In this document: piece after piece, positions 1 through 64,000 of the stretch | Numbering within the stretch: the first letter of the stretch is position 1 | Layout: each line of letters starts with the position of its first letter | NCBI GenBank assembly: GCA_029257435.1 | Contig: JARIBI010000217.1 | Coordinates: 1 to 64,000 of the forward strand | From: Sporosarcina sp. | Lineage (GTDB): Bacteria; Bacillota; Bacilli; Bacillales_A; Planococcaceae | Reading direction: 5' to 3' | Length of the DNA stretch: 64,000 nucleotides | The notes under the pieces: model-generated | The model's database searches: none | What the model was told of the DNA's origin: nothing | What the model saw: only the letters and a program-made list of their open reading frames with translations | Program-made: the position numbers and the translations under genes

Positions 1-20
1 TTCTGAAAGGGAGTTTTAGT

Positions 21-959
21 ATGTCTATGATTCGTAAAAAGGTTTCTGTTATTGGTTCTGGATTTACGGGGGCTACGACTGCGTTTTTGCTTGCTCAGAA
101 AGAATTGTGTGACGTGGTGCTGGTGGATATCCCGAATATGGAGAGTTCGACTAAGGGGAAGGCGCTGGATATGCTGGAGGCGAGTCCTGTCCAAGGGTTC
201 GATGCTTCGATAACCGGTACGGCCGACTATGCGGACACCAAGGATTCGGACATCGTCATCATAACCGCGGGGATTGCACGCAAGCCTGGTATGAGCCGGG
301 ACGACCTTGTCCAGACGAATCAGAAGGTCATGAAGTCGGTGACGGCTGAAATCATCAAGCATTCACCTCATGCGACGATTCTTGTCTTAACGAATCCAGT
401 CGATGCGATGACGTATACGGTTTATAAAGAATCAGGATTGCCAAAAGAGCGAGTGATTGGTCAATCAGGAGTCTTGGATACGGCGCGCTTCCGCACATTC
501 GTTGCGCAAGAGCTGAACGTTTCAGTGAAAGACGTGTCTGGATTCGTGTTAGGCGGACATGGGGACGAAATGGTGCCGCTCGTTCGATATTCTGCTGCAG
601 GAGGGGTGCCACTAGATACGTTAATTTCCGCCGAGCGGATTGAAGAAATTGTGCAGCGGACGCGTAAAGGCGGTGCAGAGATCGTAAACCTTCTCGGCAA
701 TGGATCCGCGTATTATGCCCCGGCTGCTGCTCTCGTGGAAATGGCTGAATCCATCTTGAAAGACCAGAAGCGGATTATTCCTGCGATTGCTTATCTGGAA
801 GGCGAATTCGGGATGGATGGAATTTATTTGGGGGTTCCTACGGTTCTGGGGAAAAACGGAATTGAAAAAATTATTGAACTGGAGTTAACAGATGAAGAGA
901 AACAGGCGTTGCGTAAATCTGCAGACTCCGTGAAAGCGGTCATGCAAGTGCTCGCCTGA
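21..959 (+). CDS. mdh: Malate dehydrogenase
   Basis: NAD-dependent malate dehydrogenase of the TCA cycle, 312 residues, the LDH-like type found in Bacillus. It interconverts malate and oxaloacetate in the cytoplasm. Visible motifs: the Rossmann glycine-rich GSGFTG at about residues 12-17, the substrate loop [12 protein letters not shown] (Arg87, Arg93), the NPVD segment at about 125-128, the DTARF segment with Asp153, and the catalytic [10 protein letters not shown] with His180. An AAAGGGAG ribosome binding site at 6-13 supports the ATG at 21 (a second ATG lies at 27). In relatives it follows citZ-icd and precedes phoP, which fits the neighbour order here. A hairpin terminator follows. Identity is firm. 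Confidence 0.97.
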
Positions 960-968
960 TATTCCAAT

Positions 969-1010
969 AAATCGAGTGGTGGTTATAGACACTACTCGAT
1001 TTATTTTCGT
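969..1010 (+). terminator. Rho-independent terminator after mdh
   Basis: Inverted repeat AAATCGAGTGGTG (969-981) with CACTACTCGATTT (990-1002), followed by a T-rich stretch. It separates mdh from the next transcription unit. Confidence 0.8.
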
Positions 1011-1062
1011 TTTATGATAGACTTTAAAGTAGATGGACAGTACCTAATAAGGGGGACTTTTT

Positions 1063-1542
1063 TTGATACTTGGTAAAAAAAGAAGGATCGGAAGAGGGAT
1101 TAACGACATTAAGGTTGGAGAGAAACTTAAATTGACTGAAAAAATAGAAGATAGAGATCTTCTCCTCTATCTTGGATTAACGAACGACCCGAATCCAATC
1201 TATATTCAACATGACTTCGCTTCACAAACAGCCGTTAAAAAACCGGTTGTACCGACACTTATGTTAACCGGTATCATTACGTCAGCTGTTTCTAAATACT
1301 TACCTGGCCCAGGGTCATATATTCTTGCTCAGCATCTGGAGTTTCCTGTTCCTGTGTACCACTACGAAACAGTTGCGATTACAATGGAAGTACAAGAGGT
1401 TCATACCGATGAGAATCGAATCGATATAGTTGTAAATGCCGTAAACGAATCCGGAGATCAGACGATTATCGGCTCGGTGACCGTTGCTGCCCCCGAATTA
1501 AAAGAAAAACAACTGACTTCACAGTCATTGGATAATTTTTAA
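1063..1542 (+). CDS. MaoC-like hot-dog fold protein, catalytic His apparently replaced
   Basis: 159 residues, start TTG at 1063 after a GGGGGA ribosome binding site. The pattern LTNDPNPIYIQHDFA at about residues 44-58, followed by VVPTLMLTGIITSAV, matches the MaoC/R-specific enoyl-CoA hydratase fold, where the usual motif is D-x-NP-x-H-x-D. Here the position normally held by the catalytic His is Tyr (NPIY), so hydratase activity is doubtful. It ends two bases before phoP begins, so the two are probably translationally coupled, although no functional link to phosphate control is known. It could be a degenerate binding protein or a dehydratase with altered chemistry. The fold call is fairly safe and the function is not known. 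Confidence 0.7.
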   Translation: MILGKKRRIGRGINDIKVGEKLKLTEKIEDRDLLLYLGLTNDPNPIYIQHDFASQTAVKKPVVPTLMLTGIITSAVSKYLPGPGSYILAQHLEFPVPVYHYETVAITMEVQEVHTDENRIDIVVNAVNESGDQTIIGSVTVAAPELKEKQLTSQSLDNF

Positions 1543-1543
1543 T

Positions 1544-2254
1544 ATGAATACTGCAGAGGCAATTTCAACGAAAACGATTTTAATCGTAGAAGACGACCCT
1601 TCGATTTGCACACTTCTTGACTACAACCTAAAACAAAATGGGTACCAGACGATCGTAGCGACAAACGGGTTGGATGCTTTGGAAGTAGCGACGAAGAGCA
1701 AGCCGGATTTGATTGTGCTTGATATCATGCTCCCTGGTATGGACGGCATCGATGTTTGCCGTAACTTAAGACAGCGCAATATGGAAACCCCTATCATCAT
1801 GCTGACTGCTCGAGGGGATGAGACCGATAAGGTTTTAGGATTGGAGATAGGTGCAGACGACTACATGACCAAGCCTTTCAGTCCGCGTGAACTAACAGCT
1901 CGTGTGAAAGCGGTGCTGCGCCGTGCGAATGGACCGAAACAGCCAACCGATAGTATAAGCATCAATGGATTAACGGTGTATCTGGAACGTTATCAAACTG
2001 AACTGAACGGGGAACTGCTTGAGTTCACGCCAAAGGAATTCGAACTTCTTGTTCATCTTATGAAACATAAAAATCGCGTATTATCCCGTGATCAGCTGTT
2101 ATCCGCAGTTTGGAATTACGATTTTAGCGGGGATACTCGTATTGTAGATGTTCACATTAGCCATCTTCGGGATAAAATCGAAGAAGATACAAAAAAACCG
2201 CGTTCCATTAAAACTGTGCGGGGGATTGGCTATAAATTCGAGGAGTATTCATGA
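1544..2254 (+). CDS. phoP: PhoP-type response regulator
   Basis: OmpR/PhoB-family response regulator, 236 residues, partner of the adjacent kinase in phosphate-starvation control. The receiver domain (about 10-125) shows the acidic pocket VEDD (16-18), phosphoacceptor Asp60 in LIVLDIMLPG, Thr88 and Lys110. The C-terminal winged helix (about 140-236) contains LTPKEFELL-like and VDVHISHLRDKIE segments nearly identical to B. subtilis PhoP. It overlaps phoR by four bases (ATGA), indicating coupled translation. No strong ribosome binding site is seen at 1544, so it may depend on translation of the preceding gene. Confidence 0.93.
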   Translation: MNTAEAISTKTILIVEDDPSICTLLDYNLKQNGYQTIVATNGLDALEVATKSKPDLIVLDIMLPGMDGIDVCRNLRQRNMETPIIMLTARGDETDKVLGLEIGADDYMTKPFSPRELTARVKAVLRRANGPKQPTDSISINGLTVYLERYQTELNGELLEFTPKEFELLVHLMKHKNRVLSRDQLLSAVWNYDFSGDTRIVDVHISHLRDKIEEDTKKPRSIKTVRGIGYKFEEYS

Positions 2255-3684
2255 AAAAAGAAGGTCACTCCCAAAGAATCCTACTCACAACTAGTGCTGC
2301 ACTAGTTGTCTTTTCAATTATGTTATGGATTGTCATCAGCCAATTTTTCAATATAGCGGATTCGAATACAGATCCAGCGCTGGAAAAGAAATTCATACTC
2401 TATTTAACGGTCGTTATTTTACTGTTCCTCGTCTTAAGTTTGTTCACGGTGTCGCGAATCATCTACCATTTCACGAAACCCGTGGACGAATTGACACTTG
2501 TCGCAAGGAAGTTAGCAAGTGGAGATTACAAAGCACGGACAAGTGTCAGTGAGTTCAAAGATCTAGGAAATTTAGCCGTTTCTATTAATCAAATTGCAAG
2601 AAACGGCCAGGAAACCCAAATTGTCAGATCGATGGAGAAAGAACGGCTGAAAACTCTTATTGAAAGTATCGGCAGCAGTTTACTGATGCTTGGAAGAGGG
2701 GGATCTGTAAATCTGATGAACGGGGTTTTCGCGCAAACCTTTCATGCGTCTTCTTCAGATGCCATCGGAAAATCCTATAAAGAAATTGGTCTGCCGTTAG
2801 CTGCTGAGAAATTGATTGAGGATGTTTTTCTATCGGAACAAGTCCATGAACGGCAAATTCGAATTCAACAAGAATACGGTCCCCTTGACTTGACCGTTTA
2901 TGGGGCTCCGGTTATCGGACGACATGGTAATTGGCTGGGGATTATTGTAGTATTCCATGACATTTCAAAGATTATTAAGCTGGAAGAAATCCGAAAAGAT
3001 TTCGTTGCCAACGTTTCCCATGAATTACGCACACCTGTTACATCCATAAAAGGGTTTGCGGAAACACTGCTAGATGGAGCGCTTTCGGATCCTGATATTT
3101 CACGGGACTTCATCACCATTATCGAAAAAGAAAGCGGACGTCTGCACTCTCTTGTGTCGGATTTGCTGGAATTGTCGGGAATTGAACAGCATGGGTTCAC
3201 GCTTAACTTATCGGAAGTGGATGCTGCAACTACCATACATGAAGCTGCCCAGCTAGTATCAGGCAAACTCGCAGAAAAACAAATGACAATCGAGATTGAT
3301 GAAATGAGTGACCTGGTGATTGAAGCAGATAGCGGCCGTCTTATGCAAGTGCTTGTTAACTTGCTGATCAATGCGATTACGTATTCAAAGCAAGGTACGA
3401 CAATACGTATATCAGGAAAGAAAGATCATGATTCCATTATCATTTCAATTGCAGACGAAGGCATTGGAATTGAGAAAGAAAAGCTGAAAAGAGTATTTGA
3501 ACGATTTTACCGTGCTGACTTAGCCAGAAGTCGTGAGTCTGGCGGGACTGGTCTTGGACTTGCCATTGTGAAGCATTTACTGGAAGCGCATCACGGAAGT
3601 ATTTGGGTGGACAGTGAGCTGGGTGAAGGGTCAGAGTTTTTCGTAAAGCTCCCTATCCAGCAACACCCGCAATCAACAGAATAG
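2251..3684 (+). CDS. phoR: PhoR-type sensor histidine kinase without a large extracellular domain
   Basis: Membrane sensor kinase, 477 residues. Order seen: TM1 about 11-31, only about 16 residues outside, TM2 about 48-68, HAMP about 70-122, PAS about 130-240, HisKA with the autophosphorylated His257 in NVSHELRTP, and HATPase with N box NLLINAITYS, G1 DEGIGIE and G2 GGTGLGLAI. B. subtilis PhoR is larger (about 579 residues) because of an extracytoplasmic sensor domain that is missing here. Input must therefore come through the membrane, the PAS domain or a transporter partner such as the Pst system (inference). Its position after phoP and before polA is the conserved Bacillus arrangement. Confidence 0.9.
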   Translation: MKKEGHSQRILLTTSAALVVFSIMLWIVISQFFNIADSNTDPALEKKFILYLTVVILLFLVLSLFTVSRIIYHFTKPVDELTLVARKLASGDYKARTSVSEFKDLGNLAVSINQIARNGQETQIVRSMEKERLKTLIESIGSSLLMLGRGGSVNLMNGVFAQTFHASSSDAIGKSYKEIGLPLAAEKLIEDVFLSEQVHERQIRIQQEYGPLDLTVYGAPVIGRHGNWLGIIVVFHDISKIIKLEEIRKDFVANVSHELRTPVTSIKGFAETLLDGALSDPDISRDFITIIEKESGRLHSLVSDLLELSGIEQHGFTLNLSEVDAATTIHEAAQLVSGKLAEKQMTIEIDEMSDLVIEADSGRLMQVLVNLLINAITYSKQGTTIRISGKKDHDSIIISIADEGIGIEKEKLKRVFERFYRADLARSRESGGTGLGLAIVKHLLEAHHGSIWVDSELGEGSEFFVKLPIQQHPQSTE

Positions 3685-3772
3685 AAAAGGACCTCGTCGT
3701 TTTCATTTCATCCTGCCCGCGTGGTAAGATGGAAGGAGACGACGTTTTTTTATGAAGGAGTGGACGAGCTAC

Positions 3773-6400
3773 GTGACGACTAAAAAAATTGTATTACTTG
3801 ACGGAAACAGCTTGGCTTACCGTGCGTTTTTTGCATTGCCATTATTAACAAATGACAGTGGAATCCATACAAATGCAGTTTATGGATTCACGATGATGCT
3901 GCAAAATATTTTAAAAGAAGAACAGCCGACACATGTGCTCGTTGCTTGGGATGCCGGGAAAACCACATTCAGGCACAGTACGTTCAGTGAATACAAAGGT
4001 GGCCGTCAAAAGACACCGCCTGAGCTGTCGGAACAATTTCCATATTTGCGCAAGTTATTGACGGCATATAATATTCCGCAGTATGAATTGGAAAACTTTG
4101 AAGCAGACGATATTATCGGAACGTTAAGCCGTACCGCGAGCGAAGAAGCAGCGCATACAGTTGTAATTTCCGGAGATAAGGATTTAACCCAACTTGCGAC
4201 GGATTCAACAACTGTATGCATCACGCGTAAAGGAATTACCGATATGGAAATCTATACGCCTGCACATATTGAAGAAAAGTACGGAATCGAACCACTTCAA
4301 ATCATCGACATGAAAGGTTTGATGGGAGACGCATCAGATAATATCCCTGGTGTGCCGGGCGTCGGTGAAAAGACCGCATTGAAGCTATTGAAGGAATATG
4401 GGTCCGTTGAGCATGTATATGAGTCCCTTGAAGCAATTAGCGGTAAGAAATTGAAAGAAAACTTAACGAATAACGAAGAACAGGCGTATATGAGTAAGCA
4501 GCTGGCGACGATTGAAGTGAATGCCCCGATTACAATCGGACTTCAGGATTTGTCGTATAACGGACCGGACGAAGAATCACTTACTTCGCTTTATAAAGAA
4601 TTGAAATTTACAACGTTACTTGAAAAAATGGGTGTAGAAGATGTTGAAACTGAGCCTATTGAAGCCATTGAAGTTGAAATAAAGCACAAAGTGACAAAAG
4701 CGGACCTTTCCGATCAGATGGCTGTTCACTTGGAAATGATGGATGAGAACTATTTAACATCGGAGTTATTCGGACTTGCGATGACACATGGGGAGACCGT
4801 GTTTTATGTATCTATGGATGATTTAAAGCAGGATGAGGTTCTGAAAGAGTGGTTAGCTGATTCAGAGACGAAAAAGTTCACGACAGATGCGAAAGCTCTT
4901 TTTGCAGCGCTGGCCGCGATCGGCATTCCTGTAGCAGGAATCGATTTCGATTTAACACTTGCTGCTTATATTGTGAACCCATCCTTGTCAATTGACGATG
5001 TGTCGGAAGCCGCTGCATCGGTTGGCTGGAATGGAGTTCAGAAAGACGAGAAGATTTATGGTAAAGGCGCGAAAAAAGCAGTCCCGGAACTTGAGGAAAT
5101 TGCACAGCATGCGGGTACTAAAGCTGCTGCGGTATGGAATTTGTTCGAACCTGTATCCGAGAAACTGAAGCAGAACGAGCAATACGAGCTGTATCATAAT
5201 TTGGAATTGCCTCTTGCAAAGATTCTAGGGAAGATGGAATCGATGGGTGTTAAAACGGATCTGAACACGCTGCAAACAATTGGCACGGAATTGACTAGCC
5301 GTCTGGAACAGTTAGAAACAACGATTTATGAGTTAGCTGGACAACCATTTAACATTAACTCCCCGAAACAGCTAGGTGTGATTCTGTTTGAAAAGATTGG
5401 GCTTACGCCAATCAAGAAAACGAAAACTGGCTATTCCACAGCTGCGGATGTGTTGGAGAAGTTAGCACCGGAACATGAAATAATTCAACACATTCTGCTG
5501 TTCCGTCAGCTTGGGAAATTGAAATCCACATATATTGATGGATTGTCAAAAGAAATCCATGAAGACGGTAAAATCCATACACGTTTCCAGCAGGCTTTGA
5601 CACAAACAGGACGGTTAAGCTCTATCAACCCGAACTTACAGAACATCCCGATTCGTTTGGAAGAAGGGCGTAAGATTCGTGCGGCATTCGTCCCTTCAGA
5701 ACCAAACTGGATTATGTTTGCAGCGGATTACTCACAAATTGAACTGCGTGTGCTTGCGCATATTTCACAGGATGAAAAACTGATTGCGGCATTCCGCGCA
5801 GGAGAAGACATTCATACGCAAACCGCCATGGATGTATTTGGTGTACCAAAAGAAGAAGTGACTTCGAATATGAGACGGGCAGCAAAAGCGGTTAACTTTG
5901 GAATCGTCTATGGAATCAGTGACTACGGATTATCTCAGAGTTTGGATATCCCGCGTAAAGAAGCCGCTAAATTCATCGATACCTATTTAGCCAGCTTCCC
6001 TGGAGTTAAGAAGTACATGGATGATATTATCGTTGATGCAAAACAACGCGGATTCGTTTCTACGATGATGAACCGCCGCCGCTATTTACCCGACATTTCA
6101 AGTTCGAATTTCAATTTGAGAGGTTTTGCAGAGCGTACTGCGATGAATACACCAATTCAAGGGACGGCAGCGGACATCATTAAAAAGGCGATGATCGATA
6201 TGGACACACGTCTGGAAACGGAAGGACTGCAAGCTCGGATGCTGCTGCAAGTGCATGACGAACTAATCTTTGAGGCTCCTGAGGAAGAACTGGAGCAATT
6301 GAAAAGAATCGTACCTGAAGTGATGGAATCGGCGCTGGAACTGGATGTTCCTCTAAAAGTAGATTCAGCGTATGGCGCAAGTTGGTACGACACAAAGTGA
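3773..6400 (+). CDS. polA: DNA polymerase I
   Basis: Pol I for Okazaki fragment processing and repair, 875 residues from GTG 3773; an upstream in-frame ATG at 3752 would give 882. GTG is preferred because AAGGAG precedes it and the protein then starts MTTKKIVLLDGNSLAYRAFF, like B. subtilis PolA. Domains: 5'-3' exonuclease (about 1-290), an inactive proofreading-like domain (about 300-470; the usual DxE motif is absent, VHLEMMDEN instead), and polymerase with motif A DYSQIELR, motif B RRAAKAVNFGIVYG and motif C QVHDEL. It is probably cotranscribed with mutM, which starts 10 bases later. Confidence 0.95.
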   Translation: MTTKKIVLLDGNSLAYRAFFALPLLTNDSGIHTNAVYGFTMMLQNILKEEQPTHVLVAWDAGKTTFRHSTFSEYKGGRQKTPPELSEQFPYLRKLLTAYNIPQYELENFEADDIIGTLSRTASEEAAHTVVISGDKDLTQLATDSTTVCITRKGITDMEIYTPAHIEEKYGIEPLQIIDMKGLMGDASDNIPGVPGVGEKTALKLLKEYGSVEHVYESLEAISGKKLKENLTNNEEQAYMSKQLATIEVNAPITIGLQDLSYNGPDEESLTSLYKELKFTTLLEKMGVEDVETEPIEAIEVEIKHKVTKADLSDQMAVHLEMMDENYLTSELFGLAMTHGETVFYVSMDDLKQDEVLKEWLADSETKKFTTDAKALFAALAAIGIPVAGIDFDLTLAAYIVNPSLSIDDVSEAAASVGWNGVQKDEKIYGKGAKKAVPELEEIAQHAGTKAAAVWNLFEPVSEKLKQNEQYELYHNLELPLAKILGKMESMGVKTDLNTLQTIGTELTSRLEQLETTIYELAGQPFNINSPKQLGVILFEKIGLTPIKKTKTGYSTAADVLEKLAPEHEIIQHILLFRQLGKLKSTYIDGLSKEIHEDGKIHTRFQQALTQTGRLSSINPNLQNIPIRLEEGRKIRAAFVPSEPNWIMFAADYSQIELRVLAHISQDEKLIAAFRAGEDIHTQTAMDVFGVPKEEVTSNMRRAAKAVNFGIVYGISDYGLSQSLDIPRKEAAKFIDTYLASFPGVKKYMDDIIVDAKQRGFVSTMMNRRRYLPDISSSNFNLRGFAERTAMNTPIQGTAADIIKKAMIDMDTRLETEGLQARMLLQVHDELIFEAPEEELEQLKRIVPEVMESALELDVPLKVDSAYGASWYDTK

Positions 6401-6410
6401 GGGAAGTACG

Positions 6411-7283
6411 ATGCCTGAATTACCAGAAGTAGAAGGAGTTGTGCGCTCATTAGCGCCTGTTGCAAGAGGCCGTAAAATTAGCGGTGTGAAAATTTCTGAA
6501 ACGGTAGTTAAGTCTAAAGCTGCAGGAAAAGAGGCTATCGTGAAAGGTCATTCCGTGGAACGGTTTTCTACGGAACTTGCTGGTTTTATGATTGAAGCTG
6601 TAACAAGACGCAGTAAATACATCTATTTTCATCTCAAAAAGGACGATACATGCCGCTTGCTTGTCAGTCACTTAGGAATGACTGGAGCATGGTTCGTTGT
6701 GAATACGATTAATGAAATCCGGGAGCAAAAGTTCAGAAATCATGTGCACGCCATTTTTCAGCTGGGAGATGGCGGGCTTCTCGTATATTCGGATATTCGG
6801 CGTTTCGGAGAACTTCGGCTGCTGACGTGTGAACAGGATCATCAGCCATTGACGTTCATGGCTCCTGAACCATTCGATGTTGGTGCTGAACAGTTTTTTA
6901 TCGATAAAACGAAGTTAGATAAATACGCGAAGAAGCCAATCAAAGAAGTGATTATGGACGGTCAAGTCATTTCAGGCTGTGGCAATATTTACGCTACAGA
7001 AGCTCTGTTCAGAATAGGGATCCACCCAAAGCGGGCAGCAGGCAAAATCAGTCTCATTAGGAAGCAGCAGTTATTCCATGAAATTGTAACTGTATTGGAT
7101 GAAAGTATTCAAGCGGGTGGGAGCTCGATCTCCGACTATCGGAATATAAATGGTGAAGCGGGTTCCATGCAGGAACGTCTTCAAATGTACGGCCGTAAAG
7201 AATGTCCGAAATGCGGAACCAAGACTGCCTCCATTCAAATTGCGAATCGAACATCCACCTACTGCAAAAAATGTCAGCGTTAA
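6411..7283 (+). CDS. mutM: Formamidopyrimidine-DNA glycosylase
   Basis: Fpg/MutM base-excision repair glycosylase/AP lyase removing 8-oxoguanine, 290 residues. The start ATG 6411 is chosen because the mature protein must begin PELPEVE, with Pro at the new N-terminus acting as the Schiff-base nucleophile and Glu next to it. A GAGGGAAG ribosome binding site overlaps the polA stop. The C-terminus carries the zinc finger C-P-K-C ... C-K-K-C-Q-R. The PELPEVE start excludes the longer reading frame that opens at 6372 inside polA. Operon polA-mutM-coaE. Confidence 0.96.
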   Translation: MPELPEVEGVVRSLAPVARGRKISGVKISETVVKSKAAGKEAIVKGHSVERFSTELAGFMIEAVTRRSKYIYFHLKKDDTCRLLVSHLGMTGAWFVVNTINEIREQKFRNHVHAIFQLGDGGLLVYSDIRRFGELRLLTCEQDHQPLTFMAPEPFDVGAEQFFIDKTKLDKYAKKPIKEVIMDGQVISGCGNIYATEALFRIGIHPKRAAGKISLIRKQQLFHEIVTVLDESIQAGGSSISDYRNINGEAGSMQERLQMYGRKECPKCGTKTASIQIANRTSTYCKKCQR

Positions 7284-7296
7284 AAGGAGCACTCGT

Positions 7297-7887
7297 ATGA
7301 TTATTGGGCTAACAGGAAGTATTGCAAGTGGTAAAAGTACAGTCGCGAATTTCTTAAAGAAACAGGGATACCCCGTTGTGGATGCAGATGAGATAGCCCG
7401 TCTGGTAGTAGAGCCGGGCAGTCCTGTGCTCAAGACAATTGAATCCGTATTTGGTGCGGATGTCATTAAAGAAGATGGGTCGATGGATCGTGCCAAGATG
7501 GGGAAACTGATTTTTGATGATAACAAAAAGCGTGAACAGCTGAACACTATCATTCACCCCGCTATTCGAAAAGAACTCATTGCACAAAAAGAAGCACAAT
7601 TAGCTGCAGGAGCGGAAACTGTGATTTTGGATATTCCATTACTATTTGAAAATAACCTGCATGATTATGTAGAAAAAATTCTTGTCGTTGCTGTTACTCC
7701 TGAAGTTCAAAAAGAACGTCTGATGAGTCGAAATCAGTTCTCAGAACAGGAAGCAGAGTCAAGAATTGCCTCACAGCTTCCGATGGAGATTAAGAAACAG
7801 GGCGCAGATGCCGTAATTGATAACAATGGGGAACTGGCTGAAACTGAACAGCAAGTAGTGGATATATTAAAGAAATGGCAAGTTTAA
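7297..7887 (+). CDS. coaE: Dephospho-CoA kinase
   Basis: Last step of coenzyme A synthesis (ATP plus dephospho-CoA to CoA), 196 residues. The P-loop GLTGSIASGKST lies at residues 4-15, followed by DADEIAR and the DIPLLFENN segment typical of CoaE. The ATG at 7297 follows AAAAGGAG at 7282-7289; longer in-frame starts inside mutM are rejected because they put about 50 unrelated residues before the P-loop. Thirteen bases after mutM, so part of the same operon. B. subtilis has ytaF between the two, which is absent here. Confidence 0.94.
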   Translation: MIIGLTGSIASGKSTVANFLKKQGYPVVDADEIARLVVEPGSPVLKTIESVFGADVIKEDGSMDRAKMGKLIFDDNKKREQLNTIIHPAIRKELIAQKEAQLAAGAETVILDIPLLFENNLHDYVEKILVVAVTPEVQKERLMSRNQFSEQEAESRIASQLPMEIKKQGADAVIDNNGELAETEQQVVDILKKWQV

Positions 7888-7948
7888 TAGAGTTCTGAAA
7901 AATCAAACATTGTTCAATGTTGCACAAACTCTTTCCACGTGTTAAAAA

Positions 7949-7991
7949 TGTGTTATACTAATTACGATATTTGAGTAAACAGTATAACATC
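7949..7991 (+). promoter_or_regulatory. gapB promoter with paired CcpN-like operators
   Basis: TGTGTTATACT (7949-7959) fits the published CcpN consensus TRTGHYATAYW at all 11 positions. The reverse complement of 7981-7991 (GATGTTATACT) fits 10 of 11. The two copies face each other as an inverted repeat (GTTATACT / AGTATAAC). The first copy contains an extended -10 element, TGTTATACT at 7951-7959. In B. subtilis CcpN represses gapB and pckA under glycolytic conditions, so placement immediately before gapB makes the same control likely. The role is inferred; the motif match is direct. Confidence 0.75.
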
Positions 7992-8013
7992 ATACATATT
8001 GGGAGGACTTTTC

Positions 8014-9036
8014 ATGACAACATCAGTAGCGATTAATGGTTTTGGTCGAATCGGCCGCATGGTATTCCGGCAGTTGATAGTAGAGGATGAGGTCACAGCT
8101 ATTGCGATTAACGCCCTTTATCCGCCAGAAACATTAGCACACTTGATTAAGTATGACACAACCCACGGAACCTTCGTTGGCGATGTAGTAATTGAAGAGA
8201 ATGCATTGCTTGTTAATGGCAAGCGTGTAGAACTTGTCGCAGAACGGGATCCATCCAAACTCCCTTGGAAACAGCTTGGCGTAGATATCGTCATTGAAGC
8301 AACGGGTGTGTTTAATGCGCGTGACAAAGCGGCACTTCATTTAGAAGCCGGTGCAAAGAAAGTGATCTTATCTGCACCAGGTAAAAATGAAGACATCACG
8401 ATTGTCATGGGTGTCAACGATGAAAAATTAGACATTGAAAAGCACGACGTCATTTCGAATGCAAGCTGTACAACAAACTGTCTCGCGCCAGTCGCTAAGA
8501 TTTTGAATGATGAATTTGGAATCGAAAATGGTTTGATGACGACAGTACACGCTTATACAAATGATCAGAAGAACTTGGATAATCCGCACAAAGACCTTCG
8601 TCGCGCACGTTCATGCGGCCAGTCGATCATTCCGACTTCAACTGGAGCTGCGAAAGCATTATCACTTGTACTTCCTGAACTTGAAGGGAAAATACATGGA
8701 ATGGCTCTGCGTGTTCCGACACCGAACGTTTCGTTAGTGGATCTAGTTGTGGACGTTAAAAAAGATGTTACGGCAGAACAAGTGAATGACGCGTTTAAAA
8801 AAGCGATGGCGGGTTCTATGAAAGGAATCCTAAGCTTAACGATGGAGCCGCTCGTTTCGATTGACTTCAATAACACATCTGACTCAGCAATCATTGACGG
8901 ATTATCAACAATGGTCATTGGAGATCGTAAAGTGAAAGTTTTAGCTTGGTATGATAACGAGTGGGGCTATTCAGCACGCGTTGTGGATTTGACTAAAAAA
9001 GTAGCTAAAGAACTTCGCGCTAGCGTAAAAGCTTAA
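8014..9036 (+). CDS. gapB: Glyceraldehyde-3-phosphate dehydrogenase, gluconeogenic GapB type
   Basis: 340 residues, the same length as B. subtilis GapB. NGFGRIGR lies at about 8-15 and the catalytic SNASCTTNC has Cys152. The sequence after strand 2 reads AINALYPPETLAHLIKYD, lacking the Asp that fixes NAD specificity in glycolytic GapA (NDL). This points to an NADP-preferring gluconeogenic enzyme converting glyceraldehyde-3-phosphate and 1,3-bisphosphoglycerate. The ATG at 8014 follows GGGAGGA at 8000-8006. Its neighbours coaE and nrdR match the B. subtilis order except that speD is missing between gapB and nrdR. Confidence 0.94.
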   Translation: MTTSVAINGFGRIGRMVFRQLIVEDEVTAIAINALYPPETLAHLIKYDTTHGTFVGDVVIEENALLVNGKRVELVAERDPSKLPWKQLGVDIVIEATGVFNARDKAALHLEAGAKKVILSAPGKNEDITIVMGVNDEKLDIEKHDVISNASCTTNCLAPVAKILNDEFGIENGLMTTVHAYTNDQKNLDNPHKDLRRARSCGQSIIPTSTGAAKALSLVLPELEGKIHGMALRVPTPNVSLVDLVVDVKKDVTAEQVNDAFKKAMAGSMKGILSLTMEPLVSIDFNNTSDSAIIDGLSTMVIGDRKVKVLAWYDNEWGYSARVVDLTKKVAKELRASVKA

Positions 9037-9046
9037 TATCTAACCG

Positions 9047-9095
9047 AAAACTGTCCTTCTTGCTGCTTGAAAGAGCAAAAGAAGGGCAGTTTTTT
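9047..9095 (+). terminator. Terminator after gapB
   Basis: AAAACTG-CCTTCTT pairs with AAGAAGG-CAGTTTT across an internal stem, followed by six T. Confidence 0.8.
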
Positions 9096-9168
9096 GCCGC
9101 AGCTGACTGTGCTGGTACTTCTTCAAACGATGTCCGAGTAATCCCGGGTGTTGTGTAAACGCTCTCTC

Positions 9169-9177
9169 TGTTATACT
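9169..9177 (+). promoter_or_regulatory. Extended -10 promoter of nrdR-dnaB-dnaI
   Basis: TGTTATACT is an extended -10 (TGn plus TATACT) 33 bases before the nrdR start. A TTGTGT at 9151-9156 could be a -35 with a short 15-base spacer. No clear NrdR box is seen. Confidence 0.45.
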
Positions 9178-9209
9178 AGATGAACTACAGAAAACCGGAG
9201 GAACGAATC

Positions 9210-9698
9210 ATGAAATGTCCAGCTTGCCGTTATAACGGAACGCGTGTTGTCGACTCGAGACCAGCCGAAGAGAACAGCTCTATCCGCAGGCGCAGAGAAT
9301 GTGAGCAATGCAACTACCGGTTTACAACTTTTGAAAAAGTAGAAGAAGCTCCGCTTATCATTGTGAAAAAAGAAGGTACTCGTGAAGAGTTCATGGGTGA
9401 AAAATTATTAAGGGGATTAATACGAGCTTGTGAAAAGCGGCCTGTTCCACTGGAAGAGCTGCAAAATATCGTAGCCTCCATCGAAAAAGAATTAAAAAGC
9501 AGAGGCGTTTCAGAAATCGCCTCTCACGATGTCGGAGAAATGGTAATGGAACGTTTAGCGGATGTCGATGAAGTCGCATACGTACGATTTTCATCAGTCT
9601 ATCGCGACTACCAGAACATTACGATGTTCATTGATGAACTGAAAAATTTGCAAAAAGGACCCCTTCGTGAAAAAAGTGGTTCTGAAGGAGAAGAGTAA
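9210..9698 (+). CDS. nrdR: Transcriptional repressor NrdR
   Basis: Zn-ribbon/ATP-cone regulator of ribonucleotide reductase genes, 162 residues. The N-terminal ribbon has CPAC ... CEQC (residues 3-6 and 31-34) followed by the [10 protein letters not shown] signature, and the ATP cone covers about 49-139. The ATG at 9210 follows CCGGAGGAA; a frame opening at 9180 would add ten residues before the Zn ribbon and is not favoured. About ten residues of charged C-terminal tail exceed the B. subtilis protein. It heads an nrdR-dnaB-dnaI unit (10-base gap to dnaB), linking dNTP supply to replication initiation. Confidence 0.95.
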
Positions 9699-9707
9699 GG
9701 AGAGGAA

Positions 9708-11096
9708 ATGAGCATGCTTTACCATGAACTGCAACCAGTTGATACGTATTCTCTCAAATTATCTACGCCGTTTTCAGACTACGATCGGCAACTTCTTACT
9801 CTGTTATACCAGCCGTTAACCGGACCTGAAGCTATGGGGCTGTTTTCAACAATGCTTGCAGATGCAGATATACGAGAAACCCGTGAGTTCACCCATTACC
9901 ATTTGATGAACATTTTAACAATGCCCTTGAAAACGGTGTTTAAAGCACGGATCTCGCTTGAAGCAATTGGGCTGCTGCGCACATTCACTAAAACAGAAGG
10001 GGATCATCGTTCATTTATATACGAACTAATGGCCCCGCTTGACGCAACGGACTTTTTCCAGGATCCCTTACTCGCGACCTTCTTATTTAGTAAAATAGGA
10101 GAACAGCCGTATCGTGATTTACGTGCGCGGTTTGCAACAGGGCATCCTGAAACTTCAGGATTTACAGAGATTTCGAGAACCTTCATGGATGTCTATACGC
10201 CAGTGAATAGTCATGCCTACGAGCTGCAAAACGATCAGGAACTATCAGTGCGTACCAGGTCAACGGGTGTCCCATTTGAACAATCTGTTTTCGACTTCAA
10301 TTTGCTGTGGAGCGGTCTATCCGAGCAGATGGTTCCGCGTGCTGCACTCGCAGGTATATCCCATGAGCTCATTGCAAAATTAGCTTTTATGTATGCTCTT
10401 AATCCTTTGGATATGCAGAAAGTCATTATGATGGCATTGGACGAGAACTTGGAAGTACCGGAAGACCGTCTACGCAAAGCAGCGAAAGATTTCTATAAAA
10501 TGAATATCTCAAAAAATCCTCCGAAACTTGAGAAGATTTATAATGCAGATGTCCCGCCTCAAGAATATGATAGACCTAAGACGAAAGACCGTGAGCTCAT
10601 TGCCTATTTCGAAAGTACATCCCCTAGGGAGATGCTGTTGCATTTGACGGGAAAAGAACCAATGCCTGTCGATGTTCAGCTTGCAGAAAGTCTAGTCAAC
10701 AGTCATGGATTGAAAATGAGCGTTGTGAACGTATTATTGCAATACATTTTGTTACGGAATGATATGAAAATCACAACTAGTTTTGCACAGCGTATTGCAT
10801 CGCACTGGGCGTTGAAAGACATTGATACAGCTGAGAAAGCCATGGAGATTGCAAGACAAGAGCATGACCAATATACGAAGTGGATGAGTGAAGGCGGCAA
10901 ATCCAACAAAGGTACAAGAAAGCCGACGCGTGAGGAACCGCTGCCTGAGTGGTTCTATAAAAAAGACAATAAGAAAGAAACACCAAAACCTGGTCAAACA
11001 GAAAATAAAGATACCACCAATGAGAAACGGAAAACGGATGAAAAACGTCAAGCGTTACTCGCCAAATTAGAATCAATGCGAAACGGGGTGAATTAA
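9708..11096 (+). CDS. dnaB: Replication initiation and membrane attachment protein DnaB
   Basis: Gram-positive DnaB, which with DnaD and DnaI loads the replicative helicase at oriC and restart sites; it is unrelated to E. coli DnaB helicase. 462 residues. The DnaB/DnaD-like C-terminal domain (about 320-400) includes ESLVNSHGLKMSVVNVLLQY and WALKDIDTAEKAME, followed by a Lys/Glu/Thr-rich low-complexity tail (about 400-462). A second ATG at 9714 is possible. Immediately followed by dnaI with no gap, which supports the assignment. Confidence 0.93.
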   Translation: MSMLYHELQPVDTYSLKLSTPFSDYDRQLLTLLYQPLTGPEAMGLFSTMLADADIRETREFTHYHLMNILTMPLKTVFKARISLEAIGLLRTFTKTEGDHRSFIYELMAPLDATDFFQDPLLATFLFSKIGEQPYRDLRARFATGHPETSGFTEISRTFMDVYTPVNSHAYELQNDQELSVRTRSTGVPFEQSVFDFNLLWSGLSEQMVPRAALAGISHELIAKLAFMYALNPLDMQKVIMMALDENLEVPEDRLRKAAKDFYKMNISKNPPKLEKIYNADVPPQEYDRPKTKDRELIAYFESTSPREMLLHLTGKEPMPVDVQLAESLVNSHGLKMSVVNVLLQYILLRNDMKITTSFAQRIASHWALKDIDTAEKAMEIARQEHDQYTKWMSEGGKSNKGTRKPTREEPLPEWFYKKDNKKETPKPGQTENKDTTNEKRKTDEKRQALLAKLESMRNGVN

Positions 11097-12050
11097 ATGG
11101 AGCGAGTTGGAGAAGCGATGAAACGAGTGATTAACGCACCTGCGCTAGCTGCACGATATGAAGAATTAAGAAATGAAGTGCTTGCAAATGAGAAAGTTCA
11201 GCAATTTATAGAAGAACATGCAGATGAAATTGACAAACAAGTCGTTGAAAAGAGTTTGAACAAGCTCTACGAATTCACAGCTGCATCCCACCAATGTGAC
11301 AAGTGCCCAAACCTCGAAGGATGCATTAATGTCATGAAAGGGTATGAGCCAAAACTCACCTTTAATCAGGGGCTCATCGATGTCACATATATCCGTTGTC
11401 CGCGGAAAGAATTGGACGATGAAAAGCGAGCTGTCAATAAGATGCTGAACAGCCTGTACATGCCTAAAGATGTTATGGCGGCAAAGCTCCTTGATGTGGA
11501 CACGTATCATGACGACAGCCGTTTGGATATCGTGGAGAAAGCTAGTGAATTCATAGCAGAATATGAAAAGACAGGGAAACCCCCTGAAAAAGGTTTATAT
11601 ATCCATGGTGAATTCGGAACTGGGAAATCCTTTATTTTGGGTGCGCTTGCGAACGAATTGGCGAGTCGTCAAATCCGGACCGTCGTAGTTTATTTACCTG
11701 AGTTTTTACGTGAAATAAAACAATCTATACAAGATAACTCACTTAATGAAAAAATTGAGTTCGTTAAAAAAGCAGCTGTTCTCATGATTGACGACATCGG
11801 CGCGGAGTCGATGACAGCATGGGCGCGTGACGAAGTGTTAGGAACAATCTTACAATATCGCATGGCAGATCAGCTTCCTACATTCTTCACATCAAACTTT
11901 ACGCTGAAAGAGCTGGAGCATCATCTTACCTATTCTCAGCGCGGCGAAAAAGAACCCATTAAAGCAGCACGTATTATGGAACGTATCAAGATTATGAGCG
12001 ATTCTGTGCTATTATCGGGGAGCAATCGCCGGAATCCTGGAAAAGACTGA
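11097..12050 (+). CDS. dnaI: Primosomal protein DnaI (helicase loader)
   Basis: AAA+ helicase loader, 317 residues. The N-terminal helicase-interaction domain has a Zn-binding Cys cluster, HQCDKCPNLEGC at about 65-76. The C-terminal ATPase has Walker A GEFGTGKS (about 171-178), Walker B VLMIDDIGAE (about 231-240) and a sensor region FFTSNFT. It begins directly after the dnaB stop; an internal ATG at 11118 is an alternative start. B. subtilis has ytxB/ytxC genes near here that are not found. Confidence 0.95.
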   Translation: MERVGEAMKRVINAPALAARYEELRNEVLANEKVQQFIEEHADEIDKQVVEKSLNKLYEFTAASHQCDKCPNLEGCINVMKGYEPKLTFNQGLIDVTYIRCPRKELDDEKRAVNKMLNSLYMPKDVMAAKLLDVDTYHDDSRLDIVEKASEFIAEYEKTGKPPEKGLYIHGEFGTGKSFILGALANELASRQIRTVVVYLPEFLREIKQSIQDNSLNEKIEFVKKAAVLMIDDIGAESMTAWARDEVLGTILQYRMADQLPTFFTSNFTLKELEHHLTYSQRGEKEPIKAARIMERIKIMSDSVLLSGSNRRNPGKD

Positions 12051-12068
12051 TTGTTTTCGGTGATTTCC

Positions 12069-12097
12069 TTGCAATTTCTGACTATATTCACTATAAT
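12069..12097 (+). promoter_or_regulatory. Promoter of thrS
   Basis: TTGCAA (12069-12074), 17-base spacer, TATAAT (12092-12097): a near-consensus sigma-A promoter just upstream of the T-box leader. Confidence 0.75.
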
Positions 12098-12103
12098 AAT
12101 CAC

Positions 12104-12383
12104 AACACAAACGATAAAATGCTTTGATAAGGACAACGATTGTTGGAACGGCCTACAGAGAGCAGGGGATTTGCTGAGAACCTTGCAGGACACGACACCA
12201 ATCTACCGCCTTTGAGCAGCAGCAGGGAACCTTTTCGTACCTTTACGTACGGATTTTGTACCTGTTGACGGCCCCGGCCCGTTAGCCGCTTGAAGCTTCA
12301 TCTTTCCGGTTTATTCCGGATGGAAGGAAGAAGGGTGGAACCGCGAGTACACGTCTCGTCCCTTTATGGGATGGGGCTTTTTT
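12104..12383 (+). promoter_or_regulatory. T-box leader of thrS
   Basis: tRNA-sensing attenuator. The T-box core AGGGTGGAACCGCG lies at 12332-12345. It is followed by a terminator whose stem CTCGTCCC (12355-12362) pairs with GGGATGGG (12368-12375) before a T run. Uncharged tRNA-Thr is expected to pair with a specifier codon in stem I; an ACC in the CGACACCAAT stretch near 12194 is a candidate, not proven. Boundaries are approximate. Confidence 0.9.
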
Positions 12384-12416
12384 GTGTTCAAAAATAGATA
12401 AAAGGAGTGCATTGAC

Positions 12417-14348
12417 ATGTCAAATTCAATTCATTTAAAATTCCCTGATGGTGCGGTTAAGGAATTTCCTGCCGGCACAACAACTGAAGATGTAGCAGTG
12501 TCTATTAGCCCGGGACTTCGTAAAAGTGCACTGGCAGGTAAGTTGGATGACCAGCTCATCGATTTGAAAACACCGATTGATCAAGATGGAGAAATTGCCA
12601 TCATTACACAGCAATCTCCTGAAGCACTTGAAATTTTGCGTCACAGTACTGCACACTTGCTTGCTCAAGCAGTGAAGCGTAAATTCCCGGATGCAAAACT
12701 CGGTATCGGACCGGCCATCGATAATGGGTTCTACTATGATATCGATTCACCGACACCAATTACTGCTGATGATCTTCCAGAACTTGAAAAAGAAATGAAG
12801 CGCATCATCGGTGAGAACTTGGAAATCATACGCCATGATGTGTCACGCGCTGAAGCAGAGCGCCGCTTTAAAGAAATCGATGATGAATACAAACTGGAAC
12901 TGCTACAAGCAATTCCTGAAGACGAGCAAGTTTCCATCTATGAACAAGGTGAATTCTTCGACTTATGCCGCGGAGTCCACGTGCCTTATACAGGAAAGTT
13001 GAAGGAATTCAAATTACTAAGTATCGCAGGCGCTTACTGGCGCGGTAACTCAGACAACAAAATGCTTCAGCGTATTTACGGAACAGCATTCTTCAAGAAG
13101 GACGAACTCCAAGCGCACTTGAAAATGCTTGAAGAAGCAAAAGAACGGGACCACCGCAAAATCGGTAAAGAACTGGACTTGTTCATGAACTCGCAAAAAG
13201 TTGGCCAAGGACTGCCGCTTTGGCTTCCAAAAGGTGCAACCATCCGCCGAGTTATCGAACGATACATCGTCGACAAAGAAGAACGTCTCGGCTATGATCA
13301 CGTGTATACACCAGTTCTGGGCAGCGTGGAGCTGTACAAAACATCCGGACACTGGGATCACTATCAAGACGGCATGTTCCCTGTGATGAGTATGGACAAC
13401 GAAGACCTAGTCCTTCGTCCAATGAACTGCCCGCACCACATGATGATTTATAAGAACGGCATTCATTCCTACCGTAACCTGCCTATTCGCATCGCCGAGC
13501 TTGGCACAATGCACCGTTACGAAATGTCTGGAGCACTTTCCGGACTTCAACGGGTTCGCGGGATGACTTTGAACGATGCGCATATCTTTGTTCGCCCAGA
13601 TCAGATTAAAGATGAATTCCAGCGTACAGTACAGCTCATCATCGATGTCTATAAAGACTTCAACATTACAGACTACTCATTCCGTCTCTCTTATCGGGAC
13701 CCTGCAGATACTGAAAAGTATTTCGATGATGACGCGATGTGGGAACGTGCACAGCACATGTTGAAAGACGCAATGGACGACATGGGTCTCGACTATACAG
13801 AAGCAGACGGAGAAGCGGCATTCTACGGTCCGAAACTCGACGTCCAAGTGAAAACTGCAATTGGTATGGAAGAAACTCTATCTACAGTCCAGCTAGACTT
13901 CTTGCTGCCTGAACGCTTCGACCTCACATACGTTGGAGAAGACGGAAAGCAGCACCGTCCAGTCGTTATCCATAGAGGTGTCGTATCCACAATGGAACGC
14001 TTCGTAGCCTTCTTAATCGAAGAATACAAAGGCGCATTCCCAACTTGGCTCGCACCAATCCAAGTCGAAGTCATCCCGGTCTCACCTGAAGCACACTTCG
14101 ACTACGCAGACAAAATCCGTGAACAACTCATCGCTGCCGGATACCGAGTAGACCTCGACAGCCGGGAAGAAAAAATCGGTTACAAAATCCGCGAAGCCCA
14201 AGTCCAAAAAGTACCATACATGCTCGTACTAGGAGACAAAGAAATCGAAACAGGCAACGTCAACGTCCGTAAATACGGAGAACAAAACTCAGAATCCATG
14301 AGCTTCGAAGCATTCTTAGAACTCTTGAAAAGTGACGTAGCTCATTAA
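12417..14348 (+). CDS. thrS: Threonyl-tRNA synthetase
   Basis: Class II synthetase, 643 residues, full length. TGS domain (about 1-64), editing/tRNA SAD domain with HSTAHLLAQ at about 75-83, catalytic core with zinc-binding MNCPHH and motif 2 [11 protein letters not shown], motif 3 [11 protein letters not shown], and a C-terminal anticodon-binding domain (about 540-640). The ATG at 12417 follows AAAGGAG. Controlled by the T-box leader directly upstream. Codon use in the last third shifts towards C/A endings, without any break in the frame. Confidence 0.97.
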
Positions 14349-14401
14349 TATCTTTTGTTTTTTAATTGTATATAAGATATATCAATTGGTAACACCACAC
14401 C

Positions 14402-14534
14402 GTTGATTGAAGTGAAAGATGGCGACTCCGGAGGGACCAGGGTCATGGAAACAACCTAAGTTCGCGGCGTCCTGCCGCAACGGTTGCATGACCTGCATCC
14501 TGCAGGCCCACGTCCATCTGGAACGTAAATCAAC
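14402..14534. repeat. Imperfect palindromic intergenic repeat, copy 1
   Basis: A 133-base element bounded by the inverted ends GTTGATT (14402-14408) and AATCAAC (14528-14534), with a second inner pair AGATGG / CCATCT. The blocks AAGATGGCGACTCCGGAGGG and CGTCCATCTGGA recur in copy 2 (59988-60115), while the middle differs and contains its own small hairpins. It lies between thrS and the infC promoter. It has no coding potential and resembles REP-like intergenic elements widespread in Bacillaceae (general recollection, not checked). Confidence 0.75.
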
Positions 14535-14564
14535 ATACTAACTTTCTATTTCAACGAAAACCCC

Positions 14565-14593
14565 TTGACACTTTCTTTAAAGGATGATAAAGT
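14565..14593 (+). promoter_or_regulatory. Promoter of infC-rpmI-rplT
   Basis: TTGACA (14565-14570), 17-base spacer, TAAAGT (14588-14593). It places transcription start just before the L20 leader. Confidence 0.75.
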
Positions 14594-14618
14594 AGATAAG
14601 GTTAAAGAATACAGTTTG

Positions 14619-14760
14619 TGATACAAGAAGGAGCTGCCCGCTTCTCACCTGATCGACGCCAAATTGGCAGTTGTTGAGGTTAGCACAGTAGTGAAGCCGC
14701 GTATGTAAATGCGTGTGCGATTGCGGGTAGACAAATCATCCATTTGTCTGCTTTTTTTAT
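14619..14760 (+). promoter_or_regulatory. L20 (RplT) autoregulatory leader
   Basis: The long leader between promoter and infC contains a conserved-looking segment (AGGAGCTGCCCGCTTCTCACC at its start) and ends in a terminator: AGACAAAT (14729-14736) pairs with ATTTGTCT (14742-14749), then seven T. In B. subtilis L20 binds this leader and causes early termination of infC-rpmI-rplT. The same gene content and layout here make that mechanism very likely. The 5' limit is approximate. Confidence 0.85.
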
Positions 14761-14873
14761 TGCCTCATTACCTGAAGGCTCAGAATGCTGAATGGTTTTG
14801 CAAGCTGTGCCGGAAACGGTGCAGACTGCTCAAAACAGTGTATTCGCGAGATATTATTCGGAGGTGGATTACG

Positions 14874-15392
14874 ATTAGCAAAGATATGTATGTGAACGAA
14901 GGAATTCGTGCCCGTGAATTACGACTTATCGACCACAATGGTGATCAGCTCGGCATTAAGTCCCGCAACGAAGCACTTGAAATTGCTGCACGTGCCAACT
15001 TGGACGTTGTCCTCGTAGCACCAACAGCTAAACCGCCTGTAGCCCGCGTTATGGACTATGGAAAGTTTAAGTTCGAGCAGCAGAAAAAAGAGCGGGAAGT
15101 CCGAAAGAACCAAAAGATTATCCAGGTCAAAGAAGTTCGGCTTAGCCCAACAATCGATGAGCACGATTTTCAAACAAAGCTTCGTAACGGAATTAAATTC
15201 CTTGAAGCAGGCGACAAAGTAAAAGCATCCATCCGTTTCCGCGGACGTGCGATTACTCACAAAGAAATTGGACAGCGTGTTCTTGACAAGTTTGCAGAAG
15301 CTTGTAAAGAAGTTGGAACAGTTGAGGTCCGCCCTAAGATGGAAGGACGCAGCATGTTCTTGATGCTTGCACCAATAGCTGAAAAAAAGTAA
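14874..15392 (+). CDS. infC: Translation initiation factor IF-3 (ATT start)
   Basis: 172 residues. The protein begins [15 protein letters not shown], as in B. subtilis IF-3, which places the start on the rare codon ATT at 14874, seven bases after GGAGGTGG (14860-14867). IF-3 discriminates against such starts, giving known autoregulation. An ATG at 14886 would cut into conserved sequence, and longer in-frame starts upstream lie inside the leader and terminator. N-domain, linker helix (about 65-85, Lys/Glu rich) and C-domain are complete. Operon with rpmI and rplT. Confidence 0.93.
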
Positions 15393-15422
15393 GCTGAACA
15401 AACGATTTAGGAGGAACAGATC

Positions 15423-15623
15423 ATGCCAAAAATGAAAACACACCGCGGTTCCGCGAAGCGTTTCAAAAAAACAGGAAGCGGTAAGTTAAAGCGCGGACGC
15501 GCTAAAACAAGCCACCTTTTTGCTAACAAGTCGACTAAAGCAAAACGTCACTTGCGCAAATCTTCACTAGTTTCTTCTGGCGATTTCAAGCGTATTCGTC
15601 AGATGCTTACTTACATGAAGTAA
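15423..15623 (+). CDS. rpmI: Ribosomal protein L35
   Basis: 66 residues, strongly basic, starting [20 protein letters not shown], the L35 signature. AGGAGG-like ribosome binding site (TTAGGAGGAAC) before ATG 15423. Sits between infC and rplT in the conserved operon and belongs to the large ribosomal subunit. Confidence 0.98.
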
Positions 15624-15717
15624 TAGCTTCAGCCCGGTTAGCTGATCACTATTGATAGCAAACCCATTGAATTCAAATCTAAATTATTCTTACAGGAATA
15701 GCAGGAGGTAATGAACT

Positions 15718-16077
15718 ATGCCACGCGTAAAAGGTGGAACAGTGACGCGCAAGCGTCGTAATCGAGTATTGAAATTAGCAAAAGGGTATTTTGGTTCTAA
15801 ACACCGTCTCTACCGAGTAGCAAACCAACAAGTCATGAAGTCATTAAACTATGCTTACCGTGACCGTCGCCAGAAGAAACGGGATTTCCGCAGACTTTGG
15901 ATCACACGTATCAACGCGGCAGCTCGTGTAAACGGTATGTCTTACAGCACACTTATGCACGGACTTAAAGTTGCTGGTATCGACGTAAACCGTAAAATGC
16001 TTGCTGATCTTGCAGTTACAGATGCAGCTGCATTTGCTCAGTTTGCTGAGACAGCAAAGAAATCACTTTCTAAATAA
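15718..16077 (+). CDS. rplT: Ribosomal protein L20
   Basis: 119 residues, basic, starting [20 protein letters not shown], the L20 signature. It assembles the large subunit early and is the presumed repressor of its own operon through the leader at 14619-14760. GGAGG ribosome binding site before ATG 15718. A strong terminator follows. Confidence 0.98.
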
Positions 16078-16087
16078 TTGATTTCCT

Positions 16088-16130
16088 AAACGTCACGGTT
16101 CCGAATTGATTCGGAACGTGACGTTTTTTC
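16088..16130 (+). terminator. Terminator after rplT
   Basis: AACGTCACGGTTCCGAA pairs with TTCGGAACGTGACGTT around a four-base loop, followed by six T. Confidence 0.92.
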
Positions 16131-16206
16131 TTTGTATATAATCTTTCATAAATAGGTGTAAAGGTTCTGCGGATATAACCGACAGTAAGAGTGAGGAGAG
16201 ATTTTA

Positions 16207-16500
16207 TTGAGTACTTTAGGAATCGAATGGATTGCTTTTTTGTCCATATGGGCATTTGCAGCGATGGGCTATGATAAACGGCAAGCGAAACGCAAGAAGA
16301 GTCGTGTTTCTGAAAAAAGTCTCTGGCTCCTTGCAATATTCGGCGGTGGAATTGGCGCTTATTTCGGCATGCAGGTTTTTCGGCACAAAACGCTTCATAC
16401 CTCATTTCGGGTAGGGTTTTTGATGCTGGCTTTAATTGATGCAGTACTCATCCTTTACCTCGCAGGACTGAAAATGCCGGCACTCCCGCAACTTTTTTAA
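16207..16500 (+). CDS. ysdA: DUF1294 small membrane protein (YsdA-like)
   Basis: 97 residues, TTG start after GAGGAGAG. Three hydrophobic segments (about 6-20, 38-52, 70-90) with the DUF1294 pattern YDKRQAKRKKSRVSEKSLW followed by GGGIGAYFGMQVFRHKT. B. subtilis ysdA occupies the same place after rplT. It is an inner membrane protein of unknown function. Downstream the B. subtilis synteny breaks until the M42 peptidase at 41,350. Confidence 0.85.
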   Translation: MSTLGIEWIAFLSIWAFAAMGYDKRQAKRKKSRVSEKSLWLLAIFGGGIGAYFGMQVFRHKTLHTSFRVGFLMLALIDAVLILYLAGLKMPALPQLF

Positions 16501-16535
16501 CAACGGAATAAATGATGCAATAGGGGGCAATTACA

Positions 16536-17024
16536 TTGGATATGAACAAATTATTTCACATGCAGCAAGAACTTGATTCATACATACAGGCGCAGCACGA
16601 TCTTTCAGGAAGAAATCTTTTTGAAGATAAAGTCCTCGCATTACTGGTCGAACTTTCCGAGTTGGCAAACGAAACAAGATGTTTTAAATTCTGGAGCATC
16701 AAAGGATCTTCTGAACGTTCAGTGGTATTAGAGGAATATGTAGACTCCATCCATTTTCTCCTATCTCTCGGAATTGTTAAGAATTTGACGGATTTCAATG
16801 AATGGAATTTTAATATATCATCCGACTCTCTCACCACAATGTTCCTTAAAACAAATCAAGCGGTTCTAGAATTCGGTCAACGTCCAGACATGTCTACATA
16901 CACAAGTCTTTGGAACCAGTATGGAACACTCGCTGAGAAACTTGGTTTTTCATTGCAAGAAATCTATAATGCGTACATTGAAAAAAATGAGAAGAATTAT
17001 GAGCGACAAAAAACTGGATATTGA
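16536..17024 (+). CDS. Dimeric dUTPase-like all-alpha NTP pyrophosphatase
   Basis: 162 residues. ELSELANETRCFKFWS (about 36-51) and LEEYVDSIHFLLSLG (about 65-79) are the metal-binding ExxE ... ExxD pattern of the MazG/dimeric dUTPase superfamily, which hydrolyses dUTP to dUMP. The TTG at 16536 sits eight bases after AGGGGG; an ATG at 16542 is an alternative. Homologues are common in Firmicutes chromosomes and their phages. It lies next to an XRE regulator, but no other phage genes are seen. Substrate is inferred from the family. Confidence 0.75.
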   Translation: MDMNKLFHMQQELDSYIQAQHDLSGRNLFEDKVLALLVELSELANETRCFKFWSIKGSSERSVVLEEYVDSIHFLLSLGIVKNLTDFNEWNFNISSDSLTTMFLKTNQAVLEFGQRPDMSTYTSLWNQYGTLAEKLGFSLQEIYNAYIEKNEKNYERQKTGY

Positions 17025-17143
17025 ATGAAAAGTTTTCCTAGTGAAAGCTTTGTGAAACTATCTTTTTATTAAAAAATAAAAGATTGACAAATCCATGGAA
17101 ATGAAAAATAATAGAATTACTAGACACTAGAGGAGGATTTTTT

Positions 17144-17656
17144 GTGAACGACTGGAGTAAAGAGGGATTTGGCATTAGGTTAAAGGAACTAAGGGAGCAA
17201 AGAGGTCTATCGATGATGGCTTTTGGAGCTGCGATCGGAACTTCTGCTAGCCGCATTAAGGACTGGGAAAAAGGCAAAAACGCTCCATCGGCAGCTTGGG
17301 TTGCTAAAATTTCGGAGCGTTTCAATATATCTACGGACGAGCTCATTCTTGGAGACTCAAAAAAATCTTCTGCTTTCAAACAAGCGAATTCTGCAAGTGC
17401 AGAGTCACTATATGAACGTTTACGCGAAACAATTACAGTTGACGGATTTTCGGATGAACAGGACGAAGACACGGAGATTCTTTACGCACAATTGGATACG
17501 TGCAACAAAGCGAGATATCGCAGTGGTAAAGGACGCCGTCTTGCAGAGCGTGAATTGCTTAACTTGTTAACGGATCTTCCTAAAAAAGATGTTCTGGAAT
17601 TATTAGAACTCGCTAAGTTGAAGTGCCGTCTTCAAAAAACACCTGAAACAAAATAA
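17144..17656 (+). CDS. XRE-family helix-turn-helix regulator
   Basis: 170 residues, GTG start with a perfect AGGAGG at 17131-17136. The N-terminal HTH (about 8-64: LKELREQRGLSMMAFGAAIG, IKDWEKGKNAPS, ISERFNISTDEL) is a Cro/CI-type DNA-binding domain. The C-terminal part (about 80-170) has no domain I recognise and ends in a charged helix with KKDVLELLELAKLKC. Targets are unknown. Monocistronic, with its own terminator. Confidence 0.8.
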   Translation: MNDWSKEGFGIRLKELREQRGLSMMAFGAAIGTSASRIKDWEKGKNAPSAAWVAKISERFNISTDELILGDSKKSSAFKQANSASAESLYERLRETITVDGFSDEQDEDTEILYAQLDTCNKARYRSGKGRRLAERELLNLLTDLPKKDVLELLELAKLKCRLQKTPETK

Positions 17657-17667
17657 TGGTAACTCAA

Positions 17668-17702
17668 CACAATGGATCTGTCTCTCCATTGTGCTTTTTT
17701 TT
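17668..17702 (+). terminator. Terminator after the XRE regulator
   Basis: CACAATGGA (17668-17676) pairs with TCCATTGTG (17685-17693), followed by a run of T. Confidence 0.88.
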
Positions 17703-17786
17703 ATTTTGGTTAATTCCTCAAATACGATATGATAGGGGGAGTAACCGGAAGATTCAAATAATCATAGAACAGAGAGGAAGTTGACA

Positions 17787-18764
17787 GTGAAAGCAATTAT
17801 TCATGGTGATCAAGGACTAAGATTAGGAGAAATGCCGGAACCGGCTCCAAAAAGCGGAGAAGTGATAGTCGCTATCAAAACGGCAGGACTGAACCGTAGA
17901 GACTTGTACATACCAGACAGAAGAGGACACAAAGGACATGATGTAGTGCTCGGTTCAGATGGTGCGGGAGTAATCGAATCCATTGGAGAAGGCGTAACCA
18001 AATGGTCTGTTGGAGACGAAGTGCTGGTCAATCCTTCTTTGAATTGGTTTGAAAAGAGTGACGGATCACCAGAAGGGTTTGGACCGCTTGGAATGCCTGA
18101 TGACGGGACATTCGCTGAAAAGATCGTCCTTTCTGAAGAGCAGCTGGAAAAGCGTCCTGACTACTTGTCGTGGGAGGAATCTGCAACTATCGCACTGGCT
18201 GGCCTAACAGGTTACCGGGCACTTGTAACACGCGGCAATGTGAAAAAAGGGGACACGGTATTCGTACCAGGAGCGGGAAGCGGTGTCGTCACATTCATTA
18301 TACAATTTGCCAAAGCTATTGGTGCACGTGTCATTGTCACTTCAAGAAGTGCAGAAAAAAAAGAACATGCGTTGAAATTAGGTGCAGACCGTGCGATTGA
18401 TACGAACGCGGACTGGAACGAAGAGTTAAAAGATGAAACCATTGACCTTGTCATTGAGAGTGTCGGGAAAGCAACATTTAATCGTTCTCTTGAGTGTTTG
18501 AAAAAAGGGGGCCGGTTAGTAGTGTTCGGTGCGACGACTGAAGATGTCATCGATTTAGATTTACGTGAACTATTCAATAAGCAGCAGGAAATTATCGGCT
18601 CAATGATGGGGAGCCGTGATGAGTTAAGAGAAATGCTGGCATTTGCTGAAAAGCACAACATCCGTCCGGTCATCGATCAGGCGATATCGCTGGATGAGGC
18701 TTTAAAAGGATTCGATATGCTTGAAGACAGTACACAGTTCGGTAAAATCGTATTTACTATATAA
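17787..18764 (+). CDS. MDR-superfamily oxidoreductase (YogA-like)
   Basis: 325 residues from GTG 17787, which lies nine bases after GAGG; a TTG at 17781 adds two residues but abuts the ribosome binding site. N-terminal GroES-like domain (LNRRDLYIPD, GSDGAGVIESIGEGV) and Rossmann domain with GAGSGVVTF at about 170. The cysteines for catalytic and structural zinc of classical alcohol dehydrogenases are absent, so it is more like quinone oxidoreductases or B. subtilis YogA. The NAD(P)H-dependent substrate is unknown. Confidence 0.8.
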   Translation: MKAIIHGDQGLRLGEMPEPAPKSGEVIVAIKTAGLNRRDLYIPDRRGHKGHDVVLGSDGAGVIESIGEGVTKWSVGDEVLVNPSLNWFEKSDGSPEGFGPLGMPDDGTFAEKIVLSEEQLEKRPDYLSWEESATIALAGLTGYRALVTRGNVKKGDTVFVPGAGSGVVTFIIQFAKAIGARVIVTSRSAEKKEHALKLGADRAIDTNADWNEELKDETIDLVIESVGKATFNRSLECLKKGGRLVVFGATTEDVIDLDLRELFNKQQEIIGSMMGSRDELREMLAFAEKHNIRPVIDQAISLDEALKGFDMLEDSTQFGKIVFTI

Positions 18765-18768
18765 CGGT

Positions 18769-18815
18769 AACAGCCCGCTATCATCCTAATCAGGAAATAG
18801 CGAGCTGTTTTTTTA
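18769..18815 (+). terminator. Terminator between convergent oxidoreductase and pepF
   Basis: AACAGC..GCTAT pairs with ATAGC..GCTGTT, followed by seven T. It may serve the plus-strand gene mainly. Confidence 0.8.
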
Positions 18816-18845
18816 TTAATTCAACTGAATGCTGAAGTATATCCC

Positions 18846-20543
18846 TTACAGGGCTTTATCATCTACAGAATCTAACCACTCTTCGATAGTACCGACGACT
18901 GATTCAACACAGCCGTCTTCGAAAGGAGAGACTAGATTCGCTTCTTTAACCAATTCCGTGAATGATTTAGAGCCACCCATTTTACATAAATGCACGTAAT
19001 CGTTCCAAGCAGAATCATGATCCTCTCGATCTTTCTTCCAGAATTGGAATGCGCATATTTGTGCCAGCGTATAGTCGATGTAGTAAAACGGAATTTCGTA
19101 AATGTGAGCCTGCCGCTGCCAAATGCCGCCGCTTTCTAAATACTCATTTCCATCATAATCACGCTTCGGTAAATAAATTCCTTCTATGCGCTTCCAAGCT
19201 GCTTTACGTTCAGCTGGAGTCATCTGCGGATTATTATAGACTTCATGCTGGAACTCATCGACAGCTACCCCATAAGGTAAGAATAAGAGACCGCTGCTAA
19301 GATGCGAGAACTTATACTTATCTGTCTGCTCATTGAAGAACAGCTCCATCCATGGCCATGTGAAGAACTCCATACTCATCGAGTGCACTTCTGCACCTTC
19401 ACTTGTTGGCCACACATACTCAGGTATTCCAATGTTGCGGCTGGAATAGACCTGGAATGCATGCCCTGCTTCGTGAGTTAATACATCGATATCGCCAGAC
19501 GTTCCATTAAAGTTTGAGAAGATAAACGGAGAATCGTAATTATCGATAAACGTACAATAGCCGCCAGCTTCTTTGCCTTTTTTCGCAACGAGATCCAGTA
19601 AATTCTTTTCTGTCATATACGTAAAGAACTCATCCGTTTCATGAGACAATTCTTTATACATTTCCTTGCCTTGTTCAATGATCCATTCCGGAGACCCCTG
19701 CGGAACTGCATTGCCGGTTAGATAGTCAAGGGACTGATCGTAAAACTTCAAACTGTCGACACCGATACGGGCTGCCTGCCGGTCGTATAACTTATTTGCA
19801 ACAGGTACGATATAGTCACGGACCTGATCGCGGAAGTTTTTAACCATATCTGCATCGTATCCAACACGCGACATTCTTACATATCCCAGTTCGGTGAAAG
19901 TAGCAAATCCTAATTTTTTAGCAATCTCATCACGAAGTTTAACAAGACGGTCATAAATATCATCAAATTTCTCTGAGTTTTTTTCATAGAACGAATACTG
20001 GGCGTTCATAGCGTCTTTCCGGACAGTTCGATCCGTGGACTCCATATAGGGTCCTAGTTGAGCAAGCGTCAACTCTTTTCCGTCAAATTCGATTTGAGCA
20101 GAAGCTACAAGTTTTGCATACTCAGAAGTTAACTTGTTTTCTTGTTGAAGGAGCGGCATCACTTCAGGTGAAAATGCTCGAATTGCATGGTCAGCAAGAG
20201 CGAATAATTGAGATCCCCATTGTTCTTCTAATTCTTTCCGGAATTTAGAGGTAATGAGTGCTTTGTAAAATTCAGTAGAAAGCCCTTGGAATTCTGGACT
20301 GACTTCATCAAAGTAATCTCTCTCCTGCTGATAATATTCATCATTCGTATCAATGGAAGACCGGATATAAGCGAGATTCGATTGTGTTGAATAATCATTT
20401 CCGATAGCATTGATTTTTTCAATAACTGCATTTTGGGTTTCGTATGAATCGGCGTTGTTGAACTCGTTCAAAAGTTCCGTGAATTCTTTTTTAATATCGT
20501 CCATTTCAGGGCGGGCGTACTGGTATTCGTCAAACGTAATCAT
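18846..20543 (-). CDS. pepF: M3 family oligoendopeptidase F
   Basis: 565 residues, cytoplasmic zinc metallopeptidase that cleaves short peptides. The active-site motif HEAGHAFQVYSS is present (HExxH), with the downstream third ligand in the EVHSMSMEFFTWPW segment. ATG 20543 follows GGAGGAAGATT. Length and sequence match the M3 oligoendopeptidase F group. It stands alone on the minus strand, convergent with the oxidoreductase. The symbol follows the family rather than a demonstrated orthologue. Confidence 0.88.
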   Translation of the reverse strand: MITFDEYQYARPEMDDIKKEFTELLNEFNNADSYETQNAVIEKINAIGNDYSTQSNLAYIRSSIDTNDEYYQQERDYFDEVSPEFQGLSTEFYKALITSKFRKELEEQWGSQLFALADHAIRAFSPEVMPLLQQENKLTSEYAKLVASAQIEFDGKELTLAQLGPYMESTDRTVRKDAMNAQYSFYEKNSEKFDDIYDRLVKLRDEIAKKLGFATFTELGYVRMSRVGYDADMVKNFRDQVRDYIVPVANKLYDRQAARIGVDSLKFYDQSLDYLTGNAVPQGSPEWIIEQGKEMYKELSHETDEFFTYMTEKNLLDLVAKKGKEAGGYCTFIDNYDSPFIFSNFNGTSGDIDVLTHEAGHAFQVYSSRNIGIPEYVWPTSEGAEVHSMSMEFFTWPWMELFFNEQTDKYKFSHLSSGLLFLPYGVAVDEFQHEVYNNPQMTPAERKAAWKRIEGIYLPKRDYDGNEYLESGGIWQRQAHIYEIPFYYIDYTLAQICAFQFWKKDREDHDSAWNDYVHLCKMGGSKSFTELVKEANLVSPFEDGCVESVVGTIEEWLDSVDDKAL

Positions 20544-20745
20544 AATCTTCCTCCACTCTGCTAATAATGTTCATTCCATTCTATTGTTCCTGAAAAACTT
20601 GGAAAATGCAAAAACGAACTTCTGTGAATTGTAATTTTACGTGGATAAGTGTAAATGTATCCCCCATAAGGTTATCATGGTATGATGAAGACATGTACGC
20701 ATGAACGAATTGTAAATTGATTGAAGAGGGGAATACAAATTACTT

Positions 20746-21054
20746 ATGAATATTACACAATCTACAGTTACAGAGTTGAGAGATCCGACAGGCATCCTTA
20801 CAGGGAAACGCTATGAGGTGTACCTATACTTGGAGTTCGAAGAAGACGATGAATTATTAGAAGAAGATGCCGCTGGAATCCGTACGATTTACGTTGTTGA
20901 CGGTGAAGCAGATAAGGTTACAGCAACGTACTTCTTTAAAAAAGGAACAGAGCAAGCATTGGATTTTGAATTGGAAGATGAAGAAATCGAAGAAGTTCTC
21001 GCGTTTTGCAGAGAGAACGTAGAAAAAGTAGAAGAAACGTCAAATAACAACTAA
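20746..21054 (+). CDS. Small acidic protein, DUF6509-like
   Basis: 102 residues, strongly acidic (EFEEDDELLEEDAAG, ELEDEEIEEVLAF). The opening MNITQSTVTELRDPTGILTGKRYE resembles a Bacillota family sometimes labelled DUF6509 (from memory). No membrane segments or catalytic motif. The start is at ATG 20746, although the ribosome binding site (GAGGGG) is rather distant. Function unknown. Confidence 0.65.
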   Translation: MNITQSTVTELRDPTGILTGKRYEVYLYLEFEEDDELLEEDAAGIRTIYVVDGEADKVTATYFFKKGTEQALDFELEDEEIEEVLAFCRENVEKVEETSNNN

Positions 21055-21192
21055 AAAAGTTTGAGTTGCGTTCAAATAACGTGAAATTCTTTATAAAATA
21101 GTGGATAATAAGCGTAGAGCCGAATGGCAGGGCGTAAATATGCAAAAACGTCCGGAAGTTCTACAAAATTTTTTAGTAATGGAGTGTTTACT

Positions 21193-22176
21193 ATGGATCG
21201 AGAAATCGTCGATATTACGATCATTGGCGGAGGGCCAACAGGTCTTTTTGCTTCTTTCTATGCAGGGATGCGAGAAATGTCAGTAAAAATCATCGATAGC
21301 CTGCCACAATTAGGAGGACAGTTAATTGAACTGTATCCCGATAAATATATATATGACGTCGGGGGATTCCCAAAAATCCTTGCAAAAGACCTTGTTGCTA
21401 ACCTAGTAACACAAGCGCATCACTCAAACCCTGAGATTCTACTAGGCGAAGCTGCACTTTCTGCGACTCGCAATGGAGACCATTTTGTTTTAAAGACAGA
21501 CAAAGGGGAGCATTTAACAAGAACTATTTTGTTAACTGCAGGAATCGGAGCATTCCAGCCACGTAAAATTGGTATTGAAGAAGAAATCCATTTTGAAAAT
21601 ACGAGCTTACATTATGGTATTAAAGATTTAGCGTTGTTTAAAGACCATAACGTACTTGTCTGCGGCGGCGGGGATTCAGCAGTAGACTGGGCATTAATGC
21701 TTGAAGATATTGCAAAGAGCGTTACACTCGTACACCGTCGTGAGCGGTTCACAGCACACGAAACTAGCGTTAACCAACTGATGGAATCGAAAGTAAATGT
21801 CATGACTTCACGCTCAATTAAATCCTTGCGTGGAGAAGACGGTAAAGTGCATGAAGTACAAATTGTGCACAAAGACGGTACTGAAGAAGTTATGCCAATG
21901 GACCACGTCATCGTCAACTACGGAAATATCTCATCATTGGGGCCTATTAAAGAGTGGGGTCTTGAGATGGAGAAGAACTCTATTGTAGTAAATACACGCA
22001 TGGAAACCAATATTGATGGAATTTACGCAGCAGGGGATGTCACGAATTACGACGGCAAAGTGAAATTGATTGCGGTTGGACTTGGTGAAGCACCAATTGC
22101 TGTAAATAATGCGAAAGCGTACCTCGATCCGAAAGCTCGGGTACAGCCATTGCATAGTACAAGCGTATTTTCATAA
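21193..22176 (+). CDS. yumC: Ferredoxin/flavodoxin-NADP+ reductase, type 2 (YumC-like)
   Basis: 327 residues from ATG 21193, close to B. subtilis YumC (about 332). FAD-binding GGGPTGLF at about 13-20, NADPH-binding GGGDSAVDWA at about 160-169, and a C-terminal FAD contact AAGDVTNYDGKVKLI. It lacks the CxxC of thioredoxin reductase, so it belongs to the TrxR-like ferredoxin-NADP reductases that move electrons between NADPH and ferredoxin or flavodoxin. A longer frame from 21124 lacks conservation and is rejected. Confidence 0.9.
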   Translation: MDREIVDITIIGGGPTGLFASFYAGMREMSVKIIDSLPQLGGQLIELYPDKYIYDVGGFPKILAKDLVANLVTQAHHSNPEILLGEAALSATRNGDHFVLKTDKGEHLTRTILLTAGIGAFQPRKIGIEEEIHFENTSLHYGIKDLALFKDHNVLVCGGGDSAVDWALMLEDIAKSVTLVHRRERFTAHETSVNQLMESKVNVMTSRSIKSLRGEDGKVHEVQIVHKDGTEEVMPMDHVIVNYGNISSLGPIKEWGLEMEKNSIVVNTRMETNIDGIYAAGDVTNYDGKVKLIAVGLGEAPIAVNNAKAYLDPKARVQPLHSTSVFS

Positions 22177-22187
22177 GTGAATATACA

Positions 22188-22220
22188 AAAGCCCAGAAGA
22201 TTTCTTCTGGGCCTTTTTTA
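22188..22220. terminator. Bidirectional terminator between yumC and DUF368 gene
   Basis: GCCCAGAAGA pairs with TCTTCTGGGC, flanked by A-rich sequence on the left and T-rich on the right, so it can work for both convergent genes. It overlaps the end of the minus-strand gene. Confidence 0.85.
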
Positions 22221-23042
22221 CATATTTTTCGAATCTGCTTCAGGCGGACTGAACAAGTTTGAGACGAGAAGTCCCATAATCAGAGCAACTCCGCTCATGA
22301 CAAATGGGGTGCCACTTTCAGGAATCCCGGGATAAATGACAAAAATTGATCCAACAATCAAACCAATAATAATTGAAAACGTCAGCGTTGCATGGTTATT
22401 TAGAAGGTAGTGGATGATTTTACTGCTAATGACAAATCCTAAAACAACCCCTAAACCGATCACGATGATAATCGGGATGTTGAAATCAGATACGGCACCG
22501 ATTGCGGTGGAATACATACCAAGCAGCAGAAGTACGAATGATCCGCTAATGCCAGGCAATAACATCGCTGTGCTCGCAGCCCAGCCTGACAGCAATAAAA
22601 CTACTGTAGTAGTGGGAGTCAACGATGTAATGATGGATGTATCTGCCGGTTTTATGAAAGCAGTCATCGCCAGCAAAACACCAACAACGAGTAACACAAA
22701 ATAATGCCAAACTTTAAAGGTTGATTTTACTTTTGCTTGCTTCGCCATAAAAGGCAAGATTCCTATAATTAATCCCATAAAAAAGAATTGCGTCGGAGCG
22801 AAGTAGTTTTCTAATAGAAACTTGATTACTCTGCTGAAAAGTATAATCGTCGCGCCCATGCCAATTGCGAGCGGCAGCAGGAATCCAATATGTTTGCGCC
22901 AATCTTTACTGAATATCCCGTTGATTGAAGTAAGCAAACGGTCGTAAATCCCTAATAGGAACGCAATTGTTCCTCCGCTGACCCCGGGGATTAAATCACT
23001 AATCCCCATTAGAAATCCTCTATAAATATTTCTCCATTCCAT
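22218..23042 (-). CDS. DUF368 membrane protein (PopT-like undecaprenyl-phosphate translocase candidate)
   Basis: 274 residues from ATG 23042, eight bases after GGAGG; a frame from 23057 would place the ribosome binding site inside the gene. About eight hydrophobic segments. The DUF368 signature is at the N-terminus, MGISDLIPGVSGGTIAFLLG, and repeated internally as LLPGISGSFVLLLLG, an inverted-repeat architecture. DUF368 proteins (PopT) have been shown in other bacteria to return undecaprenyl phosphate across the membrane for cell wall recycling. The role here is by homology. Confidence 0.85.
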   Translation of the reverse strand: MEWRNIYRGFLMGISDLIPGVSGGTIAFLLGIYDRLLTSINGIFSKDWRKHIGFLLPLAIGMGATIILFSRVIKFLLENYFAPTQFFFMGLIIGILPFMAKQAKVKSTFKVWHYFVLLVVGVLLAMTAFIKPADTSIITSLTPTTTVVLLLSGWAASTAMLLPGISGSFVLLLLGMYSTAIGAVSDFNIPIIIVIGLGVVLGFVISSKIIHYLLNNHATLTFSIIIGLIVGSIFVIYPGIPESGTPFVMSGVALIMGLLVSNLFSPPEADSKNM

Positions 23043-23179
23043 GTGTGAATCCTCCAATTCAGTGCTTGAACCTATGACGTCACCTAGTTAGTAAATGTTC
23101 CTAATCGAGAGTGACGCAGAAATTCAGGCATAGAAAAGCGCATAGTCGGATGGTGCCGTCTATGCGCCATTTTCATACA

Positions 23180-24154
23180 TTATGAAACGTGTGTTTCGGC
23201 ACGGTGGGCTTCAATTGCTGCCAACCGTTCGTTAAACTCTTCTTTAGTTAAGTTGTGCTCAACAAAATAACGGTTGCGGGGATGTGTACGGCATTCGTCT
23301 GAGCAACCGCGCATATACATATGCTCGTTTTCTTCTGAACAAAGAATTTTAGCATTGCATTCAGGGTTTGCACAATTTACATAGCGCTCACAAGGTGTTC
23401 CATCAAAGTGATCACGTCCGACTATGACGTGTTCAACTTGGTTTACAGGAACTGCAATTCGCTCATCGAATACGTAGCATTGTCCATCCCATAATTGTCC
23501 TTTTGCAACTGGATCTTTACCATATGTGACGATTCCGCCGTGTAACTGTCCCACATCTTCGTATCCTTCACGCTTTAACCAGCCTGTGAACTTTTCACAG
23601 CGGATTCCGCCTGTGCAATAGGCAAGAACTTTCTTGCCTTCAAGCTGTTCTTTGTTATCACGAACCCACTCAGGCAAATCACGGAAGTTTTCAATGTCTG
23701 GACGGATCGCTCCGCGGAAATGACCTAAATCATATTCGTAATCGTTTCGAGCATCAATGACAACTGTATCTTCATCTTGCATTTGTGCAAGGAATTCATC
23801 AGGAGACAAGTAAGTTCCTGTAGTTTCTAAAGGATTCACATCATCTTCCAAGCTGAGGTTGACGATTTCTTTGCGTGGACGCACGTGCATTTTTTTAAAT
23901 GCATGTCCTTCAGATTCATCTATCTTAAACCAAAGGTCCTCAAATCGGGGATCATTTTTCATATGCTCCATATACGCATCCGTTTGTGCGATTGTACCTG
24001 AGCATGTTCCATTAATGCCTTCTTCGCCAACTAGGATACGTCCTTTTAAGCCGGTTTCCTTACAAAATTTCAAGTGCTCTGCTGCGAATGTTTTTGGGTC
24101 TTCAATTTGAACGTACTTGTAAAATAATAATACTCGATAGTTTTCTTTTTCCAT
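23180..24154 (-). CDS. trhO: tRNA uridine-34 5-hydroxylase TrhO (rhodanese family)
   Basis: 324 residues from ATG 24154, with AAGGTGG eight bases upstream; a longer frame to 24241 is not supported. N-terminal acylphosphatase-like domain (about 1-95), then a rhodanese domain with the active-site loop [12 protein letters not shown] (about 184-195), and a C-terminal Cys-rich tail ([18 protein letters not shown]). TrhO makes 5-hydroxyuridine at tRNA position 34 using oxygen. Monocistronic. Confidence 0.92.
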
Positions 24155-24456
24155 GGTCCTAACCACCTTCTGTTTTTTCACTTTGCAATAGGGTAAAACA
24201 GTCGGCCCGGTGCAATTACAGTTTTTTACACATAAAAGCAACCCGCATTTGCAAGATCCGGGACAAGCATATTATATCATAAAAACTGGTTCATAAAAAG
24301 TGAACAAAATTCGACTAGAAACAATTGTATTCTCTCAACTTTTGTACTAGTATTTAGAATAGATATAGAAACTAGATTTTACCATGGATAAGCAATTTTG
24401 CTGAATTACAAGATGTTCATTACATGGAAGTATGCATATGAAGGAGTTTTAACGTT
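24155..24456. other. Intergenic region between trhO and the deacetylase
   Basis: About 300 bases, AT-rich, between divergent genes, so it must hold both promoters. No strong -35/-10 pair, operator or long hairpin stands out. The deacetylase ribosome binding site AAGGAG lies at 24440-24445. Confidence 0.4.
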
Positions 24457-25980
24457 ATGAAGAAAATGTTCGGAAACAGAAGATTTAAATTAATCGATGT
24501 GCTGCTGACGACAATTATCGTGTTTTTAGCAATGACAGCCATTCTGCTTGTTTTTTTTAAAGGGAGTTCTAATAACCAGTTGAAATCTGCGACTAGTCCA
24601 TCATCTGATAAGGATGCAGTCGTTGTAGACAAGTCAGACTCTAAATTTGAGGGCATTAAAATTGTGACTGAAACTTCTAATGATCCGTTAGCCAAATATG
24701 CAATTCAATATCCGCAGAGTAAAAACCAAGACTTCAATAATAAAGTAGTTACATATATTAGACATGCGAAGAAAAACTATTTAGAAGCAATTCGAGATGT
24801 GAAAATTGAAGATAACAAAAGAAAAAGCGAATTGAATATTTCTTTTGAGACACATGTCGATAAAAAAGGAAACTATTCATTTGTATTGATGAATAATGAG
24901 TCCCTACTAGGAAAAAAACGGCTATCTGAAATTGAGTCATTCCACTTAAATACGAAATCGGGCGAGCAGCAAGACATTCAGACGGTATTTAAAGAAGATC
25001 CGAGTACGCTTCCTGAAATGACGGAGCGGGTCAGAAAGAAAATCCAGCATACAGAGAAGTTGAGCGATGGAGTCATCACTGACAAAATGCAAATTCGTAC
25101 AGAGCCGGACTGGAAAAATTTTGAGAACTATGCAATTTCAGAAAAGTCTATGATTTTCTACTTTGAAAGTGGATCTTTAAAAGATGAGAAGTCAGGTCCG
25201 CAAGTTGCAACGATTCCGATCGAAGAAATGAATGATCTATTGAAACCGGAATTCCAAGTAGCTTCGGAAACTCCTGCAAAAAAAGAAGAAGCAGCTAAAC
25301 CAGACGCTTCAAAGGATAAACATGCAGAAGGAACTGCTGATAAGGACAAACCTTCTAAAGATGAAACTGCAAAAGACGACGAGCAAACAGGAGAGGGAAC
25401 AGCAGCGCCTAAAACGGAAGAACCTCATGAAAAGAAAATTGCGCTCACTTTCGACGATGGTCCAGATCCGAAATCCACGGTTCAAATCTTGGATATACTT
25501 AAAAAGTATGATGCGAAAGCTACCTTTTTCATGTTAGGAAGTCGAGTAGAATATTACCCGGATACAGCTAGAGCCGTAAAAGCTGCGGGTCATGAAATTG
25601 GGAACCATTCTTGGAATCACCCAGACTTAAGTAAAATGCCATTACCAAAGGCGTTAGAAGAAATTAATCGGACCACTGTGATCATTCAAAAAGTGACTGG
25701 TGAGAAGCCGACTGTTTTCCGGCCGCCATATGGTGCATATACGAATCAGTTAAGTAAACAAACAATCCCCCCAATCAAGTTATGGAATGTGGATACACTA
25801 GATTGGAAATATCGGGATGCCAATAAACTGCTGGAAGAAGTGAAAAAAGCGACAAAAGACAGAAGCACAATCTTGATGCATGATATTCATCAGTCGACCG
25901 CAGATGGATTGGATGGTGTTATGGCATATTTGCAAAGCCAAGGTTATAAATTCGTCACTGTGTCTGAATTAGATAAATGA
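24457..25980 (+). CDS. PdaC-like membrane-anchored polysaccharide deacetylase
   Basis: 507 residues. TM anchor at about 12-34, then an extracellular DUF3298/RsiV-type domain (about 65-265) as in B. subtilis PdaC, then a Lys/Glu/Asp-rich linker (about 270-325), then NodB. NodB motifs: TFDDGPDP (motif 1), NHSWNHPDLS (motif 2), FRPPYGAY (motif 3), LWNVDTLDWKY and the final ILMHDIH. The metal ligands Asp-His-His are all present, so it should be active on peptidoglycan or chitin-like sugars at the cell surface. Substrate is inferred from PdaC. Confidence 0.85.
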   Translation: MKKMFGNRRFKLIDVLLTTIIVFLAMTAILLVFFKGSSNNQLKSATSPSSDKDAVVVDKSDSKFEGIKIVTETSNDPLAKYAIQYPQSKNQDFNNKVVTYIRHAKKNYLEAIRDVKIEDNKRKSELNISFETHVDKKGNYSFVLMNNESLLGKKRLSEIESFHLNTKSGEQQDIQTVFKEDPSTLPEMTERVRKKIQHTEKLSDGVITDKMQIRTEPDWKNFENYAISEKSMIFYFESGSLKDEKSGPQVATIPIEEMNDLLKPEFQVASETPAKKEEAAKPDASKDKHAEGTADKDKPSKDETAKDDEQTGEGTAAPKTEEPHEKKIALTFDDGPDPKSTVQILDILKKYDAKATFFMLGSRVEYYPDTARAVKAAGHEIGNHSWNHPDLSKMPLPKALEEINRTTVIIQKVTGEKPTVFRPPYGAYTNQLSKQTIPPIKLWNVDTLDWKYRDANKLLEEVKKATKDRSTILMHDIHQSTADGLDGVMAYLQSQGYKFVTVSELDK

Positions 25981-26025
25981 AAAAAGAACGTACAGGGATT
26001 TTACATCCTTGTACGTTCTTTTTAG
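25981..26025. terminator. Terminator between deacetylase and katA (bidirectional)
   Basis: AAAAAGAACGTACAGG pairs with CCTTGTACGTTCTTTTT around a short loop. A-run on the left and T-run on the right allow use in both directions. Confidence 0.9.
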
Positions 26026-26047
26026 ATTGAACTCTATATTTCAACAA

Positions 26048-27526
26048 TTAGTTGACAAGTACATCATCCATTGAAATGTCGAGTGCGTTTGCTACACCTT
26101 CACCATACGCCGGGTCCGCATGATAACAATGTTTGATGTGTCTGATCTTGATTTCTTTTGGTGCATCGCCCATATTGTTCGCTGTATTTCTGAATAGCAG
26201 TTGTTTTTGTTCATCATCCATAAGATTAAATAGTTTTCCTGGCTGTGTGAAGTAATCATCATCATCTTCACGGAAATTCCAGTGATCTGCAGCACCGTGC
26301 AATTTCAATGGAGGTTCTTTGAAATCTGGCTGTTCTTGCCACTCACCAACGCTATTCGGCTCGTAAGAAGTTCTGCTGCCATGATTTCCGTCTACACGCA
26401 TTTGGCCGTCACGATGGAAACTGTGGAAAGGACATTTTGGCGCATTGACTGGGATTTGATGATGGTTGACACCTAGACGATAACGCTGCGCATCTCCGTA
26501 AGAGAATAAGCGGGCCTGCAGCATTTTGTCAGGTGAAAAACTGATTCCTGGAACGACCGCAGCTGGAGTGAAAGCAGCTTGTTCTACTTCAGCAAAGTAG
26601 TTTTCTGGATTTCTATTCAATTCGAACTCTCCAACTTCAATGAGAGGGAAGTCGCCTTTATACCAAACTTTTGTTAAGTCGAATGGATTGTATGGCATGT
26701 TCGCTGCTTCTTCTTCCGTCATCACTTGGACGTACATTTTCCATTTCGGGAAGTCTCCATTATCGATGCTGAGAAGCAAATCACGCTGATGGCTTTCGCG
26801 ATCGGTTGCGATTGTTTTGCTTGCCTCTTCATCTGTCAGGTTTTCAATTCCTTGTTGAGAACGGAAATGGAATTTCACATAGTATCGCTCGTTATCAGGG
26901 CTGATGAAGCTATACGTATGACTGCCGAATCCATGCATGTGACGATATGTGCGTGGGATTCCGCGCTCACTCATTAAAATGGTGATTTGATGAAGCGCTT
27001 CAGGGAGTGATGTCCAGAAGTCCCAATTGTTTGTTGCGCTTCTTAAGTTCGTGCGCGGATCACGCTTGATCGCGTGATTCAAATCCGGAAATTGAAGTGG
27101 ATCTCTAAAGAAGAAGACAGGCGTGTTGTTTCCGACCATATCCCAGTTTCCTTCTTCAGTGTAGAACTTCAGTGAAAATCCGCGAATGTCGCGTTCTGCA
27201 TCCGCTGCACCGCGTTCACCAGCTACAGTAGAGAAACGTGCAAACATCTCAGTCTTTTTACCGACTTCTGAGAAGATTTTTGCTTTCGTGTATTTTGTAA
27301 TGTCATTTGTTACGGTGAACGTACCGTATGCGCCTGTTCCTTTTGCGTGCATGCGGCGTTCAGGAATGACTTCACGGTCGAAATGTGCAAGCTTTTCAAT
27401 TAACCAAACATCTTGAAGAAGCAAAGGACCCCTAGGACCCGCGGATATTGAATTCTGATTATCAACTACAGGAGCACCTGCAGCAGTTGTTAATTTTTTT
27501 CGAGATTCATTCTCATTATTGTTCAT
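26048..27526 (-). CDS. katA: Catalase (clade 3 small-subunit heme catalase)
   Basis: 492 residues. Decomposes hydrogen peroxide. The distal His lies in [12 protein letters not shown] (about 58), the Asn in [14 protein letters not shown] (about 130), and the proximal Tyr ligand in [12 protein letters not shown] (about 340). ATG 27526 follows AGGAGGAATACAC. It stands alone on the minus strand with a PerR-like box upstream. It lies next to cytochrome bd genes on the opposite strand, both oxygen-related. Confidence 0.95.
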
Positions 27527-27605
27527 GTGTATTCCTCCTGTGTAATGGATTGTGAAACTGTTTCCTAACTATAGCAGAGGGATTCTTAGATAGCTAGCAT
27601 TTTGT

Positions 27606-27620
27606 TTAGAATCATTATCG
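27606..27620. promoter_or_regulatory. PerR/Fur-type box upstream of katA
   Basis: TTAGAATCATTATCG matches the PerR consensus TTATAATnATTATAA at 11 of 14 defined positions. It lies about 80 bases upstream of katA. A possible minus-strand -10 (TATAGT, 27573-27568) is closer to the gene, so the box would sit upstream of that promoter. B. subtilis katA is PerR-controlled. Tentative. Confidence 0.5.
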
Positions 27621-27842
27621 TTAAGGAGGAGTTATTATTAACAGATAGTTAAGGTTACAAGAATTCTATTTTTGGAAGACAAAATCCATGAAATTAAGAC
27701 CTTGTGACAACATTCCAACATTAGACCCCAAAACCCCCCCGAAGTTTTGAGGTTTGTAACAGATCATACGCTAATTGCTCACAAAGTATTTTAGCGTTTA
27801 ATTTATAATGGAGACAGATCGAGATTGAGGGGAGAGGTAGAG
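27621..27842. other. Control region upstream of cydA
   Basis: Between divergent katA and cydA. TATAAT at 27804-27809 is a plausible cydA -10 with a weak -35. Two separate TTGTGA-type half sites occur (CTTGTGACAAC near 27703; CTCACAAAG near 27778, reverse strand), suggestive of Rex or another redox regulator, but no full palindrome is present. A poly-C tract interrupts at 27734-27740. Confidence 0.4.
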
Positions 27843-29246
27843 ATGGAAGAGGTTTTACTTTCAAGAATCCAGTTTGCATCGACAACATTGTTTCACTTTA
27901 TATTTGTCCCGTTGTCTATCGGATTGGCGCTGATCATTGCGATCATGCAAACGCTCTACGTAGTAAAGAAAAAAGAAATCTATATGAAGATGACGAAGTT
28001 CTGGAGTGTGTTCTTCCTTATTAACTTCGCAATCGGTGTAGTCACAGGTATTTTCCAGGAGTTCCAATTCGGAATGAACTGGTCGACATATTCCAGATTT
28101 GTAGGAGATATTTTTGGAGCACCACTAGCAGTTGAAGCGTTACTGGCGTTTTTCCTTGAGTCTACATTTATAGGAATTTGGATCTTCGGTGCACAGAAGC
28201 TCTCTAAGAAAGTTCACTTAGCTTCTATATGGCTTGTTTCATTCGGAACAGTCATGTCAGCATTTTGGATTTTAGTAGCAAACTCATTCATGCAAAATCC
28301 TGTTGGCTATGTGTTACAAAATGGCCGCGCTGAAATGAATGACATTGTCGCACTGTTAACGAACGAAAAATTGTGGGTTGCTTTTCCGCATACCATGTTC
28401 GGCAGTATCGCTACGGGAGCATTCTTTGTAGTTGGAGTAAGTGCGTTCTATCTTATTAAAAAGCGTCAAGTAGACTTCTTTAAGAAGTCTATCGGAATCG
28501 GTTTGATCGTTGGGCTAGTTGGCGGATTAGGTCTTGCGTTCACTGGTCACTCTCAAGCCCAGTATTTAATGCATGCGCAGCCAATGAAAATGGCTGCTGC
28601 AGAAGGACTTTGGCAAGATAGTGGAGATCCAGCAGCATGGACATTAATTGCAAATATTGATTCGGAAAATCGTGTAACGACAGGTCGAATCGAAATACCT
28701 TACTTATTGAGTTATCTAACGTACAATGAGTTCTCAGGTAAAGTATTGGGAATGGAAAGTCTAGAAAAACAAATGATTGAGAAGTATGGAGAGGGAGATT
28801 ACATTCCTCCAGTGAAGACAACATTTTGGAGTTTCCGTATTATGGCGGGAACTGGCGGAGCGCTAGTTGGTGCGAGTCTTCTTGGTTTGTTATTGTTGTT
28901 CCGCAAAAAGATTGCGGCATCGACTTGGTATTTAAGAGTGATGATTCCAGTGATTTTCTTACCGTTTATCGGTAACTCATTTGGATGGATCATGTCTGAA
29001 ATCGGTCGTCAGCCATGGGTCGTTAACGGTCTCATGAAAACTGCAGACGGGGTTTCACCGAACGTTTCAGCTGGACAGATTTTGTTCTCACTGATTTCGT
29101 TCTCAACAATCTATGCAATCCTCGGGATTATTATGGTTGTGTTATTTGTGAAGGTCATTCAACGCGGACCTGAAGAGCGTAAGCAAAAAGACGTATCCGT
29201 TACAGATCCGTTTAATGTAGGAGGCGTGTCTAATGGCTCTAAGTGA
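27843..29246 (+). CDS. cydA: Cytochrome bd ubiquinol/menaquinol oxidase subunit I
   Basis: 467 residues from ATG 27843 after GGGGAGAGG, the same size as B. subtilis CydA (468). About nine membrane helices. Conserved segments: LSRIQFASTTLFHFIFVPLSIGLA with the heme His, GRQPWVVNGLMKTADGVS near the C-terminus, and a short Q-loop of the Bacillus type. It carries hemes b558, b595 and d and reduces oxygen with high affinity. First gene of cydABCD. Confidence 0.96.
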   Translation: MEEVLLSRIQFASTTLFHFIFVPLSIGLALIIAIMQTLYVVKKKEIYMKMTKFWSVFFLINFAIGVVTGIFQEFQFGMNWSTYSRFVGDIFGAPLAVEALLAFFLESTFIGIWIFGAQKLSKKVHLASIWLVSFGTVMSAFWILVANSFMQNPVGYVLQNGRAEMNDIVALLTNEKLWVAFPHTMFGSIATGAFFVVGVSAFYLIKKRQVDFFKKSIGIGLIVGLVGGLGLAFTGHSQAQYLMHAQPMKMAAAEGLWQDSGDPAAWTLIANIDSENRVTTGRIEIPYLLSYLTYNEFSGKVLGMESLEKQMIEKYGEGDYIPPVKTTFWSFRIMAGTGGALVGASLLGLLLLFRKKIAASTWYLRVMIPVIFLPFIGNSFGWIMSEIGRQPWVVNGLMKTADGVSPNVSAGQILFSLISFSTIYAILGIIMVVLFVKVIQRGPEERKQKDVSVTDPFNVGGVSNGSK

Positions 29247-30249
29247 TTTGTGGTTTGTGTTAATCGCGGTTCTATTCATAGGGTTTATATTTCTTGAAGG
29301 CTTTGACTTTGGTGTAGGAATGAGTTTGAAATTCCTCGCTAAAGATGAAACAGACAAACGTATGCTCATTAATACGATTGGGCCAGTCTGGGATGCCAAC
29401 GAAGTGTGGCTGATTACAGCAGGCGGAGCAATGTTTGCAGCGTTCCCACATTGGTATGCGACAGTTTTCAGCGGGTATTATATACCGTTTGTCGTCTTGC
29501 TGCTGGCATTGATTGCCCGTGGTGTAGCGTTCGAGTTCAGAGAAAAGATCGAGTCCGCTAAATGGGTGAAAACATGGGATTGGGCAATCTTTGCAGGCAG
29601 TATTTTGCCGCCATTCCTCTTAGGTGTCTTGTTCACAAGTATGTTGAAGGGAATGCCTGTGGATGCCGATATGAACATGCACGCAGGATTCTTTGACTTC
29701 GTGAATGTCTATACCGTAGTGGGTGGATTAGCATTTGTGCTCATCTCTTATTTACACGGATTACTGTTTGTCACTTTAAAAACAGAAGGATCCATTCGTA
29801 CCCGCGCAAAAGAGGCTGCATTAAAAATCTATTGGGCAACTGGTGTTGTGATGATCGCGTTTGTCGCTTTAACAGCGGTCTTTACAGAAGCGTTTGCGAA
29901 TAGAGGACCGATCTTGATTCCGCTATTTGCAGTTGTGATTGTTTTATATGCGTTCCTACACCGCTTAATCGCAAAAGGACGCGAAGCATTAAGCTTTACA
30001 GTTACAGGGATTACACTGATCGCGGTGATGGCTTCGTTCTTCATCGGATTGTTCCCGAACGTATTGGTCAGTTCATTAGATTCTGCATTTAACATGTCAA
30101 TCCGGGCAGCAGCATCAGGTGATTATTCGTTGAAATTAATGACATTCGTTGCGTTTACAATGGTTCCGATTGTGATTGCATATACAATTTGGAGTTACTA
30201 TGTATTCCGTAAACGTGTTACGGCAGATGTGGAGCATCTGGACTATTGA
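29233..30249 (+). CDS. cydB: Cytochrome bd oxidase subunit II
   Basis: 338 residues, about eight membrane helices, starting with the CydB pattern FLEGFDFGVGM. The segment TIGPVWDANEVWLI is the subunit II signature. It overlaps the cydA end by 14 bases, with its own AGGAGG ribosome binding site. Forms the bd oxidase heterodimer with CydA. Confidence 0.96.
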   Translation: MALSDLWFVLIAVLFIGFIFLEGFDFGVGMSLKFLAKDETDKRMLINTIGPVWDANEVWLITAGGAMFAAFPHWYATVFSGYYIPFVVLLLALIARGVAFEFREKIESAKWVKTWDWAIFAGSILPPFLLGVLFTSMLKGMPVDADMNMHAGFFDFVNVYTVVGGLAFVLISYLHGLLFVTLKTEGSIRTRAKEAALKIYWATGVVMIAFVALTAVFTEAFANRGPILIPLFAVVIVLYAFLHRLIAKGREALSFTVTGITLIAVMASFFIGLFPNVLVSSLDSAFNMSIRAAASGDYSLKLMTFVAFTMVPIVIAYTIWSYYVFRKRVTADVEHLDY

Positions 30250-31973
30250 TGGACCGACATCTTCTTCGGTATAACGGCAGCAAGAAAACTTTTGCGCTTG
30301 TTGGGATTTTGACAGTCGTTCAAGCGGCTTTCATCATCCTGCAAGCTCTCTCCTTGTCTTCAGCCATTACCCGGATGTTTCATGGGCTAGCTTGGAAGGG
30401 AACCGTTGTATCGCTCGCCGTGTTTTTTGTTGCTCATGCGATTCGTCATTCCCTTCAATGGGGAAAAGAACGCGTTGCACTCAAGTTTGCAGATGATATT
30501 GCTCGTTCGACCCAAGACCAGTTAGCTGAAGCACTTTTACGGGATGGCACTGGAATGATTGCAAGACAAGGTTCAGGATCTTTGCTGACTCTTACTTTAG
30601 AAGGTGTCCCGAAATTCCGTAAATACGTGGAACTGTTCATCCCAAGATCGTTATCGATGGGAATCATTCCAGCAGTAATCCTCGTTTATATTGTCACGTC
30701 CGATTTAATGTCTGGCGTGACTCTTTTCCTTGTAATGCCGATATTAATCATCTTCCTAATTCTGATAGGAATTGTCTCTAAGAAAAAGATTGATGATCAA
30801 ATGGGAACATACCGCCAGCTGTCCAGACATTTTGCGGATTCTATCCAAGGGATTGAGACGCTGAAGTTTTTAGGGCGGAGCAAGTCCCATGAGAAAGCGA
30901 TTGAAGAAGTGAGTGACAAATATCGTGTAGCTACGAATCGCTCGTTAAGCTATGCATTTTTGTCTTCGTTCTCCCTGGATTTCTTTTCAAGTCTATCTGT
31001 AGCACTTGTTGCAGTGGAGCTTGGTTTACGGTTAATCAATGGCGGAATCGGACTAGAAGCAGCGCTTGTAATTCTCATATTAGCGCCTGAATACTTTTTG
31101 CCAGTTCGTGATTTAGGCGCTGATTTCCACGCAACAATGGATGGAAAAGATGCTGCGGATGAAATACGTTCACTACTTGCAGATTCAGAAGAGAATGGTG
31201 AACACGAATCGACTGTCATTCCTGCGGTTACGAAAGACAGCAGATTTACAGCTGCCTCTATTGGTAAACTAGGCGATCATGACATTGAAATTACGAAAGA
31301 TATACAGTTTTCTGTAACGGGTTCACAAAAAGTGGGGATAATTGGGGCTTCAGGGGCTGGCAAGTCCACTCTGATTGACCTATTGGCGGGCTTTACATCA
31401 CCTTCAAGTGGCGCATTTGAGATTGGAAACGAGTCTTTCAGTTCGCTTGCATCAGATTCTTGGCGCAAACAAGTCACCTATATCCCGCAGCACCCAACAA
31501 TTTTCTCAGACACTCTAGCAAATAACATTCGTTTTTATCATCCGGAAGCCAGTGACGAAACTGTTTTTAAAGCCGCACAAGCAGCGGGTCTTGAGCAGCT
31601 GGTCGATGAACTGGCGAATGGGTATGATGAGATGATTGGTCAAGGCGGCCGTCCGCTATCAGGCGGGGAAGAACAGCGTGTTGCGATTGCTCGTGCGCTG
31701 TTAGAAGATTCTTCCGTCTTGTTGTTGGATGAACCGACAGCACACTTGGATATCGAAACAGAACACGAAATCAAGCAATTGCTTCTGCCTATTCTTGACG
31801 GCCGGCTCGTATTCTTTGCAACACATCGATTGCACTGGATGAAGGAAATGGACTGGATTCTTGTCATGGAAGATGGCCGTATCGCGGAACAAGGGACTCA
31901 CGAGGAGCTGTCTGCACAAGACGGTGTCTACAGCAAATTAGCGCGTGCACAGCGGGAAGGGATGATGCTATGA
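30249..31973 (+). CDS. cydD: Thiol reductant ABC exporter subunit CydD
   Basis: 574 residues from ATG 30249, overlapping the cydB stop as TGATG (a TTG at 30246 is alternative). Six membrane helices (about 1-310), then an ABC ATPase with Walker A GASGAGKST, signature LSGGEEQRVAIARALL and Walker B SVLLLDEPTAHLD. With CydC it exports cysteine/glutathione-type thiols or heme-related reductant needed for cytochrome bd assembly. Confidence 0.93.
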   Translation: MDRHLLRYNGSKKTFALVGILTVVQAAFIILQALSLSSAITRMFHGLAWKGTVVSLAVFFVAHAIRHSLQWGKERVALKFADDIARSTQDQLAEALLRDGTGMIARQGSGSLLTLTLEGVPKFRKYVELFIPRSLSMGIIPAVILVYIVTSDLMSGVTLFLVMPILIIFLILIGIVSKKKIDDQMGTYRQLSRHFADSIQGIETLKFLGRSKSHEKAIEEVSDKYRVATNRSLSYAFLSSFSLDFFSSLSVALVAVELGLRLINGGIGLEAALVILILAPEYFLPVRDLGADFHATMDGKDAADEIRSLLADSEENGEHESTVIPAVTKDSRFTAASIGKLGDHDIEITKDIQFSVTGSQKVGIIGASGAGKSTLIDLLAGFTSPSSGAFEIGNESFSSLASDSWRKQVTYIPQHPTIFSDTLANNIRFYHPEASDETVFKAAQAAGLEQLVDELANGYDEMIGQGGRPLSGGEEQRVAIARALLEDSSVLLLDEPTAHLDIETEHEIKQLLLPILDGRLVFFATHRLHWMKEMDWILVMEDGRIAEQGTHEELSAQDGVYSKLARAQREGMML

Positions 31974-33700
31974 ACTACGTCAAAAACTTCGTTACTCCAT
32001 ATATGAGCAAGTACTGGAAGTTAATGTCGGTGACTGTTCTCTTAGGCATTTGCTCTTCCTTGTCTGCGGCACTTCTGATTTTTGCATCGGGTTACTTGAT
32101 TTCAGCTGCGTCAGAGCGACCAGAGACAATTTTACTTGTCTACGTTCCAATCGTTTTAGTTCGGGCTTTTGGATTGTCTCGTGCAGCGTTCAGTTATGCA
32201 GAACGCATGACGGGGCACAACGCTGTTTTAAAAGTGCTGTCTGAAATGCGCGTGCGGCTATATCGTGCGCTGGAACCACAAGCACTATTTATCCGTTCTC
32301 GCTTTAAGCGAGGAGATTTACTAGGGACATTGGCGGATGATATTGAACATTTACAAGATGTCTATATCCGTACGCTATTCCCAACAATCAGCGGTTTGTT
32401 CATATTCGTATTTGCAACTGTATCTGTGTCTGTTTTTGATTGGAAATTCGGTTTGTTTATCGGTCTGTGTTTAAGTGTGATTGTCATCGTCTATCCAATG
32501 CTGTCATTAGTGATGATGAAGAAACACCAACTAAAGTCGAAACAGCAGCATACGAAGCTGTACCATACATTGGGGGACGCAGTTTATGGGATTCGCGATT
32601 GGCTCATTAGCAGCAGAACCGCTGATTTCCTTAGTAAGTTCAAATCTGAGCGTAATGCAAGTTACGAAACAGACAAAGAACTTGCAAAGCGTGACCAAAA
32701 CAGAACGTTCCAGCTTCATTTAATTTCTGGTGTTATTACTGTGGTTGTAGGAGTCTGGGCGGGAATGCAAGCGATTGATGGAACGATTTTACCAACATAT
32801 ATCGCAGCATTTACACTCGTCACACTTCCAATCATTGAATCGTTAATTCCGATTTCACACGCTGTTGAACGGATTCCTGCGTACAACGAATCGTTTGCAC
32901 GTATTCAGCACACGGAAGATACAGCACAATCCGTATTCAAGTCAGCTGAAACGTTGGATGAAGTGCCAGCAGCTGCAGATATCCTCGTTGAAGGTGTGTC
33001 TTATGCATATGAGTCTGAAAAACGACAAGCCCTTCACCGGGCTGCTCTCAACATCAAACAGGGTGAAAGAGTAGCGGTTCTCGGTAAAAGCGGTGCAGGC
33101 AAATCGACGCTGGTACAACTTTTATTAGGAGCGTTAAAACCGGATGAAGGAACCATCCGAATCGCGGGTGAAGCTCCAGAAAAGTATGGGGAAAACATCC
33201 ATCAACTTGTGAGTGTATTAAACCAAAAACCTTACTTGTTTGGGACAACGATTGAAAATAATATTCGTCTAGGCAATCCATCTGCGACAACTGAAGAGGT
33301 CGAACGTGTAATCCGCCAAGTTGGATTGGAAGATTATCTTAAAAAGCTTCCACACGGGTTGCAAACGCAGACGGAAGAAGCAGGACGGCGCTTCTCAGGC
33401 GGCGAACGACAACGCATTGCGCTGGCACGTATTTTGCTCAACCATACCCCGGTTGTGATTGTCGATGAACCGGCAGTTGGACTGGATCCTGAAACAGAAC
33501 GCAGTCTCATTCAGACAATGATGGAGAGTCTGAAAGGGAAAACAGTTATATGGATTACCCACCATCTGATGGGAATGGAATTGATGGACAATATCGTCTT
33601 CTTAGAAGCTGGAGAAATATCGGATGAAGGCACACATGAAGAACTGCTGGAAAAATCACTGCGCTACAGACGCCTTGTTGAATTGGACCGCGGAATCTGA
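31970..33700 (+). CDS. cydC: Thiol reductant ABC exporter subunit CydC
   Basis: 576 residues, start overlapping the cydD stop (ATGA). Membrane domain (about 1-320) and ABC ATPase with Walker A GKSGAGKST, signature FSGGERQRIALARILL and Walker B VVIVDEPAVGLDPE. Last gene of the complete cydABCD set. A terminator hairpin follows. Confidence 0.93.
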   Translation: MNYVKNFVTPYMSKYWKLMSVTVLLGICSSLSAALLIFASGYLISAASERPETILLVYVPIVLVRAFGLSRAAFSYAERMTGHNAVLKVLSEMRVRLYRALEPQALFIRSRFKRGDLLGTLADDIEHLQDVYIRTLFPTISGLFIFVFATVSVSVFDWKFGLFIGLCLSVIVIVYPMLSLVMMKKHQLKSKQQHTKLYHTLGDAVYGIRDWLISSRTADFLSKFKSERNASYETDKELAKRDQNRTFQLHLISGVITVVVGVWAGMQAIDGTILPTYIAAFTLVTLPIIESLIPISHAVERIPAYNESFARIQHTEDTAQSVFKSAETLDEVPAAADILVEGVSYAYESEKRQALHRAALNIKQGERVAVLGKSGAGKSTLVQLLLGALKPDEGTIRIAGEAPEKYGENIHQLVSVLNQKPYLFGTTIENNIRLGNPSATTEEVERVIRQVGLEDYLKKLPHGLQTQTEEAGRRFSGGERQRIALARILLNHTPVVIVDEPAVGLDPETERSLIQTMMESLKGKTVIWITHHLMGMELMDNIVFLEAGEISDEGTHEELLEKSLRYRRLVELDRGI

Positions 33701-33746
33701 TTTTTACTAATCAGAAGCGGGCGTTCGGGAATTTGAAGACCTAGTA

Positions 33747-33800
33747 AAGACTATGCCGAATGTATTTCACACGTACATTTGACATAGTCTTTTTCTTGTT
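33747..33800 (+). terminator. Terminator after cydABCD
   Basis: AAAGACTATG..GAATGTA pairs with TACATTT..CATAGTCTTT (two-base internal mismatch), followed by T-rich sequence. Confidence 0.8.
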
Positions 33801-33812
33801 TTTGAAATAACC

Positions 33813-34433
33813 TTAGTTTTTACTCCCTTTTTAGAAGAATCGGGAATGATTTTAGAAGTAGGAGACTGGATTATTAAAAAAGCGTCACTGCAAGTCACCA
33901 AATGGGGAGAAGAGGGATATCCAGAACATTATGTAACTGTGAACGGTTCTGTAAAAAACTTCTCGATGAGTCATTCATCTCGCGGGTACATGATATCTTG
34001 CAAAGCAACTCCAGATAGTTTGGTAGTTGAAATAACTGAGTTTGTTGTTGTGGAAAATAGCAAAAAAGCGCTGCAAATCGTGACCAGATTGAATGATCTC
34101 GTTATTAGTACAGCATTAGAGGATTTTGGGACGGGGTATTCTTCGTTAGCAAACCTAACCCATTTACCTTTCCAATAGTTAAAAGTGGACCGTGAAGAAT
34201 CGGAGGCTGCATCGGTCTTAAAAGGGATTGTTTTGATTGCTTCAGGTCTCGGTCAAGTGACCATTATGGAAGGCGTAGAAACGAAAGAACATTTTAAGCT
34301 GATCGAATTCATGGCTACTATTTCAGTAAACCAGTTCCGCTGGACGACGCATACAAACTTCTTTAACCAATTTAAAAACACTCCGCTAGCAGCGAAGTGT
34401 TTAAAATGGCCATCCGAACAAATAGCCGAGTGA
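33813..34433 (+). pseudogene. Decayed EAL-domain (c-di-GMP phosphodiesterase) fragment
   Basis: One reading frame recalls the second half of an EAL domain: FTPFLEESGMILEVGDWIIK, then LVVEITEFVV, ALEDFGTGYSSLANLTHLPF, a TAG stop at 34176-34178, then LKVDREES and MEGVETKEHF. The stop falls between DFGTGYSS...LPF and the LKVDR motif, so both parts belong to one ancestral gene. The N-terminal half with the EAL motif itself is gone, and the expected Gln-Gly-Tyr ending (QGYLF) is scrambled. It has no start signal and is clearly nonfunctional. Its end overlaps the DedA gene by 33 bases. Confidence 0.85.
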
Positions 34434-34886
34434 GATGCATATAATACCTGAAACCGTTGTACCGAGTGAAGAGAACAACATATACCGCTTTACAGCCATC
34501 CCGCTCATTCCTGAAAAACAACAGACGAAATGACGCATTCCCGGTACGAAAAAGCCTAGCGTTACCGTCCAGGAACCATAACGGCTAAACCAGCGCTCTA
34601 CCCGCAGTATCCGTTTTTCGGATAGACCGATCCTTTTACCAAAACGTTCAACAATTGGGCGACCCACTTGTTTACCGACTGTATAGGTCACAAGTGTTCC
34701 GATGAAAACTCCTAAAATCGCAATCGTCATTGCCCCTGTGAAATTGAGAAGCCCTGAAGAAGACAAATATCCCGTAAAAACGATGACAAATTCATCCGGC
34801 ATGGGTAATCCGAAAATACCGAGCGCTAAAAAAAGAAAAACAGCAAAGTACCCATAATGGGTAACGAAATCTTGAAATATACTCAC
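34401..34886 (-). CDS. DedA-family membrane protein (YbfM-like)
   Basis: 161 residues, SNARE-associated/DedA fold. Hydrophobic segments at about 9-45, 50-72 and 112-160. Conserved pieces: GLPMPDEFVIVFTGYLSS, GTLVTYTVGKQVGRP, RYGSWTVTLGFFVPGMRHFVCCFSGMSGM, matching the E/D-R-F-x-PxxR-like membrane core. It is compact, ending at GYLFGWPF, and its last codons run through the tail of the EAL pseudogene, so the native C-terminus may be lost; B. subtilis YbfM is also short, as I recall. It follows psd by 16 bases, as ybfM sits with pssA and psd in B. subtilis. Possible lipid-carrier flippase. Confidence 0.8.
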   Translation of the reverse strand: MSIFQDFVTHYGYFAVFLFLALGIFGLPMPDEFVIVFTGYLSSSGLLNFTGAMTIAILGVFIGTLVTYTVGKQVGRPIVERFGKRIGLSEKRILRVERWFSRYGSWTVTLGFFVPGMRHFVCCFSGMSGMAVKRYMLFSSLGTTVSGIICISLGYLFGWPF

Positions 34887-34902
34887 TTAAATCCCTCTTT
34901 TG

Positions 34903-35715
34903 TCAATTCTTTGATGATGTTGTATGCGGTTGCCACGTCCCAATAGTTTCTCCAACCCGAATCGCACCTTTTTCAGAACGATCCGGTGTGAACGGCGTCT
35001 CTCCAGCAACAAATAGCAAAATCGTTGATCCGAAAGAGAAATAACCAAAGTCTTCTCCTTTTTTAGCTTCTTTTGAAGAAGAGTAGAGCTGTACGGAGTT
35101 TACATTGAGTGCACCCACTTTGACAAGTGCTATTCGATCGAGTTCAGTTGAAAGTTCAGTGATAAGTCGATAGTTTGTTTCAAAAGGTTTGTCTCCATAA
35201 GTAAGTCCCATGTTATTAACAGGATATGATGTGGATCCAAGAGCGTAACGGCTGATCACGCGGCCATCTGCAGGATAGTGGAAGTGATGATAATCTGCAG
35301 GAGAAAGATAGAATACAAAGTACCATCCATTTTTATAAGCAGATGCCCTCTTCTCATCCATGAATATTTCATTTATACTGTATGTATGACCTTTAATTGT
35401 AAATTGATGTCCGTCTTCTACCCGCCCGAAAGAACTCAGCTGTCCGTCTGAGGGGGAGACCAAAGTTTCAGCTGAATTGTCAAAAGGCCGTGCTCCGGAT
35501 TTTAGGTTGCGGGTGAAAAATGCTTGTAAACTTTTGTAGTGTCCTCTCGGATATTCCATACTGGCCTCATCAATTTTATAGGCTGAGGAGTATGTCTTAA
35601 TAAGAGGTTTGCTGAAACGGGATGCTGCGAAATGGCGCAGTATACCAGAGGCAACTGGATTTCCGGTCAGTTCAACGAATGATTTTAAGAGTTTCTTTTT
35701 CAATACAATCACCAT
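34903..35715 (-). CDS. psd: Phosphatidylserine decarboxylase
   Basis: 270 residues. Makes phosphatidylethanolamine from phosphatidylserine. The proenzyme cleavage region reads YFSFGSTILLF, the FGST variant seen in B. subtilis Psd, giving the pyruvoyl Ser. Other conserved parts: SPSDGQLSSFG, HHFHYPADG. ATG 35715 has no good ribosome binding site; TTG 35703, preceded by GGTGAT, is a credible alternative. Transcribed with dedA and divergently from pssA. Confidence 0.92.
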   Translation of the reverse strand: MVIVLKKKLLKSFVELTGNPVASGILRHFAASRFSKPLIKTYSSAYKIDEASMEYPRGHYKSLQAFFTRNLKSGARPFDNSAETLVSPSDGQLSSFGRVEDGHQFTIKGHTYSINEIFMDEKRASAYKNGWYFVFYLSPADYHHFHYPADGRVISRYALGSTSYPVNNMGLTYGDKPFETNYRLITELSTELDRIALVKVGALNVNSVQLYSSSKEAKKGEDFGYFSFGSTILLFVAGETPFTPDRSEKGAIRVGETIGTWQPHTTSSKN

Positions 35716-35748
35716 CTTTAACTAGTATATATTATCGGGAGGTTTGTT

Positions 35749-36282
35749 ATGTTTTCATTTAGATATATTGATTATACTAAAGTAAAGGCCCAATTGGCGA
35801 ATGCAATTACTTTAGTAAACTTAAGTTTCGGAGTTATTGCCATTATACTGATTTCCAGAGACTTGTCCCACATGAGTTTAGTTTTCATTTTTCTAGCGGC
35901 TTTATTTGATCGTTTCGACGGGATGACAGCTCGTCACTTCCATACGGAATCAGCATTCGGAAAAGAATTGGATTCCTTAAGTGATATCATTTCGTTCGGA
36001 ATCGCCCCAGCAGTTCTTATCTATCACTCTGCGTTATCTGAAATGCTTTGGGTTGGGATTGCAGCAACAATTATTTACATTGCATGCGGGGCAGTCCGGT
36101 TAGCCCGCTATAATGTAGAAGAGTTCGACGGCATTTTCCGTGGCGTTCCGATTACCGCAGCTGGTGTCATTTTAACTTCTTTTTATTTTGCAGTTCCATA
36201 CGTTGCGGCGCCTTATCTTGTTATTGCAATGCTCATTCTTTCATGGGCAATGGTCAGCAATTTTAAAATTTTTAAAGTATAA
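35749..36282 (+). CDS. pssA: CDP-diacylglycerol-serine O-phosphatidyltransferase
   Basis: 177 residues, integral membrane. The CDP-alcohol phosphotransferase motif D-G-x2-A-R-x8-G-x3-D-x3-D is seen as FDGMTARHFHTESAFGKELDSLSD, residue positions about 51-72. Makes phosphatidylserine from CDP-diacylglycerol and serine, the step before Psd. GGGAGG ribosome binding site before ATG 35749. Divergent from psd with only 33 bases between, in which TATATT-like boxes face both ways. Confidence 0.93.
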   Translation: MFSFRYIDYTKVKAQLANAITLVNLSFGVIAIILISRDLSHMSLVFIFLAALFDRFDGMTARHFHTESAFGKELDSLSDIISFGIAPAVLIYHSALSEMLWVGIAATIIYIACGAVRLARYNVEEFDGIFRGVPITAAGVILTSFYFAVPYVAAPYLVIAMLILSWAMVSNFKIFKV

Positions 36283-36286
36283 ACTC

Positions 36287-36335
36287 AAACCTCTTCATTT
36301 GGTTCCTTAGATTGGGATCCGGTGAAGAGGTTTTT
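36287..36335 (+). terminator. Terminator after pssA
   Basis: AAACCTCTTCA pairs with TGAAGAGGTTT around a long loop, then five T. Confidence 0.82.
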
Positions 36336-36472
36336 AAATTGTAGAATGCGGCCGTGCAATGCGGTTCTATTCAGTTTTCAATTCATACCCAGCGCTTGTC
36401 TCAAGTCCGTTCCATTCTCCTGTGTAATCTGCTATTCTTAAAGTAGATAAACAACGGAAAGGAATGATTGAA

Positions 36473-36907
36473 ATGGCTGGACCCGCGTTAAAACAACTAC
36501 AATCTCACCGGGCTATCCACGAAGGCGGATTATCTGGTGCAGTTGGGAAAACAGAGATGCTGATTGACTTCCTTCAAGAAGGGGACCTTAAAAATGCAGA
36601 CCGTGCAGCGAATGATTTAATCGATTATTGGAAGACACGCGTCATTAGTCATGCGGATGCAGAGGAAGGCGGGTTTTATCAAGAAATCGTTGCAGAAAAT
36701 CCTGCGATGGACAAGTCGGTTATCCAGCTGACGCGCGACCATGATTTGATAAGAATCATCGTTGGAGATATTGAAAAGTTAAGAGAGACTGAAGGAATTA
36801 GTCCAAGCGTCCTTCAAAAATTCTATGCATTGCTAGTTGTGAACGAAATTCACAGTCGCGAAGAAGAACGTTTGCTATTTATAGAATCACCTAAAGAAGA
36901 AGCTTGA
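36473..36907 (+). CDS. Hemerythrin-like domain protein
   Basis: 144 residues from ATG 36473, nine bases after AAAGGA; an ATG at 36464 lies too close to it. All-helical hemerythrin/HHE pattern with histidines and acids spaced as iron ligands: HRAIHEGG, HADAEEGGFYQ, TRDHDLI, NEIHSREEERLLF. Likely a cytoplasmic di-iron protein for oxygen, NO or redox sensing; the exact role is unknown. Monocistronic, before recQ. Confidence 0.8.
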   Translation: MAGPALKQLQSHRAIHEGGLSGAVGKTEMLIDFLQEGDLKNADRAANDLIDYWKTRVISHADAEEGGFYQEIVAENPAMDKSVIQLTRDHDLIRIIVGDIEKLRETEGISPSVLQKFYALLVVNEIHSREEERLLFIESPKEEA

Positions 36908-36977
36908 AATGAATGGACCAACCAAACACGTCATTCTGGAAATGAATGACGTGTTTCCAATGAAAGGAGCACTTTAA

Positions 36978-38750
36978 ATGATGGAACAAGCACTTGCCGT
37001 GCTCGCTGAGAAATTTGGATATACATCATTCCGTACCGGTCAAGAGCAGGTCATCCAGCACGTGATGGATGGACAAGATGCTCTATGTGTTATGCCGACT
37101 GGGGGCGGTAAATCGTTGTGCTACCAAGTGCCGGCCATGCTATTTGAAGGAACGGTCCTCGTTATATCCCCACTAATTTCCCTTATGAAAGATCAGGTAG
37201 ACGCACTTTGGCAACTCGGAATTCCTGCTGCCTACATAAACAGCACGTTATCGTCCGAAGAGTATTTCGGAATTCTTGAAAATGCGATCGCAGGACAATA
37301 TCGCCTTCTATACATTGCACCTGAACGACTGGAGTCCGAATCATTTCTGAGAGAATTAAGCCGGATGAACGTTCCGATGATTGCGATTGATGAGGCACAC
37401 TGTATTTCTCAATGGGGTCATGATTTCAGACCGAGTTACCGAAATATTAGCCGTGTCTTGAACTGTTTTGATGAAAAACCGGTTTTGCTTGCGTTAACTG
37501 CAACAGCTACGCCGAACGTTCGGGAAGATATTCGCATACAGCTCGGGATTCCCGAAGAACAGACGGTGATGACAGGATTTGAGCGGTCGAACTTAGTGTT
37601 TACGGTTGTAAAAGGGCAAAATCGCGAGAAGTTCATCAAAGAAGTTGCAAGTAAAAATAAAGGGGAAGCTGGTATTGTTTATGCAGCCACCCGAAAAGCG
37701 GTTGAGAGTATCTATGAATTGCTAAACCGTGCTGGATTTGAAGTGGCGAAGTATCACGGCGGAATGTCAGATACAGAACGGCATCACGAGCAAGAACGTT
37801 TCCTGAATGATGAAGCAACGGTGATGGTCGCAACAAATGCTTTTGGAATGGGAATTGACAAGTCAAATATCCGATACGTCATTCACTACCAGATGCCGAA
37901 AAATATGGAAAGCTATTATCAAGAAGCTGGACGCGCGGGACGGGATGGTCTGGATAGTGAATGTGTGCTTCTATTTGCATCGCAAGATATCCAAACACAG
38001 CGTTTTCTTATCGACCAATCTCCAGATCCTTCACGAGTGCCAGCTGAGCTCGAAAAACTGCAAGGAATGATCGACTACTGCCATACAGAAAATTGTTTGC
38101 AGCAATACATCGTGACGTATTTTGGAGAAAAAGAGGCTCCGAAATGCGGCAGATGTGCAAATTGTACAGATACACGAGAGCAGATGGATGTCACATTGGA
38201 AGCTCAAAAGGTATTGTCATGCGTCATTCGAATGGGGCAGCGGTTTGGGAAGACGATGATCGCACAAGTGTTGACCGGCTCGAGAAATAAAAAATTGCTG
38301 GACTTTAAGTTTGATCAATTGACGACTTATGGTTTGCTGAAAGAAAAGAATGCGAAGGAAGTTTCCGATTTTATCGAGTTTCTGATTTCGGCGAACTGTT
38401 TACAAGTGGAGAACGGGCAGTTTCCGACAATCCGAGTCGCTGAGCGCGGCAAGGAAGTCTTGCTTGGCAATGACAAAATTATGAGAAAAGGTTCATTTGT
38501 TTCGAAGACACTGACAGAAAATGATCCGCTGTTTGAACAGCTTCGCCAGTTGCGGCGCCAGCTTGCTCAAGAAGCAGGCGTCCCGCCATTCGTTGTGTTC
38601 TCGGATAAGACGCTGAAAGATATGGCGATGAAAAAACCAGCAACGTCCGCAGAGTTTTTGGACGTTGTAGGTGTGGGACAAACGAAGCTCGAGATCTATG
38701 GAGAGGCATTCATTGAAGAAATTAAATCTTTTCAGCTCCAGGAGATTTGA
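36978..38750 (+). CDS. recQ: ATP-dependent DNA helicase RecQ
   Basis: 590 residues. Helicase motif I MPTGGGKSLCYQVPA, motif II DEAHCISQWGHDFRPSY, motif VI QEAGRAGRDG, then the RecQ zinc-binding domain (C..C ... KCGRCANC), winged helix, and a C-terminal HRDC domain (about 515-585). AAAGGAG lies eight bases before ATG 36978. Acts in recombination and fork repair. Several RecQ paralogues occur in Bacillota, so the symbol indicates family. Confidence 0.93.
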   Translation: MMEQALAVLAEKFGYTSFRTGQEQVIQHVMDGQDALCVMPTGGGKSLCYQVPAMLFEGTVLVISPLISLMKDQVDALWQLGIPAAYINSTLSSEEYFGILENAIAGQYRLLYIAPERLESESFLRELSRMNVPMIAIDEAHCISQWGHDFRPSYRNISRVLNCFDEKPVLLALTATATPNVREDIRIQLGIPEEQTVMTGFERSNLVFTVVKGQNREKFIKEVASKNKGEAGIVYAATRKAVESIYELLNRAGFEVAKYHGGMSDTERHHEQERFLNDEATVMVATNAFGMGIDKSNIRYVIHYQMPKNMESYYQEAGRAGRDGLDSECVLLFASQDIQTQRFLIDQSPDPSRVPAELEKLQGMIDYCHTENCLQQYIVTYFGEKEAPKCGRCANCTDTREQMDVTLEAQKVLSCVIRMGQRFGKTMIAQVLTGSRNKKLLDFKFDQLTTYGLLKEKNAKEVSDFIEFLISANCLQVENGQFPTIRVAERGKEVLLGNDKIMRKGSFVSKTLTENDPLFEQLRQLRRQLAQEAGVPPFVVFSDKTLKDMAMKKPATSAEFLDVVGVGQTKLEIYGEAFIEEIKSFQLQEI

Positions 38751-38781
38751 GCGTGAGATTCCGCAATAATAGGCAAAACAA

Positions 38782-38810
38782 AAAACATACTAGCACCTAG
38801 TATGTTTTTT
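38782..38810 (+). terminator. Terminator after recQ
   Basis: AAACATACTA pairs with TAGTATGTTT across GCACC, followed by a T run. Confidence 0.9.
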
Positions 38811-38916
38811 GTTTTATATTCGATTATTCCTTCAAGGCTAATTGTAACTGGATGGACACGCGACCGAACTGCTCGATTCCAATATGTTAGATAGGTTAAT
38901 CGCTTGAGAATTTCCG

Positions 38917-40083
38917 TCACAGAGCCGTAGCTGTCCGATGTTTGAACAACCCATAAATGGTATACGCGGCAACGAACAGCAAGAGTACACCGGTAAAGGT
39001 GAACGCTCCGCGAAAGTTTAAGTTCAATGCGCCAATTGTATACGAACCAGCGACAACTCCCATTGAGAAAAAGGCATAGAAATAACCGTATGCTTTCCCG
39101 CGGTAAGCGGCTTCAGAAGAATCGATGAGCAATGAGTTGATGGATGGGAAAAGAAAGGCGAATCCGACCCCATATAAAGCCATTGTTCCATAAAGACTGC
39201 CAAGCTCGTCCGCGCGGCTCAAAAGCAGCATGCTGACCCCCATTAATGAAATTCCGAATGCGAGTGTAATCATCGGTCTCACGCGATCGAAAATTCGGTT
39301 GATCGGCAATAGAAAGACGAGGATTGCCACGATTCCGAAGGTGCTTAACAGGGTTCCTGTTGTTTTAGTATCAAAGCCGAGCGACTCGACTTTTAGCGGC
39401 AGGATCAGCGCAAGTACACCTTGTGAAAACATTAGGAAAAAGGCACCCGCAAATGCCCGTTGAATGCCCGGGTGCCGGAACAATGCTCCAACATGCTTTT
39501 CCTTGGACTTTACTGCTGACTTTTTGACCCGCTTGACAGATCGTAACAGCAAGAAAGCTAAAAGTGCAAGTATTGCCATGATGATGCCATTCACGAGCAT
39601 AATTGTGGGAGTTCCCTTTATTGGATTCCCGATAATGGAAGCAACGATTCCGCTGTACGCAGGACCTGCGATTGCGGCCATACCAACAAACGCACCAGAA
39701 ATGGCCACGCTTTTTCCGCGTTTTTTCGGTTCTGCCCGATTCGCTAAAAATGTAAAGGCAGCAGGAATGATCAGCCCATTGGTAAATCCGTGAACGAAAC
39801 GGACACCGACCAGCAGCCAAGGGGCATGAACTGTGGAATAGAGCGTCAATGCAACGGCGTTCGTTAAAAGACCAATCAGCAGAATCTTGAATGGACCTCT
39901 TTTATCAGTAACAAATCCTGAAATAACATTGCCGAAAACGTTCGCAAGTGAGTAAGTTCCAACAACTAACCCCGCGACAAAAGTGGAAGCACCTAATGAC
40001 AGTGCAAATGGACTCATGATAGGGAGCTGGGAGAACAAATCAAAAAAGGAAAAGAAAACGATTAAATAAACAAAAAACCGCAT
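38917..40083 (-). CDS. MFS transporter
   Basis: 388 residues with about twelve hydrophobic helices and the MFS loop 2-3 motif as GFVTDKRGPFKILLIG (about 57-72). A central basic loop (RSVKRVKKSAVKSKEKH, about 186-202) separates the halves. ATG 40083 follows AGGCGG. The family resembles multidrug/sugar efflux MFS proteins; the substrate is not predictable. Divergent from ddh. Confidence 0.82.
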   Translation of the reverse strand: MRFFVYLIVFFSFFDLFSQLPIMSPFALSLGASTFVAGLVVGTYSLANVFGNVISGFVTDKRGPFKILLIGLLTNAVALTLYSTVHAPWLLVGVRFVHGFTNGLIIPAAFTFLANRAEPKKRGKSVAISGAFVGMAAIAGPAYSGIVASIIGNPIKGTPTIMLVNGIIMAILALLAFLLLRSVKRVKKSAVKSKEKHVGALFRHPGIQRAFAGAFFLMFSQGVLALILPLKVESLGFDTKTTGTLLSTFGIVAILVFLLPINRIFDRVRPMITLAFGISLMGVSMLLLSRADELGSLYGTMALYGVGFAFLFPSINSLLIDSSEAAYRGKAYGYFYAFFSMGVVAGSYTIGALNLNFRGAFTFTGVLLLFVAAYTIYGLFKHRTATAL

Positions 40084-40287
40084 AGTACCGCCTCATTTCA
40101 AGAAATCAAAACCCATGTTTATTTTATCATGTAGAGAGTTTAAAGCAACGAACAAGATAGGGATTCACAGATTTCTGGTAAAACTTGTGACGGAATTGTA
40201 GAAAGAGCTGAACGTTAAGAAAAAATAGCAATCTTACTAAAAAAACTGTAAAATAACGAATAGTCAAACGAAATGGGGGAATGAGGC

Positions 40288-41274
40288 ATGGAACCGAAGA
40301 TTAGAATTGGAATCGCTGGATACGGTAACCTTGGTAAAGGGGTAGAGTTCGCGATTTCCCAACAACCTGATATGGAGTTGGCTGGAATTTTCACGAGAAG
40401 AGATCCGGATAGCGTTCACCCGGTCGGTGACAGTGTTTCTGTCTATCCGTTAGCAAATGTGGAAGACTATACAGAAGAAGTGGATGTCATGATTCTTTGC
40501 GGGGGCTCTCGAGCGGATTTACCTGAACAAGGTCCTGCCTTAGCAAAGTTGTTTACAACGGTCGATAGTTTCGATACACACGCTAAAATTCCAGAATATT
40601 TTGATGCGCTTGAGGAAGCTGCGAAACCAGCAGGAACTACAGCACTTTTGTCTGTCGGCTGGGATCCGGGTTTGTTCTCATTGAATCGTCTATACGGAGA
40701 GACTGTGCTGGCTGACGGCGTAACGTATACTTTCTGGGGCAAAGGATTAAGCCAAGGGCATTCTGATGCAGTACGCCGGATTGAGGGTGTAAAGAATGCG
40801 GTCCAATATACAATTCCTTCAGACGAAGCGGTTGCTAAAGTCCGGGCGGGAGAACAGCCTGAATTATCTACACGCGAGAAGCATGTCCGTGAGTGTTATG
40901 TCGTCTTAAAAGAAGGGGCGGATGCAGCGACTGTTGAAGAGACTATCGTTACAATGCCTGACTACTTCGCGGACTATGATACAACTGTTTCATTCATCAG
41001 CGAAGACGAAATGCAGCAGAACCATAGCTCGATGCCCCATGGAGGTTTTGTCATCCGCAGCGGTAAGACGGGGATTGGCACCAACCAGGTAATGGAGTAT
41101 TCGTTGACATTGGACAGCAATCCAGAGTTTACTTCAAGTGTCCTCACTGCCTATGCACGAGCCGCACACCGATTAAACAAATTAGGACAGCACGGTGCCA
41201 AAACAGTTTTCGACGTTCCGCCAGGTCTTTTATCACCGAAAAGTCCAGCATTGCTGCGAAAAGAATTGTTGTAA
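40288..41274 (+). CDS. ddh: meso-Diaminopimelate D-dehydrogenase
   Basis: 328 residues, NADPH-dependent enzyme that makes meso-diaminopimelate in a single step from tetrahydrodipicolinate. Rossmann GIAGYGNLGKGVE at about 8-20, SVGWDPGLFSLNR, FWGKGLSQGHSDAVRR, and PHGGFVIRSGKTG, all typical of Ddh. ATG 40288 follows GGGGGAATGAGGC. Planococcaceae and Lysinibacillus relatives are known for Ddh. Here it stands beside the M42 peptidase and not in a lysine operon. Confidence 0.93.
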   Translation: MEPKIRIGIAGYGNLGKGVEFAISQQPDMELAGIFTRRDPDSVHPVGDSVSVYPLANVEDYTEEVDVMILCGGSRADLPEQGPALAKLFTTVDSFDTHAKIPEYFDALEEAAKPAGTTALLSVGWDPGLFSLNRLYGETVLADGVTYTFWGKGLSQGHSDAVRRIEGVKNAVQYTIPSDEAVAKVRAGEQPELSTREKHVRECYVVLKEGADAATVEETIVTMPDYFADYDTTVSFISEDEMQQNHSSMPHGGFVIRSGKTGIGTNQVMEYSLTLDSNPEFTSSVLTAYARAAHRLNKLGQHGAKTVFDVPPGLLSPKSPALLRKELL

Positions 41275-41349
41275 GAATGGTATGGAAACTTTGAAAATGC
41301 ACCAACTTGTACTATACTAGGAACATATTTACTTAGGGGGTCGAAGGAT

Positions 41350-42438
41350 TTGGCTAAAATGGATGATACGCTCCATATGCTTAAAGAATTAACAGATGCA
41401 AAAGGTACAGGCGGGAACGAACGTGAACCACGCGATGTAATGAAACGGTACATTGAACCGTTTGCAGATGAAATTGACCAGGATGGCCTGGGTTCTCTCA
41501 TCGCAAAACATACTGGCGATGCAGACGGTCCTAAAGTGATGGTCGCTGGTCACCTTGACGAAGTCGGATTCATGATTTCCCGAATTGACGATAAAGGTTT
41601 CTTAAGATTCCAGACTATCGGAGGCTGGTGGTCGCAAGTCATGCTCGCACAACGCGTGACAATCGTTACGCGTAAAGGTGATTCCGTTACAGGAATCATC
41701 GGTTCTAAGCCACCGCATATCTTGCCTGCTGAAGCGCGCAAGAAGCCAGTGGATATTAAAGATATGTTCATCGATATCGGTGCATCTTCACGCGAAGAAG
41801 CGATGGAGTGGGGCGTTTCACCTGGAGATATGGTTGTTCCTTACTTCGAATTCACGGTCATGAATAATGAAAAATATTTGCTTGCCAAAGCCTGGGATAA
41901 CCGCATCGGCTGTGCGATTGCCATCGACGTCATGAAGGAACTGAACAAGCAAGGACACCCGAATACACTTTATAGTGTTGGAGCTGTCCAAGAAGAAGTC
42001 GGTCTTCGCGGTGCTGGAACAGCAGCCAACAAAATCAAGCCGGACATCGGTTTTGCAGTAGACGTCGGTATCGCAGGGGATACACCAGGAGTTACTGCAA
42101 AAGAAGCAGCAGCTAAAATGGGAGACGGCCCGCAAATCATTCTTTATGACGCATCTATGATCGCACACAAAGGTCTTCGTGACTTTGTCGTTGACACGGC
42201 TGAAGAAAACGGAATTCCGTATCAGTTCGATTCCATGTCAGGTGGCGGAACAGACGCTGGCTCAATCCACTTGAGCGGCAATGGTGTTCCTTCAATCGCA
42301 ATCACAGTGGCAACGCGTTACATTCACAGCCATGCAGCAATGCTACACCGTGATGACTATGAAAACGCTGTGAAACTGATTGTGGAAGTTATTAAAAAGC
42401 TTGACCAAGATACAGTTAACAAGATTATTTCCGAATAA
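41350..42438 (+). CDS. ysdC: M42 family metallopeptidase (YsdC-like aminopeptidase)
   Basis: 362 residues. TTG 41350 gives [19 protein letters not shown], matching B. subtilis YsdC (MAKLDETL); ATG 41359 is possible. Metal-binding segments: [39 protein letters not shown] and [15 protein letters not shown]. Forms TET-type aminopeptidases of the M42 family. Resumes the B. subtilis order that stopped at ysdA. Confidence 0.92.
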
Positions 42439-42444
42439 AAAGGG

Positions 42445-42480
42445 AAGAGACAGATCAGAACCTGGTCTGTCTCTTTTAAT
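42445..42480 (+). terminator. Terminator after the M42 peptidase
   Basis: AAGAGACAGATCAG pairs with CTGGTCTGTCTCTT, followed by T residues. Confidence 0.88.
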
Positions 42481-42503
42481 TTTCAAGTTAGTATAAAAAT
42501 ACA

Positions 42504-42554
42504 TTTGACTTTATAAATATTCATCATTATACTGTGAATAACCAATTTTATTCA
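42504..42554 (+). promoter_or_regulatory. argF promoter with possible ArgR operator
   Basis: TTTGAC (42504-42509) and TATACT (42528-42533) with an 18-base spacer. TGAATA (42535-42540) and TATTCA (42549-42554) form an inverted repeat resembling an ARG box, but the eight-base spacing is wider than the usual one. The promoter is likely; the operator is tentative. Confidence 0.45.
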
Positions 42555-42568
42555 TGGAGGATGATTTT

Positions 42569-43528
42569 ATGACAAGCGCATTCGAATTGAAGTATATGGA
42601 GAAACAATTGAAGGGAAAAGACTTTTTAGCGATCGAGGATTTTTCAACTGAAGAAATTGATTATCTGTTAGACCAAGCGACGAAAATGAAGAAAGATTTC
42701 CTTGCAGGAGGCGCTTCTAAACCGCTTGAAGGGAAAACACTTGGAATGGTCTTTGAAAAGAATTCAACGAGAACCCGTATTTCGTTCGATACAGGCATGT
42801 TCCAATTAGGCGGGCATGCATTGATGATGAATCCAACTGAACTCCAAATCGGCCGCGGTGAGTCGATTGCTGATACAGCGAAAGTATTTTCTGAATATCT
42901 GGATGGCGTAATGATTCGCGCAAACTCTCATGAAATGGTGAAAGAATTTGCAGACAATGCGTCAATTCCAGTCATTAACGGCCTAACGGACAAATTACAT
43001 CCATGCCAGGCGCTCGCAGATTTATTGACCATCCAAGAAGTGAAAGGGGAGCTAGCGGGATTAAAACTCGTTTATATCGGGGACGGCAACAATGTCGCGC
43101 ATTCACTCCTCATGGCGGCTGCTAAAATGGGAATCCATACAGCTATTGCTACACCGGTCGGATATGAAATGGATGCGGACATCGCAAACTCTATTGAAAA
43201 TGCCGCTGAACTGTCAGGTGTGACGATGACTCAGCTGACTGATCCGGTTGAAGCTGCAAAAGACGCAGACATTTTATATACCGACGTATGGGTCAGTATG
43301 GGAGACGACGAGCAATCCGAACAGCGTCTGGCGGATTTCGAAGGATTTGAAATCAATGAAGAACTTGCGGGCCACGCGAAATCAGATTACACGTTCATGC
43401 ACTGTCTGCCTGCACATCGCGGTCAAGAAGTTTCGGCTGCAGTTATCGATGGTTCGCAGTCCGTTGTGTTCCAACAGGCTGGAAATCGGATGCATGCACA
43501 GAAAGCATTGCTAGCCGCGTTACTGTAA
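42569..43528 (+). CDS. argF: Ornithine carbamoyltransferase
   Basis: 319 residues from ATG 42569; the in-frame ATG at 42554 includes the GGAGG ribosome binding site. Carbamoyl phosphate-binding motif STRTR, HPCQALAD, and the ornithine loop HCLPAHRG (about 268-275). Converts ornithine plus carbamoyl phosphate to citrulline. An orphan, with no argC, J, B or D nearby, so it could be anabolic or catabolic (argI-like); arginine deiminase genes are not seen. Confidence 0.93.
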   Translation: MTSAFELKYMEKQLKGKDFLAIEDFSTEEIDYLLDQATKMKKDFLAGGASKPLEGKTLGMVFEKNSTRTRISFDTGMFQLGGHALMMNPTELQIGRGESIADTAKVFSEYLDGVMIRANSHEMVKEFADNASIPVINGLTDKLHPCQALADLLTIQEVKGELAGLKLVYIGDGNNVAHSLLMAAAKMGIHTAIATPVGYEMDADIANSIENAAELSGVTMTQLTDPVEAAKDADILYTDVWVSMGDDEQSEQRLADFEGFEINEELAGHAKSDYTFMHCLPAHRGQEVSAAVIDGSQSVVFQQAGNRMHAQKALLAALL

Positions 43529-43538
43529 TCCAATTAAA

Positions 43539-43582
43539 AAAAGGGATCGCACTACACCTGACGGGTGTGGTGCGATCCCTTT
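43539..43582. terminator. Terminator between argF and sspI (bidirectional)
   Basis: AAAGGGATCGCAC with ACACC pairs with GGTGT and GTGCGATCCCTTT; A-rich on the left, T-rich on the right. Confidence 0.9.
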
Positions 43583-43592
43583 GATCTTGGAG

Positions 43593-43805
43593 TCACTGTG
43601 CAGCAAATGCGTGCTCGAGTTCACCCGTAATCTTCATCTTTTCCTGATCGTCGGCGCGCTGCCAAAGCTTTTCAAAGAACACACCTAAGCCAGGAAGCAG
43701 ATGCTCTTCTCCTCGCGCAATCGCATCATCCACAACTCCGCGGATATCTTGCGCTTTGTTATCCGTCATATTTGCCGTAATTGCGTCTCTAATTTGAAAA
43801 TCCAT
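43593..43805 (-). CDS. sspI: Small acid-soluble spore protein SspI
   Basis: 70 residues, the size of B. subtilis SspI (71). The core GEEHLLPGLGVFFEKLWQ aligns with GEEKMLPGLGVLFEVIWQ there. ATG 43805 follows AAAGGAGG. Made in the forespore under sigma-G in B. subtilis; a GATACTA box about 30 bases upstream resembles the sigma-G -10 CATWHTA with one mismatch. Its place beside the SpoU-type methyltransferase gene is conserved. It indicates a spore-forming organism. Confidence 0.9.
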   Translation of the reverse strand: MDFQIRDAITANMTDNKAQDIRGVVDDAIARGEEHLLPGLGVFFEKLWQRADDQEKMKITGELEHAFAAQ

Positions 43806-43900
43806 TCATCTGACCTCCTTTCAGCGTACTTGAGTTTAGTATCGCCAAAAGGTCTTGTCTTTGATACACTGAAAAGAAAAAAAGGAAGTCATCCTACACT

Positions 43901-44665
43901 ATGAAACGTATTGAATCTACGCAAAATGCACTTGTGAAACATTGGAAAAAACTTATAACAACAAAAAAAGAACGCGAACGCTCTGAAGAATTCATCGTCG
44001 AAGGACACCATCTAGTTGAAGAAGCCTTGAAGATTGAAGGTTCTGTACTGCATATCATGTTCCGTGAAGATGTTGAAATTCCGTTTGAATTAGAAGAGTC
44101 TTCGATTCAAATCATTGAAATGACGAAAGCGGTAGCTGCTGAAATTTCAGAAACGGAACACCCACAAGGCATTTTTGCACATTGCAAACAGCCAATTCTT
44201 TCAGAAGATAAGTATTCAGAATGGAAACGTCTTTTGTTCATCGACGCAGTCCAAGATCCGGGCAACATCGGTACAATGATCCGTACAGCGGATGCTGCTG
44301 GAATGGACGCAGTGATTCTTGGCAAGGGGTGTGCCGATCCATTCAATCCGAAAACCGTTCGTTCTGGACAAGGTTCCCATTTCCATATCCCCATCGTAAA
44401 AGGGGATTTGAGCGAATGGATTGACCGCGTAAAACAAAACGGTCTGCAAGTCATTGGAACAGGTCTGCAGCAAGCAAAAGATCATTTCACAGTAGACGCA
44501 ATGCCTGCTTTTGCACTTCTAATGGGGAATGAAGGAGCGGGAGTTTCAGATGAATACCTGGAGCAAGCGGATACGATTGTGAAGATTCCATTGTACGGGG
44601 AAGCAGAATCGTTGAACGTCGCTGTAGCAGCAGGCATCCTGCTGTACACATACGGACGCCGCTAA
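43901..44665 (+). CDS. ysgA: SpoU/TrmH-family RNA 2'-O-methyltransferase (YsgA-like)
   Basis: 254 residues. N-terminal substrate-binding domain (KRERSEEFIVEGHHLVEEAL) and SPOUT methyltransferase core with motif 1 DPGNIGTMIRTADAAG, motif 2 LLMGNEGAGVSDE and motif 3 IPLYGEAESLNVAVAAGILLY. Uses S-adenosylmethionine to methylate a ribose in rRNA or tRNA; the target is unknown. Divergent from sspI and upstream of pheS, as in B. subtilis. Confidence 0.9.
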   Translation: MKRIESTQNALVKHWKKLITTKKERERSEEFIVEGHHLVEEALKIEGSVLHIMFREDVEIPFELEESSIQIIEMTKAVAAEISETEHPQGIFAHCKQPILSEDKYSEWKRLLFIDAVQDPGNIGTMIRTADAAGMDAVILGKGCADPFNPKTVRSGQGSHFHIPIVKGDLSEWIDRVKQNGLQVIGTGLQQAKDHFTVDAMPAFALLMGNEGAGVSDEYLEQADTIVKIPLYGEAESLNVAVAAGILLYTYGRR

Positions 44666-44677
44666 GTCGCTCTGGTA

Positions 44678-44706
44678 TTGAAGTATGAAGCGGATTCCGC
44701 TATACT
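44678..44706 (+). promoter_or_regulatory. Promoter of pheS-pheT
   Basis: TTGAAG (44678-44683), 17-base spacer, TATACT (44701-44706), just upstream of the T-box leader. Confidence 0.7.
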
Positions 44707-44724
44707 GATAAAGTATACAAGAGC

Positions 44725-44990
44725 AACAGACAACAAAAGTGTTGACCGGGAAGAGGTTACAGAATAATTGACGCTAGGGAGTCCATACCTTGACTGGAAG
44801 TATGGATGGTCGAAACTGTTACCGTTCACCCCGCGAGCTGCCTTCAGGACCAGCATTTCGCTGTAAAGATGAGCCGGCTACGGACCGTTATTCCGAAGTT
44901 GAGAGATCATGCGCACGACCGGCATGATAATCAGGGTGGTACCGCGAATTCGTCCTCGTCCCTTTTTTAGGGGACGAGTTTTTTATTTTG
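44725..44990 (+). promoter_or_regulatory. T-box leader of pheST
   Basis: T-box core AGGGTGGTACCGCG at 44933-44946, then a terminator with stem CTCGTCCC (44955-44962) and GGGGACGAG (44970-44978) and a T run. A TTC at 44825-44827 is a candidate phenylalanine specifier, not proven. Expected to read through when tRNA-Phe is uncharged. Boundaries approximate. Confidence 0.9.
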
Positions 44991-45033
44991 TTAAGCTTTT
45001 ATTGAACAAAGCTATTTTGAAAGGAGAATGACA

Positions 45034-46071
45034 ATGGAGCAGCAGCTGGAACAGTTAAAACAAGAAGCACTGCAGAAAATTGAAGCCGCGGCGTCGGTGA
45101 AAGAACTCAACGACGTGCGTGTAGCGTATCTAGGGAAAAAGGGGCCGATCACGGACCTTCTTAAAGGAATGGGGAAACTGCCGGCAGAAGAACGTCCTAA
45201 AATGGGCGCACTGGTCAATGTCGTGCGAGAAACCGTTACGACTTCTCTAGAAGAGAAAATGGAATTGCTCGAGCAGCAAGCTGTGAATGAAAAGCTTGAA
45301 AAAGAAACAATCGATATTTCACTTCCCGGCCGACCGGTTAAGCTCGGCAATCATCATCCGCTGACACGCGTCGTTGAAGAAATCGAAGACTTCTTCATCA
45401 GCATGGGATACGAAGTGGCAGAAGGTCCTGAAGTAGAGCAAGATTACTACAACTTCGAGGCGTTGAACCTCCCAAAAGGTCACCCTGCCCGCGATATGCA
45501 AGATTCTTTCTACATTACAGAAGACGTCTTGCTTCGTACGCACACGTCACCTGTCCAAGCACGGACAATGGCTGCAAAAAAAGGCGAGCCAATCAAAATC
45601 ATCTGTCCGGGTAAAGTGTATCGCCGCGATAGCGATGACGCGACACACTCCCATCAATTTACACAAATCGAAGGTCTTGTTGTTGGTGAAGACATTCGAA
45701 TGAGCGATTTAAAAGGGACACTCGCACTATTTGCGAAAAAGATGTTCGGCGAAGAACGTGAAATCCGTTTGCGTCCCAGTTTCTTCCCATTCACAGAGCC
45801 TTCTGTTGAAATGGACATCTCATGCTTCAAGTGTGGCGGGTCAGGCTGTAACGTCTGTAAGAAAACTGGATGGATTGAAATCCTGGGTGCCGGTATGGTG
45901 CATCCGAACGTACTTGAAATGGCTGGATATGATCCTTCGATCTTTACTGGATTTGCGTTCGGTATGGGACCAGAGCGAATTGCAATGCTGAAGTATGGCG
46001 TCGAAGATATCCGTCATTTCTTTACGAACGATATGCGTTTTTTATCACAATTTAACCGCACAGAAGTGTAA
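45034..46071 (+). CDS. pheS: Phenylalanyl-tRNA synthetase alpha subunit
   Basis: 345 residues from ATG 45034, seven bases after AAAGGAG (ATG 45028 is too close to the site). N-terminal coiled coil (about 1-85), class II motif 1 [15 protein letters not shown], motif 2 [22 protein letters not shown], motif 3 [14 protein letters not shown]. An inserted [17 protein letters not shown] cysteine cluster is present in the C-terminal part. Forms a heterotetramer with PheT, which starts 13 bases downstream. Confidence 0.97.
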
Positions 46072-46083
46072 GGAGGAGACCCC

Positions 46084-48495
46084 ATGTACGTATCAACGAA
46101 ATGGCTAGAAAATTATGTAGATACAAAAGGCATCGCACCTGCGGATCTTGCTGAAAAGATTACACGTGCGGGCATTGAAGTCGATACAATCATCGATCGT
46201 TCTGAAGGTTTGACGAACATCGTCGTCGGACACGTTGAATCATGTGAAAAGCATCCGGAAGCAGACAAATTGAACATTTGCCAGGTGAACGTCGGTGAAG
46301 AAACGGTTCAAATCATTTGCGGTGCTCCAAACGTAGCTGCAGGACAAAATATTATTGCTGCACTTCCAGGTGCGAAATTGCCAGGCGGCATGAAGATTAA
46401 AAAAGCAAAACTGCGCGGAGAATTATCAAACGGCATGATTTGTTCTCTTCAAGAGCTTGGTGTTGAAGGGAAGACTGTTGCAAAAGCTTATGCAGAAGGC
46501 ATTTATGTCCTTCCAGCTGATGCTGAACCGGGTACTGATGCGCTCTCATTATTAGGATTGGATGACGTCATCTTAGAATTCGATTTGACACCGAACCGCG
46601 CAGATGCACTCAGCATGCTGGGAGTTGCGTATGAAGTCGGTGCGATTTTATCTGAAGATGTCAAGCTTCCGAAAATCGAGTACACCGCTTCAAATGAAAA
46701 AGCAGAAGATGTTTTGTCGTTGAGAGTAGACGCGCAAGAAGATAATCCGATGTACGTTGCAAAAGTTGTGAAAAATGTCAAAGTTGCTGAATCACCGCTT
46801 TGGCTTCAAAACTATTTGATGGCTGCAGGTGTTCGTCCTCATAACAACGTTGTCGACATTACAAATTTCGTATTGCTCGAGTACGGCCAGCCGTTGCACG
46901 CGTTTGACTACGATCGTCTAGCGACAAAGGAAATTGTTGTTCGTCACGCAGCTGAAGGTGAAAAGATGATAACACTGGATGATGTTGAACGCACATTACA
47001 TGCAGATCAGCTTGTGATTACAAATGGTAAAGAACCTGTAGCACTTGCGGGTGTCATGGGTGGAGCGAATTCCGAAGTTCACGACGGCACGACAACTGTT
47101 GTCATTGAATCCGCTTATTTTGCGCCTGCATCTGTACGTAAAACTTCAAAAGACGTCGGCTTGCGCAGTGATGCAAGTACACGTTTTGAAAAAGGCGTAG
47201 ATCCGAACCGAGTGGCTGAAGCTGCGGAACGTGCAGCGCAATTGATGGCTGAACTCGCTGGCGGAGAAGTGCTGACAGGATCCGTCCAATTCGATGAGTT
47301 GAATAAAGAATCTGCACGCATTTTACTGTCGCCGGACTATGTGAATCAGCGACTTGGAATGAAGATTCCAATGGACGAAATGGTCTCGATTTTAGGCCGA
47401 CTTCAAATTCCTGTGGAAGCAGCGAATGGCCAATTGGTCGTCGATGCGCCAACTCGCAGACAGGATTTGCGGATTCGAGAAGATTTAATCGAAGAAATTG
47501 CACGTCTATATGGGTACGATGAAATTCCGATGACACTGCCAATTGGCGAAAGTGTTCCGGGCGGATTGAACAGCTTCCAGGAAAAACGCCGTCTCGTTCG
47601 ACGTTATATGGAGAGCGCGGGTCTTTACCAGGCAATCACGTATTCACTAACTTCACGTGCGGAATCTCAAAGCTTTGCACTGGAGACAGCACCGGTTACT
47701 GAACTTCTTATGCCAATGAGTGAAGATCGCAGCATATTGCGCCAAAGCCTGCTTCCGCATTTGCTGGATGCAACAACATACAACGTAGCGCGTCGCATCG
47801 ATACGGTTTCGTTATATGAGACAGGTTCTGTATTCTTAGGAACGCAAGAAGATGGACTCCCGAAAGAAGTCGGTCACGTTGCAGCAGTGATCACGGGCAA
47901 ATGGGTTGATCACGCATGGCAGCAAGAAAATAAGAAAGTCGATTTCTTTGTAATGAAGGGAATCGTTGAAGGGCTTATGGATACACTTGGTCTTGCTGAC
48001 AAAGTAACGTATGCAAAAGCAACTCGCGACGGCTTGCATCCTGGTAGAACTGCAGACATTCTTTTGAATGGCTCAGTAGTCGGTGTGCTCGGTCAATTAC
48101 ACCCAACTGAACAGAAAAAACGCGATTTGAAAGAAACATATGTGATGGAAATGAACCTCGCATTGTTGTTAGCTGAATCAGCTGAAGCACTCGTCTATGA
48201 GCAAGTGCCCCGTTACCCTTCGATGTCACGTGATATCGCACTAGTCGTTTCAAAAGAAGAAGCGGCAGGAAGCTTAATGGATATTATCCAAGAAGCAGGC
48301 GGCAAATTGTTGAAAAACGTAGCTGTATTCGACTTGTACGAAGGGGACAAAGTCGAGGAAGGCACGAAGTCACTCGCATTCTCGTTGACGTACTTCGATC
48401 CAGAACGTACATTGACAGACGAGGAAGTCGTGACACGTCATGACAAAGTACTCGCTGCATTGAAAGACAAATCCGGCGCAGTCTTGCGTGGCTGA
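46084..48495 (+). CDS. pheT: Phenylalanyl-tRNA synthetase beta subunit
   Basis: 803 residues, full length. N-terminal EMAP/tRNA-binding domain (IVVGHVESCEKHPEADKLNIC), B3/B4 editing domain (NPMYVAKVVKNV, PHNNVVDITNFVLLEYGQPLHAFD), B5, the catalytic-like core, and a C-terminal ferredoxin-fold anticodon-binding domain (YPSMSRDIALVV, near 700-800). AGGAGG ribosome binding site before ATG 46084. Confidence 0.97.
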   Translation: MYVSTKWLENYVDTKGIAPADLAEKITRAGIEVDTIIDRSEGLTNIVVGHVESCEKHPEADKLNICQVNVGEETVQIICGAPNVAAGQNIIAALPGAKLPGGMKIKKAKLRGELSNGMICSLQELGVEGKTVAKAYAEGIYVLPADAEPGTDALSLLGLDDVILEFDLTPNRADALSMLGVAYEVGAILSEDVKLPKIEYTASNEKAEDVLSLRVDAQEDNPMYVAKVVKNVKVAESPLWLQNYLMAAGVRPHNNVVDITNFVLLEYGQPLHAFDYDRLATKEIVVRHAAEGEKMITLDDVERTLHADQLVITNGKEPVALAGVMGGANSEVHDGTTTVVIESAYFAPASVRKTSKDVGLRSDASTRFEKGVDPNRVAEAAERAAQLMAELAGGEVLTGSVQFDELNKESARILLSPDYVNQRLGMKIPMDEMVSILGRLQIPVEAANGQLVVDAPTRRQDLRIREDLIEEIARLYGYDEIPMTLPIGESVPGGLNSFQEKRRLVRRYMESAGLYQAITYSLTSRAESQSFALETAPVTELLMPMSEDRSILRQSLLPHLLDATTYNVARRIDTVSLYETGSVFLGTQEDGLPKEVGHVAAVITGKWVDHAWQQENKKVDFFVMKGIVEGLMDTLGLADKVTYAKATRDGLHPGRTADILLNGSVVGVLGQLHPTEQKKRDLKETYVMEMNLALLLAESAEALVYEQVPRYPSMSRDIALVVSKEEAAGSLMDIIQEAGGKLLKNVAVFDLYEGDKVEEGTKSLAFSLTYFDPERTLTDEEVVTRHDKVLAALKDKSGAVLRG

Positions 48496-48505
48496 GGGTA
48501 GATAA

Positions 48506-48550
48506 AAAACAGAGGGAGAACCGGTATACACCGGTTCTCCCTCTGTTTTT
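48506..48550 (+). terminator. Terminator after pheT
   Basis: AAACAGAGGGAGAACCGGT pairs almost perfectly with ACCGGTTCTCCCTCTGTTT, followed by five T. Confidence 0.93.
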
Positions 48551-48590
48551 GTATGCATTTAGTTGGTTGGGCAGGGTAGGGGCGGCAAGC

Positions 48591-49031
48591 AACCCGCTCG
48601 TTCCGGAGTGGACCCCGCTCATTTCGGAGTGGAACCCGCCCGTTCGGAGGAGGAACCCGCTCATTCTGGTGTGGAACCCGCTCATTACGGACGGCGACCC
48701 GCTCGTTCCGGTGTAGAACGCGCTCATTACAGACGGCGACCCGCTCGTTTCGGTGTAGAACGCGCTCATTACAGACGGCGACCCGCTCGTTCCGGAGTGG
48801 ACCCCGCTCATTACGGACGACGCCCCGCTCGTTTCGGTGTGGGACCCGCTCGTTACAGACGACGACCCGCCCGTTCCGGTGTAGACCCCGCTCGTTACAG
48901 ACGACGACCCGCTCGTTTCGGTGTAGACCCCGCTCATTACAGACGGCGACCTGCTCGTTCCGGTGTAGAACCCGCTCATTACGGGCAGCGACCCGCTCGT
49001 TCGGAGGAGGAACCCGCTCATTTCACAAGCC
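48591..49031. repeat. 21-bp tandem repeat array 1 (21 units)
   Basis: Exactly 21 units of 21 bases (441 bases), each opening with a version of AACCCGCTCRTT followed by a 9-base variable part. Many units alternate between two types, one with CCGGTGTAG-like and one with ACAGACGGCG-like tails, giving a 42-base higher-order period. Because 21 is a multiple of 3, frames on both strands stay open, but the predicted heptapeptide repeats (PARSGVE / PAHYRRR) look like a by-product. A GCATTTAGT leader at 48555-48563 precedes it, as in array 2. Confidence 0.92.
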
Positions 49032-49289
49032 ACATTGTCGCGGAACTAAAACTTGTACATACCGAAACTGTCTCGTGACCAATTAATCTTTAACCATTTT
49101 CATACATAAAACTTATATTAATTTGTGTGCTTCGCTATCCCAAAGCACTTAGTTACTGAGTCTATATACTTCACAACCTACCAATAGTCTAAAGTGAATT
49201 GTGTCAAAAACGCGATAATGCTATTTTCGACCAAAGCCTTCCATTGCTGTGCATGAACCGCTACACTAATGAAAAAAGGGGTGCCGCCA
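49032..49289. other. Spacer between array 1 and the NERD gene
   Basis: AT-rich, without a recognisable gene. It contains ATTAATTTGTGTGCTTCGCT (49117-49136) and GCACTTAGT, closely similar to sequence before array 2 (50408-50427, 18 of 20 identical, then GCATTTAGT). No clear promoter is identified for the following gene. Confidence 0.5.
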
Positions 49290-50243
49290 TTGATCTATAA
49301 ACATCGAACAAAGCCAAGACTATTAAGAGGACTACTTGCTTTAGAGAAACGACTTTCAACAACACATGAAAAATACGAGATCATTCAGAATGAGCTGTAT
49401 AAAATCCGTGCTGGCTATGGAGGTGAACAAGAATACGATCGCTACATGAAAGAAGTCCGCACTGACTACCCACACGCCATACTCCACGATCTATCCCTAC
49501 AACACGAAGGCGTTCATTTTCAAATCGATTCGCTTTTCATCACACCAGACTCCATTATCATTTCGGAAATTAAAAACATTGCAGACAAGATTATCATCAA
49601 AGCCAATCCCACTCAATTTATGAAACAGTTACCTGACGGAACGCGAATGCTATTCCGAAGCCCCATTGCCGAAGTGGAACGCAAAATTCAGTTTCTCGAA
49701 AAGTGGCTAGCTAGCAAGAATGTACATGTGAAGGTGAAGGGGCTCATTGTATTTGCGTATAATAATGAAATGCATATCGAAGAAAAGCCATCTATGGAAG
49801 TAATTACAGCCTATGAGGCACCTACTTATTTTCGATCGTTAATCCAAGAAGCCAAGTTATTAGGGAGCCAAGACATTGCAAAAATTGCAAAGGCTCTAGC
49901 GCATGGACATAAAGAGTATAATCCATATCCAGTAACTGCTCGATTTAAGATTGACGAACGGGATATCAAGGGAGGGGTATTTTGTTCAGAATGTGAAATT
50001 CAAACGATTATGAGATGGTCTGACTTGAGGTGGCATTGCCAAGTCTGCGGATTACGAGAAATTGGGAGTCATCAAAATGCGGTACTAGACTGGTTCATGC
50101 TAATGTCAGGTCCTTTGACCAATCGAAAGTTTTGTGAGTTTACCGGGATAACCAATCGCCACACGGCAAAAAGAATGTTAGCCCGATCAGATATTCAGAT
50201 GCTAGGAAGGGGGCGGGGCAGTCGTTACACGACGTTAACTTAG
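49290..50243 (+). CDS. NERD-domain protein with zinc ribbon and C-terminal winged-helix-like region
   Basis: 317 residues from TTG 49290 (GGGGTG six bases upstream); ATG 49269 would add seven. The NERD nuclease-related domain spans about 35-160: GEQEYDRYMKEV, HDLSL and the catalytic-like pattern FQIDSLFITPDSIIISEIKN (D..ExK of the restriction-endonuclease fold). Then a zinc ribbon CSEC ... CQVC (about 237-267) and a C-terminal stretch (about 275-317) TNRKFCEFTGITNRHTAKRML that reads like a helix-turn-helix. NERD proteins are proposed DNA-processing nucleases; a defence role is speculation. It stands alone between two repeat arrays and interrupts the pheT-rnhC order. Confidence 0.75.
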   Translation: MIYKHRTKPRLLRGLLALEKRLSTTHEKYEIIQNELYKIRAGYGGEQEYDRYMKEVRTDYPHAILHDLSLQHEGVHFQIDSLFITPDSIIISEIKNIADKIIIKANPTQFMKQLPDGTRMLFRSPIAEVERKIQFLEKWLASKNVHVKVKGLIVFAYNNEMHIEEKPSMEVITAYEAPTYFRSLIQEAKLLGSQDIAKIAKALAHGHKEYNPYPVTARFKIDERDIKGGVFCSECEIQTIMRWSDLRWHCQVCGLREIGSHQNAVLDWFMLMSGPLTNRKFCEFTGITNRHTAKRMLARSDIQMLGRGRGSRYTTLT

Positions 50244-50281
50244 CTCCCTGATGTAAAGCAAAATACAAATGATGATTTGTG

Positions 50282-50310
50282 CGCTTCGCCTTGCGAAGCG
50301 TATTTATTTA
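50282..50310 (+). terminator. Hairpin after the NERD gene
   Basis: CGCTTCGC (50282-50289), loop CTT, GCGAAGCG (50293-50300), then TATTTATTTAT. A weak intrinsic terminator, and part of a repeated TTTGTGYGCTTCGC word also seen near array 1. Confidence 0.65.
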
Positions 50311-50468
50311 TCTTGCATCATTCTGACTAACTGCCCGCGGCAAGCCATTTTCTTCAATCCATTTGCAAGCTCGCGACCAGTCCATCTTTCCCAAATTCAC
50401 AACCAAGATTAATTGGTGTGCTCCGCTCCGCTGCGCATTTAGTGATGGGGAGTGGGAATCTATAGGGG
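50311..50468. other. Spacer between the NERD gene and array 2
   Basis: No gene seen. Contains ATTAATTGGTGTGCTCCGCT (50408-50427) and the GCATTTAGT leader (50435-50443) shared with the region around array 1. Confidence 0.5.
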
Positions 50469-50720
50469 AACCCGCTCAATCCGGTTCAGAACCCGCTCAT
50501 TCCACGCCAGAACCCGCTCGTTCCCCCGGGGAACCCGCTCGTTCACCGTCAGAACCCGCTCGTTTCCCCGGGCAACCCGCTCGTTCACCGCCAGAACCCG
50601 CTCGTTCCCCTGGGCAACCCGCTCATTCCACGTCAGAACCCGCTCGTTCCCCCGGGCAACCCGCTCGTTCACCGTCGGAACCCGCTCGTTCCCCCGGGCA
50701 ACCCGCTCATTCCACGCCAG
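50469..50720. repeat. 21-bp tandem repeat array 2 (12 units)
   Basis: Exactly 12 units of 21 bases (252 bases). Each starts AACCCGCTCRTT (first unit CAAT). The 9-base tails alternate mainly between CCCCCGGGC-like and CACCGTCAG-like, again a 42-base period. The core is identical to that of array 1 but the tails differ. Open frames on both strands are by-products. It ends 30 bases before the end of rnhC on the minus strand. Confidence 0.93.
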
Positions 50721-50749
50721 AACTCACACTAACCTCCAAAAACCCTCAA

Positions 50750-51700
50750 TCACCCACGCTTCTTAGTCGCCAACACCGCGGCCTTCTTCGCATTCGCAAA
50801 ATGCCACTTCGTCATTGAACGTAAAAACGGTTCGCCTTTCGAAAGTAAAATTGAAGCCGCAGTTTCATCCACCTTCTTGCCAGCGCCCTTAGGAAGTGTG
50901 CGGCCCGCCAGTCCACTCAATCGGTCCATTTCATCCAAAAATGCGACGCGGGCGATAATCGATGCTGCTGCGACTGCGACATGCAATCCTTCCGCTTTCG
51001 TCGCAAACAACACATTTTCCCGCACAATCTCAGGTTCGTTCTTTAAATGGTTGTAATACACACCGCGCTCCGCAAATTGGTCAATCAAAATGTAATCGGG
51101 ATGTTCATCTTCCAATTTACGCAGCACATGGCGGATCGCCTGATTGTGGAGCAGCGCTTTAATTTTCCCTTGAGACCAGCCTTTAGCCTGCACCGTGTTG
51201 TATTTCTCGTTCTGCAGGGTTAGCACACTGTATGTCAACACGGACTTCAAATCCGGGGCAATCGATCTCATATAAGGATCCGTCAGCAACTTCGAGTCTT
51301 TCACACCAAGCTCAGTGACAAGAGGAATCTGATCTGCCCGGACATAACAAGCGCACACCGTCACGGGTCCAAAGAAATCGCCCGTCCCGGTTTCATCCGA
51401 ACCAATCACAGATAACAGCTCCAGCCGATCGGGAAGAGGTGCGCCTTTTGCAGCAACTTTATTCTTTGAAGGCGCAGCGGATGCACTCGAAGCGTCACCT
51501 GCTTCCCATTTCGCTGCTTCCGTCTCAGCGCCGCCGCCTTGAAATAGAACTTTCCCAGAACGATACGCAGTAATCGAGGCATTTGCTGTTTTCGCGGCAA
51601 ACACGACACCCGGAGCGTTGCGCTTCACAACATCGCTCGCATAATATGCTTTTAACGCAGTTAATTTTTCATCAGATAAAATCAGTACAGAATTTGCCAT
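50750..51700 (-). CDS. rnhC: Ribonuclease HIII
   Basis: 316 residues. N-terminal TBP-like domain (about 1-75), Ala/Ser-rich linker (about 72-90), and RNase H fold with SVIGSDETGTGDFFGPV containing the first catalytic Asp-Glu of HIII enzymes. Later motifs LIDQFAER and AAASIIARVAFLDEMDRLS are typical. Removes RNA in RNA-DNA hybrids. ATG 51700 follows AAAGGAT. Next to pheT in B. subtilis; here separated by the array-NERD-array insertion. Confidence 0.94.
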   Translation of the reverse strand: MANSVLILSDEKLTALKAYYASDVVKRNAPGVVFAAKTANASITAYRSGKVLFQGGGAETEAAKWEAGDASSASAAPSKNKVAAKGAPLPDRLELLSVIGSDETGTGDFFGPVTVCACYVRADQIPLVTELGVKDSKLLTDPYMRSIAPDLKSVLTYSVLTLQNEKYNTVQAKGWSQGKIKALLHNQAIRHVLRKLEDEHPDYILIDQFAERGVYYNHLKNEPEIVRENVLFATKAEGLHVAVAAASIIARVAFLDEMDRLSGLAGRTLPKGAGKKVDETAASILLSKGEPFLRSMTKWHFANAKKAAVLATKKRG

Positions 51701-51860
51701 TCAAATCATCCTTTCAAACCGTACATTTTCAAACGTTTTGTCTAGTATACCGTGTCCAGGTGAAAGCACAAAAATAGTCAGCTGACAATGCCTTTGTTCA
51801 CAAATAAACCGTATTCATGGTATGATTAACTTCATAGTTTTTCAGCAGGAGGTTATGGCA

Positions 51861-52121
51861 ATGGAAGAAGAACAAAAAACGCGGATCACCATCGATATAT
51901 ACGGTCAGACGTATACGATTATTGGAACCGACTCGTCTGCTCACGTTCGGCAAGTGGCAACACTCGTGGACGACCGGATGCGTGAACTCAGTGCGCGAAA
52001 TCCGTATTTGGATACGACGAAAGTTGCTGTGCTGACAGCTGTTAACAGTGTACATGACTATTTGAAGTTGCAAACCGAAAAAGAATTACTTGAAGAAGAA
52101 TTGAAAAAGTTGAAGGGCTGA
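51861..52121 (+). CDS. zapA: Cell division protein ZapA
   Basis: 86 residues from ATG 51861, eight bases after AGGAGG; frames starting earlier include the ribosome binding site. ZapA promotes FtsZ bundling at the division site. Typical start KTRITIDIYGQTYTIIGTDS, DDRMRELSARNP, then a C-terminal coiled coil (LKLQTEKELLEEELKKL). Same place as yshA in B. subtilis. Confidence 0.93.
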   Translation: MEEEQKTRITIDIYGQTYTIIGTDSSAHVRQVATLVDDRMRELSARNPYLDTTKVAVLTAVNSVHDYLKLQTEKELLEEELKKLKG

Positions 52122-52130
52122 CGGCTGCTA

Positions 52131-52670
52131 ATGTTAGATATACTTATATTATTTCTATTGGTTGGAGGACTGATTACAGGCTTCCGAAGAGGATTGCTTG
52201 TACAAGTCTTACATATGACAGGTTTTATCATTTCATTCATCGTTGCATATGCGTATTACAAACAACTCGCGGATAAATTCGTCCTATGGATTCCATATCC
52301 CGGGGTAACCGCGGAGTCTAAGTTAAGCTGGTCATTCGGACAATTGGATTTGGACCAGACGTTTTATCGATTATTGGCATTTATCCTGATTTTCTTTGTT
52401 GTTAAATTTTTGCTGCAACTATTTGTATCTATGTTCGACTTCCTGAAACACTTGCCTGTACTTGGATTCATTTCACGTTTCTTTGGGGCTGCACTAGGAT
52501 TTGTTGAGTTCTACATTATCATTCTGTTACTCATCAGTTTCCTTGCGCTGCTGCCAATCGACTTTGTTCAAAAATTATTAGATTCCTCTTTACTGTCCAA
52601 GACTATGTTCGAGCATACGCCGGTCATTTCCAGTACAGTGAAGGAATGGTGGTACGTTTACACACAATAA
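52131..52670 (+). CDS. cvpA: CvpA-family membrane protein
   Basis: 179 residues, four hydrophobic helices (about 2-18, 26-44, 78-105, 125-148). Start MLDILILFLLVGGLITGFRRGLLVQVLHMTGF matches the CvpA/colicin V production family (B. subtilis YshB). The role is unknown; CvpA has been linked to envelope integrity in other bacteria. Nine bases after zapA. Confidence 0.88.
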   Translation: MLDILILFLLVGGLITGFRRGLLVQVLHMTGFIISFIVAYAYYKQLADKFVLWIPYPGVTAESKLSWSFGQLDLDQTFYRLLAFILIFFVVKFLLQLFVSMFDFLKHLPVLGFISRFFGAALGFVEFYIIILLLISFLALLPIDFVQKLLDSSLLSKTMFEHTPVISSTVKEWWYVYTQ

Positions 52671-52678
52671 GTCTGAGC

Positions 52679-52708
52679 AGCTTCCCTCCGAGCGGCGGGA
52701 AGCTTTTG
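52679..52708 (+). terminator. Terminator after cvpA
   Basis: AGCTTCCC pairs with GGGAAGCT, then TTTTGTT. Moderately strong. Confidence 0.75.
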
Positions 52709-52746
52709 TTCAGTCAGGGAACGAATAGAACGAGGAGGTTTTGTTG

Positions 52747-54453
52747 ATGAACAAAAAAGTGATTATACAAACGATGGAAAAGATTGCACTCTATATGGAA
52801 TTACTCGGAGAGAACCATTTCAAAGTCGGCGCTTTCCGTAAAGCAGCGAATGTCCTCGAAGTCGATCCGAGAAGTTTAGCTGAAATGGACGATATTTTGA
52901 GCTTGAAGGGAATCGGTAAGGGAACAGGAGCCGTCATTCAAGATTTATTGGACAAAGGGGAATCTGACTTGCTGGTTGAGCTCCAAGAAACCGTTCCTGC
53001 AGGAATGATTCCTTTGCTTGAAATTCCCGGACTTGGCGGCAAACGAATTGCGAAACTTCATGAGGCACTTGGAATTGATTCGATTGAGTCGTTAAAAGAG
53101 GCTTGTGAGAAAAATGAAGTGAGCGCACTTCCGGGATTCGGAAAGAAAACCGAAGAAAAGCTTCTCCATGAAATCGGACAGTTGTCTGAACGGAAAACTT
53201 CATTTCCGCTTTGGCAGATGGTTAAATTCGTCGGACAAGTTGAGCCGGTTTTAGATGGAATTGAAGAAATTAGTAAATATTCGGTCGCGGGCAGTTACCG
53301 CAGGACAAAAGAGCAAAGCAGTGATATGGATTTCATCATCGTGACAGATACACCTTCAGTGGTTCGGGAAAAGTTGCTGAAACTTCTTCCTACTATAGAA
53401 ACAATTGCAGCAGGCGACGCCAAACTTTCCGTAACATTGGAATTAGAAGAAATTATAGACGTCGATTTCCGTTTCGTGACGGATGCCCAATACGCCAGTG
53501 CACTGCATCATTTCACCGGTTCTAAAGACCACAACGTGAGAATGCGCCAGCTCGCAAAATCACGCGGTGAAAAAATCAGTGAATACGGTGTCGAGCAAGC
53601 GGATGGGACGGTTCTCACATTTGAATCAGAAGAAGACTTTTTCGCTCATTTCGATCTGCCGTTTATCCAGCCGAACCTGCGACAAGACGGCAGAGAGCTG
53701 GATCGCATCGATGAATTAGCTGGTCTCGTCACACTCGGGGATATCCGTGGAGATTTCCACATGCATACGACCGCATCTGACGGAGGCTATTCAATCCGTG
53801 AAATGGCGGACGCGTGCAGAGAACGCGGATACAGCCACATGGTCATCACTGACCACTCCCATTATTTGAAAGTAGCAAATGGGTTAACGCCTGAACGGCT
53901 GCTTGACCAGTTAAAAGAAATTCGTGAAATCAACGAAGAGTATCCGGATATTGAAATTTTCAGCGGGACCGAAATGGATATCCTGCCTGATGGCACACTG
54001 GATTTTGACGATGAAGTGCTCGCTCAGCTCGATTTTGTCATCGCTTCAATCCATTCGAGTTTCAATCAGTCTCAAGAACAAATCATGGAACGCCTGCATA
54101 CGGCCATGAAAAATCCGCATGTCGACTTGATTGCCCATCCAACGGGACGTCTAATCGGTAAACGAGATGGCTACAACCCAGATGTTCCGCAGCTCATCGA
54201 ATGGGCAGCAAAATACGGTAAAATTCTTGAATTGAATGCCAGTCCTCATCGACTCGATTTGGACAAAGAATACTTAGAGATGGCACAGCAGGCTGGCGTT
54301 TTGATTTCCATTAATACAGATGCCCATGCGACCGAGCAATTAGAGATTATGTCAATTGGGGTAGAATATGCACAAAAAGCATGGCTGAAAAAAGAAACAG
54401 TCGTCAATACGTGGTCATTGGACCAATTCAAACAGCGAATTGTCGATAAGTGA
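52747..54453 (+). CDS. polX: DNA polymerase/3'-5' exonuclease PolX
   Basis: 568 residues from ATG 52747, eight bases after GAGGAGG. Family X polymerase for base excision repair: helix-hairpin-helix segments (LKGIGKGTGAVIQDLL, IPGLGGKRIAKLHEALG), nucleotidyltransferase motif VAGSYRRTKEQSSDMDFI, and a C-terminal PHP exonuclease with DFHMHTTASDGGYS and DHSHYLK, whose metal ligands appear complete. Operon-like with mutS2, 16 bases downstream. Confidence 0.94.
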   Translation: MNKKVIIQTMEKIALYMELLGENHFKVGAFRKAANVLEVDPRSLAEMDDILSLKGIGKGTGAVIQDLLDKGESDLLVELQETVPAGMIPLLEIPGLGGKRIAKLHEALGIDSIESLKEACEKNEVSALPGFGKKTEEKLLHEIGQLSERKTSFPLWQMVKFVGQVEPVLDGIEEISKYSVAGSYRRTKEQSSDMDFIIVTDTPSVVREKLLKLLPTIETIAAGDAKLSVTLELEEIIDVDFRFVTDAQYASALHHFTGSKDHNVRMRQLAKSRGEKISEYGVEQADGTVLTFESEEDFFAHFDLPFIQPNLRQDGRELDRIDELAGLVTLGDIRGDFHMHTTASDGGYSIREMADACRERGYSHMVITDHSHYLKVANGLTPERLLDQLKEIREINEEYPDIEIFSGTEMDILPDGTLDFDDEVLAQLDFVIASIHSSFNQSQEQIMERLHTAMKNPHVDLIAHPTGRLIGKRDGYNPDVPQLIEWAAKYGKILELNASPHRLDLDKEYLEMAQQAGVLISINTDAHATEQLEIMSIGVEYAQKAWLKKETVVNTWSLDQFKQRIVDK

Positions 54454-54469
54454 AAGGAAGGGATCCGCG

Positions 54470-56827
54470 ATGGATTCACGCGTATTAAAAACGTTAGAGT
54501 TTGACAAGGTTCTGGCGCAAGCAGCACAGCAGTGTACGTTCCCTGCCGGCCGCGCTGAAATGGAAAAATTAAAACCTAATACCGACTTTGAGACGGTGGA
54601 ACGACTGTTAGAAGAAACAGACGAAGGCTTGGCGATTTTACGTGTGCGGGGAAATGTCCCAATGGGTGGCATTACGGACATCCGTCCGCATGCGAGACGT
54701 GCGCAAATCGGTGGGGTATTAAGTGCCCAGGAATTGATGGAAACCGCGTCAACGATACGTGCTAGCCGGATTTTCCGTCAATTCATCGAAGCGGTTGTTC
54801 AGGATGAAGAAGTGGAAATTCCAAATTTCATTGAAATCAAAGAAGCGATGCCAATCGTTACTGGCTTGGAACATGAAATCAATAGCGCTGTAGACGAAAA
54901 CGGCCGCGTGCTGGATAGTGCATCGAGTGCACTCCGTTCAGTCCGTCAAAGTCTGCGTATTCAAGAAGGCAGAGTGCGTGAGAAATTAGAAAGCATCATT
55001 CGCGGTAAAAACGCAGCGAAAATGTTGTCAGACAGCATCGTTACCATTCGGAATGAACGATTTGTTATCCCTGTAAAGTCTGAGTACCGCAGTCATTATG
55101 GCGGTGTCATTCACGATTCGTCTTCTTCGGGTCAAACGGTTTACATCGAACCCGATGCAGTCGTGCAAGCGAATAACGAAATCCGTACATTGAAATCAAA
55201 AGAGAAAGAAGAAATTGAAAAGATTCTTCGCGAACTCTCTGCAATCGTTCAAGAACACGCACATGAATTGTTCGTCTTAGTCGATCAGCTTGTGAAGGTG
55301 GATGTCATTTTAGCGAAAGCGAAATACGGAATGGCCAATAAATGTACGAAGCCAACAGTCAATCAAGACGGCTATATGCGCCTGGCAAAGGCTCGTCATC
55401 CACTATTGCCAATTGACGAGGCAGTTGCGAATACGATTGAATTCGGAAAAGAGATTGCGACGATTGTCATTACTGGACCGAACACGGGCGGTAAAACGGT
55501 TACGCTGAAAACAGTGGGACTGTGTACATTAATGGCGCAAGCAGGCTTGCCGATTCCTGTATTGGACGGTTCGGAAATTGCTGTTTTTGGATCTGTTTTT
55601 GCTGATATCGGCGATGAACAATCCATTGAACAAAGTCTCAGTACGTTTTCATCCCACATGGTTAATATCGTGGACATCTTAAAGAAATTCGATCATGATT
55701 CGCTTATCATTTTTGACGAACTGGGTTCAGGCACCGATCCACAAGAAGGAGCAGCACTTGCGATTTCTATTTTGGATGAAGTTCATGGAACTGGCGCACG
55801 CGTGATGGCAACAACACACTATCCTGAATTGAAGGCATACAGCTACAACAGAAGTGGAGTTGCGAATGCGAGCGTGGAATTCAATGTCGATACATTAAGT
55901 CCGACGTATCGTTTGTTAATCGGCGTGCCTGGACGCAGTAATGCATTTGAAATTTCCAAACGATTGGGTCTTGGAGATCATTTGATTGAACGCGCTAAAA
56001 CGTTCACGGGAACAGACCGTGGAGAAGTCGACTCCATGATTGCTTCGTTAGAGTCAAGCCGTGTTCAATCCGAAAAAGATGCAGAACGCACTCATGAGTT
56101 ACTTTTAGAAACAGAAGTGCTGAAAAAAGAGCTGGCTGAAAAACTGGCTGAAAACGAAGAGATGCAAACACGGTTGACGGATAAAGCGAAAGAAAAAGCG
56201 AAGAAGATTGTGGATGAGGCTCGGCTCGAATCGGAAGCAATTATTTCAGATTTACGCGCGCTCCGCATGACTGCGGGTGCTTCCGTAAAAGAACATGAAT
56301 TGATTGAAGCACGGAAACGTCTGGAAAATGCTTCTCCAAAAGAAACGAAGAAGCAAGCGCCGAAAGCAAAAGCTGCACCCCGTCCACTACAAGTTGGCGA
56401 TGAAGTGAAAGTCTTGAGCTACGGGCAAAAAGGTACACTCCTTGACAAAGTATCCGATACAGAATGGGTTGTTCAAATTGGTATCTTGAAGATGAAACTG
56501 GAACAATCCGGATTGGAATTTGTGAAGCCTGAAAAAGAAAAGAAAATGGTTGCGTCCACTGCCATCCGAGGCCGTGATCAGCATGTTAAACTTGAACTCG
56601 ATCTGCGCGGTGAACGGTATGAAGATGCCATTCGCAGAACAGAAAAGTATTTGGATGACGCATTGCTGTCTAATTATCACCAAGTATCGATTATTCACGG
56701 GAAAGGTACAGGAGCACTCCGTCAAGGAATCCAAACGTATCTTAAAAAGCATTCCCGTGTGAAGAACTTCCGTTTCGGTGATGCAGGAGAAGGCGGACTT
56801 GGAGTAACAGTTGTTGAGTTGAAATAA
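54470..56827 (+). CDS. mutS2: Endonuclease MutS2
   Basis: 785 residues, exactly the B. subtilis length. ATG 54470 follows AAGGAAGGGA. MutS-like core with Walker A ITGPNTGGKTVTLKT (about 333-347) and Walker B LIIFDELGSGTDP; coiled-coil (about 510-610); a KOW-like segment; and a C-terminal Smr nuclease domain (LDLRGERYEDAI, HGKGTGALRQGI). Suppresses recombination and, in B. subtilis, rescues collided ribosomes. Confidence 0.95.
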   Translation: MDSRVLKTLEFDKVLAQAAQQCTFPAGRAEMEKLKPNTDFETVERLLEETDEGLAILRVRGNVPMGGITDIRPHARRAQIGGVLSAQELMETASTIRASRIFRQFIEAVVQDEEVEIPNFIEIKEAMPIVTGLEHEINSAVDENGRVLDSASSALRSVRQSLRIQEGRVREKLESIIRGKNAAKMLSDSIVTIRNERFVIPVKSEYRSHYGGVIHDSSSSGQTVYIEPDAVVQANNEIRTLKSKEKEEIEKILRELSAIVQEHAHELFVLVDQLVKVDVILAKAKYGMANKCTKPTVNQDGYMRLAKARHPLLPIDEAVANTIEFGKEIATIVITGPNTGGKTVTLKTVGLCTLMAQAGLPIPVLDGSEIAVFGSVFADIGDEQSIEQSLSTFSSHMVNIVDILKKFDHDSLIIFDELGSGTDPQEGAALAISILDEVHGTGARVMATTHYPELKAYSYNRSGVANASVEFNVDTLSPTYRLLIGVPGRSNAFEISKRLGLGDHLIERAKTFTGTDRGEVDSMIASLESSRVQSEKDAERTHELLLETEVLKKELAEKLAENEEMQTRLTDKAKEKAKKIVDEARLESEAIISDLRALRMTAGASVKEHELIEARKRLENASPKETKKQAPKAKAAPRPLQVGDEVKVLSYGQKGTLLDKVSDTEWVVQIGILKMKLEQSGLEFVKPEKEKKMVASTAIRGRDQHVKLELDLRGERYEDAIRRTEKYLDDALLSNYHQVSIIHGKGTGALRQGIQTYLKKHSRVKNFRFGDAGEGGLGVTVVELK

Positions 56828-56903
56828 TTTTTAAAGAAAAGTGAAACTTATTGAAGGCTCATCCGTACACGTTAAGACATCACCGTAAAGGGGCCTGCGA
56901 ACT

Positions 56904-57317
56904 ATGTCAAAGACTGAGTTTTGGAGTCATCCGTTAGTAGAAACAGCCGGATATTTCAGCACCGTCGTCCTCTGTCTTATTGTATCGATGGTCATTTTCG
57001 AAATTGTAACGAAGTACAGATGCTGGTATGAGATAAAAAATGGGAACTTGGCCGTTGCGTTTGCAACTGGAGGGAAAATCTTTGGCGTTGCTAACATTTT
57101 CAGATATTCAATCGAACAGCACAACACGCTTCCACAAATGATCGGGTGGGGACTGTTTGGATTTACATTACTTATTTTTGCTTATGTGCTGTTTGAATTT
57201 TTGACGCCAATGTTTAAAGTGGATGAAGAAATTGAGAAAGACAACCGTTCAGTAGGGTTCATCTCCATGGTTATTTCAGTGGGTCTGTCATTTGTAATCG
57301 GTGCAAGCATATCATAG
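56904..57317 (+). CDS. yshE: DUF350 membrane protein (YshE-like)
   Basis: 137 residues with four membrane helices (about 16-33, 50-70, 80-100, 117-135). KNGNLAVAFATGGKIFGVANIFRYS is the DUF350 signature. Matches the position of yshE between mutS2 and lcfA in B. subtilis. Function unknown. Confidence 0.85.
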   Translation: MSKTEFWSHPLVETAGYFSTVVLCLIVSMVIFEIVTKYRCWYEIKNGNLAVAFATGGKIFGVANIFRYSIEQHNTLPQMIGWGLFGFTLLIFAYVLFEFLTPMFKVDEEIEKDNRSVGFISMVISVGLSFVIGASIS

Positions 57318-57347
57318 AAGCAGATTCAGTAGGAGACGATTATGTAA

Positions 57348-57434
57348 ATGGAAAAACTATCAAAAATACTGCTCGCATTATGCGTGTTATTCATCGCCAT
57401 TGGAATTTGGTGGATGGTCAAGCAAACCCCGTAA
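57348..57434 (+). CDS. 28-residue membrane peptide
   Basis: MEKLSKILLALCVLFIAIGI followed by WWMVKQTP: one hydrophobic helix (about 6-23) with positive residues at both ends. AGGAG at 57331-57335 is rather far (12 bases) from the ATG. The stop codon lies inside the terminator stem. Similar tiny single-helix ORFs occur after yshE-like genes in relatives only as a guess. Plausible but unproven. Confidence 0.45.
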   Translation: MEKLSKILLALCVLFIAIGIWWMVKQTP

Positions 57435-57454
57435 CTAGTCTAGTTGCGGGGTTT
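57424..57454 (+). terminator. Terminator before lcfA
   Basis: AAACCCCG pairs with CGGGGTTT, with AACTAG/CTAGTT extending the stem. Confidence 0.85.
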
Positions 57455-57557
57455 GAATTTCCTTACTTCCTTTATATTGTAAACGTATTCATTATTCGTT
57501 ATACTTAGTAAAGAAAGAATATTCTATGAATATACTAGTGAAAAGGAGGTTGTTTCC

Positions 57558-59264
57558 ATGACGAACAAACCGTGGCTTTCACAATATCCACCCGAAATTC
57601 CTGCGGTTATTGACTATGCGCCGATTCCGCTTCAAGACTTTTTAACTCGTTCTGCTGCAAAGTTTCCTAAGAAGACTGCGATTCACTTTTTAGGGAAAGA
57701 TATTACGTTTAATGAGTTTTATGAATCTGCATTAAAGTTTGCCAACTATTTACGAAAGATGGGAATTGAAAAGGGAGATCGGGTAGCGATTATGCTTCCG
57801 AATTGTCCGCAAAATGCGATTGCCTACTATGGAATTTTGTATGCTGGCGGCACTGTTGTTCAAACGAATCCACTTTACAAAGAACGTGAAATTTCATATC
57901 TTATGTCCGATTCAGGTGCAAAAGCAATCATTACCCTTGACTTACTATTTCCGAGAGTCTCATCGATTTTGAAAGAGACTCAACTTGAAAATATTATTGT
58001 CACGAGTATTAAAGACTACTTGCCATTTCCGAAAAATGTCCTTTATCCTTTCATTCAAAAGAAAGAGAATGGTATTGTTGTGAAAGTGGAACATCGGGGA
58101 ATTCATCATCTGTATACTGAAATTATGAAATCTGCACAAGCAGAAACGATCCCACTGGACTTCGACTTTGAAAAAGATTTGGCATTACTTCAATACACAG
58201 GCGGCACGACTGGGCCTCCGAAAGGTGTTATGCTGACACATAAGAATCTGATTGCGAATGCGGAAATGTGCAACGCATGGCTGTATAAATCCAAGGAAGG
58301 CGAAGAAGTTGCCATGGGAATTTTACCGTTCTTCCATGTATACGGCATGACGACGGTCTTAATATTCTCTGTCATGTGCGGCAACAAAATGGTATTGATC
58401 CCTAAATTTGATTTCAAAACAGCGTTGAAAGAAATCGATAAACAAAAGCCGACGTTATTCCCAGGAGCGCCAACTATCTATATTGGATTACTCAACCATC
58501 CAGACGTTGCGAAGTATGATATGTCGTCCATTAAAGCATGTTTGAGCGGTTCAGCTGCGCTGCCTGTGGACGTACAAGAGAAGTTCGAAAAAGTGACTGG
58601 TGGTAAACTCGTTGAAGGATACGGATTAACCGAAACGTCACCGGTAGCAATTGCTAACTTTGTGTGGGAAGGACAGCGGAAGCGCGGTTCAATTGGTGTT
58701 CCATGGCCAAACACAGACGCAGCTATTTTACCTCCAGATTCAGCAGAGCCTATGAAACCCGGTGAAGTCGGTGAAATTGCGATTAAAGGACCTCAAGTGA
58801 TGACAGGGTACTGGAATCGTCCTGAAGAAACACAAGAAACTTTCCGCGAAGGCTGGTTCTTAACAGGGGACCTCGGCTATATGGATGAAGACGGATTTTT
58901 CTATGTAGTGGACCGTAAGAAAGATATGATTATCGCAAGCGGATTCAACATTTCACCGCGTGAAATTGAAGAAGTGCTGTATGAAAATGAAGCCATTCAA
59001 GAATGTGTCGTCGCCGGTGTCCCAGATCCATATCGAGGGGAGACTGTAAAAGCGTATATTGTGTTAAAAGAAGGGTATTCATTGACCGAAGAAGAATTGG
59101 ATACGTATTGCAGAGCAAATATCGCGTCATTTAAAATCCCGCGTATCTATGAATTCAGAGATGAACTTCCTAAAACTGCTGTGGGGAAAATTTTGCGCAG
59201 AGCTCTGGTAGATGAAGAGAAAAAGAAAGCAGAACAAAACCACCAGGAGCAGCTTACTTCTTGA
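57558..59264 (+). CDS. lcfA: Long-chain fatty acid-CoA ligase
   Basis: 568 residues. Activates fatty acids with ATP and CoA. AMP-binding motif YTGGTTGPPKGVMLTH (about 213-228), GYGLTETSPV, and TGDLGYMDEDGFFYVVDRKKDMIIASGFN with a C-terminal catalytic Lys in LPKTAVGKILRRAL. ATG 57558 follows AAAAGGAGG. Upstream AT-rich DNA contains only a poor FadR-like match. First gene of the fatty-acid degradation cluster. Confidence 0.95.
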   Translation: MTNKPWLSQYPPEIPAVIDYAPIPLQDFLTRSAAKFPKKTAIHFLGKDITFNEFYESALKFANYLRKMGIEKGDRVAIMLPNCPQNAIAYYGILYAGGTVVQTNPLYKEREISYLMSDSGAKAIITLDLLFPRVSSILKETQLENIIVTSIKDYLPFPKNVLYPFIQKKENGIVVKVEHRGIHHLYTEIMKSAQAETIPLDFDFEKDLALLQYTGGTTGPPKGVMLTHKNLIANAEMCNAWLYKSKEGEEVAMGILPFFHVYGMTTVLIFSVMCGNKMVLIPKFDFKTALKEIDKQKPTLFPGAPTIYIGLLNHPDVAKYDMSSIKACLSGSAALPVDVQEKFEKVTGGKLVEGYGLTETSPVAIANFVWEGQRKRGSIGVPWPNTDAAILPPDSAEPMKPGEVGEIAIKGPQVMTGYWNRPEETQETFREGWFLTGDLGYMDEDGFFYVVDRKKDMIIASGFNISPREIEEVLYENEAIQECVVAGVPDPYRGETVKAYIVLKEGYSLTEEELDTYCRANIASFKIPRIYEFRDELPKTAVGKILRRALVDEEKKKAEQNHQEQLTS

Positions 59265-59273
59265 CTAAAATAC

Positions 59274-59302
59274 TTGACTAAAAACTGAATAGCTATTAAT
59301 AT
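59274..59302 (+). promoter_or_regulatory. Promoter of fadR-fadB-etfBA
   Basis: TTGACT (59274-59279), 17-base spacer, TAATAT (59297-59302), directly before a FadR-type operator. Confidence 0.7.
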
Positions 59303-59309
59303 GAAAATA

Positions 59310-59327
59310 TGAATGAACCATCATTCA
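59310..59327. promoter_or_regulatory. FadR operator
   Basis: TGAATGAACCATCATTCA is a perfect seven-base inverted repeat with a four-base centre. It fits the B. subtilis FadR site TGAATGAnTAnTCATTCA except for two central bases. It lies just downstream of the promoter at 59274-59302, so binding should block the unit beginning with fadR itself, implying autoregulation relieved by long-chain acyl-CoA. Confidence 0.85.
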
Positions 59328-59357
59328 TATTTTCTTTTTTTATGGTGGTGAGAGAAA

Positions 59358-59939
59358 CTGAAGCGTGAAAAACCGAAGTATAAAAAAATCGTGGATGCCG
59401 CTGTGTCGATAATCGCGCAGAATGGGTACCACCAAGCACAAGTATCTAAGATCGCAAAAGAAGCAGGCGTCGCAGACGGAACCATTTATTTGTACTTCAA
59501 AAACAAAGAAGACATTCTCATTTCGGTATTCCAGGAGAAGATGGCTGTTTTTGCAGACTACGTTAAAGAAATATTGGAAATGGATTTACCCGCGTCCGAC
59601 AAGCTTTATAAAATGATCGAAAATCATTTTAAAGTGCTTCACGATGATCGCAACTTAGCGATTGTCACTCAGCTGGAGTTACGCCAATCCAGTAAAGAAC
59701 TGCGTTTTCGCATTAACGAGGTATTAAAAGAATACCTTACTTTGTTGGATGCTTTGCTGAGAGAAGGAATCGACAGCGGTGAATTCCCGGCGGACCTGGA
59801 CATCCGGCTCGCCAGACAAATGGTCTTCGGCACAATCGACGAGACCACAACCTCCTGGGTCATGAACGACCAGAAATATGATTTGGTTGAACTGGCACCA
59901 AGAGTGCACAAACTGCTGCTCTCTGGAATGAAAGGGTAA
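59358..59939 (+). CDS. fadR: Fatty-acid degradation regulator FadR (TetR family), apparent CTG start
   Basis: 193 residues if started at CTG 59358, against about 194 in B. subtilis. The segment LKREKPKYKKIVDAAVSIIA aligns with MKQKRPKYMQIIDAAVEVIA. No ATG, GTG or TTG lies between the in-frame stop at 59349-59351 and GTG 59391, which would cut off the first helix. GGTGGTGAG (59344-59352) is positioned as a ribosome binding site for CTG. HTH about 25-55 (QVSKIAKEAGVADGTIYLYFKNKEDIL). Represses beta-oxidation genes and is released by acyl-CoA. Confidence 0.9.
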   Translation: MKREKPKYKKIVDAAVSIIAQNGYHQAQVSKIAKEAGVADGTIYLYFKNKEDILISVFQEKMAVFADYVKEILEMDLPASDKLYKMIENHFKVLHDDRNLAIVTQLELRQSSKELRFRINEVLKEYLTLLDALLREGIDSGEFPADLDIRLARQMVFGTIDETTTSWVMNDQKYDLVELAPRVHKLLLSGMKG

Positions 59940-59987
59940 CTGGTTTAACTTCAAGATTGAAGATTATTGTTTTGCTAATATGAATTC

Positions 59988-60115
59988 GTTGATTGTAACG
60001 GAAGATGGCGACTCCGGAGGGATAAGCGAAGATCGAAGACCTTGGACTGAGTGAAGCGAGGGAAGCGGCTGAGGTCGAGCCCCTCGGAAAGCGTCCATCT
60101 GGAGTGGAAATCAAC
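59988..60115. repeat. Imperfect palindromic intergenic repeat, copy 2
   Basis: 128 bases bounded by GTTGATT (59988-59994) and AATCAAC (60109-60115). Shares AAGATGGCGACTCCGGAGGG and GCGTCCATCTGGA with copy 1 (14402-14534); the internal part differs. Lies between fadR and fadB, so transcription of fadB-etfBA must cross it or begin after it. Confidence 0.75.
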
Positions 60116-60257
60116 CTAGTTAAACATCTATATTTACACCAAATTGTCGCAACAAAGTGGAAAATCTTTATTTTTAATAAACTAGTATGCTATCATTGAA
60201 GGCGCTTCCATTTTAAAAATCATCACAGCAAACCGTACTGAAAAAGGATGGGATGAC

Positions 60258-61031
60258 ATGGATTTTTTGAAAGTCTCAATTGACCAAGGGGTCGCCGTCG
60301 CAACAATCAACCGTCCCCCTGCAAACGCACTCTCAAGAGCGCTCATTCTAGAAGTTGGCGACTTGCTAGAACAACTGAAAGACATTGACGAAGTACGAGT
60401 CATCGTCCTTCACGGTGAAGGGAAGTTCTTCTCAGCTGGGGCCGACATTAAAGAATTTACAACGGTCACTTCAGGAGCGGAATTCTCAAAACTGTCAGCA
60501 GACGGTCAACGCATCTTCGACCAGTTAGAAACCTACCACAAACCGGTGATCGCAGCGATTCATGGCGCAGCATTGGGTGGAGGACTCGAACTTGCAATGG
60601 CTTGTCACATGCGTTTTGTCACTGAAAACGCCAAACTCGGTCTACCAGAGTTGCAGCTTGGCCTGATTCCCGGCTTCGCTGGAACACAAAGACTTCCGGG
60701 GTACGTAGGGAAAGCGAAAGCAGCTGAAATGCTGCTGACGAGCGATCCGATTACGGGACTGGAAGCTGTGAAATGGGGACTCGCGAACCGCGTCTTTGCT
60801 GAAGACATGCTGCTATCCGAAACGATGGCAATCGCACACAAAATAGCTAAGAAAAGCCCTGTAGCAATGAAAGCTGCATTGGCTATGCTTCAATTCACCA
60901 AAGACGATTCCTATCACAAGGGCGTCGAGGCAGAAGCAAATTCGTTTGGCGAAGTATTTGTATCAGACGATGCCAAAGAAGGCATTCAAGCATTTATAGA
61001 AAAACGTGAACCTAAATTTAATGGACGATAA
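60258..61031 (+). CDS. fadB: Enoyl-CoA hydratase
   Basis: 257 residues, crotonase fold. Oxyanion-hole segments [11 protein letters not shown] (about 57-67) and [20 protein letters not shown] (about 96-115), with the catalytic Glu in [19 protein letters not shown] (about 126-144). Hydrates trans-2-enoyl-CoA in beta-oxidation. AAGGATGGGATG precedes ATG 60258. Upstream of etfBA as in B. subtilis. Confidence 0.93.
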
Positions 61032-61052
61032 TACGTCAAGGAGGTCTGCAGT

Positions 61053-61826
61053 ATGAACATTTATGCTTTAGTAAAACGTACATTTGACACAGAGGAAAAG
61101 ATTGTTGTAAAGAACGGTGCGATCCAGGAGGATGGCGCAGAGTTCATCATCAACCCATACGACGAGTATGCTGTTGAAGAAGCGATTCAAGTCCGTGACG
61201 AACACGGCGGTGAAGTAACAGTACTTTCAATTGGCGGAGAAGACGCTGAAAAGCAACTCCGTACTGCACTTGCTATGGGCGCAGACAAAGCGGTATTGAT
61301 CAACACAGAGGATGATCTGGATGAGATGGATGAATTCTCAGCAGCTAAAATTATCTCTGAATACTTAAAAGACAAAGATGCGGATTTGATCATCGCAGGA
61401 AATGTTGCGATTGACGGCGGATCTGGTCAAGTTGGACCGCGTGTCGCTGAACTTCTCGGCATTAACTATGTCACAACAATCACTGAGTTGAAAATTGACG
61501 GGACATCCGCAACGCTTGTCCGTGATGTTGAAGGAGACTCTGAAACAATCGAAACATCATTGCCGCTGCTTGTAACAGCTCAACAAGGATTGAACGAGCC
61601 GCGTTATCCATCTCTTCCAGGAATCATGAAGGCGAAGAAAAAGCCTCTTGAAGAATTGGAATTGGATGATCTGGATCTTGATGAAGACGATGTTGAAGCG
61701 AAAACAAAAACAGTAGACATCTTCATGCCACCTGAAAAGGCCGCTGGACGAGTTCTTGAAGGCGATATCTCGGATCAGGTAAGCGAATTGGTAAACTTGT
61801 TGAACAAAGAAGCGAAAGTCATATAA
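61053..61826 (+). CDS. etfB: Electron transfer flavoprotein beta subunit
   Basis: 257 residues. Binds AMP and pairs with EtfA to carry electrons from acyl-CoA dehydrogenases to the respiratory chain. Characteristic AMP-binding part GNVAIDGGSGQVGPRVAELLG and recognition loop LPLLVTAQQGLNEPRYPSLP with Leu of the acyl-CoA dehydrogenase contact. AAGGAGG before ATG 61053. Confidence 0.96.
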   Translation: MNIYALVKRTFDTEEKIVVKNGAIQEDGAEFIINPYDEYAVEEAIQVRDEHGGEVTVLSIGGEDAEKQLRTALAMGADKAVLINTEDDLDEMDEFSAAKIISEYLKDKDADLIIAGNVAIDGGSGQVGPRVAELLGINYVTTITELKIDGTSATLVRDVEGDSETIETSLPLLVTAQQGLNEPRYPSLPGIMKAKKKPLEELELDDLDLDEDDVEAKTKTVDIFMPPEKAAGRVLEGDISDQVSELVNLLNKEAKVI

Positions 61827-61862
61827 TACCGGCAACTTAAACCGTTCTAGGAGGGACTCTAT

Positions 61863-62846
61863 ATGTCTAAAAATGTATTAGTACTTGGCGAAGCTCGTGA
61901 AGGCGAACTGCGCAATGTCTCATTTGAAACGATTGCTGCAGCAAAAACAATTTCAGGAGGCGGAACAGTTACCGCTGTTCTCCTTGGTGACTCTGTTGAA
62001 AATTTAGCTCAAGAAATGGTTCAATACGGCGCAGATCGCGTTGTTACAGTTGAACACCCGCACTTGAAGCAATATACGTCTGATGGCTACAGTCAAGCAT
62101 TCATGGCAGTCTATGAGCAAGAAAAGCCTGACGCAATTGTATTGGGTCATACAGCAATGGGGAAAGACCTTTCTCCAAAACTAGCTAGTAAATTAAGCTC
62201 TGGACTTATTTCGGATGTAACTAAAATTGAAGGGGAAGGCGATTCAGCTGAATTCATCCGCCCGATCTATTCAGGAAAAGCATTTGAAAAAGTTCAAAGC
62301 AAAGGCGGACTCCTATTCATAACGATCCGTCCGAACAACATCGAACCACTTGCCAAAGATGAAAGCCGCACAGGTGACGTTTCATCATTAACGGTCGATA
62401 TTACAAATCTTCGTTCTGTTATTGCAAACGTTGTTCGTAAATCTACGGAAGGTGTAGATTTGTCAGAAGCGAAAGTAATCATCGCTGGCGGACGCGGCGT
62501 GAAGAGTGAAGATGGATTCAAACCGCTTGAAGAGCTTGCGCAGTTGCTGGGCGGAGCTGTTGGGGCTTCACGAGGTGCATGTGACGCGGATTACTGTGAT
62601 TATTCACTGCAAATCGGACAAACAGGCAAAGTTGTAACACCTGATTTGTACATTGCTGTCGGAATCTCAGGCGCGATCCAGCACATGGCTGGTATGTCGA
62701 ACTCTAAAGTTATCGTTGCGATTAACAAAGATCCGGAAGCGAACATCTTCAAAGTAGCGGACTACGGAATCGTAGGCGACCTATTTGAAGTCGTTCCAAT
62801 GATGATTGAAGAAGTTAAGAAGCTAAAAGGTTCGCCTGCTGTTTAA
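61863..62846 (+). CDS. etfA: Electron transfer flavoprotein alpha subunit
   Basis: 327 residues. The FAD-binding C-terminal half contains the EtfA signature GAVGASRGACDADY, IGQTGKVVTPDLYIAVGISGAIQH and AINKDPEANIFKVADYGIVGDL. GGAGGGAC ribosome binding site before ATG 61863. Last gene of the fad-etf unit. Confidence 0.96.
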   Translation: MSKNVLVLGEAREGELRNVSFETIAAAKTISGGGTVTAVLLGDSVENLAQEMVQYGADRVVTVEHPHLKQYTSDGYSQAFMAVYEQEKPDAIVLGHTAMGKDLSPKLASKLSSGLISDVTKIEGEGDSAEFIRPIYSGKAFEKVQSKGGLLFITIRPNNIEPLAKDESRTGDVSSLTVDITNLRSVIANVVRKSTEGVDLSEAKVIIAGGRGVKSEDGFKPLEELAQLLGGAVGASRGACDADYCDYSLQIGQTGKVVTPDLYIAVGISGAIQHMAGMSNSKVIVAINKDPEANIFKVADYGIVGDLFEVVPMMIEEVKKLKGSPAV

Positions 62847-62874
62847 CTAGAGGGTGTAATTGGGTACTAACGAT

Positions 62875-62907
62875 AAGAGCAGAAGTGAAGAAGTCACTTC
62901 TGCTCTT
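62875..62907 (+). terminator. Hairpin after etfA
   Basis: AAGAGCAGAAGTGA pairs perfectly with TCACTTCTGCTCTT; only a short T-containing tail follows. Confidence 0.8.
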
Positions 62908-62973
62908 ACTTATCTGAAGTGAAATAGCACAGCAACAGGAGTAGGCAGATATTTGGCCTGTTCAAAAGTTGCA

Positions 62974-62982
62974 TGCTATAAT
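62974..62982 (+). promoter_or_regulatory. Extended -10 promoter of trxA
   Basis: TGCTATAAT (TGn plus TATAAT) about 38 bases before trxA; -35 only weak (TTGGCC, 62953-62958). Confidence 0.6.
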
Positions 62983-63020
62983 GATTTCATAGTTGTTACC
63001 TATAAAGGAGGACATACCCA

Positions 63021-63335
63021 ATGGCTATTTTGAATGCAACAGATGCAGATTTCACAGAAAAAACTAATGATGGTGTAGTACTTGTTGATTTTTGGGCACC
63101 GTGGTGCGGACCTTGTAAGATGATCGCTCCAGTTCTAGAAGAATTGGATGGCGAAATCGAAGGGAAAGCAAAAATCGTTAAAGTAAACGTAGACGATAAC
63201 CAAGAAACAGCAAGCAAATTCGGAATCATGTCAATCCCGACATTACTCGTTATGAAAAACGGCGAGACTGTTGATAAAGTGGTTGGTTTCCGTCCGAAAG
63301 AAGAGCTCGCTAAATTGGTTGAGCAGCACGCATAA
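63021..63335 (+). CDS. trxA: Thioredoxin
   Basis: 104 residues. Active site FWAPWCGPCKMIAP, Cys29-Gly-Pro-Cys32, and the cis-Pro loop MSIPTLLV. General cytoplasmic disulfide reductase. AAAGGAGG before ATG 63021. Follows etfA and precedes uvrC, as in B. subtilis. Confidence 0.97.
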   Translation: MAILNATDADFTEKTNDGVVLVDFWAPWCGPCKMIAPVLEELDGEIEGKAKIVKVNVDDNQETASKFGIMSIPTLLVMKNGETVDKVVGFRPKEELAKLVEQHA

Positions 63336-63348
63336 GTTTACTATCCTG

Positions 63349-63384
63349 AACCGGGTCCCTTTTCTAGAGGAACCCGGTTTTTTT
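63349..63384 (+). terminator. Terminator after trxA
   Basis: AACCGGGTCCC pairs with GGAACCCGGTT, followed by five or more T. Confidence 0.92.
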
Positions 63385-63399
63385 GGCAGGTGAATTAAG

Positions 63400-64000
63400 A
63401 TGAATGAATTAATCCAAAATAAGCTCGCGATCCTTCCTGATATGCCGGGCTGTTATATGATGAAAGACCGGCAGGGGACTGTAATTTATGTGGGCAAAGC
63501 AAAAGTTTTAAAAAACCGCGTCCGCAGTTATTTCACGGGCTCCCATGATGCGAAAACACAACGGCTTGTGACTGAAATTGAAGACTTTGAAACGATTATT
63601 ACATCGTCTGACATTGAGGCGCTGATTCTTGAGCTGAATTTAATCAAACAATACGATCCTAAATACAACATCATGTTGAAAGATGATAAAACGTATCCGT
63701 ATTTGAAACTGACTGCGGAACGTCACCCTAAACTAATCGTTACCCGTATTGTAAAGAAAGATAAAGGCCGCTATTTCGGACCCTATCCGAACGTTACGGC
63801 TGCAACAGAGACGAAGAAACTGTTAGACCGGTTGTATCCATATCGCAAGTGTCATACACTTCCGGATCGTGTTTGTCTGTATTATCATCTAGGTCAATGT
63901 TTGGCACCCTGTGTGTATGATATCCCGAAAGAGACATACAAAGAAATGACTGACGATATCGCCCGTTTCTTGAATGGCGGGTATAAGAGCATGAAGAAAG
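63400..64000 (+). CDS. uvrC: Excinuclease ABC subunit C, N-terminal part
   Basis: Starts at ATG 63400 after AGGTGA (63388-63393) and runs off the window with 200 codons visible. The GIY-YIG nuclease domain is clear: [33 protein letters not shown], then [26 protein letters not shown]. The first of the two UvrC incision domains, for nucleotide-excision repair. Truncated by the window, not by mutation. Confidence 0.96.

Follow-up and report, generated by a model that had tools for sequence, protein, structure and literature searches.

Tandem Repeat Arrays Paired With NERD-Domain Genes in Sporosarcina and Other Bacilli

Introduction

The described system closest to the locus analyzed here is RAYT/REP, in which an enzyme gene is flanked by its own cognate repeats, further copies of these repeats are dispersed at extragenic sites, protein and repeat vary together, and the gene evolves faster than its neighbors (PMC2817692, in the part of the article drawn on here). 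All of these traits are also found in the system presented below. According to the same part of the article, however, the RAYT enzyme is a tyrosine transposase and REPs are palindromes in inverted orientation, whereas the protein studied here combines a NERD domain of the PD-(D/E)XK type with a zinc-ribbon-like segment and a predicted winged helix, and its repeats are direct tandem units of 20–21 bp. A further difference from RAYT/REP as portrayed there is that the array positions (slots) examined in this study remain stable while the repeat core changes (PMC2817692).

CRISPR arrays likewise consist of regular repeats adjoining a nuclease gene, but the arrays reported here have a period of 20–21 bp, a 12-bp core and drifting 9-bp tails that recur within arrays. 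Homing endonuclease genes are nuclease genes embedded in their own recognition sequence. The locus resembles them in that a putative nuclease gene lies within a sequence that its product may recognize; it differs in that the target is an array, that many unoccupied arrays coexist with the occupied ones, and that in several groups the gene is found at a syntenic position. In PRDM9-type systems, sites follow a rapidly changing DNA-reading protein, and iteron-type systems consist of helix-phased repeated binding sites. With both, the likeness is one of analogy, namely a rapidly changing reader with sites that follow it or a helix-phased repeat, and we know of no domain or replication function held in common.

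Among bacterial NERD proteins, SmdA of Staphylococcus aureus is a membrane-anchored cell-division protein without several of the most conserved NERD residues, and to the knowledge of its authors the importance of the NERD domain had been neither studied nor verified in any bacterial protein before (PMC9040797, in part). It shares the name of the domain with the protein described here, and the cited part of that article makes no mention of arrays for SmdA. A NERD domain next to an insertion sequence is mentioned in the cited part of PMC4057527. A search of the open-access literature, preprints aside, yielded no description of NERD genes paired with arrays. The observations presented here point to such a pairing, between a NERD protein and DNA repeats particular to its gene, which is undescribed as far as this literature shows.

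Results

The locus is part of a 64-kb stretch of Sporosarcina DNA, which is referred to in its whole length as the window. Its features are:

46084–48495, + strand: pheT (name from the preliminary reading and from gene order conserved in relatives)
48591–49022, + strand: array 1, 21 units of 21 bp, each with core AACCCGCTCRTT and a 9-bp tail, upstream of the NERD gene
49269–50243, + strand: NERD gene, 324 aa, between array 1 and array 2
49413–49754, + strand: NERD domain, residues 49–162 (Pfam match and conservation)
49974–50054, + strand: zinc-ribbon-like segment with invariant C239, C242, C257 and C260
50064–50240, + strand: predicted winged helix, helices 268–278, 285–292 and 297–305, wing strands 309–312 and 319–322 (AlphaFold2 model)
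50469–50720, + strand: array 2, 12 units of 21 bp, core AACCCGCTCRTT, tails different from array 1
50750–51700, − strand: rnhC (name obtained as for pheT)

Coordinates, TRF and Pfam bear out what the preliminary description of this DNA had reported, namely that a NERD gene located between pheT and rnhC has a 21-bp array on either side, of 21 and 12 units, and that both arrays have a 12-base core in common, each with its own 9-base tails. The spacing in array 1 is exactly 21 bp throughout, with some cores mutated, and array 2 is in direct orientation relative to it. Tails recur and alternate inside the arrays. At a score of at least 50, TRF revealed no tandem array in the 64-kb window besides these two. 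In the genome of the window, 127 exact copies of the core were counted and not one of the reversed control, which excludes chance; fourteen places in this genome hold runs of at least three cores. Among the ORFs listed in 44–54 kb of the window no cas-like gene was recognized by eye, and the combination of conserved repeats, unique spacers and cas genes that characterizes CRISPR-Cas is not found. A role of the tails in hairpin or RNA formation was considered and rejected, as their self-complementarity is no greater than that of shuffled sequences.

The window protein has a single Pfam match, NERD (PF08378), at residues 49–162 with an E-value of 8.6e-17. G49, G52, E53, D87, E100 and K102 of this domain are invariant among the aligned relatives. 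The active-site residues and the four cysteines are invariant in 58/58 full-length proteins and in 47/47 proteins of a second alignment; this conservation applies to intact NERD proteins only, as 9 of the 67 translations in the first alignment fell below 270 aa due to frameshifts, stops or contig ends, had no full-length reading and were left out. The AlphaFold2 model (mean pLDDT 92.8) displays three parts: the NERD region folds as an N-terminal alpha/beta domain, the cysteine segment comes next, and the C terminus forms a module of three helices plus wing. Foldseek searches with this model gave weak matches, none at E ≤0.001, with Card1 and the nickase Nt.BspD6I on top, both of which we take to be PD-(D/E)XK enzymes; an additional 61-column match to DIP2311 was returned without its location in the model. 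Invariant E53, D87 and E100-x-K102 correspond to the residues of the PD-(D/E)XK superfamily, for which the Foldseek support is weak, and the window protein is presumed to be a putative nuclease of this type. The cysteine segment probably binds zinc, judging from its four invariant residues. A Y1 tyrosine (HUH) transposase, as in RAYT, is not encoded here: NERD is the only domain matched, and its PD-(D/E)XK-type residues are invariant. NCBIfam contained no convincing match for the window protein. No transposase match was obtained for it either, and with flanking arrays that are direct and not inverted the locus does not qualify as an insertion sequence or transposon. The best PADLOC hits, MkoA (E 0.0075) and DndC (E 0.028), were both weak and partial and do not identify an anti-phage defense system. 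Two NERD genes of G023 (L106, 9769–10704 and 17036–17970) are broken in their reading frame; sequencing error is a possible cause, this assembly being 83% complete with 9% contamination.

The order pheS-pheT-array-NERD-array-rnhC is common to five other Sporosarcina species, namely Sporosarcina sp. BI001-red, S. gallistercoris, S. aquimarina, sp. D27 and sp. ZBG7A. Across these, identity to the window amounts to 85–86% for NERD, 94–97% for pheT and 90–92% for rnhC; as reported for RAYT genes, the NERD gene thus evolves faster than its neighbors. In a separate set of 20 relatives, the fetched pheT-rnhC stretches contained no NERD match. Six of these 20 (G008, G022, G038, G041, G014 and G054) carry at least one array between pheT and rnhC, nine possess both genes with no array detected, and for five the fetched stretch did not include pheT. 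One of the latter is G037, where an array with core AACGAGCCGTT adjoins rnhC near a contig end (L120, 1173–1506). In G008 and G022 the gap between pheT and rnhC measures 547 and 578 bp and holds two or three arrays whose cores are different. The preliminary description had reasoned that relatives without the NERD gene that still carry one continuous array would make the link between gene and arrays accidental; this applies by half, as arrays are indeed present in G008 and G022, but with those other cores.

NERD proteins of this kind occur in 65 of the 398 Bacilli genomes sampled. Of 132 NERD genes with this architecture, many of them orthologues and in this sense not independent, 118 have tandem arrays of 20–22 bp within ~1.5 kb, 62 of the 132 on both sides; for 14 no array was detected at the threshold used. 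In the first set of 67 genes, arrays were present on both sides of 37, on one side of 25 and absent from 5, after removal of L086–L089 (duplicates of L093–L096) and L040–L042 (duplicates of L055, L051 and L056). The second set comprised 66 genes, 57 with arrays, 26 of these on both sides, and included one duplicate (L223 of L110) that was subtracted for the total of 132; arrays accompanied 28/29 genes from Sporosarcina, 11/13 from other genera of the family and 18/24 from other families of the class. Free of duplicates, the totals with an array were 63/65, 37/43 and 18/24, respectively. The 65 Sporosarcina genes were examined out of more than 150 among the matches listed, and the near-identical L090 (S. 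koreensis) and L098 (G008) were both counted.

As a control, random 3.9-kb windows were drawn from 20 NERD-bearing genomes outside Sporosarcina; 10/100 contained an array, or 12/100 if overlaps are included, against which the 18/24 for NERD genes outside the family give a Fisher p of 2.8e-9. For single genomes, the random windows with an array numbered 8/50 in G038 and 1/50 in G008, despite the NERD genes of the latter. Windows from genomes without a match to the protein yielded 3/100, a borderline difference to NERD-bearing genomes (p 0.08 against 10/100, 0.03 against 12/100). Around 20 Sporosarcina loci, 43 arrays lie at most 500 bp from the NERD gene (2.1 per kb) and none at 2.5–4 kb; 45 arrays were counted in 399 kb away from NERD genes, with some loci counted twice and the duplicates L086–L089 still included. 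The preliminary description held that arrays spread widely with no association to NERD genes would sever the link; they are widespread, yet strongly associated with these genes, and the link persists.

NERD paralogues of 30–64% identity are also bracketed by arrays of 20 or 21 bp, with different cores. Triplets of the AACGAG core form were detected in 17/61 Sporosarcina genomes and in 21/261 genomes of the family, three of them outside the genus, and other lineages carry other cores. In G133, G250 and G233, which belong to other genera, the reversed control GAGCAA formed many triplets at a spacing of 19–22 bp; in G233, GAGCAACTTT arrays flank a NERD gene (L190). One of the longest arrays encountered (~1.4 kb; L184, 4–1391) immediately precedes a NERD gene in G110.

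The arrays to the left and right of a NERD gene share 6-mers in direct orientation, with a mean cosine of 0.67 over 37 genes versus 0.012 for inverted comparison and 0.066 between genes; the two inverted flanking repeats of RAYT/REP are accordingly not found. For 25/37 genes the best-matching array was the own partner. Protein and core vary together: a shared core (cosine >0.3) was found for 36/36 protein pairs of at least 80% identity versus 4/115 pairs of 50–60%, and protein similarity correlated with core similarity for 56 proteins (Spearman 0.36, 0/500 permutations). After dereplication at 80%, which leaves 40 of the 56 proteins, this RAYT/REP-like co-evolution is weaker (Mantel r 0.16, 8/500 permutations). 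When the protein was scanned in windows, the winged-helix window 291–320 attained nominal significance only (5/500; family-wise 68/500), and windows 111–140, 161–190 and 171–200 in the N-terminal two thirds scored above it. For Sporosarcina genes with a clearly legible core (at least four readings and at least 30% agreement of the core's 3′ part), the wing RAGSVY pairs with CTCAAGC in the 3′ half of the core in 4/4 cases, RKA-type wings with CTCATAA in 8/8, and GRG-type wings with CTCGTT or CTC(C/G)ATT in 10/10, including the L107/L109 proteins, which share 43–44% identity with the window protein. With its few independent switches, this agreement of wing and core sequences is suggestive. Natural NERD alleles at site B have the cores AAGCGCTC, AATCCGCTCAAGC and AACCGCTCC. 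In 613 near-identical unit pairs, the changes per column were 37 in the core versus 126 in the tail (~3.4 times fewer), a comparison favoring low core variation as the pairs were picked for core likeness with a tolerance of three mismatches. The core is constrained, and the tails drift freely. From its own reverse complement the core differs at four bases.

In Sporosarcina loci selected because they contain NERD genes, arrays lying over 1.5 kb away from such a gene were classed as solo, and most of these match a NERD core of their own genome (29/39; for random other genomes mean 12.3, maximum 15 in 21 draws). Six of the 39 match only the NERD core of another genome and four match none; with only part of the NERD loci of these genomes fetched, ten in total are thus unmatched in their own genome. 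In syntenic solo slots, an array was present in 124/126 pairwise comparisons, which by our own grouping come down to about seven slots, none farther than ~10 kb from a NERD gene, and involve non-independent orthologous loci; the core was different in 71 of the 124 at a cosine threshold of 0.35. Both comparisons without an array had partly unaligned flanks. One slot is occupied by AACCCGCTCGTT in four species and by AATCCGCTCAAGC in G020; G022 has a further two cores there, the second of which is close to the core of G008 (cosine 0.54). Many NERD sites are likewise syntenic across species.

The longest exact stretch shared between arrays had a median of 15 bp both within and between genomes (means 16.1 vs 15.3), with a few stretches of 31–34 bp common to arrays inside one genome. 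Recent copying between loci therefore has little support, the stretches within a genome being hardly longer than those between genomes, and cores appear to change in place. Of the interpretations the preliminary description had offered for what it saw as a discrete unit, the mobile cassette finds no support, in view of the synteny of many NERD sites and of the examined solo slots and of so little recent multi-unit copying, and the defense island finds none either, with housekeeping neighbors and weak, partial PADLOC hits. Its third suggestion, a repeat-dependent genetic system, is supported, with arrays bracketing or adjoining 118 of 132 NERD genes and cores that differ between diverged paralogues.

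Discussion

Taken together, the NERD-array system works like RAYT/REP in its logic, with neither the enzyme nor the repeat type in common. We consider it probable that the NERD gene encodes a sequence-specific DNA-binding nuclease with a cognate family of arrays that is maintained in place. From the pairing of protein and core we infer that the NERD protein binds the arrays, and those on both sides of its gene presumably are its cognate binding platforms. The same protein would also work in trans, on the solo arrays; these occupy fixed intergenic positions that are rarely located between divergent genes. Reading of the core would most likely be performed by the winged helix and its wing, perhaps with the nuclease domain. 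A unit of 20–21 bp corresponds to about two helical turns of B-DNA, which would place the repeated cores on one face of the DNA. Cleavage and writing of arrays by NERD are hypothesized: nicking or cutting inside an array would provoke slippage or unequal exchange, units matching the resident protein would be amplified where they stand, and the array would keep its position while its core follows the resident NERD proteins. Such nick-driven amplification in place is the mechanism that we would prefer, as a hypothesis, for stable positions with changing cores. Possibly, bound arrays also have a role beneficial to the host. The wider proposal, that Bacilli carry an undescribed system in which each of several paralogous NERD nucleases specifies, in trans and in place, the sequence of one family of arrays, and in which slots are rewritten one core after another without moving once the resident specificity changes, is put forward tentatively, as a possibility that falls somewhat short of being probable.

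The main rival is an architectural or regulatory reading, according to which NERD binds 3′ and convergent slots as roadblocks, insulators or supercoil-handling sites, and selection on the slot, not nuclease-driven amplification, keeps the core bindable by the resident protein. It would equally explain that slots stay while cores change and that copying between loci has left so little trace. The surroundings of solo arrays also agree with it, most of them lying in convergent or co-directional gaps and rarely in divergent ones (11 convergent, 1 divergent and 17 co-directional, against baseline gaps of 33, 34 and 128); for 55 arrays chosen by pattern, 21 gaps were convergent, 4 divergent and 27 co-directional, with one neighbor missing for 3 (binomial p 0.0009 for 21 vs 4). 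However, a convergent bias is also expected from promoter avoidance alone, orthologous slots are counted repeatedly here, and both the invariant nuclease site and the arrays on either side of the gene are left unexplained. We regard this reading as rather unlikely. An idea based on replication polarity was rejected, array orientation being mixed along the single-contig chromosome of G038 (by inspection, origin not located).

Less likely still are selfish repeats which NERD mobilizes, as RAYT does REP or as in homing, with arrays and gene spreading to new sites. Cognate repeats on either side of the gene, solo copies scattered through the genome and a rate of evolution above that of the neighbors would fit such spreading, as would the few 31–34-bp stretches shared within a genome, the other arrays without a NERD gene at pheT-rnhC of G008 and G022, and the finding that 10/19 array loci of G038 lack a counterpart among the fetched array loci of G023, a comparison made with one core pattern, so that arrays with other cores may occupy those sites. 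Yet synteny across species is seen for the examined solo slots and for many NERD sites, shared stretches hardly exceed background, and an array was missing from a slot in only the two comparisons with partly unaligned flanks. That the protein is a toxic nuclease and the arrays a DNA sponge, whose titration makes the nuclease addictive, would account for conserved active-site residues and for many binding-like sites in cis and trans, but a Sporosarcina genome, G042, contains no match to the protein at E 1e-15, and for 25/67 genes an array was detected on just one side; we judge this improbable. Hardly credible, finally, are neutral minisatellites of long intergenic regions that lie near NERD genes by accident: arrays are common in such regions, as the 45 found in 399 kb away from NERD demonstrate, and tails drift freely, but enrichment within 500 bp, association across the class, a direct core shared by both sides and its constraint all speak against it.

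For NERD proteins, which are common in the Bacilli sampled and whose domain, according to the cited part of PMC9040797, had not been assigned a verified bacterial function before, the pairing with arrays offers a testable function. It also provides a system with many natural alleles in which the co-evolution of DNA-binding specificity and genomic repeats can be studied, and a possible cause of part of the tandem repeats in Bacilli genomes. If the wider proposal of slots rewritten in place is true, the dispersed DNA repeats would be both written and maintained by a protein of the bacterium to which they are cognate.

The possibility that the arrays are coding sequence was rejected, since arrays with a 20-bp period exist and the long ORFs are explained by the seven-codon unit. 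In the window, such ORFs extend across the arrays at 48284–49033 (−), 48563–49078 (+) and 50363–50818 (+), because 21 bp equal seven codons, and gene callers may annotate array-spanning ORFs of this type as repeat proteins.
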